From the NCBI GenBank assembly GCA_015956445.1, contig WIUZ02000006.1:1054001-1118000 (forward strand): 64,000 nt of DNA. The letters run 5' to 3'. The DNA is from Thelephora terrestris (taxonomy: Eukaryota; Basidiomycota; Agaricomycetes; Thelephorales; Thelephoraceae). Position 1 is the stretch's first letter. Every line of letters begins with the position of its first letter. Shown one piece after another: positions 1 to 64,000 of this stretch. The notes below the pieces were generated by a model. The model saw only the letters and a program-made list of their open reading frames with translations, ran no database searches and was not told the origin of the DNA. A program made the translations under genes and the position numbers.

Positions 1-911
1 CCAGTGCACGGTGAACAATCAACGACCGGAGTGACCTCGATCGTCTTCTTGGTGCCCTTGCACGCCTCCATGAATGAAATCCCAATGGATGCTTCAAGAT
101 CGGACCCTTTCGCATGATGGGAACGTGCACGAGTACCACTTGAAAAACCGCCTCCAAACAGGTGCTCGAATAGATTCGATTGCGACCCCTCAGAAGCATC
201 AAAGAACGGATTGAACCCCCCACCGAACCCGGGAAAGCCACTACCGAAGGGATTCTGACCGGAAGCATCGGGATCAAAACCAGGCTGCTGGGATGCAGAT
301 CCATACTGATCATAGGCGGCACGCTTCTTGTCGTCCTTGAGGATCTATCATTGGGGGTGCGCACGATTTAGTCGGGCCGGGCGAGGGCGGGCAATAGACA
401 AGTACACGTACTTCGTATGCTTCTTGTATTTCCTGGAATTTTTCCCTCGCGTTTTTATCAGGGTTCGTATCAGGATGAAATTTTCGAGCCAGCTATCTAG
501 CGTGTCAGACGCGTCCGAGCGCGATAAACTTAGCAACTGTGTTGCCAAACGCACAGAGAAATATATTTTCTTTACTTCGGCTGCAGTGGCATCCTTTTTG
601 ACGCCAAGCACCTGATACGGATCCTTGGGCGCTGACAGAGGTGTTGAGGCATGGAAGTTTCGCTGGTTTCCAATATGGGAGAGTCAGCAGGACCGGACGG
701 GAAAACATGTGAGATTGAAACGTACCCTGGATGATTGGGAGGGCCCGGTTACTGTCACGACCTTGTTCAATAGCCTGCGGGTGGCAAGGTTGCTTCTACG
801 CGCTCCGGTATGAGTTGTGAGGGTCCGTAGGCAAGTCAGAGAGCGGTGACCGGAACAGGTACTCCAGGTAATGAAAGAAGAGATGCTCGCAGACGTAGCC
901 AGCCCAGCCAT
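1..911 (-). CDS. MDJ1: Mitochondrial DnaJ co-chaperone Mdj1 (3' part beyond window)
   Basis: Type I Hsp40 that stimulates mitochondrial Hsp70 in the matrix. Exons (minus): 726-911, 555-631, 412-492, 1-344, running off the window edge. The J domain is rebuilt across three exons: DPYQVLGVKKDATAAEVKK, then LARKFHPDTN with the HPD motif, then ILKDDKKRAAYDQYG. A Gly/Phe-rich linker follows (GFPGFGGGFNPF), then the start of the substrate domain (SIGISFMEACKGTKKTIEV) and the first CxxC of the zinc region (CSPC). The N-terminus from the ATG at 911 is rich in Arg, Ser and Thr and almost free of acidic residues, as in a mitochondrial presequence; with the family order this points to Mdj1. The acceptor of the second exon is ambiguous (631 or 622) because the phase with exon 1 fits only the later AG. 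The family is certain, the 5' exon less so. Confidence 0.88.
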
Positions 912-1123
912 TACACCCAGATTGCGATTGAAAACGGAGCAAAAGACACAAGCAAGAGTAAAGAGCAGGGAGGTGAAGAGTGTCTCGACGTCGGAGGTCA
1001 GACTCGGAAGACTGCTTCTGGTGTTTGGCCATGTTTGTATTCTACCTCTTTCCTGATCAATCTATTCCTTTCCGTCTATTCCACCCGCCTCGTCCAGCAC
1101 TTTGCAGTCCTCAACGATGATAT

Positions 1124-1616
1124 TCACGACGACGACGACGACGACGACGACTCTGGTGGTCGCCGGTGACTCCACCACGATTTTCCGTAGCTGACCTATG
1201 GATCCAATACCAATCACGGTCAACAGAGTGCGATCGGCTTCGCCAGCACTCACTAGAATTTCTTCGCCCTTCTTGATCGCTTCACCGCCTGTCCAGATGC
1301 TCATTCGAAGTTCGCCGTTATCGCCACGCCTTTCTTCAAATTGAGCGTTGGGCTTCCCGCAGATTCCGCGGTAATCGTTTATGAAACGTCCTTCGTTCCC
1401 CATCGCAGAGGCGTCGACCCCAACGCTTACTGAGCCATCTGGAGCGCGATACAATGATAAATCGTAGTCCGACGACGGCCTATCATCGCAATGAACTTCG
1501 CCCAGATAATCCAGCAGATACGTTCGTAGCGGTATCTTCTTCGCCGCAAATAATCCGAATTGTCCCACAGCCTGCTCGAGTTGTAGATCCAATCGCTTCA
1601 GTTTGATACTTTCCAT
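1124..1616 (-). CDS. Small SET-domain protein
   Basis: Putative lysine methyltransferase of 144 residues, exons 1254-1616 and 1124-1195. Almost the whole protein is a SET domain: GLFAAKKIP, LLDYLGEVHCDDRP, then GNEGRFINDYRG (the conserved NHxC-like region, here ND), and GEEILVSYGKSWW after splicing of a 58-nt intron. The splice is phase 0 and restores the conserved VSYG motif, which an unspliced reading loses. There is no pre-SET or post-SET cysteine cluster, so the substrate is unknown; compact SET proteins of this kind are common in basidiomycetes. The C-terminus after the SET domain is a run of eight serines coded by a TCG repeat. The start at 1616 is the first ATG and lies 324 bp from the divergent casein kinase gene. 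Confidence 0.82.
1128..1151. repeat. (GAC)8 trinucleotide microsatellite
   Basis: Eight perfect GAC units. On the minus strand they read TCG and code the poly-serine tail of the SET protein just before its TGA. Length changes in units of three would alter only the tail. Confidence 0.95.
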
Positions 1617-1940
1617 CGCTTTTACAAACTAAATGCACTTGCTGGATGATTAGACGGCCCGGTAATCTTACGGATGACAATGAACGATGACTGCGGTTTG
1701 ATGTGCCCATGAGAATCTGGGAGCCGTTGTCCTTTGATAATATCAAGGATATCCTTGCTGACAGAGGAGTGGTATTTTTGGGTAGTAAGATATCGGATAT
1801 TCTTTGGCCAGTGTGGCGGCGTGTAGGATGAGGGAGAGCGAGACATTGCCGTGTCGGAGGCCGGCTATCGCTGATTTGATTGGCTGTTCGCATCCTCTCT
1901 CTCAGCGACCACCACCACCGGCGTCGTCAATTCTTCCGCG
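1617..1940. promoter_or_regulatory. Divergent intergenic region SET / CK2 alpha
   Basis: 324 bp between the two start codons, which point away from each other, so it should contain both promoters. No clear TATA box or repeat was seen. Short ORFs on both strands lack codon or family support. Confidence 0.5.
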
Positions 1941-3414
1941 ATGGGCAGAACGCCGACAAAATCTGTCGCGAGAGTCTATGCCGATGTCAACGGGAAGCTC
2001 GGCCCTTCCTGGCACGAATACGGTCGGTTGCGCTCTTCCCTCTTGACTCGCTCTTCTTGTTTCTGATATCGCTCTGGAAGATAATCTACAGGTCCAGTGG
2101 GGATCCCAAGACCATTACGAGATCGTTCGGAAAGTAGGGCGCGGAAAGTACTCAGAGGTGGGCACAGCTCGTGACGATCATATACTAGAAACATGTCTGC
2201 TGACCGACAACCTCGGCGAAATAGGTCTTCGAGGGCGTTCACATTCTCAACGATGAAAAGTGTATAATTAAAGTCCTCAAGCCCGTTAAGAAGAAGAAGA
2301 TCAAGCGAGAAATCAAAATTCTCCAGAACTTGGCCGGAGGCCCGAATATCGTAGCCCTGCTGGACGTGGTTCGCGATCCGACCTCCAAGATCCCGAGCTT
2401 AATCACGGAGTACATCCACAACGTGGACTTCAAAGTGCTCTACCCTCGATTCACCGATTATGATGTTCGGTTTTACATGTTCGAACTTCTCAAAGTGCGT
2501 GCTTGCTTCTTATATCTTCGAAGAGTGTCACGCCAACCCTGAAATCCGGAAGGCTCTGGACTATTGTCATTCTAAAGGCATCATGCACAGAGACGTCAAG
2601 CCACATAACGTGATGATAGACCACGAGAGGCGGAAGGTGGCGATTTATACCTAAACACGTGTGAGCCTACTAACCGCCCATAAACCCCCGCGTTCTATTC
2701 GCTTCCAGTTACGGCTCATCGACTGGGGCCTAGCCGAGTTCTACCACCCACAGACAGAATACAACGTCCGCGTGGCCTCGCGCTACTTTAAAGGACCGGA
2801 GCTTCTTGTAGATTTCCAGGAGTACGATTATAGCTTGGACATGTGGAGCTACGGGTGCATGTTTGCCTCGATGGTGATTACCGCCCGTCGGACAGGCTCG
2901 TGACACCTTTCCCGCCATGGCTTACTCCTTCGGTCTGTAGATCTTCCGCAAGGAGCCATTCTTCCATGGGCACGATAACTATGACCAGCTGGTGAAGATC
3001 ACGAAGGTTTTGGGTACAGATGGACTCTACCAGTATCTTGAAAAGTACGACATACCCCTCGATGCTCAGTATGATGATCTCCTTGGAAAGTCAGTCACCC
3101 TCTTCGTCGAATCTCCCGCCCGTCGAGTCACTGACCCCCTGACCAACAAAGTTACGCTAAGCGGCCGTGGACGAGGTTCATCACCTCCGAGAACCAGCGG
3201 TACATCTCAAACGAAGCAATCGACTTCTTGGACAAGCTACTGCGTTACGATCATCAAGAGCGACTCACCGCTCGCGAGGCTCAGAGTCACCCGTACTTTG
3301 GTGTGTATCCTCTATTTCCTTAGTAAACCCACCGTGTGTAACCTGTCCGCTTCAGAACCCGTGAGAAACGCTGCAATCATGGATGGGAACAGTAGCGATG
3401 GCTCAGGAATTTGA
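1941..3414 (+). CDS. CKA1: Casein kinase 2, catalytic alpha subunit
   Basis: Constitutive Ser/Thr kinase of nucleus and cytosol, 344 residues in eight exons: 1941-2022, 2081-2157, 2225-2494, 2553-2636, 2709-2873, 2941-3089, 3152-3300, 3356-3414. N-terminus [12 protein letters not shown] is the CK2 signature. Then come the glycine loop VGRGKYSEV (modified, as in CK2), [20 protein letters not shown] with the catalytic Lys and the basic cluster, [10 protein letters not shown] (catalytic loop), DWG instead of DFG (diagnostic of CK2 alpha) and [17 protein letters not shown]. The C-lobe ends [14 protein letters not shown]. Every junction keeps phase; the second exon starts at AT-AAT so that the protein reads [10 protein letters not shown], matching the family. 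It is followed by a long stretch without a named gene. Confidence 0.95.
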
Positions 3415-6400
3415 TACACTGAGGGGCTGCTAACCACCTCTACCCGCTTTAGATTCCTTTCATAATGCACGAGATCAGTTTTTGTATTGCTACGACCGTG
3501 CGAGCGTGTTCTCGCGACGATCGACATTTCGTCTAACCACCCTTTTCGGTGCGTCAATACTGGTGGTCTCCTCCCGCTGGAACTCGTTCTTCATGGTGTC
3601 CTTTCGCGAGCAACGGGAAAGAAGATCGCGTGCCGTGAACACCCTTGTGGTAATTCGTCTGAACCCCCGGCTGCAGTAATAGTGCTTTTGAGACAACACG
3701 AGCGTCGAGTTCCATCCGTTGAATCGTGCCACTGGCTCTGTGGTGTTAGTCGCTCTATCTTTCGCCGCTGACAACTTGGCACGCTCCCCCAAAATGATTG
3801 GCGAAGGTTGACTCTATTTCCTGCATGTGCTCCTACTCGAATTCTTGCTCCTTCAATATCGCAGCGACGATAAGCACGCCTAATAAGCACGCCTAGATCC
3901 CTCGCAGTCATCTTCCATTTTTTCGCAGGGTCTGACGATTTCCGTCGTGTATCACTGACGGGCTGTTCGGAAATTTTGAAGATCAATCCTGCCAACGTGA
4001 GTTACTGTATGTGTCTGTTTATCCGAATCCTCTTTCCATTTCGTTGCGTGAGGGTCGGGAGTACCGGATAGTCTTGTGTCTCACAACTCTACATTCTACG
4101 GCGATCGAGCCCACGTGCACAGTGCCAACCGGCAGCCTCCACATCTATCCCCCGCGGCTTACACTCATCCCGAAGACTGCACATCCGACGTCTCGCCATG
4201 GGTGTACCCTGAAGCAACAACTTTCGGCGGTCTCGCTGAACTTGACCTCGTGCGATGCGCCTGTGGACTACGATGCGCCAGGACAGTTCAAAACAGCGAG
4301 CTTTATAGTCCCCAGCACATCAGCTTCACGTCTGTAAATCTCATCTACTGTGAGCTACGACGGGTTGGGGGCCATGGCCCTCGATTCCGGCAAACGGAAC
4401 TTCAGTATCTTATCATGTGCATCCATAGATGTCGTTTCTTTTGGGGGATGGGGCCGACCGCAGCGCCGCTCGCTGCTTGGTTCGATGGGGGACACGACAT
4501 GGGTGGAAATGAATTCAAAGCGGTCGATGGGATTATTCACGCATTTGGGACGCTAGCAAGTGTGTATTCGCGCGGTTTCAGAGGCTTCTTTCGACGGCGG
4601 TCTCTGCGTAGAGCTCACCGGGGTCGTCTGGGGATTCCGCTCGGCGTTCTTTGCGGCGAGTCGGAGCCAGCTGAGACGCCAACTCGATATTCGATCTACG
4701 ACATTCGACGTTTTGTGCTCGGTATACTAATGCTTGGAACAAGCTGGCGTTTTTTGTAGACGGGGAGGGCAACGAGGTTCCGGGATGTCAGTTTAGATCA
4801 AAGCCAACTCGCCATCATAACCCTCTGCCACTGTGGCGATCAGCAAACTTGTTGCTTCGGTCGTTCAGCAAGAAGTGCCTGGCCCTGTTCCGAGTGGGTT
4901 TTGAGCCTGCAGCCGACTTTTAAAACCAATACGCAGCTCGATTTCGAAAAAAACGCGCTCACTTTTTTCAGTTCCCGGACGGAGCTTGTGCCATGGGATG
5001 GATGCACTTTTATGGCCCCCCCATGGCAGGTGTTTGGTCCATACTTTAGATGCCTGCTTTCGCATAATCACCACATCAGTAAGGATGGTCATCACGCCTT
5101 TGTGCAGATCGTCGTCATGGCTACAATGACCTGAGATTCAGGGTCTACTGTAATCCAAGATTGAATCCCAAAATACTGATCGTCGCGGGAAAAAAGTTCT
5201 GAGATTGTTTCTCAGAAATTGAGCTATGTATCATTTTGCAGGCAGTTATATGCGCACGTTGAGTTCCTTTCGACTTCCCGATTCGAAGTCTTCTACACGA
5301 CTATGTAGTTACTTGGCAAGCGGATTACCGATGTAGTAGCTAACCGGGTGCAGACCGGGTGCCCTCGTTGCTGTGGGTTACGCAGATTAATACCGCCTAG
5401 GAAGCTAGACCTAGGCACATCTACCCCTACATATTCTAGGCTGGAACTACGCGATGGCACTAGCCTACAATCCAAGCCGCTTGCCTCAGGGTCCACCTCT
5501 TGAAATATTTTCACTGGAACGCCCCTCCCATCACACTCCTGTCCCACATCCGAACGCAGGCACCCCGCATCGTGGGGCCTGGCCTGGGACCTGGTCATGA
5601 CTGGCTTCAGGAACATCAAGTCTATTTATCTTTGGGGCGGGACTCCGTGAACGGACCTTGACATAGAGCACGGTCGCGTGGAACCGGGAAGCTGGAGGAT
5701 CATAAACACCAGGTGCACCGACGAGGTCTTCAGGCTCTGAATTTAGCAGCCTTCGTGAATTTAAGCCCCTCAGGCGGGAGTCATGCAAAATGGAGAATCT
5801 CTCGCGATACTAGTGCCAATGTAGTATCTGCCACCGACTCATCATCGATCCTCGACCGAGCTATAGTAGTGGTACTGTCGCCATGAAGATTGAAGGAGCC
5901 CCGTGGGGTGGCGGAGGGTGGCGGGTTATCCTGGAGCCTGTGAATTTGAATTCAAGTCATGCCCAGCGGATCTCAGCCAGGGATCTGACCCTAGCGATCG
6001 GTTTTAGCACAAGGATTATCCGGGGAAGGATCCGCCACTCGGATGTTTATTCTGGCACCTGCCTCCGGATCCCCGTTATTGCCGTTCTCCATACAGTTTT
6101 CGATCATTGTTATTTTTATTTTTCATTCCTATGATTCTGATCTCGACCCCGTCGACTTAGACAATGGTCTGGGTCGGAAGTCGGGTAAATTTCGGAATCA
6201 GATTTCCGGTAGAAACTCAAGGTGAATCGAAAGTAGACCCCCCGGCAATCGCGACGCTATATTTTTTGGGCGGACCCGTCACGTTCTTGGGGTGCTGTGC
6301 GTCGTACAACACTTCATGATCAGAGAACGCTCCCTTATGTCCCTTTTTTTCTGACAGGGTCCAGCAAGCTGCCAAGCCTTATTACCAATGAGATCCTGGT

Positions 6401-6457
6401 GTATCGATACGATTTATTCACTGTCATCGGCTCAGGACATGATCAGGGCTCTCCATC
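3415..6457. other. 3 kb without a recognisable gene
   Basis: Several open frames of 60-227 codons occur on both strands; the longest is 4076-4759 (+). None shows a domain I know or convincing splice continuity. A short tandem duplication of about 12 bp lies near 3880-3904. The 15-mer at 6291 recurs at 6531. The stretch 5290-5880 could be a decayed repeat, but I found no ends or second copy in the window. Decayed sequence or an orphan gene are both possible. Confidence 0.35.
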
Positions 6458-7168
6458 TCAACTTGTGGGATTTGTCATTGTATCCGTGGCCATAGCTATT
6501 TGAAACCAGCGGCATACTGATACTTTTTGAGGTGCTGTGCGTCGTGCAAGTCGACGAGGTCGAGACCAAAACAATAACGATAACAATAATGGTGATTTGT
6601 TAATTCTACAAAAATGATGATAATGATCGAAAGAGCCCGCGCCAAATATGTTCAAAACCGCGATAAACTCAAATTTCCCATACAAATATCGAATGCAGTA
6701 GCAAAACGTACAGACTTGATTCCGTTGCGTAACTATTAGTGAGAGGTACGGCGTAGAGGGGGCGTGAAAAGGTGAAGTCGGGCGTAGGGACGTCCTGAGG
6801 ACGCCTCTGGATGGACGCGGCCCGCGTGACCACTTGCATTCTGGCCGAGACCCATACAAGAGGCCAATCGGGTCATTCCCGACGAAAGCCAACTCTGGGA
6901 CGTTGGATCTTCGGCGGAATGATCTAGTGGCCAGTGAATCGGACCGGCGGGTGCGTTTACGGCTTGCGGTCGTGGACGGGTGGAGGTGATTGTTCGCCCT
7001 AAAAGAGGGGTGCAGCTGAACCACAGGTGCGATGTAGATCAAGGGCATGGGTGGTTTGAGGTACACTTGGTGGCCGGTGGTGTCGTAGGAGGATGTGAAA
7101 TTCAGTGGCCTAAGCTCCGAACGTTGAAACCGATCAAAGGGTGGCTGTGCAACTGCGGATGTTGACAT
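6458..7168 (-). CDS. Unrecognised ORF, 236 codons
   Basis: Single open frame on the minus strand, starting MSTSAVAQPPFDRFQ. It is rich in Arg, Pro and Ser, with no membrane segment or domain I recognise. The last 70 codons contain low-complexity and codon-poor sequence, so a real protein might end earlier through an intron. It lies 69 bp downstream of the membrane-protein gene on the same strand. It may be a chance ORF. Confidence 0.25.
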   Translation of the reverse strand: MSTSAVAQPPFDRFQRSELRPLNFTSSYDTTGHQVYLKPPMPLIYIAPVVQLHPSFRANNHLHPSTTASRKRTRRSDSLATRSFRRRSNVPELAFVGNDPIGLLYGSRPECKWSRGPRPSRGVLRTSLRPTSPFHAPSTPYLSLIVTQRNQVCTFCYCIRYLYGKFEFIAVLNIFGAGSFDHYHHFCRINKSPLLLSLLFWSRPRRLARRTAPQKVSVCRWFQIAMATDTMTNPTS

Positions 7169-7236
7169 TCAGGTCTACCTCAATGATCTGGCCATGGAAG
7201 TACCTTTTTCCGTCGCAAGAGTCCTGTAAGACGGCT

Positions 7237-8214
7237 CTAGGGCGTCGGTGTTGATTGTTGGGGGATTGTTAAAAATTGTGAGGTCTTCCAAGTTGAGAGG
7301 TAGGAGTCGAATGGCACCGCGGGACGAAGATCTTCTTCAGAGCCCAAGCGACGGAGTCCCTCAAGAAAAGAACCTCTCTCGGAGATCCCATTGGCGGATG
7401 AACGCCAGGAACTGATAAACGTTTGCATCCACTGATCACTGATGGGCCACCCAGGATCTGGCGATCGCTTATTGCGATGGATTTCTGAACGATTTTTGGT
7501 CGTGGCCTGGGGGGTCAGTGGCGTAGGTAACACGATTTTGATGTTATTGTGGGGGCGGTGGGGTGCTCCGCGGATGGTACTCGTGGAACCCGTAGAGCTG
7601 TAGGTGGAAAGGATGCGTGACGAGACCGTTGAAGGTTTACGAGAGAGATCGTGCCTTGAGTTTGACGCGGACCTTGAGAGCGAGGAAGAACGTGCGAGAC
7701 GGGTCGTAGAAATGTACCCTTTGTCGGTGGGAACGTGGTCATCTGAGTGAGATATGACCAATACTGGGCAGGGCGGGCTGATGACGGGAATGGGGTGAAT
7801 GGTGGAACCGACGACTGACTCATCAGTGGAGTTTCCGGAGCGAGACGAATCGATGGTCCGAAAACTTGGCATGCGAAGTGGACCCAGCGAGGCTTTCTCA
7901 TTTCCATTAAGGCTTTCTTCATCGAATCCTATACTCTTGTGAGGGAAGTAAGGTCGGGGAAGACACTTGGATTCCCTCTTCCTATGGTATGCGAGGGGTT
8001 GGGTAGAAGGTAGAGGGGAGGGCTTAGAACCGGGCGATCTAAGGAGCAAGACGAGAATAGCGATGGTGCCCAAGACACAAGGGACCGCGAGGGCGATGAC
8101 GGTAACTGTGACGGCGCCCATTCCGGTGCTCAGGAGAAACGGCACGCTGGGCGAGTCTAGTGACCCCCCATGGGGAAGCAGTGTGCCAACCGTCCGTGCT
8201 GATGTGGGGGCCAT
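7237..8214 (-). CDS. Single-pass membrane protein with disordered cytoplasmic tail
   Basis: Intronless, 325 residues from the ATG at 8214 (MAPTSARTVG). After about 35 residues there is one long hydrophobic segment (AVTVTVIALAVPCVLGTIAI, then LVLLL) and then a long tail rich in Ser, Arg and Pro (for example RLARSSSLSRSASNSR). The tail looks disordered and phosphorylatable. An in-frame upstream ATG at 8289 would add 25 residues, but a TATATA element lies at about 8301-8306, only some 12 bp before it, so transcription probably begins downstream of 8289. The layout resembles the many basidiomycete one-pass proteins with a short outer part. Function unknown. Confidence 0.65.
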   Translation of the reverse strand: MAPTSARTVGTLLPHGGSLDSPSVPFLLSTGMGAVTVTVIALAVPCVLGTIAILVLLLRSPGSKPSPLPSTQPLAYHRKRESKCLPRPYFPHKSIGFDEESLNGNEKASLGPLRMPSFRTIDSSRSGNSTDESVVGSTIHPIPVISPPCPVLVISHSDDHVPTDKGYISTTRLARSSSLSRSASNSRHDLSRKPSTVSSRILSTYSSTGSTSTIRGAPHRPHNNIKIVLPTPLTPQATTKNRSEIHRNKRSPDPGWPISDQWMQTFISSWRSSANGISERGSFLEGLRRLGSEEDLRPAVPFDSYLSTWKTSQFLTIPQQSTPTP

Positions 8215-8299
8215 CCCAAGTAACACCCGGGAACAGGTTGACGTAATGTGGGGTGGACTGGGGAAGCAAATCCTTAGCTTAAAGATCAAGTCAATGTCG

Positions 8300-8306
8300 A
8301 TATATA
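8300..8306 (-). promoter_or_regulatory. Probable TATA element of the membrane-protein gene
   Basis: TATATA on the minus strand about 86-90 bp before the ATG at 8214. Its distance argues for that ATG over the one at 8289. Confidence 0.4.
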
Positions 8307-9098
8307 GTATTCACCTGGCCCAGGGAGAAGGGAAAGAGACTCCAACGAGGCACTCCGTTAAGGTGTCACTATTTAAGGACACTGCGTTTGGGGAGGATCG
8401 TGGGCGGAGCACTCTTTCTCATCGCGAGAATAATACCGAAACAGAGGTGAGACGGGACCAACGTTCCCGTGCTGGGGAAGACTTCGCTTCTTGAGCGATT
8501 CAGCGGAACGGATAAACGTTAAACGGGTAGATGTAACGGACCTGAAGCGACATCTAGAAGACCGACGGGCAAACAATGGCGCAGTGAACTGCGAAGTAAC
8601 ATCGATGTCGGAGAAGTCCGACTCGATTTGAAACTTTTGGCCGTTTTCTGCCTGGACCGAGCTGAAAAATTCAGTCACTTCGAAGTGCGTACAGCTGAAA
8701 TGCGACGTAAATCGAGCCACATCCTGCCGCATCCCAGTCGATTTGGGCGACGGAGTCCTGGTTTTGGCAGTGATCACTCCGGCCGATCTTTCCTTGTCGG
8801 TCCGGCCGATCTTTTTGCGATCGTTCCTTCATCAAAACTTGTCCCTCACCTCGGATGGTTCACTCAAACGGATATTTGCAATCGCGGAAGGCCATTCCAA
8901 AACAACACTTGTTGGCGGTTGTCCGTTGGAAAGACCTCAACGCACATCATGCAACTGCGCGTATAACCGTGCCTGCCTACTCGATGGTTAAATACAGACC
9001 AGGCTCGCGTTGGGGAGGAGGGCTTCCTTTCCTCCACGGTCATAGGTTTTGTCCTTCGCGCCTCGAATCCGTGGTTACCTCTTGCACTTTCTGAGTCT
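8307..9098. promoter_or_regulatory. Divergent upstream region of membrane protein and chitinase
   Basis: About 800 bp between divergent genes. Nothing coding recognised. A repeated ggccgatctttt-type stretch occurs at about 8778-8818. Confidence 0.35.
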
Positions 9099-11952
9099 AT
9101 GCGCCCCGGTGACCTTTTCTTCGTCTTGTCCCTGCTCGTGCTGGGAGCACACAGTTTTGACATTACTCGATACGATAATGTGAGTACTGCCCCTCTCCCT
9201 CTCCCCCTACAAACCCGGTATCCTCCGCCTTGTTACTGATTAATTTTTGCCTCTTTCGGAAACTCGCCACATCTTGTGTCTTGTTTCCCCGCTGAATTTT
9301 GCGTGTTCGTGTGCTGCAACTATGTGTGTTTACCGCCCTGTGTTGTTTCAGGTTGGAACGTAAGTGATCTCTTCTAGCAGGTTTAGTTCCTGAAGGGGCT
9401 GGTGGTTGGGTAAACATTTCGCCGTGACCAAGGGGGATCGGCGGACGGGGCTCCGCCCCTCCCCAATCAGATCTCCACACGAGTCTAATTTTTTCGACTG
9501 GCAAAGCTTTTTCTGCGTATTCTCTTTGCATCCCGACCAGAAGGGTCCATCCGTGTTTCTGACGAGACCCAGGACGATTACATAATTCGATTTCAAATCT
9601 TCGCTCCATTCCTCGTTTACTCGATCTTCCGTGGCCGAGAGTGCAACTAAACATCGAGGGTTTTTCTTATAGGTATTGGGGTCAGAACTCTCAGGGGGCG
9701 AACCACCCCAACGACACCGCGGATTATCAGCAGACCCTCTCATTCTACTGCCAAGTGGGTTTATTCATCTGGTTATGAAATCGGAGACCTGTTCTGACTT
9801 GAGTCGATTTTGACACACAGGATAACTCGACGGATGTCATTCCGATTGCGTTCCTGACCAAGTATTTTTGTGAGTCTTCAAACTGGTTGGCTCTCCGGCA
9901 CCGTCGATCCCTCGCATTCTTTGAAAAGTCCGATACATAATACTGACACGATTTTCCTCATCTTTCCGTTTGGTGAACCCACAGCAACTGGTGGATTACC
10001 GGAGATCAACCTCGGAAGCGTGAGTATTGCTCTTGGATTCCCCTTCATTCTGCCCATGATGTTTGGCCTTCCTGACTGATGCGGCCGTTGTGGACAGACT
10101 TGCAACCTCAATAACGGCACATTCCCGGGGACCTCCTTATACGACTGTCACAACCTCGCTTCAGACATCAGGCATTGCCAGAGAAAAGGAAAACTGGTCA
10201 CGCTCAGTCTCGGTGGACAGCTGGCGAATGACTCGCTGAGTGATTCTGACGCGGGAGACTTTGCGGAGACGATTTGGGATTTGTTCCTTGGGGGATGGTC
10301 CGACACGCGACCGTTTGGAAACGCCGTTTTGGACGGGTGAGTCTGCTAGCTACGAATCGTGGTCTGATGCTCAGCTTTTTGACTGAAACGGATTATTTTT
10401 CCCCCCAGGGTTGACTTGGACATCGAGAGCGGGGCGTCTCCGGGTTACGCTACTTTCGTTGACAGGATTCGTGCTCTCTCGGCAGACGCAGATAAATCGT
10501 GAGCGAAACTTTGATTCTCTCAAACATCCGCACGACATTACGAGTGCCCATCCTTTCCGGACGCTGATTTCGTGGGGTCGTGCGTCACACCCTATCGCCG
10601 TCTCTCTTTCGGGTCCGGTCGGGAAATCGTTGACTGGCTTTGATGATCGATGCGACCCACCGCCAACTATATTCCCTGTCGGGTTAGAATGACTGACGTG
10701 TGTCTCCTCCGCAGATACTACATTACTGCATCCCCACAGTGCCCGTATCCGGACGCGTCGCTTGGCGGAACCCTGAACTCGAGTTGGTTTGATGCGGTCT
10801 TCGTTCAATTTTGTCAGTGCTGGTTTTTGGTTCATCTCTGTTCTGGTGTGGCTTACGGCGATCTGTGATCGATGTAGATGATAATCCGTGTGGTCTGCAG
10901 AACTTCAATCAGTCATCGGTAAGACTTTTGAGTCTTGGAGTAGGAAAAGTCTGACGATCCTCGATCCCCCCCGCAGTACTGGAACTTTGGAATCTGGTGT
11001 GTATGGGCGCGGGCCTCGTTCCGGCTGGGCTTTTGACGAGTGCTGATGCCGACGACTGTTACAGGGATTATTGGGCACGTTACATCAGCCCGAACAAGGA
11101 CATCAAGGTTTACATCGCTGCACTTGGTGGCCCTGTTGTCAATGGGACCGGATACGTCCCTCCCGCGGAGCTGGGTACGATAGCGGTACAGATGCGACAG
11201 AATTACCCATCCTTCGGAGGAGTGATGTTATGGGACGCATCACTAGCATACGGTGAGCACTCTCGATCTGTCTCACGCGTCGTACGTGGTGCGAAACGTC
11301 GGTCTGATGACCCGGGGAGCGGGGGAGACCGCGGTTTCACTTGCACCGTTTCACTGGTTTCCATTTTTAAACTCTTGTTGTGAACACACCGGGAACTGAT
11401 CGCGGCGTCGTTTGTGTTTCTGTAGCGAACGGGAAAACTGCTCAGTACATAAAGGAGACGCTGAGTCTGGCGGGCGGTCAAGGATTCACGTTCCCGCCGT
11501 GCTCAGCATATGGGTATGTGGATGGGCAAGTGTACAATGCCGGTGACCAAGTTTCTTATGCGGAGTGAGTATCGAACGATGGTGTTTTGCTTCGAAAAGT
11601 CGTTGACGTTACACACTACGCAAGGTATATCTGGGAAGCACAGTGGTGGACGGACACTCCGCCGACCCATGACCCACTTGGGCCTTGGAGCGAGAGTGAG
11701 GATTCATCTGGTTTCTGTAAACGGACTTTTGCTGAGGTCATCGATTTTTGTTTTTCAGTCAGCGCTTGCCAAGGGACTCCGCCAGTGGCGCCAACAGTGG
11801 TGCCCGGGACACCAGTGGCGGGTTCACTGGGAAACAGTGGGATCGGAGGTTTCGAGCGGGCGAGTTTCCTGAACATGGGATCGATGCTCCAAGTGTTCTT
11901 TGGTTTTCTTGCATTGTGTGCACCGGTTACCGCAGTGGGGCTGTTCGTTTGA
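9099..11952 (+). CDS. GH18 class III chitinase with chitin-binding module and GPI-type tail
   Basis: Secreted endochitinase acting in the cell wall; 444 residues in 14 exons: 9099-9179, 9352-9359, 9673-9754, 9821-9869, 9985-10019, 10098-10336, 10409-10498, 10715-10812, 10878-10918, 10977-10996, 11065-11252, 11426-11564, 11625-11695, 11759-11952. It starts with a signal peptide (LFFVLSLLVLGAHS). The GH18 barrel begins RYDNVGTYWGQNSQG and has the LSLGG strand and the catalytic motif DGVDLDIE with Glu as acid/base. It runs to GGVMLWDASLAY. Then follows a CBM5/12-like module (YNAGDQVSY, EAQWWT) and a hydrophobic C-terminus (MLQVFFGFLALCAPV) typical of a GPI signal. The second exon is only 8 nt; without it the frame breaks and VGTYWGQ is lost. 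Two introns near the 5' end are long (172 and 313 nt). Confidence 0.92.
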
Positions 11953-12577
11953 ATCTCCGTAGCTCGGACTGGTTAGTTAAGATTCGACCGAATGTATGGA
12001 CTACTAGTATTTATATAAGCTCGACCGAGGGACTCGAAAATAGCCCAGGTAGAACGTTAACGTGGGATGTTTACAGCTTCTGTAATGGATTCAGCGATCG
12101 AGGGATACGTACCTTGTAGCCTAAAATAAAACTCTTGGCATTCCTTGGTTTATGTTATCGATCTCTCATCTGTTTCCGTCCCATATTCGCTTTCGCTCCC
12201 TCCGGCTTTTCCTTGCTCTCGACGGGTGATGATCTCTATCAGACGAAGACAGGTGCGAAGATGAGAGTCGCGAGAGAGGGTGCGAGAGAGGGCAGAGTGG
12301 GAGGGACTATGAGCGTGTGAAGTGGTTATTTTTGCCATGAGATGCCAAGAGAGCGACCAGAATTAGAACGGAGTGGTGAGGATTGCTTGGGACTCTCCTA
12401 TTCCTTCTCGTCCGCAGGCGATGGCGCGCGATTGTATGTATGCTTCCAGTCCCATTCTAAACTCATCCTCTTGGCACACTTATACTTGGAAACTCGGCCT
12501 TCTCATATAATCCTCTCCCTCCCCGCCCCTTCCCTCTTTTCTCAACCTCCCTCTCCCCTTCCTTCTCTCCCTCGACG
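11953..12577. other. Intergenic, 3' of chitinase and upstream of next gene
   Basis: No gene recognised. Pyrimidine-rich just before the ATG at 12578, as is common in fungal promoters. Confidence 0.4.
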
Positions 12578-13364
12578 ATGAACTCGACCGTCCACCACCC
12601 TCAACAGCTCATCGAATCTTCGTGGCGAATCCTAGAAGCCGTCCGTCCACCGCCCTCTCTCTCTCTCTCCACGTGTGTGCTGACCTTTGGTATATCACAG
12701 ACGACCTCTCCATCTCTTCGGGAGATCCTTGCTGCATTCAGGTTTTCCAAAGGCCAAGACGGTGACTGTCAGCTCCTCTTGGCCCTTCTCAACGCCAAAA
12801 GTGCAGAAGATCAGGCGAGTTATCATCTTCCCGCTTCCGCCGCGTATTTCAACCTGCTTACCGTGTTCCGTGGGCTGGCAGCGGACCGCCGCGATCGCTA
12901 ATTTGCACGCGCGTCTGCTCGAATCTCAATCGGACAAGCACTTTACCACTCCTTCCCCTCCTCCGACCTATTCCATTCCCCGACTCCATATTCCGTCACC
13001 CGTGTCACCCCCTCGATCGCGCTCGCCGTATTCTCCATCCGCCCAGTACAGCGATTCTTCATACGAGGCGCCAAGGCCTCACCGCTCTGCGTCGAGCCCC
13101 AGGCTGACGAAGAAGTACCGTCGGTCGCCATATGAGCGTCTCACTCGAAACCCCGAGGACGAGTATCGTCACCAGCGACCCAAGTTTGATTACGACCCAC
13201 GCAGGTCCCCGTGTTCTCCCTCCGACGGGAGCGATTCGTCTTCCCCCCGTTCCAGGGAGACGATGTCCATCGGTACTCTGTTGAGCTCCCAGAACCCTCA
13301 GCCAGATGACGAAGAACCGGGGGTTAGCAGCGAAAGGAGCACTTCACGAAAGCTCTCGCCGTAG
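12578..13364 (+). CDS. Disordered Ser/Pro/Arg-rich protein of unknown function
   Basis: 219 residues in three exons: 12578-12640, 12701-12814, 12882-13364. The first ~65 residues look helical (QLIESSWRILEA, LREILAAFRFSK, LLALLNAK, IANLHARLLES) and could be a small interaction domain. The rest is disordered: PSPPPTYSIPRLHIPSPVSP, many SP sites and an RS-like stretch, ending SSERSTSRKLSP. The second intron begins with GC after CAG (CAG-GCGAGT), a classic GC-AG donor; no GT alternative keeps frame. I do not recognise the family. Confidence 0.7.
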
Positions 13365-13591
13365 TTTCCCTCTTCGCGTTTCGTCTATTTCGGTTTTGGG
13401 TTTTGCTCCCCGTCTATTTTGAGATCCGCTTCTGCTTTCTTCCTCGTTGCGTTCGACAGTGCTTTGTGTGTCTAGTTATATATTGTTCGTTGTGTACTGT
13501 ACCCATTCCAATATCAACTCTCGGAAAAAGTGATCGACGGAACAAGGCCCCATCAAAGTCATTTCTTCAAGTTCAACTCTAGCTCAAACTC

Positions 13592-14204
13592 ATGTCGAGA
13601 GCTCACAAGATTGGTACGTCTCTCTACCGGAGCAACGAACGGGGACGGATTCGATGAACGTGCGTGCGATTAGGTTCACTCTTGTTTTGCCCCGATTGTG
13701 GGACCCTTCTCAATCTCCCGGTCGGCGACGAGCAGACGGTGGTGTGTGAACAATGCGCACACGAGGAACCAGCGAGTTGTGCGTCCTGGATATCTGGCGT
13801 AATAATGAACCCAATCATGATCATGTCTCATCTACAGCTTACGAAAACATCGAGATTATTACTCGGTCGCATCCAGATGCGTTCCCTTCTGCCCTTCAGC
13901 AGAAGCGTAAGACTCAAACGAAGACTCATAATGCCGACGAGGTTCGGTTGAAAGTGAGTGAAGAGAGTGAGATTAAATGTTGAGAAACGTGTTCAAGTTC
14001 TCTCCTGTTGTGCTAGGTGACTGAGCTGTGCCCGGATTGTGGGCATCTTGAAGCATACTCGGAGGAAAAGCAGCTTCGGAGCGCGGACGAGGGATCGACG
14101 ATTTTGTACACGGTGAGTTTCTCTGGCGTCAAATTCAAGGAGTGTTTGATTATCATTTTTTGCAGTGTGTCAAGTGCAAATACGGATGGAGGGTCAATAA
14201 CTAG
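13592..14204 (+). CDS. RPA12: DNA-directed RNA polymerase I subunit RPA12
   Basis: Small zinc protein of Pol I needed for RNA cleavage and termination in the nucleolus. 125 residues, the usual length, in five exons: 13592-13613, 13674-13778, 13838-13953, 14017-14112, 14166-14204. N-terminal zinc ribbon: FCPDCGTLL ... VCEQC. Linker YENIEIITRSHPDAFPSAL. C-terminal TFIIS-like ribbon: LCPDCGHLEA, then RSADEGST with the catalytic acidic Asp-Glu pair, then YTCVKCKYGWRVNN, the canonical end. The gene converges with OST5, stop codons about 200 bp apart. Confidence 0.95.
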
Positions 14205-14406
14205 TCACCTTCGACACCCGGTCACTCGGAAATCCTCATACGTGCGAGAACACGCGGATGCCTGCCTGTGCGGTGCGGGATCACGGACGAAAGCAAGGCC
14301 ACACCGTTCATGAACGGTTCGTTTTGGAAGGATTGATTATCAGCCTGTGATAAGTGTCAAGGAACCTGATATGTTCGAGTGCGGCTGAAACAGATGCTAT
14401 TTTTTT

Positions 14407-14776
14407 CTACACGTATACCCCGACGGTACAGAACATGGCTACTGTTCCAAAACCGCCGAGTATGCTGGCGAGGATTGCTACCGTTGATTCCTTCGCTACG
14501 CCTTTCGGCAGGCTGGATCATAAGACGTGAGGGTGTGAAACGAGAGGCGTATGTGAATACTGACGTTGAAAAGTAGAAAGCGAGGCCGAAAGTCAGAGTG
14601 AGGAGGATGTAGGCCAGGTAAGGCAAGAGCGAGACTGGGATGATCGGTTGGAACGGAGGTAAAGTCTTGTGGAGTTCCTGGAAATTCCCACAAACCAGTC
14701 AGGAGGGGTTGGAGCGGTGGGGAGGAGGAGACGATACCTTTATGGCGGCATAGTCTGGTTGGAGAGATGATGACAT
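14407..14776 (-). CDS. OST5: Oligosaccharyltransferase subunit OST5 (TMEM258 family)
   Basis: Tiny ER membrane subunit of the complex that transfers N-glycans to nascent proteins; 85 residues in three exons (14738-14776, 14565-14677, 14407-14512). The sequence has a short polar N-terminus, then PFQPIIPVSLLPYLAYILL, a first membrane span running into LTLTFGLAFYF, a short loop (LPKGVAKE), a second span (VAILASILGGFGTVAMFC) and the hallmark C-terminus VGVYV. Length, two-span layout and C-terminal GVYV match fungal Ost5 and animal TMEM258. It is divergent with YOP1 across 313 bp. Confidence 0.88.
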
Positions 14777-15089
14777 TGTCTGGAGTGAATCTTGTTCGCG
14801 ATTGTCGTGGCTGATTGGAGACGTGGCGGGGTGAGCGCAGCGTCATGTGATTCACACGTGTATGCAATGCGTCGTCATACCCTGCTCCCCTTCAACGCCC
14901 CCCTCTTCCTTTTTAAACACCGACGACACAAATCTTCTCCTCACTCAACCATCACCCCCTCCTCTCCATCCACCTTCAATCCCACCGACTTAATCTTGTA
15001 CGGTTTGTTCTCTCTCACCGTTTCTTTTTGCTTCTCGTTTGCTTGTTGCCGAGTCTGACGATGTCTCTCTTGTCCGGCCGCAGCTAATC
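14777..15089. promoter_or_regulatory. Divergent promoter region OST5 / YOP1
   Basis: 313 bp between two start codons of ER membrane-protein genes pointing apart. Pyrimidine-rich toward YOP1. A 5'-UTR intron for YOP1 ending just before the ATG (ggccgcag) is possible. Confidence 0.5.
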
Positions 15090-15760
15090 ATGTCGGCAGC
15101 TGAACGTGTGCAAAACCACCCAGTCTATGTTCAGGCCCAGGGAAAGGCCAACTACTACGTTACCCAGCTCGATAAGGAGGTAAGGGCTAATCCCGATCGT
15201 CTCCGCCTCGCCTTGCATCCTCGTGCTCACACGATGCTCGACAGCTCAACAACTACCCCTTGTTGAAGGCAATGGAGCAACGCACTCAAGTTCCCAAGGC
15301 ATACATGGTCATCGGTTCCGTCGGACTCCTTCTTTTCCTCCACGTCTTCAACGCGTTCGCCGCACCCGTTTCCAACCTCCTCGGTTGGGCCCTCCCCGCC
15401 TACCTGTCCCTCAAGGCCCTCGAGACCCCTGGACCTCAGGATGACACCCAGTGGTTGACTTACTGGGTCATCTTTGGTTCCTTCACCTTCCTCGAATCAT
15501 TTGCTCTCCGCGTTCTCCTCTACTACCTCCCATGGTATTATGCCTTCAAGTCGCTCTTCATTCTCTGGCTCCAGCTCCCTGCTTTTCGAGTATGTGATTT
15601 CCATTTTTGGTTAGATCGAAAGGAGTGCTGATCCGTCCTTTTTCAGGGTGCCCAAGTCGCTCACGCTCACGTCGTCAAGCCTCTCTTCCAGACCATCGAC
15701 CAGAAGAGGGTTGTCACCACCCAGACTACCACCTCTCAGCCCACCAGCTACACTGAGTAA
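15090..15760 (+). CDS. YOP1: ER tubule-shaping protein Yop1 (DP1/HVA22 family)
   Basis: Reticulon-like protein that curves ER membranes; 182 residues in three exons: 15090-15179, 15245-15589, 15647-15760. The TB2/DP1/HVA22 domain is complete: VPKAYMVIGSVGLLLFLHVF, LLGWALPAYLSLKALETPG, DDTQWLTYWVIFGSFTFLES, YYLPWYYAFKSLFILWLQLP and the typical C-terminal amphipathic helix (AHAHVVKPLFQTID). Hydrophobic hairpins and the helix are all present. Length matches the fungal family. Confidence 0.94.
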
Positions 15761-16131
15761 ATGGGAGTGAGCACTGTCTGTCGAGGCACGGTAGAACTTT
15801 TGTGTCTTGGCGCAGCCTACTTGTCCTTGTTCTTCGTGTCGCTTTTATCTCCTTTTCTCCATTTGTTTCCTACATTGTCTCCTCGTGAATGACCTTGGTC
15901 CAGCTTTGGACGTTGCGACGAACTGTACGAGCCTATACTAGTATCTTTAAAATCCACTGCCTGTTTATCAGCGCTCTCTCATGGCCGTGCCTGAGAAACA
16001 AAAAAGCGATCGCTGAGCGACCTCGAGTGCGCCTGACTGGGATCAGAATTCATATACCCATCCTTCGCGGGCGGCGCTATCCATCGTATATTCCCTCGTC
16101 CCCTCTCTGATATCCCCATGCGAAGAATCCG
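15761..16131. other. Intergenic between YOP1 and UNC93-like gene
   Basis: 371 bp containing the 3' UTR of YOP1 and the upstream region of the transporter. Nothing else seen. Confidence 0.4.
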
Positions 16132-18809
16132 ATGCCCGACCCCAATACCACTCCCCCCGTAAAGCCAGACAGAGTCTACGATCCAGAAAACGGAGGAGAC
16201 GATATCCAACTATACGATCACTCCGACGTTGCATCCTCGCGGTCTGGCTTCCCGCTCCCCGCTCGAAGCTACAGCAGAAGGTCGGTCGCGACTTCGACTT
16301 CAACACAGAGGTTTCTGCGGAGAACAGGATTCAGCGCGTTCTATTACCACCCAATAACGCAAGTGTGTTTGCTGGGCTTGGTGTGTTTCTTATGTCCAGG
16401 TTCGTTCAATGCTTTGAACGGGCTTGGTGCGGCGGGGAGGGTCGATTCCGGGGTGAATTCCAATTCCAATTCTGCGCTGTACGCCACGTTTACGGCTGCT
16501 GCTTTCTTCGCCGGGTGAGTCGTTTTTTTCCCTGCCGTTTTTCTTCTCTCCTTGGGTTTCTGTCGTCGAGGTTTGGGGCTGGGTCAGCGGTCGATCGCGC
16601 TTGGCCGGCGGCGGGTTTCATGAGGTCTGGACGATTGGATCCTTGGCTCCTATGTCACCCTCGTTCTACATACCTATCGGCGATCAGAAATGGAACGCGT
16701 TAGCTTCCGCCGAGAGGGGGGTCGGGCAGTGGGTGGAACGTATACCCAATTGGTTCCGACCCGCAGTCATTGCCCCTCCCTCCCCGGCCTCCGAGTCCCT
16801 CTCCTTCCGCTCGATCTTGATCCGCGTCGTTCTTCGGCTTACAGCTTGACGCTTCCGCAGATCTGTTAATAACAAGTTGGGACCGCGCGTGTTGCTGTTC
16901 GCTGGGAGCCTTTCGTATTCGTTATATGTTTCGTCTTACTTGTGAGTACCTGTCCGATAGAACCTTGTTATTTTCGCAACGCCGCCCGACCATCATCGCC
17001 ACGTCCGCTTCGTATTCTCACCTGTGCCTATAAGATTGATCGTACCGACCCCTTTGCATTTTTTTCTACGAGACGCGTTCAATTGACTGACATTGATCTT
17101 TATCACCCTCCTCCCCCTTTGTTTGCTTATAGGGCGTTGACACTACACGCGGACGCCGGACCTTACAACATCGCCTCTGGAGCTATCCTCGGAATCGGAG
17201 CCGGTTTCCTATGGACGGCTCAAGGCTCGCTGATGCTCGCCTATCCGACGGAGAACAACAAGGGAAAGTTTATCGCGATCTTTTGGTCGATCTTTAATCT
17301 GGGTGGGGTCGTGGGGGCGGCTGTGTCGTTGGGACAGAATTATGATTCTAGCGTGAGTGCAGCCCAGGATTTTTCGTGGGGTTTTTTTTGGGGGGGGTGC
17401 AGTGGGTTGACCGTTTTATGCTTTCGTCTAGGGTGATTCTGGTACGTTCCGTACTTGTTTTGGCGGTTCTTACCGGCGAAATGTTATGCTCACGTCCTCG
17501 CTTTATCGTTCGACGATCCAGTGACGAGAGGGACTTACGTGAGTTGATCCGGTCTGGTCAGGGCGACGTTTTCGAGGTCGCTGGTAGTTGAGCCGTACCG
17601 AGCCTATGGTCAAAGTTTGCTGACGGTTTCGCGTTTTGTGCTTTTTAGATCACGTTTCTCGTGCTGACGATTGTGGCGGTGATAATCCCCTTGCTGATGG
17701 CCGCCCCGAACAAAATGGTCCGAGCGGATGGTTCGAGAGTCACCACTCCCCGACACCCGTCGTGGAAAGCCGAATTCAAAGGCCTGTGGATCGCTCTCCG
17801 AACAGATCCGTTCATCATACTCCTCTTCCCCATGTTCTTCGCCAGCAATTATTTCTACACCTGGCAGTTCAGCGAGTACAACGCCGTCTTGTTTAACATC
17901 CAGGGCCGGGCGCTGAATAACACCGTGTATTGGGTCGCGCAGATCCTTGGGAGCGTGTCGATCGGCTTGTTGTTGGACCAGAAGCAGTACAGGAGGAGGA
18001 TCAGGGCGTTTTTGGCCTGGGCCATTTTGTTGTTTATGGTCATGGCCGTTCATATTTGGGCGTGGTATTATCAGAGGTGCGTTTTTCGCCGTTTTTTTTT
18101 GTTCTCTTGCGCGATTTCTTCAGTGTCGTCTTCCCTTTTTCTGTGTGATGTCCGGTGATGTCTGATTTTGGGACGCTCTATAGGGATTATTCGAGGGGGA
18201 GCGTACGCCGGGGAACGGAGAAACTGGGGATTGAGGATGATGGATACGTCCCACGCGTGTTGCTCTACATCTCATTTGGGTTGTTGGACGCGATGTGGCA
18301 GACGACGTCGTATTGGCTCATTGGAGCCATGTCGAACTCGCCGCAGAGGTTGGCGCATTTCACTGGGTTTTGTGAGTCCCTCTCGTTGGCTCCATTAGTA
18401 GCGGGGGGAAAAATGCTGCAAATCATTGATTGCGTTGGGATGGTGCTCTAGATAAATCTATGCAGTCTGCCGGTGCTGCTGGGGTCTGGAGAGCGGATGG
18501 AGCTGGTGTCCCGTGAGTGGCCGCGAAACCCCCCTCCCCCCCCCTCCACCCTCTTTTTCTGATTTCTGATCGATCTCCGTTGGGGATGCTGGTGGCGTTC
18601 GCGATTTCGTGTGCAGGTATCTGAACATATTTTATTCGACTTGGGGCTTGCTCCTGGCCGGGTTAGTGTTTGCGCTTCCGATGATGCATATGCGGATAAG
18701 GGACCACACGACGGAAGATGATGAGCTCGATTTTGACGGTGGTGGTGGTGGTGGGGATCCTTCGTCCGTCCCTCTTCCGGCTCGCGAGTCGGAAACTTGG
18801 GAAAGGTAG
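16132..18809 (+). CDS. UNC93-like major facilitator superfamily membrane protein
   Basis: Polytopic membrane protein, 526 residues in nine exons: 16132-16514, 16861-16941, 17133-17352, 17432-17441, 17522-17538, 17649-18076, 18184-18371, 18452-18512, 18617-18809. After a polar N-terminus the first span starts at FYYHPITQVCLLGLVCFLCP, followed by NALNGLGAAGRVD, GSVNNKLGPRVLLFAG, GAILGIGAGFLWTAQGSLML, AYPTENNKGKFIAIFWSIFN and LGGVVGAA. These are the conserved blocks of fungal UNC93/DUF895 proteins. The 10-nt and 17-nt exons give GDSVTRGTYITFLV, matching the family block before span 5. The C-terminal half continues with DGYVPRVLLY and HFTGFYKSMQSAGAA. The tail is acidic with a run of glycines. 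Substrate unknown. The first intron is unusually long (346 nt). Confidence 0.88.
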
Positions 18810-19418
18810 GGTTCGGGGTTTCTCTGACGCTGGCGGGTCGACCTCTTTCGCCCCCCCTCCATTTCGGATGCAGACCGATTGCCCATGATCTCCGTTCGTT
18901 AAAGTGCGCTTGGTATATTATTATATTCCCTTGGTTCCCTCCCTCCCCTTTTTTCGGTTCGTGCTCTTCTCCTAGAGTTCTCTTGACCAGGACTGTCTTT
19001 CCTCATGTGCATGTGTGTGTGTATGTATTTGTTATCTAACTACAGTGCTAGCCTCGCGATACGTCAGCAAAACCAGTTTGCGCTTCGACGCGCCATTGAA
19101 TCGCCTTTAAAAGTCCCTGAAGTCCTTTGCGCGGCCGAGAGGTTTACTTCTTCAGTCGCAACTATCGGTGGGTCTCAACAAGGGCGATGCCAAGAAGGGC
19201 TGAACCTGAGGAGGCTGGGTCGGGTCAGAATAATGCCTTCGGTGTGACTGTGTGGGGAAACGTCGTCCGGCGGATAGAAGCGTGGGCCACCTTTCTGAAG
19301 CGAATGTACCCCAGATCTTGGCTTGTGCCGATGTAGAATCACAGTTGGAACCGCCTCGGCCCGTCTACACCGACTGTCCTAAAGTATAGGAGTCAGGCCA
19401 GGACATTTCACCAGCCCT
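18810..19418. other. Intergenic, no gene seen
   Basis: 3' region of the transporter, with a TG-rich run near 19005-19030, leading into the dispersed repeat. Confidence 0.4.
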
Positions 19419-19631
19419 ACAGCTGTTCCGGAAAACCTTGTCCTCGCCGACTTTTTTTCTTTTCTTTTGACGTTGACAGCTGTCGATGTCAAAAATGTCC
19501 GATACGTCAAGGTTACTGCGGGGTAGGATCCGTCCGCGTTTCCTCGAGATTTCCAGAGACGAGAGAGCGGAGGCAACAGATTGCGAGCCTCTTGGGGTAA
19601 GGGAGATCTGAGGAAACATACCACTTCCCCC
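19419..19631 (-). repeat. Dispersed ~212 bp repeat, copy A (inverted relative to copy B)
   Basis: Reverse complement of 29463-29674. Similarity begins at the shared tacagctgttccgg end and continues through the shared gacatttttgaca region to the shared cctcagatctccctta region, with a few substitutions and a variable A/T run. Flanks differ on both sides. Family unknown. No coding support for the ORFs across it. Confidence 0.85.
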
Positions 19632-20046
19632 CCCAGCAAGTCGATATTCCTTCCTGAGTTATGTGGAGTCTGCCTCATTTCTTTATTTTTGTCGACCTCT
19701 ACTCTACCATCAGCAAACTTGTCCCAGCCGGATCTGGCCAGACGGCGAATGCCGGGCCAGATCAGGCCTGACGAACCAAGATGCTGCGCGCGCCTCGCAG
19801 GTCTTGATCCGACGAGGGACCGCGTTCGACCCTTGGTGTGACCCAAGTGTGACCGGAGGGTCTGACAGTCGAGATCACGTGAGACGTGGCCATATCTGGC
19901 ACACACCCTGCAGACCTTCACAGTCGATGACGGTCGGGCCTCAACTGTACAGTAGTAGTCACGTGTAGTCACACATATATAATTAATAAAACATGAGATA
20001 CCAACACAAGCCTGAGTGCGACCACCTTCCCATTTCCCCTACAAAA

Positions 20047-20642
20047 ATGTCGGGACTCCCCTTCACCATTCACTTGCACCCTACCCGCGATTCCCCCTTC
20101 CAGTGGATGCCCCCCCAACTGGAGGAAAAATACCTGGAGCAAGCGAGGCTTCAACGCAAACACCAGTGAGTCTGCCATCAATTACTCAATTGAATGTCAT
20201 ACCTGACAGCGCTTCCCGTCAGGAACGCCTATTTTGACGCGGTCTCCAGGGTTTGCACGCCGAGAGTCCGGACCTTGATCTCGGAACATTGCCGAGAACG
20301 CCTCGACACGCTCAACGCGGCGGCGGAAGCCGCCATCAAAGAAAATGTGGCAGACGCCGATCCGGAATACGCGATGATGATCAACACCTTCACTCAGCTC
20401 GAGCTGAGTTATTACTTAAGCGATCAGTACCTGTAAGTTTTTTATTTATGTAACGTTCGCCCAGACTGACTCGGCACGTTCCTAGGCAAGCGTACGAGGC
20501 GCTCATCAAAGCTATCGGCATGCCGTTCTTCGACGTCGCCGGAGACCGCCTCAACAAAAAAGACCACCGCCAGGCAACCGAAGAAGAGAGCGAGGCAGAC
20601 GTCTTCTTGTTCCTCGCTCAAGCAGCGGCCATGCATGCATGA
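20047..20642 (+). CDS. Small soluble protein of unknown function
   Basis: 161 residues in three exons: 20047-20165, 20223-20432, 20486-20642. All junctions are canonical and in phase, which is good evidence for a real gene. It begins MSGLPFTIHLHPTRD; the rest is mostly helical and acidic (YLEQARLQRKHQ, LDTLNAAAEAAIKE, YAMMINTFTQLELSYYL, EEESEADVFLFLAQAAAMHA). No signal peptide or membrane segment. I do not recognise the family. It lies between repeat copy A and the transposase gene. Confidence 0.68.
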
Positions 20643-20669
20643 ACGAACCGGGTAAAGTTTCAGCTAGCC

Positions 20670-20868
20670 GATATGTTTTTTGTATGTTTTTTTCATGTAA
20701 ATGATATTTCGAAACGAAAAACGGATTTATTCATTGTGTGTCTCTGAGGGGCGGATCCATGAGAAGATATGTTTTTTGTATGTTTTTTTGTATGTTTTTT
20801 ATGTAAATGATATTTTGAGACGAAAAACGTATTTATTGATTGTGTCTCTGAGCGGCGGATCCATGAGG
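20670..20868. repeat. Tandem duplication, units of ~96 and ~103 bp
   Basis: Unit 1 at 20670-20765 and unit 2 at 20766-20868 share the motif series gatatgttttttgtatg, atgtaaatgatatt, gaaaaacg, atttatt and cggatccatgag. They differ by a small T-rich insertion and point changes. They lie right after the preceding gene's stop and before the hairpin. Confidence 0.9.
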
Positions 20869-20879
20869 CGGTGGCATGC

Positions 20880-20905
20880 TTAACTCGTCCCTCGGGACGA
20901 GTTAA
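20880..20905. repeat. Perfect 12-bp inverted repeat with 2-nt loop
   Basis: Arms TTAACTCGTCCC and GGGACGAGTTAA separated by TC, followed by six A. It sits 157 bp beyond the 3' end of the transposase gene. It could mark an element end, a transcript 3' structure, or neither. Confidence 0.8.
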
Positions 20906-21061
20906 AAAAGGTCTGGCCAGTTTTTGACCCTTATTTCAATTCACTGGCCTTATTTCGATTCGATGCGAGACAAGAAGAAATATATATTTGTACCGACGGC
21001 CGATAACTAGTACAAAAAAAGACTGTTCTCAGGAGCTGAATATCGTAGTGTGTTTGAATCC

Positions 21062-24000
21062 TCAAGGTTCCGCCAAGCCATATGAGTCGTAGTCTCCATC
21101 AGACCCGGACGCAATCTCGTCAGACTCGTCGCCACCCCTGTCGCTGCCCGAGCTCCCTTCATCAGAGGGGCCGGAGTCTTTGTGGTCTGCGTCGTCCGAC
21201 TCAGAATGCTCTGATCCATCGCCGTCGTCGTCGTTGCTGTTGTCGCGTGCGCCGAGGGCGTCTTCGTCGTCGTCTTCATCTTGAGGGGGGGCGGGCTGGT
21301 GGACGTGCTGCTTCCCGTGGACGCGTTCGCGCGACATGTTCTCGTGCTTGACCTCAACCTCCCGCATGTACTTGTGCCCGATACCTCCTCCTCTATACCT
21401 CATGAACATGTCACGGTCGACGAACCTACCATAGACGTTCAGTATATGTAGTCCTGTATGATATGTAATGGAGGGACTTACTGATTGACGAAGTAGGCAT
21501 CCCAATCGGATCCCTTCTTGGGGTCCCAAGCACTCACTGGAGCAGCCGGCGAGCCTGTTTGTCGAAGACCGAGAGTGAAGCCGGGAATGAGGTGGGACCC
21601 ACGGACAATGTCGTCCGGGTCGAGAAAGCCGAAAGCGCCGTCCTCGAGGGGTGGGACGAACTTGACCCGGTACAGCCGTTTTGCATTCCACCCGGCTCGG
21701 TAAGTGTTGTCGAGTCTGAACCAACGGACCCAAAGAACGTCCATCCTGACCTCGTCCGACATGGTCGGCCCATGGAGGACGTCGATGCGAAACATACCGA
21801 GGACCTGCGCGTAGGCATATGGGTGGTCGTCAGCTTGTGAGAGGGTCATGACATTTGACCGGCCCCTCATGTTCACCTTGTCCTTGCGGCGGCGGAGGTC
21901 GTACGTCGTGTGATAGATGCTCATAGTGCACCGCTGTTCAAGCCGATCCTCGGCGATGTAGAGCTCGTTGCGGTCGTTCTCCGTGAACGATGGTGGGTCG
22001 GAGTCATATTGCTTGCCAAGGACACGGGCGAGAAGGTGGTCTTTGAGTTTTGGAACGAAGTCCTGGGAGGGCGTTAGTTTGGAAAAGTGATCAGGGGAAA
22101 TCGATATGTGTACCTTCAATGCGGGGTCACCGACCTGCAGGTTCGCCAGACCGTAGAGGTCAACGTGGTGGCGATCCTTCTCCGCCATCGTGTAATGTTG
22201 CCGTGGCAACGCGGCATTGGCGTCGTCCCTGGGCAGACGCTGTCTTGATGTTGTGCGACCACCAGTTTTGGCCCTCAGTGTGTTGACGTATTTTGCGGTA
22301 GTGACGTTCCATCCGTTCATGCTTCGCGATTTGACGCTCGAACCGAGCCTTGTTGGTTCGCTTGTAGAACCGTTTGACGCGGCGGTGCTCGAGCTCACCC
22401 TGTCAGTTGTGCAGGTCAGTGGCGAGACTTGCAATAAAAGGGATGGACATACGTGGCCTGTGGTGAAACAGTCGGTTGGACCAAATTGTTCGATGTGATC
22501 GGCGTAGTCCCCGAGGGCGTGGATCTTGTATGTCTTCAAGTTGAAACCCGAGCCTTTGGGGATGACTGCCTTTGATGGTTTCTTGCCAGCTTGTCGAGAG
22601 GTGGGAGTGGCTGTTTTGGTGTTCGTGGCCTTGCGACGATATGCGGCAGCGGCCTCCCCTGGTAACAGTTTGGTAGCATACTTTGGGCACAATTTGTTGG
22701 CATAGAGACGGAGGAGACGGCCAAGTTCTTTCGTTTGTGATCGAAGGGACGCAATCGTGTCTGTGGTGTGAAGGCGGAGTTTTGCATAGGCATGCCAGGT
22801 GGTCAAATCAAAGGCGAGGTCGAGCAAGATGTTATTGTGTTCCCGGTCGGGCAGGATGCCTTCGAGAACTGGGATCCAACACTGGAGAGGGAGATATATG
22901 TATTAGGACTTAATCCAGTGAGAACGACGGAACAATACTCACCTGGATAATATCCTCGAAGTCTCGGCCCGCGAGCTTTTTCATAGCAGAGACACTTCCC
23001 CCAAACCTTCGGATCGTGTCACGACCAAAGGTTGGAACTTGACGGAACCTGTGGGAAAGATGTTGATCAGCGAATGGCTATATCTTGAGTACACTAGTGA
23101 TTACCGTGCGTCAAATTTGTTGACTGCTGCCTCACCAACAGAGTGGAGTATTCGGACATTGTGTGTGATCACACCCTTCCCAACGCCAAGTTCAAAGTCG
23201 TGGAGAACGTCAACTGGCATAATCTTGGCCGGGTTCAGACCGAGTTCAGTGTGGTAGGCATTCTGAGAAGTGTGAGCGAAAGCCGTGGCAGAATAGGTCG
23301 AAAATGTATCTTACCCTCGTTAAAAGCAACGACCCCCTCTTTAAGATATCCAGGTCTCCACCGACGCTCCTCCCAAGGTCAAAGACGAGCCTGCGAGCAT
23401 GTTCTACACGACCCGCAGCATCATTCGCGTAGTCCCGAAGGAGACGTCGGACGGCCTGGTCAGAGACCATGCCAATTCGGGGAACACCGTCCTTTAAGAT
23501 CAGACAGCGGGGGCATAGGAACAGTCCAAGGCTCTTGATCGTTGCTAAGATAGACCTGAATGATCGTTAGCAAGGGGATAACTCTACGGAACACAAAGAC
23601 TCACTTTTCTTTATAATCGGCCGAGTGGAGAAGGATCTGAAGCAACCAACGTCGTAAAATGTCATCCCCACATCGAACGCGACGGGGCTTCTTGTGGGCG
23701 TCTGCACATGACCCTCCAAGAACCAGTCGCAGCACCGCGTGTGTTAGCTCACGCCCAAGAAAGGTGAGCATATCCGAGTTCGGTTCTTTGCCGTAGTGCT
23801 TCTTGTAGAATTCCTTGATGGTGTCAGGGAGCTGTCAAGAGTAATGAGATCGGTGACTCAGGCGCGCTCGGTGGCATCAAACGACAGCGTACCGTGGGAA
23901 TATACGCGATATGGTGAGCAGCAAAAGAGGTCGGCTTCGAACGGACGTACTTGGAGACATTTCCGAGAAAAAGGTAGATTGGCCACAGCGCAGCGTTCCC

Positions 24001-25302
24001 GAACGAGGCTAGATGGGTAGAATCGGAATAGAGAAGTGCTGAGACAATGAAGGTTTCCAAGTCGTTGTCTGGTCCGCGCGCCAAGTCGAGGTTGCGTCGC
24101 ATCTCTGCATCGGTCTCGAGCATTGTGTTCGAGTTGTAAACCTCTGAATAAACCCGGACAGGATCCTCGCCCGGACCTGGCCTCCACCATTCCTTGTGTG
24201 GGGCAACGTGGATGTCGTTGAACGCCTCGGGGTCCTCAAGCTCGGCAGTGATCACCTCGACAATGTCCCGATATAGGATTCCCTCGACAACGAACTCGGG
24301 CGCATTGCCTTCCTGCTGCTTCACCCCTGTACACGGCACCCGTATGCTGACCGAAGCCTCCTTCCAGCCATCGCCCACCTTGAGAGCTGCTCCCGGGTTT
24401 GATATCCATCTTTTCCCAAATCGTCGAATCGCGGTGACAGCGTTGAAGTTCTCAAGCATTGAGGGATTGAACTTTGGGTGCTTGATGACGTTGTGGATGA
24501 GATCGTTAACCCCCGCAGGGGTGTTTCCAAGGCTTCGAGTCATCCAGGCGAGGAGAAGATCTTCGGATGTGTTGGCAGAATTGACGGATGGGTCGTTACC
24601 CCCTGGATCTGGAGGTATGACCATCAAGTTGGATCCGACGGATTGGGGAGCAGGCAGGGGTGGATGGGCGTCGGCGAAGATGTCAGGATCGCGTGGGTTG
24701 TGGGAGGAGACAGTGAGGAATTCTCGGAACACCCCGAAGGAGTTGGTGTTCGTGATGGTGCGCTCAGCCGAGTCGCGATTGATGCCATCGATAGCAGTGC
24801 CACGTCCGAGTCCAGAATCATCAAGTCCTGGAGAACCCGGTTGCACAATCTCTCTCCTCGGTTCTGTGGTACGTGGGATTGGTGGCGATGATACAGGTAA
24901 AGGGTCGCGGAAGCGTGCAGGGAGCCGCCGAGCTCTCGCTCTTCGCTGAAGTCCTGTGTCAACAGCTCGATCCAGCAGTGGGACCTGGATGTTCAAGTCG
25001 TTGGTTGAGCCCAGATTTTGTAAGTGAAATAGCATCAGACTTACTGGTGGTAACTCTGGCTCATGGTTCATAGCTTCCAGCGCTTCTAACGCCAATCGCC
25101 GGGCTTCAACATCTTGGCACCTCCGAAGTTCCTCTTCTTCTTCATCGCGCTTACGCTTCAACGACCTCGAGGCCCCAAGCGACGTTTCTTGTTCTGGAAT
25201 GTCCTTGTGAATTTTTTTCTGATGTTGATGGAGTCCTCGGCTCGACGAAAATAGGCGTTGTGGGCCAGAGGCGCAACTTCCCTCATAACAGACGTGAGAC
25301 AT
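21062..25302 (-). CDS. Plavaka-type DNA transposon transposase
   Basis: Transposase-like protein of about 1,245 residues. Exons (minus): 25045-25302, 23893-24984, 23605-23831, 23315-23555, 23105-23262, 22943-23048, 22453-22881, 22114-22399, 21482-22062, 21062-21425. It has an N-terminal C2H2-like finger (CYEGSCASG ... HQHQKKIH), a basic/acidic linker, then the Plavaka core: LWPIYLFLGNVSKYVRSKP, IAYIPTLPDTIKEFYKKHYG, LFLCPRCLI, MPVDVLHDFELGVGK, VPTFGRDTIRRFGG, WHAYAKLRLHT, KTYKIHALGDY, GELEHRRVKRFYKRTNK, FVPKLKDHLLARVLGKQY and the C-terminal FVDRDMFMRYRGGG. An acidic low-complexity tail ends the protein. Splice phases agree everywhere except in 22114-22399, whose length is one base too long for both of its motifs to share a frame: either a missed intron or a frameshift. 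An alternative start is the ATG at 25359. Terminal repeats were not found. Confidence 0.82.
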
Positions 25303-25489
25303 TAGAGCAGTAAGTGTCAGAAGTTTGCGGGCCACGGTAGAGGCGGCTTCATCGAACACACGGCTGTGTTACGGTTTATGACCGATCTATACCATTTTTG
25401 AATTTCGAGCAGGCTGACCTGATTAAAGACCCTATTTCAGGAGTAATTTAGGGGTGCGACCATCCGTTCAACCCCTCCCGTATACAGCC

Positions 25490-26961
25490 ATGGCCGCAGC
25501 GACAGGACCGACTCTACCCGCTGAGAACGAACCCCAAAGGTATGTTTGCATTGTAGCTGCTGAGCCTAGAGCACACAGTGCTCAAATCGCACCCCACAGC
25601 GAACCCACCCTTACCCGCAAAGAGAACCAAGAAATCAAAGATGGGGCAAGATGGCTTCGTCGGGTCACAAATCCGTTCGTAGACTTCTACGTTATTCTGG
25701 CCATTGGAGCTACCGGCTCTTCTACGGCTGCAGGAGTCGCTCGTCAGCACGAGGATTCCCAAACTCGAGACCACGCGAAAGATCTGTAAGTGCGCCGACG
25801 TCAACATCTGCGATCACACGGTTCTTACAACAGCTTCCTACAGCACACCAATTCAACGAAAGATCTACGCGGAAGACTTCGATTCCATAACCAGTCACCT
25901 CCCTTTCCTGAAGAACCGCCTGGAGTCTGATGTTCCCACAAAATTTCTTCGAAAGGTTATCATTCGAGTACGTGTTTGACGCCCTTCTCGCCGTTTGGAT
26001 TTGGCACAGCTAACACCCCTCACACAAACCCAGGCCCAGTCAACCGCATCTCAGGGTCGACAATCAGACACGAAGTCGATCAAGCAGACCATCGTCACAC
26101 TTCTCCCACTCCCTCTCGACCAAACCGGGATCCGTCCGGTGAATATTGTCAACCCGGGTACCTCCAAAGCCTGGCGTGGCTGGCAAAACCTCACCACCGC
26201 AAGGTTGCTGTGCCCCGCCGACCACCTCGCTGAGTTTGACACGGACCCAGAGACGTAAGTCAATGCGTCTATTTGAGTCTGATTAGCCCATCGCGTCCTT
26301 CAGTGCCAGAGCAAAGCTTCGCGACGGCAAGCTCTCGTTGGTCGACACCAAGGGGGATCCGAAACTCCCGGCTTTTCTCTACGATGAAGAAGTCATGGAC
26401 GGCTCACTCGTGAAGGGACTCTTCCGCGGCCAGCTCTTGCTCAAGGTAAGCTTGCATTGTTTGTGCGCTGGATGGTACTGTCTAATGGTCGGCTATAGGT
26501 CTACAAGCTCATCTTCATTGCGCCTTCCGCCGCGACCGGCGCGAAGGCATCCTTGAAGCGGGGAAATGCAAGAATACATGGAATGGAGAAAGTGATCCCA
26601 TCAACAATCTGTTACACAGCAATCCAGGTACGTCTCAGTCTATTGAATGCTACGCCACTCTAATCTAATGGTGCCGGTTCCTTAGGTGTATGTTGCGCTG
26701 TGCTGCTGTCGAGAATGGAAGGAAGAATGGAAGGGTATCAAGTTTGCCCGCCTATACATGCTACTTCGTGAACAGTTTGCGTACCCAGACGACCCTTGGC
26801 ATTCCAAAACTCTTAATTGGTGGAACGAGCAGGTCTTCGGCGCGTCTGACGGCACAGACGAGGACATTCCCGAAACAGCTCGGGATGCAGGAGGACCCTC
26901 CACACGCGAACGCGGTGATTACGAACGAGAGCAGAGGATGCAGGCGGCGGCGGGGAACTAA
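25490..26961 (+). CDS. DUF6698-type protein
   Basis: 375 residues in seven exons: 25490-25539, 25600-25785, 25844-25967, 26034-26254, 26304-26445, 26499-26627, 26686-26961. All phases agree. The pattern fits the Agaricomycete family I know as DUF6698: WLRRVTNPFVDFYVIL near the start, LVKGLFRGQLLLKVYKLIF, FIAPSAATG, NARIHGMEKVIPSTICYTAI, QVYVAL and a Trp-Trp-Asn near the end (LNWWNEQVFG). The function of this family is not known; it is expanded in Agaricomycetes and often lies near transposons. The start codon lies 130 bp from the divergent transposase gene. The C-terminus is acidic and polar. Family assignment is from memory of the conserved pattern. Confidence 0.75.
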
Positions 26962-27313
26962 CAGCTTTTCGTTCTTCTCCTCAAGCTTATTTTTTACTTC
27001 ATGTTGACTTCATGTACCACTAACATCGAACGGAAATCCGGAATTGAATTTTGGGCCTCAGGCCTCAGGAGCGAAGTTATTTGTTTGTGTTTGGCATAGG
27101 CCCCATCAAAGCGGGAAGTCACCCAAAATGGAAACACTTGAAACGGGGTTCCCGATGGGCTGGCAATAATATAATAATATATCAACACCCCTCTGCCTAG
27201 ATCACGAGTGGAGACTCGGGTACTGGTCATAAGTTTTCCTGATCTAAGGGGATCCCTCAATATCTTCACCGCAACCAAAACCTACACGCGACTTCAACGC
27301 GACCACTGAAAAC
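26962..27313. other. Intergenic, AT-rich patch
   Basis: 352 bp with a TAA/TAT-rich run at about 27169-27184 that may act as a promoter element for the next small gene. Confidence 0.35.
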
Positions 27314-27629
27314 ATGCCTTTCTCACGAAGTGACTTCGAGAAACGCGTTACTGCTCCCATCCTCCCGGAAGACCTCCGGGACATCGCCGTCTTGATATTC
27401 CGCGAGATGGCAATGCGGAGGTCCCAAATTCGAGAGGAACAAACCGGGTTCGAAAATCTAACCGATGAAGAACTCCATCAAGTCATGTACCGAACGTTGA
27501 ACCGGATGGTTACGAGAATGTATCAGCAGGATCAACATTGGAGATCGGTATGCTTCTTTTTGCCTTTCCACACGCCCGACGGTGCTCAGTATCTTTCAGT
27601 AGGGTGTCAAAAACTTCTCGGAAATGTAG
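27314..27629 (+). CDS. Small helical protein of unknown function
   Basis: Exon 27314-27547 codes 78 residues from MPFSRSDFEKRV, charged and helical (DLRDIAVLIFREMAMRR, LHQVMYRTLNRMVTRMY). A GT donor follows at 27548. Two acceptors are possible: one gives an immediate stop, the other (27602) adds GVKNFSEM, giving 86 residues. No domain recognised. A second short reading frame at 27905-28060 could belong to a neighbouring small gene, but I could not build it with confidence. Confidence 0.45.
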
Positions 27630-29462
27630 TTATTGTAAATATATGTACAGACGTGTCAACAGAATGGCAAACGCGGCCAAGTGTGCTCGAAAAGTGAGAA
27701 TTAACTCCTAGATAGAAATGGGGGCGGCTCAAAGAGATAATAACAAGCATAAAATTTAGGGCGATGGATCTGACAGCCGGCGTCCAGGCGGTTCTATATC
27801 CGTGAGAAACGATGACGTCGCTCCTGCATGGACTCCTATATTTTCGAGCCCCAACTTCGTGCCTGCTTTCGACAACATCCCCATCCGATTCCCTCCACTC
27901 CACAATGCCTCTCTTTGAAAGATACTACATATCCTTCTCTGACCTCACGATAATGTACGGCACCTACATTCGAATCTTTGCTGTGACACTTACTTATCCG
28001 ACTATTCGACAGCTCAACGAACCCCGGCGAGTCCGTTGCCTCCAGGTCAAGATCTATTGTGTACGTCCCCACATCGTTCCTCCATCAAATTCTAGTGGCT
28101 AATGATCCCTTCCTCCCATAGCGCCCATGTTCGTTGACAGCTGTCTTCTAGGCGGGCTCATCAAGCGATCAAAGGACAGCACCGGGCCCACAATCGGTTC
28201 GAGGTCACTCAGGCCAATCCTAGCTCGAGCCCGAAAAGTTTGTCGGTGCGCTTGGCTCTTTCGCCCCCATGTCACGACACCGCTAATCTATCATCATAGG
28301 CTACTCCGCAGCTCCAGTCTTCTCCAACGTCGACCCCATTAAACGATGATCTCCCCGCTCTCTCCCCCCTTTCTGCCTGAACCCCATTTTCCTTCCTCCA
28401 TCGCATTGCCACTCCCCACTTCTTGCCCTTCTTGCTCCCTTCACTCTCTCTCAGTTTTTGCTGCCATTTGTTACGTTTGATACGACTCTTCTCGCGTAGC
28501 TTCTATCGCACGTATTTTGTATTATTTTTCCCCGACCGACAAAAAATAAATGACATTTCAAATAATCGTTCGGACCGCAAATAAGGATTATATATTGGTT
28601 CAATTAAGGGATTATTAATTATTAAATTGGTTTAAACAACGAAAACCTATTGGGAATATAGAATATTTGGAAAATTATCCTCACCGGTGGCAGACGAGAT
28701 CTGCCCTGATGGCGTTGCATGTGCTCGAGATCTGCCCGGATAGAAAGGGGCAGATCTCACTCGGAATTCGCGCGTCTGCCCCCTTCTGGCCAGCTATGAC
28801 CTGACCGATCTCGGAAGGACGGATGGTCACATATATGGCCATCCGTTGCCATACCTGTCCATATCTGTTCCGGCCTAGTTTGCTGATGACTATGTGATTA
28901 AGGAGGCGGACATTCCAAGTTGTGAACCGCCGTCCCGCCCTCTCCCCGGTCACTACAGTCCGCGTGTTGTCCAAGTTGGCAAATGGGTGCTTCGCCGTCT
29001 ACTGAGGATGCCCAGTTGTGATTTCACTATGCGCAATCATCAGTAACTATTTGGTAAATACCATGGGATCGCTTGCCCGCCTGAATCTGCGAAGGATCTT
29101 GAACGAGTCCCCAGGCTGCACCTTGGATTAGGGCAGATCGTACCCTCTTCGAATGGGCACCTACATCGTTAGAGTGACGCAAGTCCATACCCCATCAAGG
29201 ACATCCCTGGCATCCTATTGACTCCACCGCAGGGAAAGAGGACCTGCTTGTCGATAAGAATCTGTGGCCGGCTGACCGTGTGTATTGGAGGAGGGAGGGT
29301 GAGTTTGTGGACGTCCCGGTCGCATCTCCGCCTGGGTAGGCCCCGAGCGAGATCCCAGTGAGGTCGCGGATGTCCTGAGGAACGGGTCCTTGATGGTGCA
29401 AGTCGATTGCGGGATCCTTGATGTCTCTGGTGATTTTTCGGAAGACCGCGAGGAGCGCAATG
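27630..29462. other. Accessory stretch, AT-rich then repeat-like
   Basis: 28380-28680 is AT-rich. From 28681 composition becomes GC-rich again and contains repeated GAGATCTGCCC motifs. ORFs here have no domain support. It looks like decayed mobile DNA, but no family can be named. Confidence 0.4.
28694..28761. repeat. GAGATCTGCCC motif, two direct and one inverted copy
   Basis: Direct copies at about 28695 and 28726, and the reverse complement (GGGGCAGATCTC) at about 28748, within 70 bp. A partial GGGCAGATC recurs near 29130. Confidence 0.6.
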
Positions 29463-29674
29463 GGGAAGCGGGATGTCTCCTCAGATCTCCCTTACTCCAA
29501 GAGGCTCGCAATCTGTTGCCTCCGCTCTCTCGTCTCTGAAATCTCGAGGAAACGCGGACGGATCCTACCCCGCAGTAACCTTGACGTATCGGACATTTTT
29601 GACATCGACAGCTGTCAACGTCAAAAGAAAAAAAAAAGTCGGCGAGGACAAGGTTTTCCGGAACAGCTGTAACT
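29463..29674 (+). repeat. Dispersed ~212 bp repeat, copy B
   Basis: Plus-orientation copy matching the reverse complement of 19419-19631. It ends at the same cagctgta boundary. Flanks unrelated to those of copy A. Confidence 0.85.
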
Positions 29675-30260
29675 CGGGGCTATTCCGGGTTTGACCAGGG
29701 CCTTCCAGAACTGCCGAACGGGGGCGGTGGGGGACCCAGACGACGACAGCCTTTTCCCTCTGACTCAACAATCATTAAGGTTGGTTCTAACTTAGGAGGG
29801 CAGCGGATGATACTGCGCCGCCCGGTCAAGTAGTCACCATCGATAGCGTACATCACTCACCGGGACCGCTGCATGCGTGGGGCGGCCTGGAGTCATAGCA
29901 TTGATTTCGCAGTCAGTGTCCGATACAGTAACCCCATCACGTCACCGACTGCGATTCGGGATATGCGGCAAGGCCCCGCCGAAACGGTTCTTCACCGTAA
30001 TCGTGCTGGAGGTCCACCCGCCGCAGGATTTAGGGTCATGCCAATGCAGATCATTAGTCTCGGGTCCAGCCGATCTGCCTGTCATTTTAAATGATACCCG
30101 CGCCGTGCAGGGGTGGTCGTCAGACCGTCTGGTGAACTCTGTATAGAGAGGGGGACGTCACGGTCACACCCTCCCGAAAAGGTTATTGACGGAACCCTAC
30201 ACTTGGTCTTCGGAATATAATATATAATTCCCCTCTATTTTTTGGATAAATGAAATCTCG
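29675..30260. other. No gene recognised
   Basis: Between repeat copy B and the helicase fragment. Short ORFs only. Confidence 0.35.
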
Positions 30261-30668
30261 TCATCGACTCAAGCCACCCAAACCTGTTGGAGGTCTCAGC
30301 CTGAGTACGGCTATAATTACCTGAGGATAGAACATTACATGCTCTGCCTGCAGTGCTTTCAAGGGCAAAATAAAAAGGATGGTTTTGGCCTTGTTCTCCT
30401 CCGAGAGCAACGGCATCACCCAGGGAAGAGTCTTTCCTGACCCAGTCCCCGCAATTGTCGTTACATCAAGGCCAAGCACCAGTGCCTCCGCAATGTCTAG
30501 CTGGAACTCACGGGGCTCATTTCCATTGAACACCGATTTGACCGCCGCAGCAAGTGATGCTCGTGTTTCTTCGGCGTCATAACCGGGTCTTAATTTCCTC
30601 GCATTTTCGAGCCGTCTGAGCATTATAGCTGAGCGGCCCCATGTTCTCCGCCTATTCAGTCGACGCAA
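30261..30668 (-). pseudogene. RecQ-type helicase fragment (N-terminal motifs only)
   Basis: 135-codon frame with PREFQLDIAEALVLGLDVTT (Q-motif region), AGTGSGKTLPWVMPLL (Walker A) and ILPLKALQAEH (motif Ia). The pattern fits the RecQ-like superfamily 2 helicases that occur in many copies in Agaricomycetes. The frame then runs into unrelated sequence; motifs II to VI were not found downstream. It is therefore most likely a truncated copy. It could instead be the first exon of a gene whose remainder I could not see, but the 3' flank to 29675 shows no helicase motifs. Confidence 0.7.
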
Positions 30669-31396
30669 GGCGATATGGCCGGAGACATCAATATCAAAAC
30701 AACAAGTACAAATAAGAAAAGTAGTAAAATCGTTACGGTGGGTTACAGCCCATCAGTAACACGTCACCTGCGTTACCGTGATCCCCCCTCCCCTATACAA
30801 AGTTCACAAGACGGTTGGGAGTACTCTCTGCAGGCACCAAAACAGATCTGTGTACCAGATCCTCTGATACCCGATCACAAAATTTTAACCCCGCTCGGCA
30901 CTACCCCGCAGATGAGGATGGCCTCCCAACCGTCTTGATTCTAGACTAGCAGATCATTACCCTTTATGAGGTCGAGTTCTGCCACTTGCGGTGCCCGATG
31001 CTGGGTCTGCCGTGACAAGATGTGCCCATTGGTAGACATCAGTGTTGGCCATACGGTCTGAGGCCGGTCCAGGCGAGATCCCCGGGTGTAGTTCGCGATC
31101 AAGGCTGTCTGATGTTATTTCTACATTGTGCGTACAGATTTTCCTAAGACCGATATGTTACTTACAATAAACATTACAATGCTCTCGTAACTTGATGGCT
31201 TATCCGCCTTTTCCAAACAACAAAAAGGAAGGGAAAGCAAGATGGCAATCAAAAGTTCGACCCTGCGGGTCTCGTGGAGGCTGCTTAATTACGTTTGTGA
31301 TGAAAAATGCGGAGTTGTGGGATGTCGACTACTCGCGACGAGATTGCGTGGGGGAAGAGTTGGAAAGAGGAAGCGAAGGATGGGGAGGGGCACTGA
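30669..31396. other. No gene recognised
   Basis: Contains imperfect inverted similarity around 30735-30785 (gttacggtgggtta ... cgttaccgtgat). No coding support. Confidence 0.35.
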
Positions 31397-32332
31397 TTAA
31401 TCCCAGAGTTCGCCCACATGGCTTTCTTCCCCGTAATGAGTGTAGTTATATGCGTCAAGGACCGCTTGGTAATCGCTGATACCGCATGCACCGTTGGCGA
31501 ATGCTAGCGACAGTGCTGATACGGCCTTGTCTGAATAGGAGGAGGGGATATCGGTATGCGAGGGAACGTCGGAGGGGGGTAAGGCGCCTATCGAACTACG
31601 ACTGCAAGACTCTATGTCGTCATCCGCCGTAGCCGATGGTGTCGCCTCCGAGAGAGTGGCATCTAGGCCGTCCACAAGATCAACCGAGAGCGCACGTTTC
31701 TTGCGGGGGTTCCAGGAGTGAACCTCTTCATCAGCCGGGGCGGAATCCAGAATCATGACATCCTCCAAATCATCCGTCGGGTCCGATGTCCTGCGAGTCA
31801 TCATAGAGCGTGAGCGCTTTAGCCCTCTATGGGTCATCGTTTCCCGTTGCCTGTGGGTTTCCCAGTCTCGCATTTTGTCGACGAAACCTTCCCCTGTTTC
31901 GACCACGCTTCTCTGAAGCTCCGTAAGAGCATGAAGGCGCAGCTGGTCGATATCACGGGAAGGCGCGGGACTAGGACGGTCATCGGTATGGCGAGGAGTC
32001 AGGGTGGAAGGCCTGCACAGAGAGGTGCTTAAATTGAAGGCGGTGGGGGTAGATGGCAACGCTGGAAACGGCGATGAGATTTTGGAGTGATGACTGGGAA
32101 TCGAGGGCTGCGGGATGAAATCAGTCTCTGACAGCGAACGACGGCAGACGAAGGCGTGGATGAAGCTCACATCGGAGTCTCCTGAGGTAACACTCTGGTT
32201 CCGTCTCCACAATTCTACCTCCCAATTTCTCGACGGCGAGAGGCATGGGCCACTACGATCTTGAACACGGCGTCTCCTGGATTCTTTTCTGAAATTGCTT
32301 GATTTCGATGAAGGAGAGGAAAGATAAGACAT
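31397..32332 (-). CDS. Disordered protein of unknown function
   Basis: 290 residues from the ATG at 32332, exons 32171-32332 and 31397-32107; the 63-nt intron is stop-free and in frame, so retention would add 21 residues. Ser/Pro-rich N-terminal half, a short helical middle (DIDQLRLHALTELQRSVVE) and a basic KKRALSV motif that could be a nuclear signal. Conserved-looking C-terminus (SALSLAFANGACGISDYQAV, then LDAYNYTHYGEE). No domain recognised. A longer frame reaches 32548, but the extra N-terminus is His-rich and looks non-coding. Confidence 0.6.
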   Translation of the reverse strand: MSYLSSPSSKSSNFRKESRRRRVQDRSGPCLSPSRNWEVELWRRNQSVTSGDSDVSFIHAFVCRRSLSETDFIPQPSIPSHHSKISSPFPALPSTPTAFNLSTSLCRPSTLTPRHTDDRPSPAPSRDIDQLRLHALTELQRSVVETGEGFVDKMRDWETHRQRETMTHRGLKRSRSMMTRRTSDPTDDLEDVMILDSAPADEEVHSWNPRKKRALSVDLVDGLDATLSEATPSATADDDIESCSRSSIGALPPSDVPSHTDIPSSYSDKAVSALSLAFANGACGISDYQAVLDAYNYTHYGEESHVGELWD

Positions 32333-34112
32333 GGAGTCCAATAACAAGTGTAGGAGATGGTTGTGGTCGTGAAAGAAGAGGTGAAGATGCGATGCAGGAA
32401 CGGGCCGGGTCACCACCACCGAACCGAATCGAGCGATTGTGCCAATGTGCCCTGACCTTTTCTGAGTCAGGTGATCTGTGTGATTCACAATCGAGTTTAG
32501 TTGTTTCAATGTTTGGCTAAAGCCTCTAAACCAAACAAAGTACGTCATTTCAATTGGTTACAATTTGCTGAACCAGGCCCAGGCCACTGTACCTCATCCA
32601 TCTTGCGGCTGTGCAGCATAATCGCGCGAATTTGCCCATTGGTCTCGCTATCTTCCCGAGAGTCAAGCTCAAGTTCAAGCTCACTTCTATTGCCCCCATT
32701 CTGTTCCATTCGAGGGTACTTACGTTCCATCTACCGGTCTTGCGCCGGTATTCTCGTTTGGGGCACGAAGCACAGTTGATCCTTCTACGTGAATGAACAC
32801 ATGTAAGTACTTCTGTTCTTGATACTTTCCAGTGCCTTGACAATTTACGAGCTGTGGACGCAGAGAAGCTTAAATGCGAACATTCGACAAGTCGACTATA
32901 GAAGTCATTGAGCTTCCCAGTGCAATATTGACTTCAATCTTATCTAGACACATGCCCGTCGACCTGACTGTGACGGCAGAAGTGTTATTGATTATCTCCC
33001 GGATTCCATGGTAAACGTCAAAATAAATTTATCTCAAGTCAGCCAAAATCAGGAAGTCGCCGGTAGGCGTCTTTCTGTTCACTCCGCTCTAAATTCCCGG
33101 TACTCAGCGAGAGAGGAAGGTTATGGTTCCCCGAGCGGATGGAGGAGCAACATTTTTCCGTCGAAAAGCTTCCTAGGGGCTATCACCGTGATCATGTATA
33201 TTCACTCGCGCGGGCGGAGTCTTCGGGGAATTATTTGGGGTCCTTGTCACCCACTTCTCGGCCCTGCCTTCGGTCCGTGTTGTGCAATGCGGATGACGAA
33301 GGACTGGACGACACCATGCTATGCCTGAACCCGTGCATACCATTCTACGGTTGGATCGGAACCAGCTCTCCGCGGGCGTTGACGTGAATCGTTCTCTGAG
33401 CACCACCGCAGTCCGGATATGCCGGCCCTTGTTTACCAGCTATACGGGCATATCGCGGATCATCGACGGTGGTAACGGTGGTTGGGAGCACGGTGCATGG
33501 GTGACGGGATCGCCATTTGACAATGTACTGCATCATGCATCATGCATCAGAGTCTGCCGCCGGAAAGTCAAAATCATGTGTGGGCATACATCGTCTAAAT
33601 CAGGGAGGATTCGCCACACTTGCACTTGAAATGAAGTGAGGCTCTCACTTTTTCCTCTGCTGCGTTTGACCACTTACGCGACTGTGCAACGGTAATTAAC
33701 AGCGGGATGACATCCTTGCCAACGAACCACGTGAATTGAGACCGCGAGACGGACTCGATGTGAGTGAATCGTAGAACACACTATTTACCATTACTCTGGT
33801 AGTTACTAGTTGAACCTTGGTGTGCATTAGGATCCGGGTAACAACGTGTGGATTAGGAGGGAATAAACCAAGCCGAGCGCCAGGATAAGTATCAGACGAC
33901 GGGGAACAGTGTGATGCGCGTGGCTACAGTCACTTACACTCGCCGATCGCCTCTCTTTCCTTGTCCAGTCGTCTGCCGAACAGCTCGTGAACGTTGCTGG
34001 CATCGTCAACGTAACCTCCCCTTCATCGACGACGACGGCGGCACTCCCACTTCCTCTTTATCTTCTTCTCCCCCACTAATCGCCCACGACTTTCCTTTCC
34101 TAGTCAATCCTT
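32333..34112. other. 1.8 kb without a recognisable gene
   Basis: Upstream region of the preceding gene plus the promoter of the hydrolase. Several 60-106 codon frames lack domains or splice support. A short CATCATG tandem lies near 33533. Confidence 0.4.
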
Positions 34113-37100
34113 ATGGCCTCCGTCTCATCATACCGCACTCACCATCGACGAATTTCCTCAAAGTCCTCTACGATTCGCGGTTCCATGTCTAGAAAGCCTT
34201 CTCACCAGTCTCTCAGCTCGGACGAAGAATCTCCCGAATACGACGACCGCGAGGGCGACGGCGAAAGATTCCCAACCAAATACTCCGCTCACTCTCACTC
34301 CTCACGCGCTTCCTCATCTAAACCGCCCGTCAGTTACGTTGAATATCGCTCTGCCAAACATCAGATGGGTTGTGGCGACCCCACAACCCCCGCAAAGTCC
34401 GTTTCCAGGAAGACGTCGCTGAGTTCGGTTAAAGACCTCATCCTCCGGACTTCTGAGCGTAAAGCCAACTCTAAGGGAAAAGAGAAGGACCCGAGACAGG
34501 ATGGAAAGCACCGACCTATATACACCGAATTGAGGGCCTTCAACACCGACTCTGTCCCATTTGGTAGCGGCGAGATAACTCCGACGCCCGTACGAGGGGG
34601 GCGACCTTCTTTCGGCCCTTCTGTTTCCTCGCATGACTGGTCTGAGCCCACAACGTATTCATTCCGCGATTCGGTTTCTTCCTCCCTCAGTCAATTCGAG
34701 ACGCCCCCTCCCACACCGATCGATGATTCTATGCGGGTCTCAATGGACCGAATTTCCGTCGTAGCGCCCGTCTCAGGTGTCGAAGCTATGGATGCTTTGG
34801 TTGACGGCATGAATGGCTTTGGGGTTGACGACAGGTACCTGAGCAAGCATATGTGGTCTCCGAGACCGTCCAAGACCGAACGGGCAGGTGCCCATCCGTT
34901 ATACCATCCTCCACTCCCACCGCCTCCGCCTGGGATCAGGCTTGGCGGGGCCCTTCCTCGGAAGAAAGGGGAACACTCCACCGACGATGACGATGAAGAA
35001 GAGGGTGATACGTACAATCACAAGGGAAGCAACTCTCGCCGTAGTCGTGAAAAGAGGAAGAACCAACGACCCAAGTCATCCCCGACCACCCCGACCTCTC
35101 CATCGCCGCCCACACCACCTCCTGTTCAATACGAGGCCGCAGACATCGAGTTCCCCCGTGTAAATCCGACCATCGACGAAATCATCAACAAATATGCCTC
35201 CGTCAGGACAAGATCCCCGACACCATCAGTGCCTGGCGCAACCAAGTCTCATAACGTTGTTGTATCTTCGACTCGTACCTCGAATCCCAGAAACCAAACG
35301 AACACACCGGTCAAAGAGCTTGATTCTAATCCTGGCGATGCTTCTGAGGATACTGAAATGGTTTCTCGTTCATCAGTGGACAGCGTCACAGCGGAGGCCA
35401 TGAAAACTGTACGTACCCAGCGGGCCGCGCTCAGCCACAGGCGGCCGCCACTCCAGAACACCCGCTCTTTTTCCAACAACCGGGCTTCTGTATACTCTGA
35501 CAACACTATTGATCTTACCACCCGTTCCCCTCGGTCAGAGAACGGACACGAGCCATCGATCTACTCGTACTCTGTGCACTCGGAACCCACATACGAGTTT
35601 TTGAGCTTGCCTACCTCGAAGCAGCCGCCTGCGTCGCATGCCATCGCCCAGTACCTTCGATCGAAACGGTTGACCACTCTCTTGAAGCTCACACGGTCAC
35701 CCCACGGTTCGCTGGAACATCCGCTTACCGTCAGCCTGGCAGACCTGGGGTGTTCGACTGGCTATCCCCTGGTGGTGTTTCTAGGATTGGGATGCGTTCG
35801 TCATGTGATCGGTGTTTACGACGAGATGGCTGAGTGTTTGGGGTTGCGGCTTATCGCCATTGACAGGTATGACTGTCATTCTTTCGATATCGAATTTTCC
35901 TGACCGAGAATTACACAGGTGGGGACTAGGGAGGACACAAAGACCGCGCCAAAAATCTGCTCGCGGTATTCCTGAATGGGCTTCGGTCGTCAACGAGGTT
36001 CTCGACCAGCTGGGCATTGATCAGTGCAGCGTCATGGCCCATTCAGCTGGTTCTCCTTACGCGTTGGCCTTTGCGAATCGGTATCCTCACCGGGTGCTGG
36101 GTGACGTTTGTCTGTTGGCCCCTTGGGTTGGGGAGGGAGGTGAGTCATGGTGTTGTCCAGGACTACCCGGCGACTAATCACGATTGTAGCTGGTTACAAG
36201 TGGTTGAAGTACGTCCCTAACGGGCTTCTCAGGACTGCGCAGGCAGCGGAGTGGAAGGTCCAGGCTTGGATGCTGGGCAAACCTCCAACAATCGCTTACG
36301 AAGGTATCGGATTCGATCTGCAGAAGGAAAAGGAGCAGATCAGCCACAACGGTCAGAGCCTTGACCCCACATCGCTGCCCTCTCCCTGCGGAAGCGATCA
36401 GCACCTCGCTAGTTCCCCAGTCACTGGTAGGCCAAGCATCAGTTCAAGCGTGTTCAGTGATTATGACGACCTTCGAGACTTCGAAGGGAGGTTCGAGAGT
36501 CAAAGCACGGTTGGGGCTCTTCCAAGTCGACAGCTTGAGAAGGTGCAGGCGACTGACGACAAACGGGCGAAGAAAAAGGGATCGAGGACCTTTTTCAAGC
36601 TGAAAGGCGGGAACCCTCACCCTCCGTCACCTCCTCCAGAGAAGATCACGCCGTCTGCTCCTAGGACGCTCAAAGCTCTCCGGTCCATGGGTTCTCTCCG
36701 GGGGAAGGACAAAAATTCTTCGCGGAGGCCGAAAACCGCGCCAAAACCCCCACTCTCATCCCCCCAACTTCCTCAAATTGACACGAAGCTTGAGTTTGGG
36801 ATCGAGAATTGGAAATCGCGGACGCCGTCGCCTGCTGAACCCCCGCCGAGCTCCTTCAAGCGCCTTGAGGGAGTGCGTTCGATCTCGCTGGGCACAACAA
36901 ACAGCAGGTCACCGTATTCCTACTACCCACCTTCGCCACCCATTCCCTCTCTCCCCACGACTCCGACCAGTCAGACTCATACCGGTTCATCATACGATGC
37001 ATCGCTAGCCAGTGCTCTGATCGCAGCCTCGCACGCTGAATCCGCTAAAGGGACGCACAACGACCTTCTCCTGATCCTAAATCACGATCGTGTTCCGTGG

Positions 37101-37411
37101 GGATTCTCGTATCAGGAATACCCTCACACGGTCGCCGTGTGGTATGGGGATAAGGATGAACGGATCGCTGTGAGTGCCGTGAGGTGGTTGGAGCAGACCA
37201 TGGGCACAGAAAGGTGTAAGGTTGAGGTAGTGAAGGGTGCTGACCATGGGTTGATGTATAACACGAATGTCGTGCTCGATGTCTTCGACAAGGTTCACGA
37301 GTACGCGAAGATGTGTACGTACTTCGATGTCCTCGACGTGCTACAGTGTGCTTACCGCGTGTTTTGTATACAGGGAAACGAGCATCACCGTCGCTGCGGT
37401 CAGAGATCTAA
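34113..37411 (+). CDS. Large alpha/beta-hydrolase with long disordered regions
   Basis: 1,045 residues in four exons: 34113-35866, 35919-36139, 36190-37314, 37374-37411. About 500 N-terminal residues are Ser/Pro-rich and disordered, with proline runs and acidic patches. The hydrolase fold starts near residue 540 (TVSLADLGCSTGYPLVVFLG, then LGCVRHVIG) and continues with WGLGRT. The nucleophile elbow is SVMAHSAGSPYAL with Ser627. A ~300-residue disordered insert follows. The fold resumes at VAVWYGDKDERI (candidate Asp 979/981) and VVKGADHGLMY (His1011). It ends EYAKMWKRASPSLRSEI across the last splice. Substrate unknown; the arrangement suggests a cytosolic, phospho-regulated enzyme. All junctions are in phase. 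Confidence 0.85.
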
Positions 37412-38004
37412 CGCCCGTTGGGATTACATAGGTACGTCTCGACATTCCACTCCAATCGTTCTGTCTTGTCTCATCCCTTCGTCAAGATCGTTTTCTTTAT
37501 TGGCTTCCCCCTTAAGGTGGTTTTGTTTGCAAGCCCATTCGTTCGTTGTTTAATTATACCCCCCCTCATTACATCTACCCGATTCCCCCCCTCCCCCCTC
37601 CAACCCAGAAGAGAGCCACACCAAGTCATCCCATCATCACTTTGCAACACACAATCGCACGCGTCCCCCACAGTCACTCCCTTGTTTGTTACTTGACTTT
37701 ATTCCTTGAATTATATCTGCGCATGCACAATCATATTATATCCCACTGAGATCCTCCATTTTGCCTTTTAAGCCTTCATTTATTTTTTTTCTTTTACCGA
37801 CTCCGTACTCTAATAACCGTTCGGATTTTTTGGGGACACAGTTACAGTAGCTTGGGTATCTCTTCATCTCTCTTTTCATTGTACTTATCTTGTGTATATC
37901 AACAATTCTCTGTCTTCTCGCGCGCAACTTTTTCACCTGTCGTTTTCGCAAAATAGACATGTCCAGTTCTTCACTTTGTTGTTGAAAGATCGTGCAACGA
38001 GAAC
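37412..38004. other. Intergenic between hydrolase and tRNA
   Basis: 3' UTR of the hydrolase, rich in T and C. No gene seen. Confidence 0.4.
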
Positions 38005-38010
38005 AAAAAA
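38005..38010 (-). terminator. Pol III terminator of tRNA-Pro
   Basis: Run of six T on the minus strand beginning four bases after the tRNA 3' end. Confidence 0.8.
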
Positions 38011-38013
38011 GAG

Positions 38014-38085
38014 GGGCCCAACCCGGGTTCGAACCGGGGATCCCTTGCACCCAAAGCAAGTATCCTACCACTAGACCATTGGGCC
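38014..38085 (-). tRNA. tRNA-Pro (anticodon UGG)
   Basis: 72-nt cloverleaf without intron. Acceptor stem GGCCCAA pairs with TTGGGCC; D arm contains GTCTAGTGGTAGGAT; anticodon stem CTTGC/GCAAG encloses the loop TTTGGGT, giving TGG; T arm CCCGG-TTCGAAC-CCGGG. Internal boxes A and B are intact. Reads CCA and probably other Pro codons. Confidence 0.96.
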
Positions 38086-38260
38086 TGATCTTGAACGACG
38101 GACCCCATCGGTTACGGTCTCACTTCGAGGCGATCAAGTGACAAACCTCAGAAAAAGTGGAATCTATTGCGATGGTGATAATGATAACAAGAACGACATG
38201 AAGGGCGCGGCCTTGATTCTCCAGACCTGCATTGGAGGAAAACGATACATCGTACCTGTC

Positions 38261-41200
38261 TTAATCCCATTGTATCCTTTCGGCGTAGCGTCGGATGTCA
38301 GACACGAGATTTTCTTGCACTTCGTCGGCCGCCCCAGTTGCGACTTTTAGAATGATCTCGCTCAGGGGCGTCGAACCCAGAATGTCGACGTGGTCTGCAG
38401 TGTAACCTCCACCGCGAGGAAGACCCGGGACGGGGTTGTGAGGAAACTGGGTTTGGAGAAAATGATTGTGAGCATCTATAACCATTCAGACGGCTTTTCC
38501 GTCGTGACGGTACCTCCACAGTTGTGACCTTTATCCCCGCCGGGTTCCACCTCTTCCTCTTCCATCCCTCAACGCACATCGCACCAAGGCTCAGCAAGCT
38601 GACCGTTCCGTCGCCCTCACCCATTTTCACTCCATTGAGGACCTATAACACAGTGATCAGGGACCCGGCGAGCACAGCTATATTGTGGACTGTGAACCTT
38701 GGGATTTACTGTATGGTCAGTATACTCGTGATCGATGCAACTTGGTTTGTGTAGCGGTAGGTCCAGAGGGGACCTTGTGGTCCCACAGTTCGACTCCCCC
38801 GGGCATTCCGATTGTTCTGCGTCCGCCAGAGTGTCGTCGTGTTCGTATTGACCACGAGTGTACCTATGCATGATGTCAGGAAGCGACGAGACTCTGGCCA
38901 TCCTAGTTGCCATACCAATACGAACGCTGGGGGAGGGAGCCGTGGTAAGTGAAATATCTCGTTTTCGAGTGAGAAGCAGCCCACCTCTGTATCCTTCCCG
39001 TGGCCGTACACACAGAAAAACTTCATCGAAGGAGCGTTCGGGAGCCTAATTTCCAACGGATTCGTCCACTTCGTGTGGTCACGATCATTCGCCTTCAATT
39101 TCTTCTCGTCTTTCTCAATACCATACGAAAAGTTTGTGGCCAGCATTTTCTTTTGGGAGTCAGCTATATTTTCTCGCGAAACGTCATCGGGAATCCAAAC
39201 CTGGAAAGTAGTTGGTGTATGTTCCAGGATCCACGTCCCTGCGTTATCAGCCGTCATGTTCTTCGCCTTCGCGTCGTTCAACTTGGCTCGGAACGCGATA
39301 AGCTCTCCATGGGAGTGATCGGCCCCGTCGACATCATCTGGCGCGTGAGTCGAGTTTCCCCAAATAACGTCGCCACCCTGTAAGTCGCCTTTGAGCCCCT
39401 CACTAATAGACGGGGACCTCAAAGGGGCCTACCTTGACCCACATACTGGCACTGCCAACCCAGCTGCGGAACAATCTCGCTCGCTCTTTCCTCGAAAAAA
39501 ACCGTTCGAGAACTTGGGGATATGCGGTTAGCATCGTCTCATCGAAAGGCACAGGCACGCCGTACCATAGGCACCTGCAGGGTTCACCTGAACTGTGTCC
39601 TTCATCTCTCCCGACAGGAATGCAGCCATCGCTTTGGCCTAAAGTACACACCGTCTTTAGGTGGTCCAACAGAAAACCCTTTCGAAAAAACGTACCACAC
39701 CCTTCCCAATAGTTAGCCTCATCAACCAGCAACGAAAAGATCGTCGCGTACCAGATGTGTGCCAGCAATGGAGACGAAGGATTCGACGTGGTCCTGAGTC
39801 AATACCGCTATGGATCAACATAGGGAAAGGTAGGAACGCCCCCTTACACGTACCTCAACCCAGTTAGGCCCACCGCCTCCGTGCTCTGGCGACTCGACCC
39901 ATTTGAAACTACGGTGGTGAGTAATCGAATCCGCCGTCAAAAGTGACGATCAGGCAGAATACCTACAAATACTGATCGCCAAGAGGCACGGTCAGGGACA
40001 ATGAAGTTCGAGAGAGCACGAGTGGAAGTTATTAACCAGCGTGACCTAACATGATAGTCAGTTCGCTGCATGGAGCGTGCTAATGCTTTCGACAAACAGT
40101 TGTTCCCATGGAGTGTGCAGCAATGACAGTCTTCCTCTTCTGTCGCTTTCTGTATCAGGGGAGATTGAGGATGATACAAACTCGACGGGGGTAGAGCCGT
40201 ACTTGAACCCCTCGATCGTACTCTTCAGTTTCGAGAAATACCCGTCACGTTCCTCCAAGTTCCAGCACGACAGTCTCCAGTCATAAGGTGCCAAATACAG
40301 GTTGTTCGTGTCATAGTTGACGACAGCTAGGTTCTCGATGATCTTGGACCTTGATGGGCCGGGTTCAGCTGATGATCTAAACAAACTGGAGGCGACATGC
40401 ACCCACCATAACCAATACCCTTGGATGAAGGTGCTGGCTGCGTCGATGCCCTCCACAGAACGCACTTTAGCGCCAGGCGGATCGAGTCCGGTCTCAGGGT
40501 CAAGCATGAGACTCGCCATCCACCGCTCCTTGTTGAACGTGACTTGGGAAACCATTGAGAAGCCACCCCAGACTTTTTGCCTAAAGAATCTTCGAAGTTC
40601 TGGGGTCGTTGACCAAGATTCCAAACTCTGAAAACGACTTGGTCAAGTATGCGAAGTGATCGCACAGGCGAGGGACCCACCGTTGAAATAATACCAGGGA
40701 TCAAAACCAGAGGGTATTTTGCCTCTAGTCCTCTGGATTTCATCTCTTCACCGACTTGGAACTCCCGCCCGTCGTTGGCTAGCTTCCACGGTTCAGGTAT
40801 GTTGCTCTTGAAGCGTTCCCACTCGGCTGAGAAGTCGAATTGGGGCATGGAGGGCATCGTGATATCGTAGTCATCGAGGAAGAGTTGAAGATTCTCAGGG
40901 AGGGCTGGGAGAGTTGAAGGAGGGATAAACCAGCCCGCTAAGAGCAATCCAACTATAAAAGACGATGTACACGTGCCGTTGTTGAGCGATAAGCTCCCGT
41001 GATGATGGTGGATAAGACGCAACTGATGATCCCCAGTGGGAACAAAAACCTCCTCTTGGCCAGAACAGACCTATTTTCCGACTATCACGGGGTAAGCCTC
41101 GTGTGGACGGTTCCAAGTTAACGCCGCGATACCTCTTGTTTGTGCTTCCTTAGCTTGCTCTTCAGACCCTTCACGTTCTCCTTCAGGATATTTGTGTCGT

Positions 41201-41366
41201 CCGGTAACGGTGTTCCAGGGTCTGAGCTCGGGGGTTGGTCTGGCGGATCTAACACCCGGATGGCGGGTGCAACTGTCCCCGACCTGTTGAAATCTACAGC
41301 TGTCGAACCAGCATCGGGTGTATCTTCGCGTTCTCTCTCGGGTTTTCTGCGGTTTTTTCCTGCCAT
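38261..41366 (-). CDS. LRO1: Phospholipid:diacylglycerol acyltransferase (PDAT, Lro1)
   Basis: ER enzyme moving an acyl chain from phospholipid to diacylglycerol to make storage triacylglycerol. 684 residues in 19 exons: 41133-41366, 41024-41054, 40681-40952, 40407-40627, 40203-40349, 40098-40149, 40037-40045, 39967-39971, 39854-39908, 39752-39793, 39696-39701, 39566-39638, 39433-39512, 39201-39377, 38985-39149, 38922-38926, 38698-38863, 38514-38642, 38261-38446. A basic N-terminus leads to one membrane span (FLFPLGIIIGLLLAGWF). The LCAT fold follows: PLVLIPGIIST, APYDWRLS, HSMGTTVTLYFFKWVE (Ser315), LSGEMKDTVQ, ERFFSRKERARLF, KWTNPLEI, GEGDGTVSLLSLG (Asp591) and TADHVDILGS (His642). Four exons are only 5-9 nt; each restores a conserved block and the length matches yeast Lro1. 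Confidence 0.94.
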
Positions 41367-43005
41367 ACCAGAGCGAAAAACTTGCAAGTACACGAAGGGG
41401 GTGATGGGCGAAATGAGAATGGGGGATGATCGCGTTTGATGCGCCCCAGAAACTTTATGTCAAACACGTGGCGACGTCATGGATCGGGTGAGGCCAAAAT
41501 GAAATATTTATTGCAACCGAGCCGGGGTGTGTGGTTAACACGTTGTCGGGGTTTCGCAGTCCGTGTGCGATAGCAACTTAAATCTAGTAGGTCACAGGAG
41601 GGCGTAGGTACACGAGGGTTTCATGGACATCGAGAGATCTAGGGCACGTTGTTTGGGGATTGGGGGGACAATCGCCACTTCCGTCACTTGGATAGATTGG
41701 TGTTTGCAAGTTGCAGGTTCTCCACCATCGACGGGGCAGGGACGCACCTGGTGTTTGCCCTAGCGAATCTCATGATACCGAACACCACAAGCAATGAACT
41801 TGGGTTAGTATACGTTGTCCCCACACTACAAGAGCAGATGGCAAGTCACTCTCCGCGCTATCCGAACGAATGCACAAGATCCACGGGCAATGAGCAGCAT
41901 CCCCCCACACTCTGTGTCGGGTAGGAGTGCAGGAGTGTCCCGGCCAAGCTTTCGGACGTCCCAACACATAACAATGGCCACGGCCAGGACGTGTGCCGAA
42001 GCTACGACTGACAAGATAGTTAAGGGAAGCGGCCCACCCTTGTTGATACCACCAGACCCGCTATCCGGGGTAAAGGACCGGACGTCCGTCGAAGCGTACG
42101 GTTGTGGATGATACAGCTGTGTGGGGTAACAGAACGACGAACCGATAGTATGGGATACTGGTGGCGGAAGCGTGGGGGCTTGTATTTTTGATGGCTTGTA
42201 CGAGAGTTTGATGGCATCGAGAGTGCCATTGAGGTAGATGTGGACACGGAAGTGTGATGGATCCCAGCGACCCTATCGAGCTGGGCGTCGCCCAACACTT
42301 TTGATCAAAAATGGGGGAAGCACCCTGCAGCTGTAAGCATATCGACTACCACGGTATCAATGCAGTAACGCTCCGAGGCCTAGGCCAACCCAAGAACGAT
42401 AAGGCAAGGGCACGAACCAGAAGCGCCGTCTACTCGGACGACTGTTGCACTTATGAAATCGTTGCTAACATCGTTTTTTCCGCAGCCTACGTAAACGCTA
42501 TTGATGTTGGATTCCTGAAGCTAGAATCTGACCCTGCAACGCACAGTACAGTCCCCATTGGGGAAGACGGTGGTCAGGTGGACCCGACCACGTTCGTCGA
42601 TGCATGGGGCTCACCCGGGCCGCAGATTCTGATATAAAGGCATGGGGACCATGGATAGTCAATGGTGATGATAGGGTTAGCCAATTGAACTGGGAAATGC
42701 AAGTGAATTGAGACCTGATTGACGGATAAAAAAAGACGGGGTGGGAGCAGCAGTAACAAGAGCGCACGCACCGCAAAAATACTTTCGAGCGGGCCGGGAC
42801 GACGAGAAAAGGAGAGTGTGGGCTGCGAAAGAAAAGGGGGATGATTGGATTTAAGGAAAAGGAAGTTATATCGAGGTTGAACTCGTGGTTACCAGAATGA
42901 TGAAATGATCAGAGTATGTGGCTTGTCGATCACTCCCCTTCTCGATTCGGACATGTCTGACAATTGACCACCACAACCGCCGCGTACCCCTCCGTCAGCT
43001 CAACG
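41367..43005. other. 1.6 kb without a firm gene
   Basis: Divergent space between PDAT and IES1. A minus frame at 41826-42014 has a hydrophobic start (VVASAHVLAVAIVMC) and might be an exon of a small membrane or secreted protein. A plus frame at 42311-42637 (108 codons) contains a CSC...CC pattern. Neither gave a consistent model. Confidence 0.35.
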
Positions 43006-44865
43006 ATGCCCGCTGCGACCCCCGCTGCCAACAAGCAGCAGAAGGAGAAAAAGATCATCGCCCTCAAATACACTGACGGCCATCCTCTCACTCGACTGGA
43101 CCTCCAATATGATCTTCTCCACCACATATTCTCAGACCCACACAAGGTCTTCACCAACCCCTACCCAACAAACCCCGGTCAGACCCCCCAGCCGAAGCTC
43201 ACCTTCAAAGATCTCTATCTCAACACCATCCTCCATTCACCCAAGTGTTCAAGAGGCCCGCGCGACAAGGCTCTCGAAAACCAAGATTTTGGAACCGAAT
43301 TTGCGAAGATGTCTCTACTCACAAACGTTGGAAGGATCAACACCACCATGGCTTGTCAGTGCTCCGTCTTCTGATTTTCCGAACACGCTCTGCTCACTCA
43401 CGTCCTTCCTTCAGTCTTCCCGGAACTTCGGACTCAACTACGGACCTATCATCCCGTCCCGCCGCTCCAGAAGACCGACGGAAACCTCCAAGATGCCCCG
43501 AGGATAAAGAACATTCTCAAAGATTGTTTCCTGCCATCAGAGGGCAAAGGTGCCCCGTCTCCTAGTCCAACGGAGATCCTCGCTCGTCAGGTACGTCCTC
43601 TCTGAAACATCCGCGCTCCCCCACACTTACGTACGCCCCCACTCGCCGCTCGTCTGTTCCCCTCCCAGAATCGAGGTCAATCACCACCAACAACGGTCGT
43701 AAACTTGCTGTTCGCGATAACCAGTCCCAGTCACTCACCCGTACGTCCCTTGGCTTGTGATCCCCGGTGATCGGCCTCATTAGGAATCCCAACCAACGTC
43801 TCTCACATTCATCTCGGGTGATAGATTGTGGCGCGGAACCACTTAAACGCCGGTTACAACCTCGAATGGGCTGACCTGTTCACTCCGGTTCCGTACTCTT
43901 CCGCCTCAAGGGCACAGGCTTTTCTCTGGCTATGTTACCATTATCTGGAATCCACTACGGGAAACCCGTATGCGGACGAATTTGCTTCCAACCACCCCGG
44001 TTTGGCGCCCCAGCTAGTGCCGTTAACATCCGAGGCTATGGAAGCCGAGAATGTTGACACTGGCGAGGAACTTGCATGGGGCGTACAAATGGCTGAGAAG
44101 AGGCGAGAATTTTTGGCCAAGGTCAAAGTTGAGAAGGAACAAGAGGAACGGGATAAAGCAAAGGTCAAGGAGCAGGAACGGGAAAGGCTGGTCAGTGGGC
44201 TGACGGGTGGTCATCCAAAGTCTACAGCTCGGAGGACCTCATCGGCTCATCCCCACCCTGGGGGTTCCAGCCGCTCGAGAAAGAACAAGCATGCATCAGG
44301 TTCTCGAACAGAGCGGGATGGTATGCCTTTTTTGTACTAATGTCGCTCCCTACTGACGGTGGAGCTGTAGCGTTATCTCCATCGGCCTTCTCATTACGGA
44401 ACCGTGAACTAGATGGGCGACCTCTGTCGCCGTACTCGCGTTCACAGAGTGGGACCCATGATCCCCGGCGAAGCACAACTCGACGGTCGGCTTCAGACTC
44501 TTATCATCTCCCTCCACCAGGTTGGCCGAGGAGGACGCTTGTGGACAACGCATTCCAACTTGCGTTGACTACCGATCCACTTGCCGACTCGGGCGAGGAA
44601 GATGAGGACGCCCGTTGCGATTATAGTGAGTTGTGTAAAGACGTTATGGTCCCAATAACAATACTGAACTGTGTCTTTTTTTCCCATGCTAGTATTCCGG
44701 TTACATGTCGTGAACCGGCTGCGCGGGCGTGCTCCAACACCAGAGACTGATGAGACGGGCCTGACCCCGTCTGCTTCAACTCCCATAAACATCATGAGAC
44801 ACAGCGACAGCCAGGACATCTCTGCCTCCCCAGATACACCACCAGACCAACGGAGGTTCTACTGA
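43006..44865 (+). CDS. IES1: INO80 chromatin-remodelling complex subunit Ies1
   Basis: Nuclear subunit of the fungal INO80 remodeller. 506 residues in six exons: 43006-43354, 43415-43590, 43669-43740, 43825-44320, 44371-44625, 44693-44865. Conserved blocks of fungal Ies1 are present: LTRLDLQYDLLHHIFSDPHK, VFTNPYP, TFKDLYLNTILHSPKCS, LLTNVGRINTTMAFFPELRT, LRTYHPVPPLQ, LQDAPRIKNILKD, TVVNLLFAI, then SRAQAFLWLCYHYLE. A charged coiled segment (EKRREFLAKVKVEKEQEERD) and a disordered Ser/Arg-rich tail follow. The ATG at 43006 is the first after an in-frame stop. All junctions are in phase. Fungal-specific; recognition rests on the block order. Confidence 0.85.
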
Positions 44866-47229
44866 TCTTTCCGCGTCTCTTGCATCTCTCTGCCTCCCTC
44901 TACAGTCACTTCGCACTTCTTTCGTTCAGCTTTCCATATTCGTTGTCCTCCGCTCAGTACACACGCTCCTAAGCCTCATAACCCACACCTTTATGTACAA
45001 CCGCCTCCTTTGGTCACACCAGACCTGAGCGCTTTTTCGAGTCATTCCTTGGTCACACCTCGAGCTAAACCCTCGAGGTGGACGTTCGTTTGTTCCGGTT
45101 TTGTTTCCCAGGTCCCTTACAGTAGTTTTATGCTTCTAACGCATCGTCCGTTCGTTCCGCACTGCCCGTGTTATAGCTTGCTTGTTAGTCGCTTTAGTAG
45201 AAACCTATGTATTAAGTTTTGCTGTTGGATTTGATTGGTCGGTCGAGGGTGACGCTGTTCCTGCGGCCCCTTCCGCATTTGACAGGAGAGATCAGCTTTC
45301 AATGACGCTAGTGTCCTGAGTGAATGCTGCTAAATCGAGTCCGCATGCTTTGTTCCTCTACCGTGAGAGGTTGCTTATTGTCCTTCTCGTCTCGTCTTAC
45401 GGTACGCCAGAGCACGTCTCGACTTCATCTCGACCCGTTCGACGAGGTCCTTTCAAACGGCCATGCAGTCGTGACTTCTGCAATACGAAACCGTGCTATT
45501 TCCCATGCTTATGCCCCCTCGGTTCCGCACTAGCGCACTTGGGGCGCACTCTATTGGGTTTGCCGACGGTAATCGCAGCCACCCGCCGGGCCCGTTGCCC
45601 TTCCTTCCGCCGCCACCCGCTCAGCCCCAACCTATGGCGCTGACCACGAAATCGGTTTTGCGGAACCACGGGAGACCACGGGTCGTATCGATTTGCGTGA
45701 TCCCCCCAAACTGATGTCATTGAATCTTCGAAATCCTGAATGACCATATATATATAAAAAACCCAGCGTGTGATTCAAACGCGGCCCCTCGCGCCCTATG
45801 CAAGTTGACTTCGGCTTCTATTCACTCCCCTTCAATGGAAACAACGGTCGGATTCGTGGAGACCTCCCTGAAGATCCGATGTATACAACTACGACCTTTA
45901 GCCCCCCCCCACCCTCGCTTCCATCAGAGTCGCGTCTCGGAACCGAAGTTCATCTCGGTCGACTCGTCGCAAGCGGTCTCCGACAATGAGTATGTAAAAT
46001 CTCTGAGCAGCTGCGGTCGTGGCAGTCCATGCGGCCAGTGTCGATGGCGCGTGTCTCCCCCTCAATTACCGAGACATCCCGAAGGTAGGACTTTTTTTGA
46101 ATACTCGCGGTCGCGGACCGGAAGGGAGCAGTAAGTACTCTGGTTCGCGGGATCGGCGAAACCGTTAGCTTGTTCTCATGGGGATTCGTTACTATACCGG
46201 TTGACCCACCTTATAGTTGAATGGAGGAATAACCAATGCCTAACCCCTCGGGTCCGTTGGTCCCTCTATACTGCGGGCTGACAACGTTAACGGACCTGAT
46301 CAACGACTTCGTTATCGTGGGCACTTATCATGAGGTGACGGAATCGATTCTTTCTCAGAGTGATAAGCTGATTACACACGGGGAATCATGCCAAGGCGAG
46401 GGAAATCAACGTAAGTAACCGTCGTCCAGGTCGAGCAGCGTGCGTGGGGGCCAGGGTTTCCAATCTACTGTTTGAAACCCCTGGGTGAATCCACCCCTCC
46501 AAGAACAGGTCATACAACTTGAAGGTGAAGAGCATCGTCGCTGCTATGGTTCCATATGTGTATGTGTATCGTGGTTACCTATAATTCCTGTACACGACTA
46601 TTTAAAAACCTATTATCGAGAGGAAATGATCGAGTTCAGATGCAAGAGGTGGGAGGAAATTGGGAAAGGAAACACGAAGAGAAGAAAAAAGAGATACATC
46701 CTATACCTACAAAGAACGAAATGGAAGGCCCAAATGTTGTATACGCGAAGGTGAAGGGCGGAACGTACACAGCATGCACGACAGACAAAATCCAGAAGAT
46801 AAATGTAAACGCAGGGTGATTCCGGGAAAGGGATGTCAGTGATGAGGCCTTGAAGGGATGTAAGCGGACGCGAGTTCAATGTCGCGCATCTATGCGGACG
46901 TGTGACGAAGCGGAATAAAAGGCCGAAGAATGCGAGAGTCGGTCCAAGTGTCCCATGAGAGCCTGAGAGAGCATAAATTACAATGGTTCACCTTACAACT
47001 CCAACAAACCATAAAACATTCACCACATACAGAAGCGACAGAGTTGACACAGAATGGCAGTGGGAGTAGTTGGACACAAAGCGGTGAACAGAGAGATCGA
47101 CAGGAGGCAAGACCTTGGGGGGATAGGGACGATTGGGGTGGGGGGGACAGGGGGTGGTTATCGCGCGGAATGTGGTTCCAACTCTCGTTGATGTTTCGTG
47201 ACCGTTGTGTTCGCCTTCTCTGGATGGGG
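44866..47229. other. 2.4 kb without a firm gene
   Basis: Short frames at 45320-45650, 45798-46134, 46236-46418 and 46485-46754 have no domain or consistent splicing. A TATATATATAAAAAA element at about 45747-45761 precedes the ORF at 45798 (MQVDFGFYSLPF), so a small expressed gene there is possible. Otherwise 3' flanks of the two converging genes. Confidence 0.35.
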
Positions 47230-50200
47230 TTATTCGGCAAGCCATTTCTCGCACTTCTTCAGATATTTATCGAGCAACATGGACAAATCCCTGACCACGA
47301 ACGTCAGCACAACCCGCGCGAAGAACTCGGATGCGTGTCGAAGTTTCGCTTCCAGAGCCGCTCTCAATTCTGGTGAGAAAGCGGCATAGGCCGGAGCTAC
47401 CGGCATCGACGATATCGCCTTCGTGTGTTCATCCAGCAGTTGTGTCTGCATGAACAATTTAGAGAGCATCTGAACGTAGATAGCAGGGGAGTCCAAACTA
47501 GGCAGCCGTCCGTTAGCATCTCCAACGCGCCGGAACGAAACAAACAACTCACTTCTTGCCCGCGGTCAGTTTATCTAACCGCCGTGTGAGTTTTCCTCCC
47601 CACGAATTGATCTAGCCACGTCGTCAGACCAACAGCCACGCGTGAGAAGCAATATCACTCACCCCGCTGCTCTTCTTCGTAACGAAACCCTCTCCAACAG
47701 CCAACTTTTTCCCAAAGTTTGAGACGACGCCATCACACGTGCCAGAAAACTCCTCCAGCTTTGAGGCCCAGACCTCCCCCTCCTGCTTCCCAATGCTGCC
47801 GATACCGAGAACCATTCCGCTGCTGACGTTTCCCGCACCAAAAATATCGGCGCTGCAGTTCTGAATCTCTTCCAGAGCAGAGAGCAACACCTCAACGACC
47901 CTGACCTTTTCAGGAATGTTCAACAGTTTTGCACCCCCTTGCGACCAGACTTCATAAGGCACGTGTAGTCGATGCGTGACATAACCGCCGGTCTTCGATG
48001 TCATCGTCTGTCGTATCAGGTTCATCATATGATAGGGTTGTCGTAAAGGTTCTGCAGGAGGTAAAGGGGGAAGGGGTGAGCTGGGTGTTGATGGGAGATT
48101 TTCCGGGGGGATCGGCGGAGGAGGGACCAGCATAGAAGCAGCGGTAACGGTGTATGGTGAGCCCAGGACGGTATTTATCGAGATACTCATTTGAGCGTTG
48201 GGACCCAGCTTGGAAGGTATCGATATTTTCCTCATCCCAAGGCCGTTGACCGTCTGTCCTTGCACCACCGAATTGACCGGATAGCCGCCTGCAGTGGTAG
48301 GTCGACGACCTGGCTGAGACGCAGCGCGATTACGGTTCAGACTCAACATCTGCGCGGCATTATTCGGAACCACTGGGGCATTCAGCCGATTCATGTTTGG
48401 GACTGAGGCCGACACCTGAGCCTCGGTAGGGGAGCCCGGTATGGAAGGTGGTGCCGATGTCTTGCCTCGCCTCTGGGAGATAGTCCCCATCAGGGGCGAG
48501 TTATTGATCAACGTTGTGGTCAGGGATCCAACGGAGCTCGATTCTGAACGCGCGGATACGCTCGAATCACCCCTCGCTCTCGGTGTGACAAAGTTCAGCG
48601 AATCAGGAGAGGACAGCCCGGACTGGTGTTCGGATTGTCGACCAAATCGTGGCGTGGCCGGAGTAGGATTTTCAGGGGCGGGGAGTGGAGGGAGTGGTTG
48701 CGAGTCATTATACTGTCTCTGAGCAGATAACACGCTCTTGGACCGAGGTCTCCTTAGTGGTTGCTCCTCGTCAGCCTCAAACCGTTTCCCCGCGGATTCG
48801 TCCCGCCGTTCGACATCCTCCCTCAACGTCCCAAGTTTCGTTCCAGAACCAGTCCGTCTATGACCCAATGTCGGAACGGCCTGCCTGATCGGGGGTTCCG
48901 GTAGTTCTGGAATTGTCTGTATTGTTGATTGAGGCTCGGGTGTTGGGGCAGGAGGCAAAGAATTAGTCGGAGGTGGGGCGGCAGGGGGAAGGGTGGAAGA
49001 AGCACGAGCACGAGTTGGAACCGTTGAGCTGTAGTTCGGGCTTCGTACAGCTGGGAGCGTAGAGGTGCGTGCTCGGTTCCCGACGAACGTTCCGTTCATC
49101 TCTCCAAAATCAGTGGTTTGTGTACTCCCGTATGGATGTACCACAGATGCTACAAGAGTAGACGTCGAAGAGACGGTCGAGATGGAAGACCGAGGGGAAT
49201 GGCCCGAAATGTAGCCATAATCAACACCAAACATAGCAGTTCCAATGGCCTCGACGCCATCCTCGATTTCACGTGAGCCATTGATTGTCGCACATTGAGG
49301 GGCAAGATGTCGGGGATCTCCCCGAAGATCCTCCGTCGAAGAAGCAGGGTGGGATGTATTATCCGAAACCTCGGAGGCAGAAGTTTCAGGCGAGGAAGGT
49401 CGCATGGATGCAGATACGTGATTCGTTGAAGCCGTTAAGTGAGAATCCACAGGGATGCTATAAATGAGGCTCAGGATATTCATGCGTTCGGCGTAAGTAT
49501 CATGCTAAGATACGAGACACGTCAGTGACCTAGTGAGAAAGCGGGGGATTGCAGTTCGAGAAGTAACCCACAATTGATCTCAATCGCTTGACTTCCTCCT
49601 CTTGAGCAACGACGCTGCGACGCCTACCGTTCTTTCTTCTGCTAGAATCAGTGCTTTCTTCCCCTCGTATAACCCTTTCCATTACTTCGCTGAGGAGGGC
49701 CACACTCCTGCCGTACGCGACGACCGCGGCGTAAGGGTCATCATTTGTCGAGTCCAGACGAACGGCTTCACGAGCGAGTTCAAGCGCACGAGTCAGGGCC
49801 CTTCGCGAGGACGGCCGTCGCTCAGAGCCCTGGCGTTCGCTGGTAGGAGATAATCTGAGTCGGTCAGGCAGAATCTCTTGATGAGGCGGGTCCATAGTGG
49901 GCCGAAGCTGCGAACGCGGGGGAGGGTCGGAGAGGTTGTAAGGTGAATTGGAAGGAGGTGACTGGCTCGGAGATGATCTGTACGTATTGGGCGTGCTAGA
50001 TTGAGAATGGAACGGGACCGCTGCCGAGTTGGTCAAAGTCGTTGGCCTTTGGTATGGATCGTGAGCGTGACCGGCGCCGTTGAGGTTTTGAATGTATATT
50101 GCCGACGACCTAGTCACCTCGTATTCTAACGGCGCTGTCGGACTCGTCGGCGAGGTGTAGGGGGGCACACTCGGTATCGGTTGGGTTGGAGGGGGACCTG

Positions 50201-50456
50201 GGGGTGGGACGTGGTAAGCTAGTGATCTCCTCCGGTGGGAATAATAGGCTTGTTGAGGCGAGTTCGATTGACTATCTTCGTTCCAACCGGAATTTCTTGC
50301 CACCGACAGCGGCCTGGATCCGAGCTCGAGTTCCATGCGATAGTTGCGGGAAGGACGAGTCTTCGCCGATTTTGGTCGGGGACGGAGGCTGGACTGAGGT
50401 GGCAAAGGTGACAAGCCAAGCTCAAAAGCAGAAAAATAGCGAGCAAACAGCTCCAA
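47230..50456 (-). CDS. MIT-domain protein
   Basis: 1,017 residues in four exons: 49572-50456, 47663-49504, 47553-47611, 47230-47497. About 215 disordered residues precede an MIT (microtubule-interacting and trafficking) three-helix domain: LTRALELAREAVRLD, DPYAAVVAYGRSVALLSEVM and EEEVKRLRSIHDTYAERMNI, LSLIYSIPV. Such domains bind ESCRT-III tails, so a role in endosomal or division-site traffic is likely. Then ~350 Ser/Pro-rich residues, a proline-rich stretch (PPPPIPPENLPS) and a folded C-terminus of ~250 residues (HRLHVPYEVWSQGGAKLLNI ... FFARVVLTFVVRDLSMLLDK) of unknown function. The C-terminal fold with an N-terminal MIT domain resembles uncharacterised basidiomycete proteins. An alternative start is the ATG at 50336. 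Confidence 0.82.
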
Positions 50457-50892
50457 TCAACCGGGCCACTGACGGACAACGGTAACGAACAAAGGGGAGG
50501 GGGACGGATTGGTTCGATGTGGGCATAGAACCGACCAGTTTTGGAAAGGTCGGATGTTAACCTCCTCGTCCATTCCGACAAAACAAAAATCTGAAATTTA
50601 TTATGCCAAAAAATAATTCGTATTTGTAAACGGGTTGCGGATGCCCTCATCATCATCAGCGGTATCCATTCATTCAGAATATCAAAGGAGCGTAGGATTA
50701 TGTCGTGGAATCAAGTAGCGGAGAGAGAATGAAGAGAAGCTATCACCCATCTTATGATCTAGCTTGACCTCCGACCCAAAAATATCTGAACAGGTAGCAG
50801 AGGAAGAATCAAGACCGAAAACGAAAGTGCAGTCGAAAACGTGATTCAATTTCCGGGGTATATCACGCTCGCACGACCTCTGAGGATTGCCC
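50457..50892. other. Intergenic between septin 3' end and MIT-protein start
   Basis: 436 bp; promoter of the MIT gene and 3' UTR of the septin. Nothing else seen. Confidence 0.4.
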
Positions 50893-52553
50893 TCAAGCGT
50901 AGTCTCCACCTGAGCCCTGGGAGGCAAGGCGGCTCTCCAAGTTCCTGCCACGTTGAATATCAGCATCACTGATCGCAGCCTCTCTGAATGGAGCACTGCC
51001 ATACCTGAGCGATTCTTCCTTCGCGAGAAGCTCTTGTCTCTTTTCGTGGATTTCCCTTTGGACCCTGAGCTCAATCTCACGAAGCTTTGAACAAAGTCAT
51101 GTAAGCACACTGCCAATAAGCGTATCGTGCAAATTGCATACCTTCTCTTCTTCCCTACGAAGTTGCTCTTCCTTGAGGCGAACGCTCTGGGTAGCAAGTT
51201 CCTCTGGTAAGATAGAAGAGTCACTAGTAGGAATCGAGCGAGTCAACAAAGGCGTGCTCTGGAACCTGGAACGAAACACGGACTGGGTATCGTTGTTGAC
51301 GGTGCGAGACAGCTTCTCGGTACGGTAAGTCTCGTAGAGGACATCATGCGTCAGCGCCTTGAGATCAGCTAGATGTGTGCTGGTTTCCACTATTAGAACA
51401 GAGCGCTCCGGAGGTAATTCAAAGCGACATACTTGAGGAGGGCCCTTCTCAAGCTCGGGAAGTCCGAATGCTTCGGGTTGTCAACCTCGGCGATACCCCA
51501 AGGGTAGATCCTGGCTCGAACTGGTTCGCCATCAATCTCCACCTCTTCCTCCGAGCCAATGATGGCGAAAGGCATCAAGGACTAGGGAGGTTATTAGCGT
51601 CCAGGAGAAAGAAGCTCAGAGCTGTTGGTACGTACCCTCAACTCGCTGTTGTCCTGAATGGTGTCTTCATCGTCTTCCTCGACATCGTATGGGAAGTTGT
51701 AAACGGGGATGTCATAGTGGTCAATGTCCTCCATTATCTGCAAACAGATTGTGAGTTTGGGTCTAGACCTCACATACAGCCGACATACCCTCTTCTTGAA
51801 GGCCTTGAGCTCGCTGGGCGTCAAGGAATCCGCCTTACCAATGACGGGGATGACGTTTACACGGGGTGACAAACGACGCATCAACTCGATGTCCATTTCC
51901 CTTAAGCTGTGAACGGGAACCTCAGCGTCTGACACATATCACGTTGACCAAAACGCACGAGTGACCAGTCGGGGGGATGAAGTAGAGAAGGCAGTGGACA
52001 CGGTCATCCCTGAACCTGGGATTACGCTTGATACGTGACTCTTCAGCCAGAACATCATCATATTGGCGTTCGAGATGGCCCATAATCTCCTGGAACCTGT
52101 CACAATGTTAGGGGCTTCCTTTTTGAGGGAGTCGCTGCACCTACGCGAATTCATTGTCGATGTTGTCACCAAAACCAGGTGTGTCGACGATGGTCAGGGC
52201 AATACGAACACCCTCCTCTTCGAGTTCTATGGCATACTTTTAACATCGTATGAGCATGAAACGCGAGGCGCAATACTAACCGACGTTGACGGGCTTGATC
52301 CTGATGCCCTCCTCTATATGCGCCGTGTCAGGGCTGTCCGACTGTTTGTGGGCGAGCACATCCGATTCACAGAGAGTGTTCACGAAGGTGGTGCGTCCAG
52401 TTCCGGAAGCACCTGTAAGGCAAGAACGCCGTCGGTCAGTCAACGATGGGTGTAAAACGCGGGACGACAAGACGACTGACCGACGACCATGACGGTGAAC
52501 TGAACACCCTTCCTAACCTTATTTCCCCGTCGCTTTCCGGCTGCGAAAGACAT
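50893..52553 (-). CDS. CDC11: Septin, probably Cdc11 group
   Basis: Filament-forming GTP-binding protein at bud necks, septa and clamp sites. 387 residues in ten exons: 52481-52553, 52281-52412, 52145-52226, 51959-52096, 51789-51906, 51636-51737, 51433-51581, 51142-51379, 51005-51084, 50893-50944. G1 is GASGTGRTTFVNTLC; Arg in place of the P-loop Lys and the following NTLC suit the Cdc11 group. G3 is VDTPGFGDNID, G4 is GKADSLTP, and the septin-unique region includes RARIYPWGIAEVDNP and DFPSLRRALL. A C-terminal coiled coil follows (RLKEEQLRREEEKLREIEL ... EKRQELLAKEESL). All junctions keep phase. It is divergent with MSH1 across 189 bp. Septin identity is certain, the group less so. Confidence 0.93.
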
Positions 52554-52742
52554 TTTGGGTTTTTGTTCTGCTTGTGGTTACACGAAGAGAGTGAGCGCGT
52601 CGTCGGAGTTTCGTTGTCCAAGTCGACTACGTTCTAGGCTGAGACGGGTTGACAAGCGACTTTCAAACTCCGTCGTCACGTAGCCGCATTCCCTCAAAGC
52701 TTCAGCCACAAACGCGTCCCCTGCGATTCTCTCTTTGGATGC
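52554..52742. promoter_or_regulatory. Divergent promoter septin / MSH1
   Basis: Only 189 bp separate the two start codons, so the promoters must overlap or share elements. Confidence 0.6.
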
Positions 52743-55700
52743 ATGTTTGTGGCATTATGCAGGCACTCGTCTCGTTCTCCTCGGTCCCATGGTGTCACTA
52801 GGTTTTTTGCCACGCGAAAAGCAGCTTCTACTGTGGTCAAAACGAAGAAGAAATTATCGGAATTGCCTCGGGCAAAGTTGCTGGCTGATGGAACTGTTGC
52901 TGCACCTCTGGAACCGTTCGATGGCGGCCTGGGTATAAAAAAGTCCACTCGCCGTAGATCCAGTGCGCCATTTCGACTCGGTGCATGTAATTATGTCTAA
53001 TTGCCGTTTGGAATACATTCCATCTCCCGTCATGCTAAAAGAGCGCGCGGCTGAAATACAAGCCCCTGCTAATATCGAGGAAGCATGTCAAGCTTCTCCA
53101 CAACGGAGAAAGCGCGTCTCTTCCAAGACTGCGGCAGCGCAAGAACGAGACGAAGAGGATATTGCGCCAGGTAGAACAGACTTTCCCTCTGGTACGACAC
53201 TTTCCTGAGTAACCAAAGAGAAACCCAGGAATGCCCTTGCCGCTGAGGTTTTAGACAACTTGGCCAAGTTCCCCCATTGCATACTCCTGACCAGGGTTGG
53301 CCAATTCTACGAGGTATACTTGGCTTTACTTGCACCTTGCCACCCATTTCCTCATCATCGCTGTCAGTCATACTTTGACCAAGCTGCAGAGGTCTCACAG
53401 CTCCTCAACATTAAACTCGCTGGCAAGAGTTGGGGAGGTAAACGGATCCTTATGTGCGGCTTCCCAGTCCTACATCTCCAAAAATACCTGAGAGTCCTAG
53501 TGGAGAAACACAAGAGATGCGTGGCGATGTGCGAAGAGTTTCTCAAGGAACCACTCGAAGGTCCGAAAGGCGGTTTCGATCGGAGAGTCGCCCGAATTAT
53601 AACCCCGGGGACACTCATCGACGAACCATTCCTAAACGCGGACGAGAATAATTACTTACTCTCGGTTGGAACCAGAGGACCAGTCGAGAGTACTACGCGC
53701 ATCGTTGGGTTAGCGTGGATCGATGTGTCGACCGGCGAATTCTTTACAAAGGAGTGCACCGTCGAGAACCTCAGAGACGAGCTGGTCCGCATCGCACCCC
53801 GAGAAGTAGTCATGGACAAGGACACAGCTGATGATACCCACTTCATCACCGCGCTCGAAGTCATGGATCAGGAAAGAATCGTCCTCTCCCTCGTCACACC
53901 CAAACCCCCTGGACAGCAGACGTCGTTCGGGTCCCCCGAAGACGGGGAACCGATAGGCTCAACTCTCAGCCAGGACGAAAGCACGGCAGTGGAACTACTC
54001 ACCACATTTCTCCACGAGAATTTGCTCGAGTCTATGCCCAAGTTGACCCAGCCCAGCAGGGAGTTTAGCGAAGAGAGAATGGAGATCGACTCCCATACTG
54101 TCAAGGGACTCGAGATTCGAGAGAGCATGAGAGAAGGTGGGACCACCGGCAGCCTTCTCAGCGTCATCAAACGCACTGTCACTTCGAGTGGGACTCGCCT
54201 ATTGGCAAGGTGGTTGTGTAAGTGGGGCTCGAATGTGTTCCTCCTCCCACTAGCTCTACTGACAGTGCGAATGAAAGGTTCCCCCTCCACACGGCTCGAA
54301 GAGATAAACTTCCGTCAATCACTGGTCGCGTTCTTCGTTGCACGGCCTCATATTCGCGACGATGTTAGGCAGCTATTGTCTGGTGCAGAGGACGCCACCA
54401 GAATAGCCCAGCGTTTCTTACTCGGCCGAGGACTTCCCAGTGACTTTTCCTCTCTTAATTCCTCTATCATAACCTGGATTTCTATCAACAAACGCCTCGG
54501 CTTAGAGCGTAAAAGGGAGCGAAAGGAGCGTGGTAAACTGGCTACGGATGAATGGTCGTCCGTGGACACGCTATTGGGGAGGATGAAGAACCTCACGGAC
54601 CTCTCAGTGCGCATCGCCACATCCGTGACTAGGACCGACTTATCTGCAGACCTTGAGCCCGAAGGCGAGGAAGAAGAAGCAAAATCCGACGCTAATTCAC
54701 CCACTGGCGAAATCAACTTGACCTCTGGAGCGACAAACTGGATCATTCGGCCAGAGTGAGCACTGCGTTGCATTATACGATACAGGTACTAATACCAGAC
54801 CAGCTTTTCCAAGGAGCTCGCTATCCTCCACAAAACTATGACCAAATTGCTCAAGGAAAAGGTCTCTCTTCAGCGTGAGCTAGGCAATACCTACGGTACG
54901 TGGGTTTTGCCGTTTCCTGCTGAATTGTCCTGCTGAGACCACTCAGGCGTCTCTTCCTTGACATTGCGGTCATCCGCGAGCCAGGGAATGTTCGTTCACA
55001 TATCCCGCGCCAAGCGTGACGGACACATCCTCGCAGAGTATCCAGAGTTTATCCACCTGACCCAAACCGGCTCGACTAGAACCTACTTTCACCACGTGCG
55101 TCAGATCCCAAGGCATACGATTTCAACGCTGATACTGCTTGCAGAAATGGGCCGTACTTGGTCAGAAGATCGTAGAAACATCCTTGGCAATTACTGCGGC
55201 CGAGAAGAAGGCGTTCGAAACCCTAAGAGAGGAGGTTTGCACTGTCCCACCCTTTGTTTGCTTAAGCTTAATGGCATCAGGTCACAATGCACGTCGAAGA
55301 CATCAGGCAGAATGCTAGGGTTATCGACGAGTTGGACGTTGCTTTGGGTTTCGCGAACCTGGCAGTGGAAATGAACTTTTGTCGACCCACCATGACGGAT
55401 GAGTACGCACGACCACTCATCCAATCAGGAAGGCACAGTGACACTATCCCTCTCCACTCTCTAGCTCGTCCTACGACGTAACTAATGGCAGACACCCCGC
55501 CGTTGAACTCGGACTCTTGACTTCCGGGCGCGTTTTCACTCCAAACAGCGTCCATCTCCGCCCCGACTCCCGCCTTCACATCATCACCGGCCCAAATATG
55601 GCCGGGAAATCCACTCTACTGAGACAAACCGCACTGATAGCGATACTGGCACAGACCGGTTCGTTTGTTCCTGCGGAAAGAGCCACAATAGGAATCATGG

Positions 55701-56397
55701 ATCGATTGTTCTCGAGAATCGGCGCCAAGGATGACCTGTTCCGAGACCGGAGCACGTTTATGGTGGAAATGCTGGAGACCGCGGAAATTCTCAAGCATGC
55801 CACGTCCAGAAGTTTGGTGAGCGATTTTTTTTCTCTCCGTCGCTTTGGAATGGTCGTTGACGTTATCAATTGCGATTACGTCCTTTCGTAGGTGATCATG
55901 GACGAGGTTGGGCGTGGTACAACCATCGAGGACGGCTTGGCGATCGCGTTTTCGACAGTTCATCACCTCAGCTCCGTCGCACAGTGCAGGGCACTATTCG
56001 CCACCCATTTTCACGAACTTGCTGATATGCTTGGCCAACCCGCCGACGACCCTGCATCCAGCCACTCCAGGGGCATCAACTTCTATTGCACTGGCGTGGA
56101 CGAGACAGACGTAATGCCCTTTCGCCCCCGTGACGTGTGCGCCAACTGACATCTGGTTCACAACAGGATGGGTATTTCAGTTACTCATATAAACTTAAGC
56201 CCGGTATAAATCGGGACAGCCACGGACTCAAGGTCGCCCATCTCGCAGGGATGCCGCAGTCGGTTCTCAGGACCGCAGAAGGTGCGCTTGAGTGGTTAAG
56301 AAAGGCCCGCACGGATAACAACTCCCAACGCGCCGAGGGACTGAGTAAATTAGGTCAGACACTCCGCGACGTCGGCAGCCCGAACCCTGCCCCATGA
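52743..56397 (+). CDS. MSH1: Mitochondrial DNA mismatch repair protein Msh1 (MutS family)
   Basis: MutS ATPase maintaining mitochondrial DNA. Model of 967 residues in 12 exons: 52743-52932, 53109-53170, 53248-53313, 53368-54217, 54278-54755, 54804-54895, 54947-55095, 55145-55234, 55281-55432, 55492-55816, 55892-56110, 56167-56397. Basic mitochondrial N-terminus ([20 protein letters not shown]). Mut[20 protein letters not shown]. Middle: [39 protein letters not shown]. ATPase: [19 protein letters not shown] (Walker A, 743-751), [31 protein letters not shown] (Walker B), FATHFHELA. The second exon (53109-53170) is tentative, chosen by phase only; the rest is firm. The intron at 55433 starts with GC. 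Length fits yeast Msh1. Confidence 0.9.
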
Positions 56398-56475
56398 ACG
56401 AGTATCATAGAACGTATATAATAGCACTGTTGATTTACATTACTACCGACGTATAGACAAACGCTAATCATCAGT
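56398..56475. other. Convergent 3' ends of MSH1 and the aconitase-family gene
   Basis: Only 78 bp separate the two stop codons, so the 3' UTRs very probably overlap as antisense. Confidence 0.6.
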
Positions 56476-59400
56476 TCAGTCTGCTTCCTGGAGCTTTGAA
56501 CGGATGTAGTTCAAGGCAGATCCAGCTCGTAACCAATTGAGCTGGTCAGTGGACATGGTGTGCTTAGTTGGAATCTCAAAGGCCTCTCCGGAAAGTTTAG
56601 TAACTTTCAAGCGAATGGCGCTGGAATGATCGCCGTTGAGGAGACCCTCTAGGCCAATGGTCTCAACGATATCCCCTGATCCGATTTTTGAATAGTCGGC
56701 GGTATCTGTAAACCATAAAGGTAAAACCCCTTGTTTCTGTCTCTCTTGTCAGCATGTCGAGGGGTAAAGATTTCTACAATCAACTCTCACTTTAAGGTTG
56801 GTTTCGTGTATACGCGCGAAGGATCGAGCGACGATCATCCCACACCCTGTGAAAAAAAGACAGGGGATAAGCGAAACAAGTCTCCCACATCGTAAATATA
56901 CGTACCATAAAACCTGGGTTGCAAAGCTGCGTGTTCACGTGCGCTGCCCTCACCGTAATTTTCGTCAACAACCAATGCCCACGGTTGCCCCCGAGCTTTG
57001 AATCGCTTCGCAACGCCGGGGATAGTGTCTTTCTCCGATTGGGATGCACCGTGGTCGGTATCAAAGGCAACGTTCATATCTCCGCCTTCGTCGTTGATGG
57101 CCTTTGTTAAGTGATGATGAGTTTTACTGAATGGTGAAGCAATAGGCACACACGGTGATCACTGGTGCGGGAGAATCAGAAACAAACAGGAATGAACAAA
57201 AAGGATGGCTTACGAAGGTTCTCAGAGATGTTCGTGATATGTCCCTTGTATTTCAGCCATTTTCCCTGGAAGGCGTCGCACCGGTGAGCATTTTTACCGT
57301 ATCAACAATGTGTTCTTACAGCAGCGGAGATATGATCGGTTGTGCACTTCCCCCGAACCCGCATTAGGACCTTCAATGGTGGTAACTCGAGTCCTCGGGG
57401 GTTGTGAGGGCCAAAGTGGCTTTCGAATGGCCGAAGGACTTCCAAACGCTGTGAGTCGGGCTTAATCACAACCTCAGTCCCTGGTTGAGGTTCAGGCATC
57501 GGCTTAGGGTAGTAAGACTCATCACCAGGAGTGAAACCCGCTGACGGCAAATCCTTTCCTGCTGGAGGCAGAAATCTGAACAATTCGCCCGACGGTGTCG
57601 TGAGGGAATCCGTCATAGGATTGAAGGAAAGCTTCCCGGCGTAACTCATGGCAGTGACGATTGTGGGGGACGCGAGGAAGTTCATAGTCTTGACGTTTCC
57701 ATCGTTCCTAGAGCGGAAGTTCCGGTTAAATGAAGTAAGGATGGCTACGGAGCGATTGAGCGCATGATAGAGCAGGGATGGGTGCTTGAGTCCCACCATT
57801 TTCTTCTCCTTTCTTGTCCTCACGTTTCCACTGGGTAAAGTTGAGCAACTTTCAGCAGACGGAAGAAAAGTTTCAGACCTGTCCAATACATGGCCCACAT
57901 GCGTTAGCCAACACCGTGGCGCCAGTTTCCTCGAGCAATTCAGTAATCCTGTCCCGCTCAACCGTCGCTCTGATCTGTTCAGACCCTGGGGTGCAGAGGA
58001 AGGGGACCTGCATCTTCAGCCCAGCACTCCTCGCCTGCTGAGCCAAGTTCGCGACACGCGTCTATTGGAGTGTCAGCGCCGTTCAGCTATGCTAGACGAG
58101 TGTGGATTACCATGTCTTCATAAGAACTATTCGTACAGGAGCCAATGAGACCAGCGGACAATTCGTCACTCCACTCATTCTCTTTGATGAAAGATGCGAA
58201 TTTGGACAAGGGAGTGGCCAAATCGGGCGTGAAAGGGCCGTTGATTGTAGGCTCCACTTTTGAGAGATCCTTGCGAACCGTTAGCTGTACGGATTGTTCC
58301 AAAGAAGGTGAAGAATCACAATTTCAATGACTTCGTCGTATTCGGCACCTTCATCCGATGCCAAGAATCCATTCGCAGCCGCCTGGTCCGCCGCGTGGGC
58401 GACAGGGGCTCGCCCTGTGGCATGCAGATACGCCCGCATGTTTGGTGTGTACGGGAACGTTGAGGTAGTGGCACCAACTTCCGCGCCCATGTTGGAGATC
58501 GTTGCGAGCCCTGGAAGGCAAGATTTGAACAAGCAGGCCTTGTTTTGAGCTTTCAACTCACCGGTACATGATTGTTTGAAGACCCCAGGACCAAAGTATT
58601 CGAGAATGCGGCCAGTCCCACCCTATAAAATGATAAGGTGATGCCCCGCCAGGGAAGCGGGTTCCTAACCTTGACTGTCAACTTCCCAGTTAGATAGAGA
58701 ATCAGATCCTTGGTCGTGGCCCAGCCACTCAGATCACCGGTCAGCTTTATTCCTACGCGGAGAACGTGATGAGAAATGGAAGAACCCCATTGTGTCAGTA
58801 CACACCGACGACCTTGGGAGCCTTAAGCTCCCAGGGGGTCCCGGTCATGGCATCGACGGCGTCCGCTCCACCAACCCCAATAGCTAACATACCCAAACCA
58901 GAAGCGTTGGGTGTATGCGAGTCGGTTCCGAGCCTAAGAAACTGGGTTACTTTGTTGCAACGTCACGAAGAGAGACGAACACGCACATCAACATCCCCGG
59001 AGCGGCGTAGTTTTCTAGGACAATTTGGTGGATAATCCCGGACCCAGGCTTCCAAAACTCAATGCCGTACTTCTTCGCCGCACTTTCCAGGAAGTCAAAC
59101 ACCTCCTTGTTTGAAACAATAGCGTTCTGTACGACAGGTTAGACGTGTATTGTGAGCCCCGCAAAGAACCGTCACCTCAAGATCGGCGTGTGCACCGTCT
59201 GACGCCTGGATTAAGTGGTCACAGTGGATGCTGACAGGTACGGCACATCGGGAAAGACCAGCGCTCATAAACTGCAATCTACAGATTCCGGTCAGTTGAT
59301 TGAAGGAGCTTCTCTATTAGGGCGGATATTCACAAAGCCATTCTGAGCATCGATGCCGATCAGCGGGTAGAGTGCTGGAAGCGGTAATGATAACACGTAC

Positions 59401-59760
59401 TGCGCACTTGCATCTTGCATAGCAACCCTCTTGTAGTTGATCATCGTCAGAATCCGGTATGCACGTGGAAGGCACACGACAACCCACTTGTGGATGAAGA
59501 AGAAGATACGTCTCTCCACGCTTAAGTCCTCCACTACTGATGGTCTTCTCTGGGTCGGCCAGATGGCTGTACAAAATCTTCTCTGCCAAAGTCAATGGCC
59601 TATTATCCAGAAGTTTGCGAACCAGCGCAAGTTTTTCTTGAAGAGCATGGTAAGGCGGAGTGATAGAAGTGCAGTCTTTCTCCTGGAGTGAGGCGTAGGT
59701 CGCCAAGTACCTTCGCGCGACGAGAACCCTGCTGGCCTGTCTGCGCAGGAGGACTGACAT
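56476..59760 (-). CDS. Mitochondrial aconitase-family hydratase (probably Aco2 type)
   Basis: Iron-sulphur hydratase of the TCA cycle or, if Aco2-like, of homocitrate dehydration in lysine synthesis. 796 residues in 18 exons: 59488-59760, 59401-59429, 59334-59342, 59176-59278, 58987-59126, 58806-58933, 58670-58752, 58562-58622, 58320-58510, 58111-58269, 57879-58061, 57797-57830, 57320-57744, 57214-57265, 57154-57161, 56906-57101, 56791-56846, 56476-56736. Arg-rich mitochondrial presequence ([19 protein letters not shown]). Cluster ligands Cys384 (LIGSCTNSS) and Cys447/450 ([10 protein letters not shown]), same spacing as yeast Aco1. [40 protein letters not shown] and [16 protein letters not shown] are present. 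Two exons are only 9 and 8 nt. The C-terminus ([19 protein letters not shown]) looks closer to Aco2 than Aco1, from memory. Confidence 0.93.
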
Positions 59761-60982
59761 CGTGAGTCGAAGAGTAGATGTTGGAGGCTGCAGCAAAAAC
59801 CTGTGGATGCTATTGGCCAGAGTCAGTGCTTCGTGATATTCTTCTCACGGTTGCTCATCATCTTATGGAAGCCCATCGGAGTTTCAAATTTACGACACTG
59901 TCACTTGCTCTGGGACCACGCTGAGTCCTTGCTCACAATTCTACGTAAATCAGAGAATATTTCTGGATGGCCCATTCCATGCTCGACGGGCTACCGTCAT
60001 AGCGCCCCCCCCCCGAGGATCGTCAGGTCCACCTCAGGAGGACCGAGATCGTTGAACGCCTTCTTTTGCCATTTTAACGGCGTCGATTACAGTGGTTCTT
60101 AGTGAGTCTCGATCTACGACAATTTGTGATCGGCCGGTGCTTGTCCTGATGGGCCAGATGATCGCAAAGCCCGGAGAATTTGTTTAAACCCTTCCGTCCG
60201 CGTGATGTCGTCAGTTACCCAAAGGAACTTAGCAACAACTCGAAAATCGTTTTTCCTGGGACAGATGGCGGACCATCCGAGCATTGGGCATCGTGCTCCT
60301 CAGCTCAAGTACGTGTAGTCTATTTTAGGCTCTCTGCGCAGGGACTTTATTGCGTTTATGAAATTTGTACGATTAGCCGTTGGGATGTTGAACCACTTGT
60401 TTTAAGCTCATATTGACGCTCCACTTTAGTTTTTCTTGCCCTTCTTCACGTCTGCGCCATTTCCGCTACTCTGCAGCTTGCAGGAGATTACTAAGCGACC
60501 CTTCGCTGGACCGCCTTCACACCATCCACTCATTTAAAAACCGATTGCAGGACTTGCAGGACTCCTACATTCAAAGGTGCGATCAGAGCAATTGGTTTTC
60601 CCTTATTTTCATTACGGCCCCATGGGGTTATGCCTGGAGATGGACATTCCTTTCTGCGAGTGGACGTAGGACGCGGAATGGATATATTCTACCACGCACG
60701 CGGCCTCGGATAGTCTCTCGATTTCGGGGCTTCAGTGTACCATGAGCTTTTTGAGCTTGAAGCTGATGTTTTCTACAACAGTATCCAGTTCAACGACGAT
60801 CAAAATCGCTCCTCCGCACTTCCTCTGACGAGCCGCTGGTGGGAGTTGGCTCAAAGTCCTGATCGTATGTGTTGGTGCTGACCCTCCCTCTTAGACGGCC
60901 CGCCTCTACACCACCACGATTTTCGCCTGGCCTGCTCGTTACCTCTCCCTACCCTTTCGTCCGGATAGAGTCACTGCAAAGA
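59761..60982. other. 1.2 kb without a firm gene
   Basis: Contains a nine-C run near 60005-60013. A 110-codon plus frame ends at 60745, and a plausible peptide (YHELFELEADVFYNSIQFND) is readable at about 60738-60800. These might be upstream exons of the next gene or relics; I found no consistent splicing. Confidence 0.35.
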
Positions 60983-62151
60983 ATGTCATCGTCGAGCTCT
61001 CCGTCCCCATCGTCCTCGCAATCTTCGTCAACATTGTGAGTATTCAGCCTATGGCTCAGGCGGCATGTTTACACTTGCACCGGGGTGTAGCCTCAAAAGA
61101 TTGACTGTGCGCTGATACAAGTCGTTCACATCATCCTCTTCTGCAGGACCCTACAAACATCTTTTCTGAGCACTTCTCCAACAAGTTCGATTGATCAAAA
61201 TGACCTTCCTTCCACTTTGACCCAGTTCCAACCCATCAAAACGGGGGCGCCCCGCTCAGGGTACGATAGTTGCTCATCATTTTCCTCCCGACGCTCAATC
61301 CTCGCCTAGGTTATCCAGCGGTCGCACAGCAATCGTCGCTACCTTCACTGTGCTTGGCATCCTTCTCCTCATCCTCCTGATGGTTCTCGGGTCTTGTCGA
61401 CGGTACCGGAGGAACCAGCTACTCCAAGCTCGTGCCCGGGAAAGGTGCGTTCATTTGCACCTCAAGTGTAAGCGTCCATTCGCTGCGAGTCCCTTTGAGT
61501 ACCAAAACCTTGTTTATCCAGCTTCTTCGATCGGGCGCCAGGACAGTCGTGCGAAAAAGCCCCCCTCTGGTGTTAAGAAGGAACAGAGATTGGAGCACAT
61601 GGAGAGCGAATTTGTGATTGACGGACTTGCTGAAAGACAGTCCAACATAGGAGATGACACTTTATATGACACAAAACACCCACATTTGGCCGGATCCATT
61701 CCTGAATTCAAAATCAACGACTGGGAGCCGAACCATCCTCTGCCGACAATTGCCCCACCTCGAGCTCACTTTCATGATTCGCGGCGGCTCTCTCGTGCAC
61801 CTTCTTACCCATCCTTACATCCTGTCATCTCATCCGTGGAGGGGGATGACGATTCGGACTACCAGCTGCCCATCCATGCGAGCATCGCGTACCCGCCGGA
61901 AACAACAGTTGTCCCAAATCAGAGTTCCGATTGTGAATCGAGTCCCAAGGAACGTGGCTCATGGGTGGTCGGCGACCGGTCGAGTCAATCTTCTCCTCCA
62001 CCTATTCCTCCGAGAAGTCCTCTCCGGAGGGCCTTGTCGATGCGGACCATGTTGAATGTGAGTCATCTCTTCCCCCCCACGGTCTCCGTTGTCCAAACAG
62101 ACCTTAACGGCTCAATTGTAGATATACGCCCGTGAAAGTCTAGTAGGATGA
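60983..62151 (+). CDS. Single-pass membrane protein with Ser-rich outer part
   Basis: 296 residues in five exons: 60983-61035, 61147-61260, 61310-61467, 61522-62057, 62122-62151. A Ser/Thr-rich N-terminus (SSSSSPSPSSQSSST, then TLTLQTSFLSTSPTSSI), probably O-glycosylated, precedes one membrane span (AIVATFTVLGILLLILLMVL) followed by CRRYRR as stop-transfer. The tail is long, polar and proline-rich (SSPPPIPPRSPLRRALS). It resembles the 7237-8214 protein in layout but not in sequence. If the last intron is not spliced the protein ends 26 codons after position 62057 instead of after IYARESLVG. The true start could lie upstream, since no signal peptide is seen. Confidence 0.65.
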
Positions 62152-62409
62152 AGAAGATTTATTCTCACCTTCATCGTATCTTCCTTGACTCCATCTTATG
62201 GGAGCGTGCACCCAACCTAATCATGGGTGCGCGCCAGGAAGTGGTATATCTGGAGCAGTATATTATCGCGAGAATATATTTAAAAGACAACTATTAGGTA
62301 TTCATGATGATATTAAACCCGTAGAACGAGGGAAAGTCGGGGATGAATATTTCAGAGATTGATACCAATAGACTCACTGGTCCTAGTTTGCGTATTTTCA
62401 CACGCTTCC
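62152..62409. promoter_or_regulatory. Upstream region of RPC37
   Basis: AT-rich with TATATTATC at about 62258-62266; may include the RPC37 promoter. Confidence 0.35.
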
Positions 62410-63345
62410 ATGGAAGGAGACGACGAGGTGGTGGGTGTGATGCCCATTCATTACACAAACTCTCTCGCTCCCGATGTCGCAGTCCTCCAGTTCCCGCTTC
62501 TGACACGCCCCCTGGAGGTCCCCCCTTCCGCGGCTGCGAGCGGAAAACGGATCAGGGCTCGAATCAAGCCTAATGTCCGGAAACTCGAGGTTCATGTCCC
62601 TGCAGACATCCGTCCCGAGGTATGGAATAGGGAACGAGCCGCTATCTTGGGCGCTGCGAGGCTTGGAGACGATGAGGAGAAAAATCAAGAGTCCAAGATC
62701 AAGCAGAGAGAAGGGGAGCAACCGAGATTAAGCGAAGTCAGACTGAGCAGCGAGGAAATTCCTCGTGCGGGAACGTACATGATAGGAGTAGTCAGAAATG
62801 GTATGCCATTCTTTACGATGGTTCGTACCGTACTCAAGCAAATTTCAAGGAAGGTTGTCTCTACATCCCATTGCCGAGACGCTCCAGCTACGTCCAACAC
62901 TGACGTATATGGACCACCTTTCAAAAAAGAAAGCGGGGCGTGGGGGCGAGGAGTCTGGGTCAGAGGACGATGGACCTCCCCAATACCCCGATGAAGTCAC
63001 CCTGGACGTGGCTAAGAAAGAGAAGCCTGAACCTCAGGCGAAGGAAGTACAAGTTTCTGTCCGAAAATCTATGCCGGATGAGAAGAACGTTCTAGGAGGG
63101 CTATCTGTTCAAAGGCGAGAATTGTTGGCCCATATCCGCGCAGAAGCAGAAGATCCCTGGGAGGAACTCGTGTACCATGATGGCGCAGTATGGATTGTAC
63201 CTTGTTTGTCTTGTTGGACTTGCCGACTGACAATTGTTCTTAGTCGGATGAATCTCACGACGCTTTCGAGTCGCTGTTATCCAAGGAGGAACAAGAGCTG
63301 CAGACATCTGATAACATGTCGATATTTATTCATGGGAAACCATAG
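62410..63345 (+). CDS. RPC37: RNA polymerase III subunit RPC37 (RPC5/Sin family)
   Basis: Pol III initiation/termination subunit that pairs with RPC53; nuclear. 276 residues in three exons: 62410-62800, 62850-63187, 63244-63345. Family blocks: DDEVVGVMPIHYTNSLAPDV, AVLQFPLLTRPLEVP, RIRARIKPNVRKLEVHVP, TYMIGVVRNGRLSLHPI, then AETLQLRPTLTYMDHL restored across the first splice. A charged linker follows and the C-terminus is GLSVQRRELLAHIRAEAEDP with WEELVYHDG. All phases agree. It converges with APC11, stops only 28 bp apart. Confidence 0.9.
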
Positions 63346-63373
63346 GATGTGACTGCAGTATAGTAACAAGACC

Positions 63374-63793
63374 TCATTGCCCCTGCTGTCCCTGGGGTGG
63401 GACCTTCCTCTCGGCGGTGACTGTGATGATTTTAGCAAAAAGAATATGTTGCTTCGGGATCGAGCACGTACCCCACGTACGACGGTCCATAGGACATTGT
63501 TGCTTCGAGGCAGGCGTGCCAATCCACTTCAGGAGACAGTGCATATGAAAGACATGACTACATTCACCCCATACTGCGTAACTGTCAGTGGTGATTACAA
63601 TGGATGGGTGAATTTGGTACTCACTGAGCGGACAATCATCGCCTGGTACCTTACACGTGGGGCAGCAGCCTTCGTAGGGTACGCGACATATGCCACAAAC
63701 ATCACCTTCACCGTCTCCCTCGTCGTGATCCGTGTTTCCGGTGTCCCATTGCCATTGAGCAATAGCGTGCCATGCCTTGATCTTCACCTTCAT
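63374..63793 (-). CDS. APC11: Anaphase-promoting complex RING subunit Apc11
   Basis: RING-H2 E3 subunit of APC/C that recruits the E2 for ubiquitination of cyclins and securin. 105 residues in three exons: 63625-63793, 63472-63573, 63374-63420. N-terminus MKVKIKAWHAIAQWQWD; zinc ligands in DVCGICRVPYEGCCPTCKVP, GDDCPL, then IWGECSHVFHMHCLLKWI and QQCPMDRRTW. The end is VTAERKVPPQG. Both introns are 51 nt, stop-free and in frame; the spliced form matches the family (CPLIWGECSH) and the unspliced form does not. It has an acidic insert (TDHDEGDGEGD) ahead of the first Cys. Confidence 0.95.
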   Translation of the reverse strand: MKVKIKAWHAIAQWQWDTGNTDHDEGDGEGDVCGICRVPYEGCCPTCKVPGDDCPLSEYQIHPSIVITTDSYAVWGECSHVFHMHCLLKWIGTPASKQQCPMDRRTWGTCSIPKQHILFAKIITVTAERKVPPQGQQGQ

Positions 63794-63974
63794 CAGCTGC
63801 TCAACTGACTAGGTCGCACGCACAGGTTGAGGTGACGATGGACGAAAGGAGTAAAGTGACTTTGAAGTGATCGAGTCAACCGTCGCGTTCGCCCATGAGG
63901 CTAATTGAGTCTCAATAATCTTTAAACGACCAGGCGCGCTTCACAGTAACTGGTAACCCTCCACTCTCACGAAC
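63794..63974. promoter_or_regulatory. Upstream region of APC11 and of a gene at the edge
   Basis: 181 bp between APC11 and a following plus-strand ATG. Confidence 0.3.
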
Positions 63975-64000
63975 ATGGCTCCCCCACTCAGTTCGGATAT
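63975..64000 (+). CDS. Possible start of a gene cut by the window edge
   Basis: ATG in a C-rich context followed by MAPPLSSD. Too short to identify. Confidence 0.2.

Follow-up and report, generated by a model that had tools for sequence, protein, structure and literature searches.

Does an acyltransferase gene of the fungus Thelephora terrestris depend on internal exons of only a few nucleotides, and if so, how would these be spliced and might they control the enzyme? The question is raised by positions 38261-41366, read on the minus strand, of a 64,000-nt stretch of genomic DNA that was analysed as a whole and is called the window here. A sequence-only reading of this locus had proposed a PDAT gene that needs four micro-exons, whose splicing could switch oil synthesis. 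By micro-exon we mean a coding exon, other than the first or last, that is no longer than about 15 nt.

The interest of such a gene is mainly practical. Tiny exons of this kind are reportedly missed by automatic annotation, according to the excerpts available of a report on fungal P450 genes (PMC12940212) and of one on plants (PMC8831610). If its micro-exons were missed, the acyltransferase would enter gene catalogues broken beside the catalytic serine. Moreover, the 189-nt segment in which three introns alternate with a 9-nt and a 5-nt exon would make a compact natural test case for short-intron pairing. Here we report that the original observation is mostly right. The size of one exon and the length of the protein are corrected, and the reading of the micro-exons as a regulatory switch is unsupported.

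Gene model and family of the product

The gene was assembled from the minus strand between 38200 and 41420, in three frames, by joining open pieces at GT-AG borders. The spliced model runs from an ATG at 41366 to a stop codon ending at 38261 and encodes 712 residues with all codons open. The frame of 684 residues given earlier is not reproduced, as even the variant with a 5-nt exon 15 (see below) gives 710. Splice sites, reading frame and family match of the model are directly visible in the DNA. The gene and those of its larger exons that are referred to in the text are as follows.

38261..41366, minus strand: LCAT/PDAT-family gene, ATG to stop, 18 exons, 712 aa
40098..40149, minus strand: exon 6, 52 nt, with the nucleophile motif HSMG (Ser324), ending in GTT
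39854..39908, minus strand: exon 9, 55 nt, FKWVESPEHGGGGPNWVE
38985..39377, minus strand: exon 14, 393 nt, ending in YGHGKDTE
38698..38863, minus strand: exon 16, 166 nt, beginning with (W)YTRGQYEHDD
38261..38446, minus strand: exon 18, 186 nt with the stop codon, carrying DHVD (His670)

The spliced product matches the Pfam LCAT profile (PF02450) with 269.3 bits, residues 202-676 covering profile positions 1-391 of 392, and exceeds the curated cut-off of 21 bits. At least two LCAT matches are listed for the 40.6-Mb genome; since both of those listed are pieces of the gene at 38261-41366, the acyltransferase gene is probably single-copy. A phmmer search against the PDB sequences yielded eight distinct sequences, all of them group XV phospholipase A2 (LPLA2) or LCAT, with best E-values of 8.3e-9 for LPLA2 and 5.9e-8 for LCAT. 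No Lro1 or PDAT sequence is among these eight. Among viral contigs, a search for relatives returned 12 stretches that fit a pattern, 0 of which were confirmed.

The AHSMG of the product, which includes Ser324, is aligned to AHSMG of LPLA2. GDGT (Asp619) faces GDGT of LPLA2 within a segment scoring only -1.0 bits, and DHVD (His670) lies in exon 18. Asp619 of GDGT and His670 of DHVD are putative catalytic residues. In the PDAT (Lro1) subfamily, a membrane anchor at the N-terminus precedes the LCAT domain. In the present product a hydrophobic FLFPLGIIIGLLLAGWFI, read by eye, starts at about residue 90; its placement depends on introns 1 and 2, N-terminal joins which lie outside the Pfam match, the donor of intron 2 scoring -1.0. 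Judged by its motifs, the product presumably belongs to the PDAT/Lro1 subfamily.

Four micro-exons in three composite introns

With the micro-exons in the model, all 17 introns measure 50-71 nt. Without them, three composite introns stand out, of 189 nt (between exons 6 and 9), 113 nt (exons 10 and 12) and 121 nt (exons 14 and 16). The micro-exons recovered from these are listed here.

40037..40045, minus strand: micro-exon 7, 9 nt GTCACGCTG (VTL), with AG directly before and GT directly after GTCACGCTG
39967..39971, minus strand: micro-exon 8, 5 nt TATTT (Y and two bases of F), with AG directly before and GT directly after
39696..39701, minus strand: micro-exon 11, 6 nt GGTGTG (GV), with AG directly before and GT directly after
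38916..38926, minus strand: micro-exon 15, 11 nt CGTTCGTATTG (RSY and two bases of W), replacing 38922-38926

The exons at 40037-40045, 39967-39971 and 39696-39701 are confirmed where they had been proposed, each directly between AG and GT on the minus strand, and their sizes of 9, 5 and 6 nt stand; the fourth is corrected from 5 to 11 nt. Exons 7 and 8 restore HSMGTTVTLYFFKWVE and give TVTLYFF directly after HSMGT, where LPLA2 has AHSMGNMYTLYFL. The alignment with LPLA2 has no gap between a point ahead of HSMG and the end of YFFK, a two-residue gap following next, and the TLYF restored by exon 8 is identical in LPLA2. Removal of exon 7 lowers the Pfam LCAT score from 269.3 to 257.8 bits. Skipping of exon 7 keeps the frame, while skipping of exon 8 would end translation after residue 345, closely behind Ser324. 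Exon 11 restores HLGVAKAM without a gap, HLGVAK facing WGGVAK of LPLA2 and WGGSIK of LCAT. Its removal lowers the Pfam score from 269.3 to 258.5 bits and its skipping keeps the frame.

Of the motifs said to be restored by the micro-exons, HLGVAKAM and the peptide of exons 7 and 8 are confirmed, but ERSYTRG gives way to ERSYWYTRG. The latter arises from another donor, located six bases beyond the first, which turns the 5-nt exon proposed at 38922-38926 into an 11-nt exon; a tiny exon near 38.92 kb is thus retained, with 38916-38926 as its better extent. The 11-nt form aligns gap-free to TPRTYIYD of LCAT (7.5 bits) and to TPDSFYYE of LPLA2 (0.1 bits), alignments which are weak taken alone. The Pfam LCAT score is 269.3 bits with the 11-nt and 265.5 bits with the 5-nt exon, and the donor scores 5.8 and -1.5, respectively. 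We read exon 15 as 11 nt because of the gap-free family alignment, the higher Pfam score and the better donor. Both forms are in frame and both end at a GT, which would be compatible with a 5-nt exon as first proposed or with use of both donors, 6 nt apart and in the same frame. The 5-nt form, however, deletes WY from a stretch that is gap-free to LCAT and LPLA2, costs 3.8 bits in the Pfam match and relies on a donor of -1.5 instead of 5.8, and we regard this alternative as very unlikely.

How easily could such exons be found by chance? For each composite intron, we enumerated all chains in which GT-AG introns of 40 nt or more enclose up to three micro-exons and up to 60 inserted nt. This gave 11, 5 and 4 chains for the three composite introns, of which 4, 3 and 2, the real one included, keep an open frame in the required phase. 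In each composite intron, a single GT-AG chain has the gap-free length: exons 7 and 8 in the 189-nt composite intron, exon 11 in the 113-nt one and, likewise, a single chain in the third. When GC donors are allowed, one further chain of the right length appears, in the first composite intron; it encodes TVTICSF and loses the family residues.

In addition, each composite intron was subjected to 20,000 dinucleotide shuffles with the first six and last three bases fixed. A chain of the right length occurred in 4,089, 2,120 and 1,278 of the 20,000 shuffles, respectively. Chains of the right length being so common, an AG-N-GT arrangement alone is no evidence of a micro-exon. An open chain with a family-peptide match equal to that of the real one occurred in 0, 26 and 9 of 20,000 shuffles, figures that lean somewhat toward the model, since the reference peptides used for scoring in enumeration and shuffles were taken from alignments with the 11-nt model as query and are not fully independent. 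The Pfam losses (on removal of exon 7 or exon 11 and on shortening of exon 15) and the donor scores are separate from this reference-peptide scoring. By enumeration and shuffles, the micro-exons are bounded by GT and AG and required for the frame or for conserved residues. Sequence homology supports the proposal that this is an LCAT/PDAT-type acyltransferase gene and that it needs four micro-exons.

Two further explanations would do away with the micro-exons as such. Firstly, they could be artefacts of a pseudogene, or of assembly errors that mimic missing exon pieces. This has no direct support, and is extremely unlikely given four micro-exons in three places with precise AG and GT borders, the needed length and the family residues, in a 712-codon frame that is open and has a nearly full-length LCAT match. 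Secondly, adjacent introns only 5-11 nt apart look, at first sight, similar to twin introns (stwintrons), in which one intron is removed inside the other. A nested intron of this type leaves no bases in the mRNA. Here, however, 14, 6 and 11 nt are needed for frame and residues and lie between complete GT-AG introns, which makes stwintrons scarcely credible at this locus.

Splicing of the micro-exons

Are the introns beside the micro-exons in any way special? Donor sites were scored with a matrix built from 20 introns of two hand-assembled genes of the window, the acyltransferase gene and an aconitase gene, the latter assembled partially.

about 59760-57320, minus strand: mitochondrial-type aconitase gene, partial model, 13 exons, 12 introns of 47-58 nt
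59334..59342, minus strand: aconitase micro-exon, 9 nt AATGGCTTT between AG and GT (completing Gln, then MAL with the next base)

The AATGGCTTT exon restores AQMALLQF, which is gap-free against VAMQDATAQMAMLQF of mitochondrial aconitase. Both genes assembled in the window need micro-exons; the occurrence of micro-exons rests on these two genes, and no genome-wide rate is claimed.

Between the nine introns that flank micro-exons in the two genes and the remaining 20, neither donor score (mean 5.11 vs 5.08; Mann-Whitney P 0.87) nor length (P 0.22) differs. The acceptor score of the flanking introns is lower as a bare mean (3.07 vs 4.32). Individual sites deviate: the acceptor of intron 8 is poor (-0.1), and the donor of intron 7, GTTAAT, has no G at +5. 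A branch-like CTRAY motif is present in 5/7 flanking introns of the acyltransferase gene, in 4/7 at 11-20 nt from the AG, and in 3/10 of its other introns. In intron 8 the motif occurs only at 41 nt from the AG, and the flanking introns 11 and 14 contain no CTRAY motif.

Within the window, 134 stop-to-stop ORFs of at least 110 aa were listed, of which 30 were scanned with Pfam and 8 had matches, aconitase included. A tRNA-Pro gene (anticodon tgg; 38013-38085, minus strand) lies just downstream of the acyltransferase gene and is the sole tRNA that ARAGORN, run with the bacterial code, reported for the window. An ORF at 23827-25368 (minus strand) matches the Plavaka transposase family (Pfam PF18759, 64.2 bits); Plavaka elements are typical of mushroom-forming basidiomycetes, and this ORF and the gene architecture together point to a basidiomycete host. 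A MutS-homologue gene occupies 53209-55888 (plus strand), with MutS I, II and III in the ORF 53209-54756 and MutS V in the ORF 55442-55888. Further single ORFs match the RPC5 (62347-62991, plus strand), SET (1065-1628, minus strand), UNC-93 (16873-17433, plus strand) and DEAD-box (30264-30752, minus strand) families.

The locus is very probably an intact-looking fungal PDAT/Lro1-type gene whose micro-exons would be constitutively included to give a single 712-residue enzyme. Some of its 50-71 nt introns appear to be so closely spaced that the internal exons separating them measure just 9, 5, 6 and 11 nt. Each short intron would be recognised and removed as a unit, its sites being paired across the intron (intron definition). 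For fission yeast, Romfo et al. (2000) reportedly claim intron definition in the title of their paper. Introns beside a micro-exon would presumably be removed one after the other, since both machineries would hardly fit around a 5-nt exon simultaneously. The actual splicing, its order and the activity of the enzyme are what we infer from the sequence.

The sequence-only reading had held that exons of this size challenge exon definition. This emphasis is misplaced: every intron is 50-71 nt long and its sites are likely paired across the intron, so that micro-exon size poses no special challenge, and exons as small have been published in basidiomycetes, as available parts of two reports state (PMC9142197, PMC1184071).

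The same reading had also claimed that skipping any 5-nt exon breaks the frame beside the catalytic serine and that splicing could hence switch oil synthesis. The first claim is true of 39967-39971 only, where the stop after residue 345 closely follows Ser324. Skipping of the exon at 38.92 kb, exon 15, likewise breaks the frame, but about 225 residues later, with a stop after residue 597, far from the serine. The second claim supposes that inclusion is regulated, skipping of exon 8 or exon 15 or retention of a short intron producing a frameshift that would turn the enzyme off in some conditions. The stops after residues 345 and 597 are compatible with it, and fungal examples are described in the accessible passages of two papers, namely a regulated microexon in Trichoderma Xlr2 (PMC11121469) and the suggestion from Phanerochaete P450 genes that microexons favour alternative splicing (PMC1184071). 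However, stops on skipping are coding consequences and do not testify to a switch. In donor score and length the flanking introns are unremarkable, the neighbouring aconitase gene has the same architecture, and the open alternatives are few (4, 3 and 2). The switch claim is unsupported, and regulated inclusion at this locus is highly improbable. We would be just as surprised if a regulated 9-nt and 5-nt pair behind the nucleophile were to tune storage-lipid synthesis through frameshifted, decay-prone transcripts.

On the evidence given for each, the 5-nt exon 15, twin introns, a pseudogene or assembly error and the regulated switch were rejected.

Comparison with known systems

A literature search pairing phospholipid diacylglycerol acyltransferase with microexon found no report. 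Among the nearest counterparts is PDAT of yeast, Lro1. It is presumably resembled in the LCAT profile match (positions 1-391 of 392), in HSMG, GDGT and DHVD and in the hydrophobic segment from about residue 90; in the present gene, by contrast, tiny exons split the codons that directly follow the nucleophile.

A study on Trichoderma virens states that microexons have been characterised to a relatively limited extent in fungi (PMC11121469). There, Xlr2 has a regulated microexon, and its long and short isoforms depend on glucose. A microexon in a fungal gene is common to Xlr2 and the present case, whereas the glucose-dependent isoforms are described for Xlr2. For Cryptococcus, the passage available concerns how reads are mapped near short exons, and exon sizes are not stated in it (PMC3990503). 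In Fusarium CYP621A, a 1-nt exon is supported by reads; as here, an interrupted conserved motif and an intron of twice the usual length had pointed to the tiny exon, and reads later confirmed it (excerpt of PMC12940212). The differences are that Fusarium is an ascomycete and that its exon is 1 nt long and supported by transcripts, while the present exons are predicted from the sequence.

Parallels are also reported from basidiomycetes. An 8-nt P450 exon of Phanerochaete chrysosporium is mentioned in the same excerpt (PMC12940212). According to the accessible text of another report, P450 genes of this fungus contain microexons of 2-10 aa, the shortest exon measuring 6 bp, and introns that are often 45-55 bp long, and their microexons are suggested to promote alternative splicing (PMC1184071). 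Tiny exons and introns are similar to those described here, but the P450 genes form a large family and alternative splicing was observed for CYP63. In basidiomycetous yeasts, cDNA-defined exons of bglA are as small as 5 bp in Sirobasidium magnum and 6 bp in Rhodotorula minuta, the latter gene having 10 microexons by the authors' count; mean introns are 81 and 60 bp, respectively, and the smallest exons of two other species in the same table measure 18 and 64 bp (PMC9142197, in the part available). The bglA genes of Sirobasidium magnum and Rhodotorula minuta thus likewise combine exons of 5-6 bp with short introns, in another enzyme family and in other fungi. Exons as small are already published in basidiomycetes, and the present gene is a further case.
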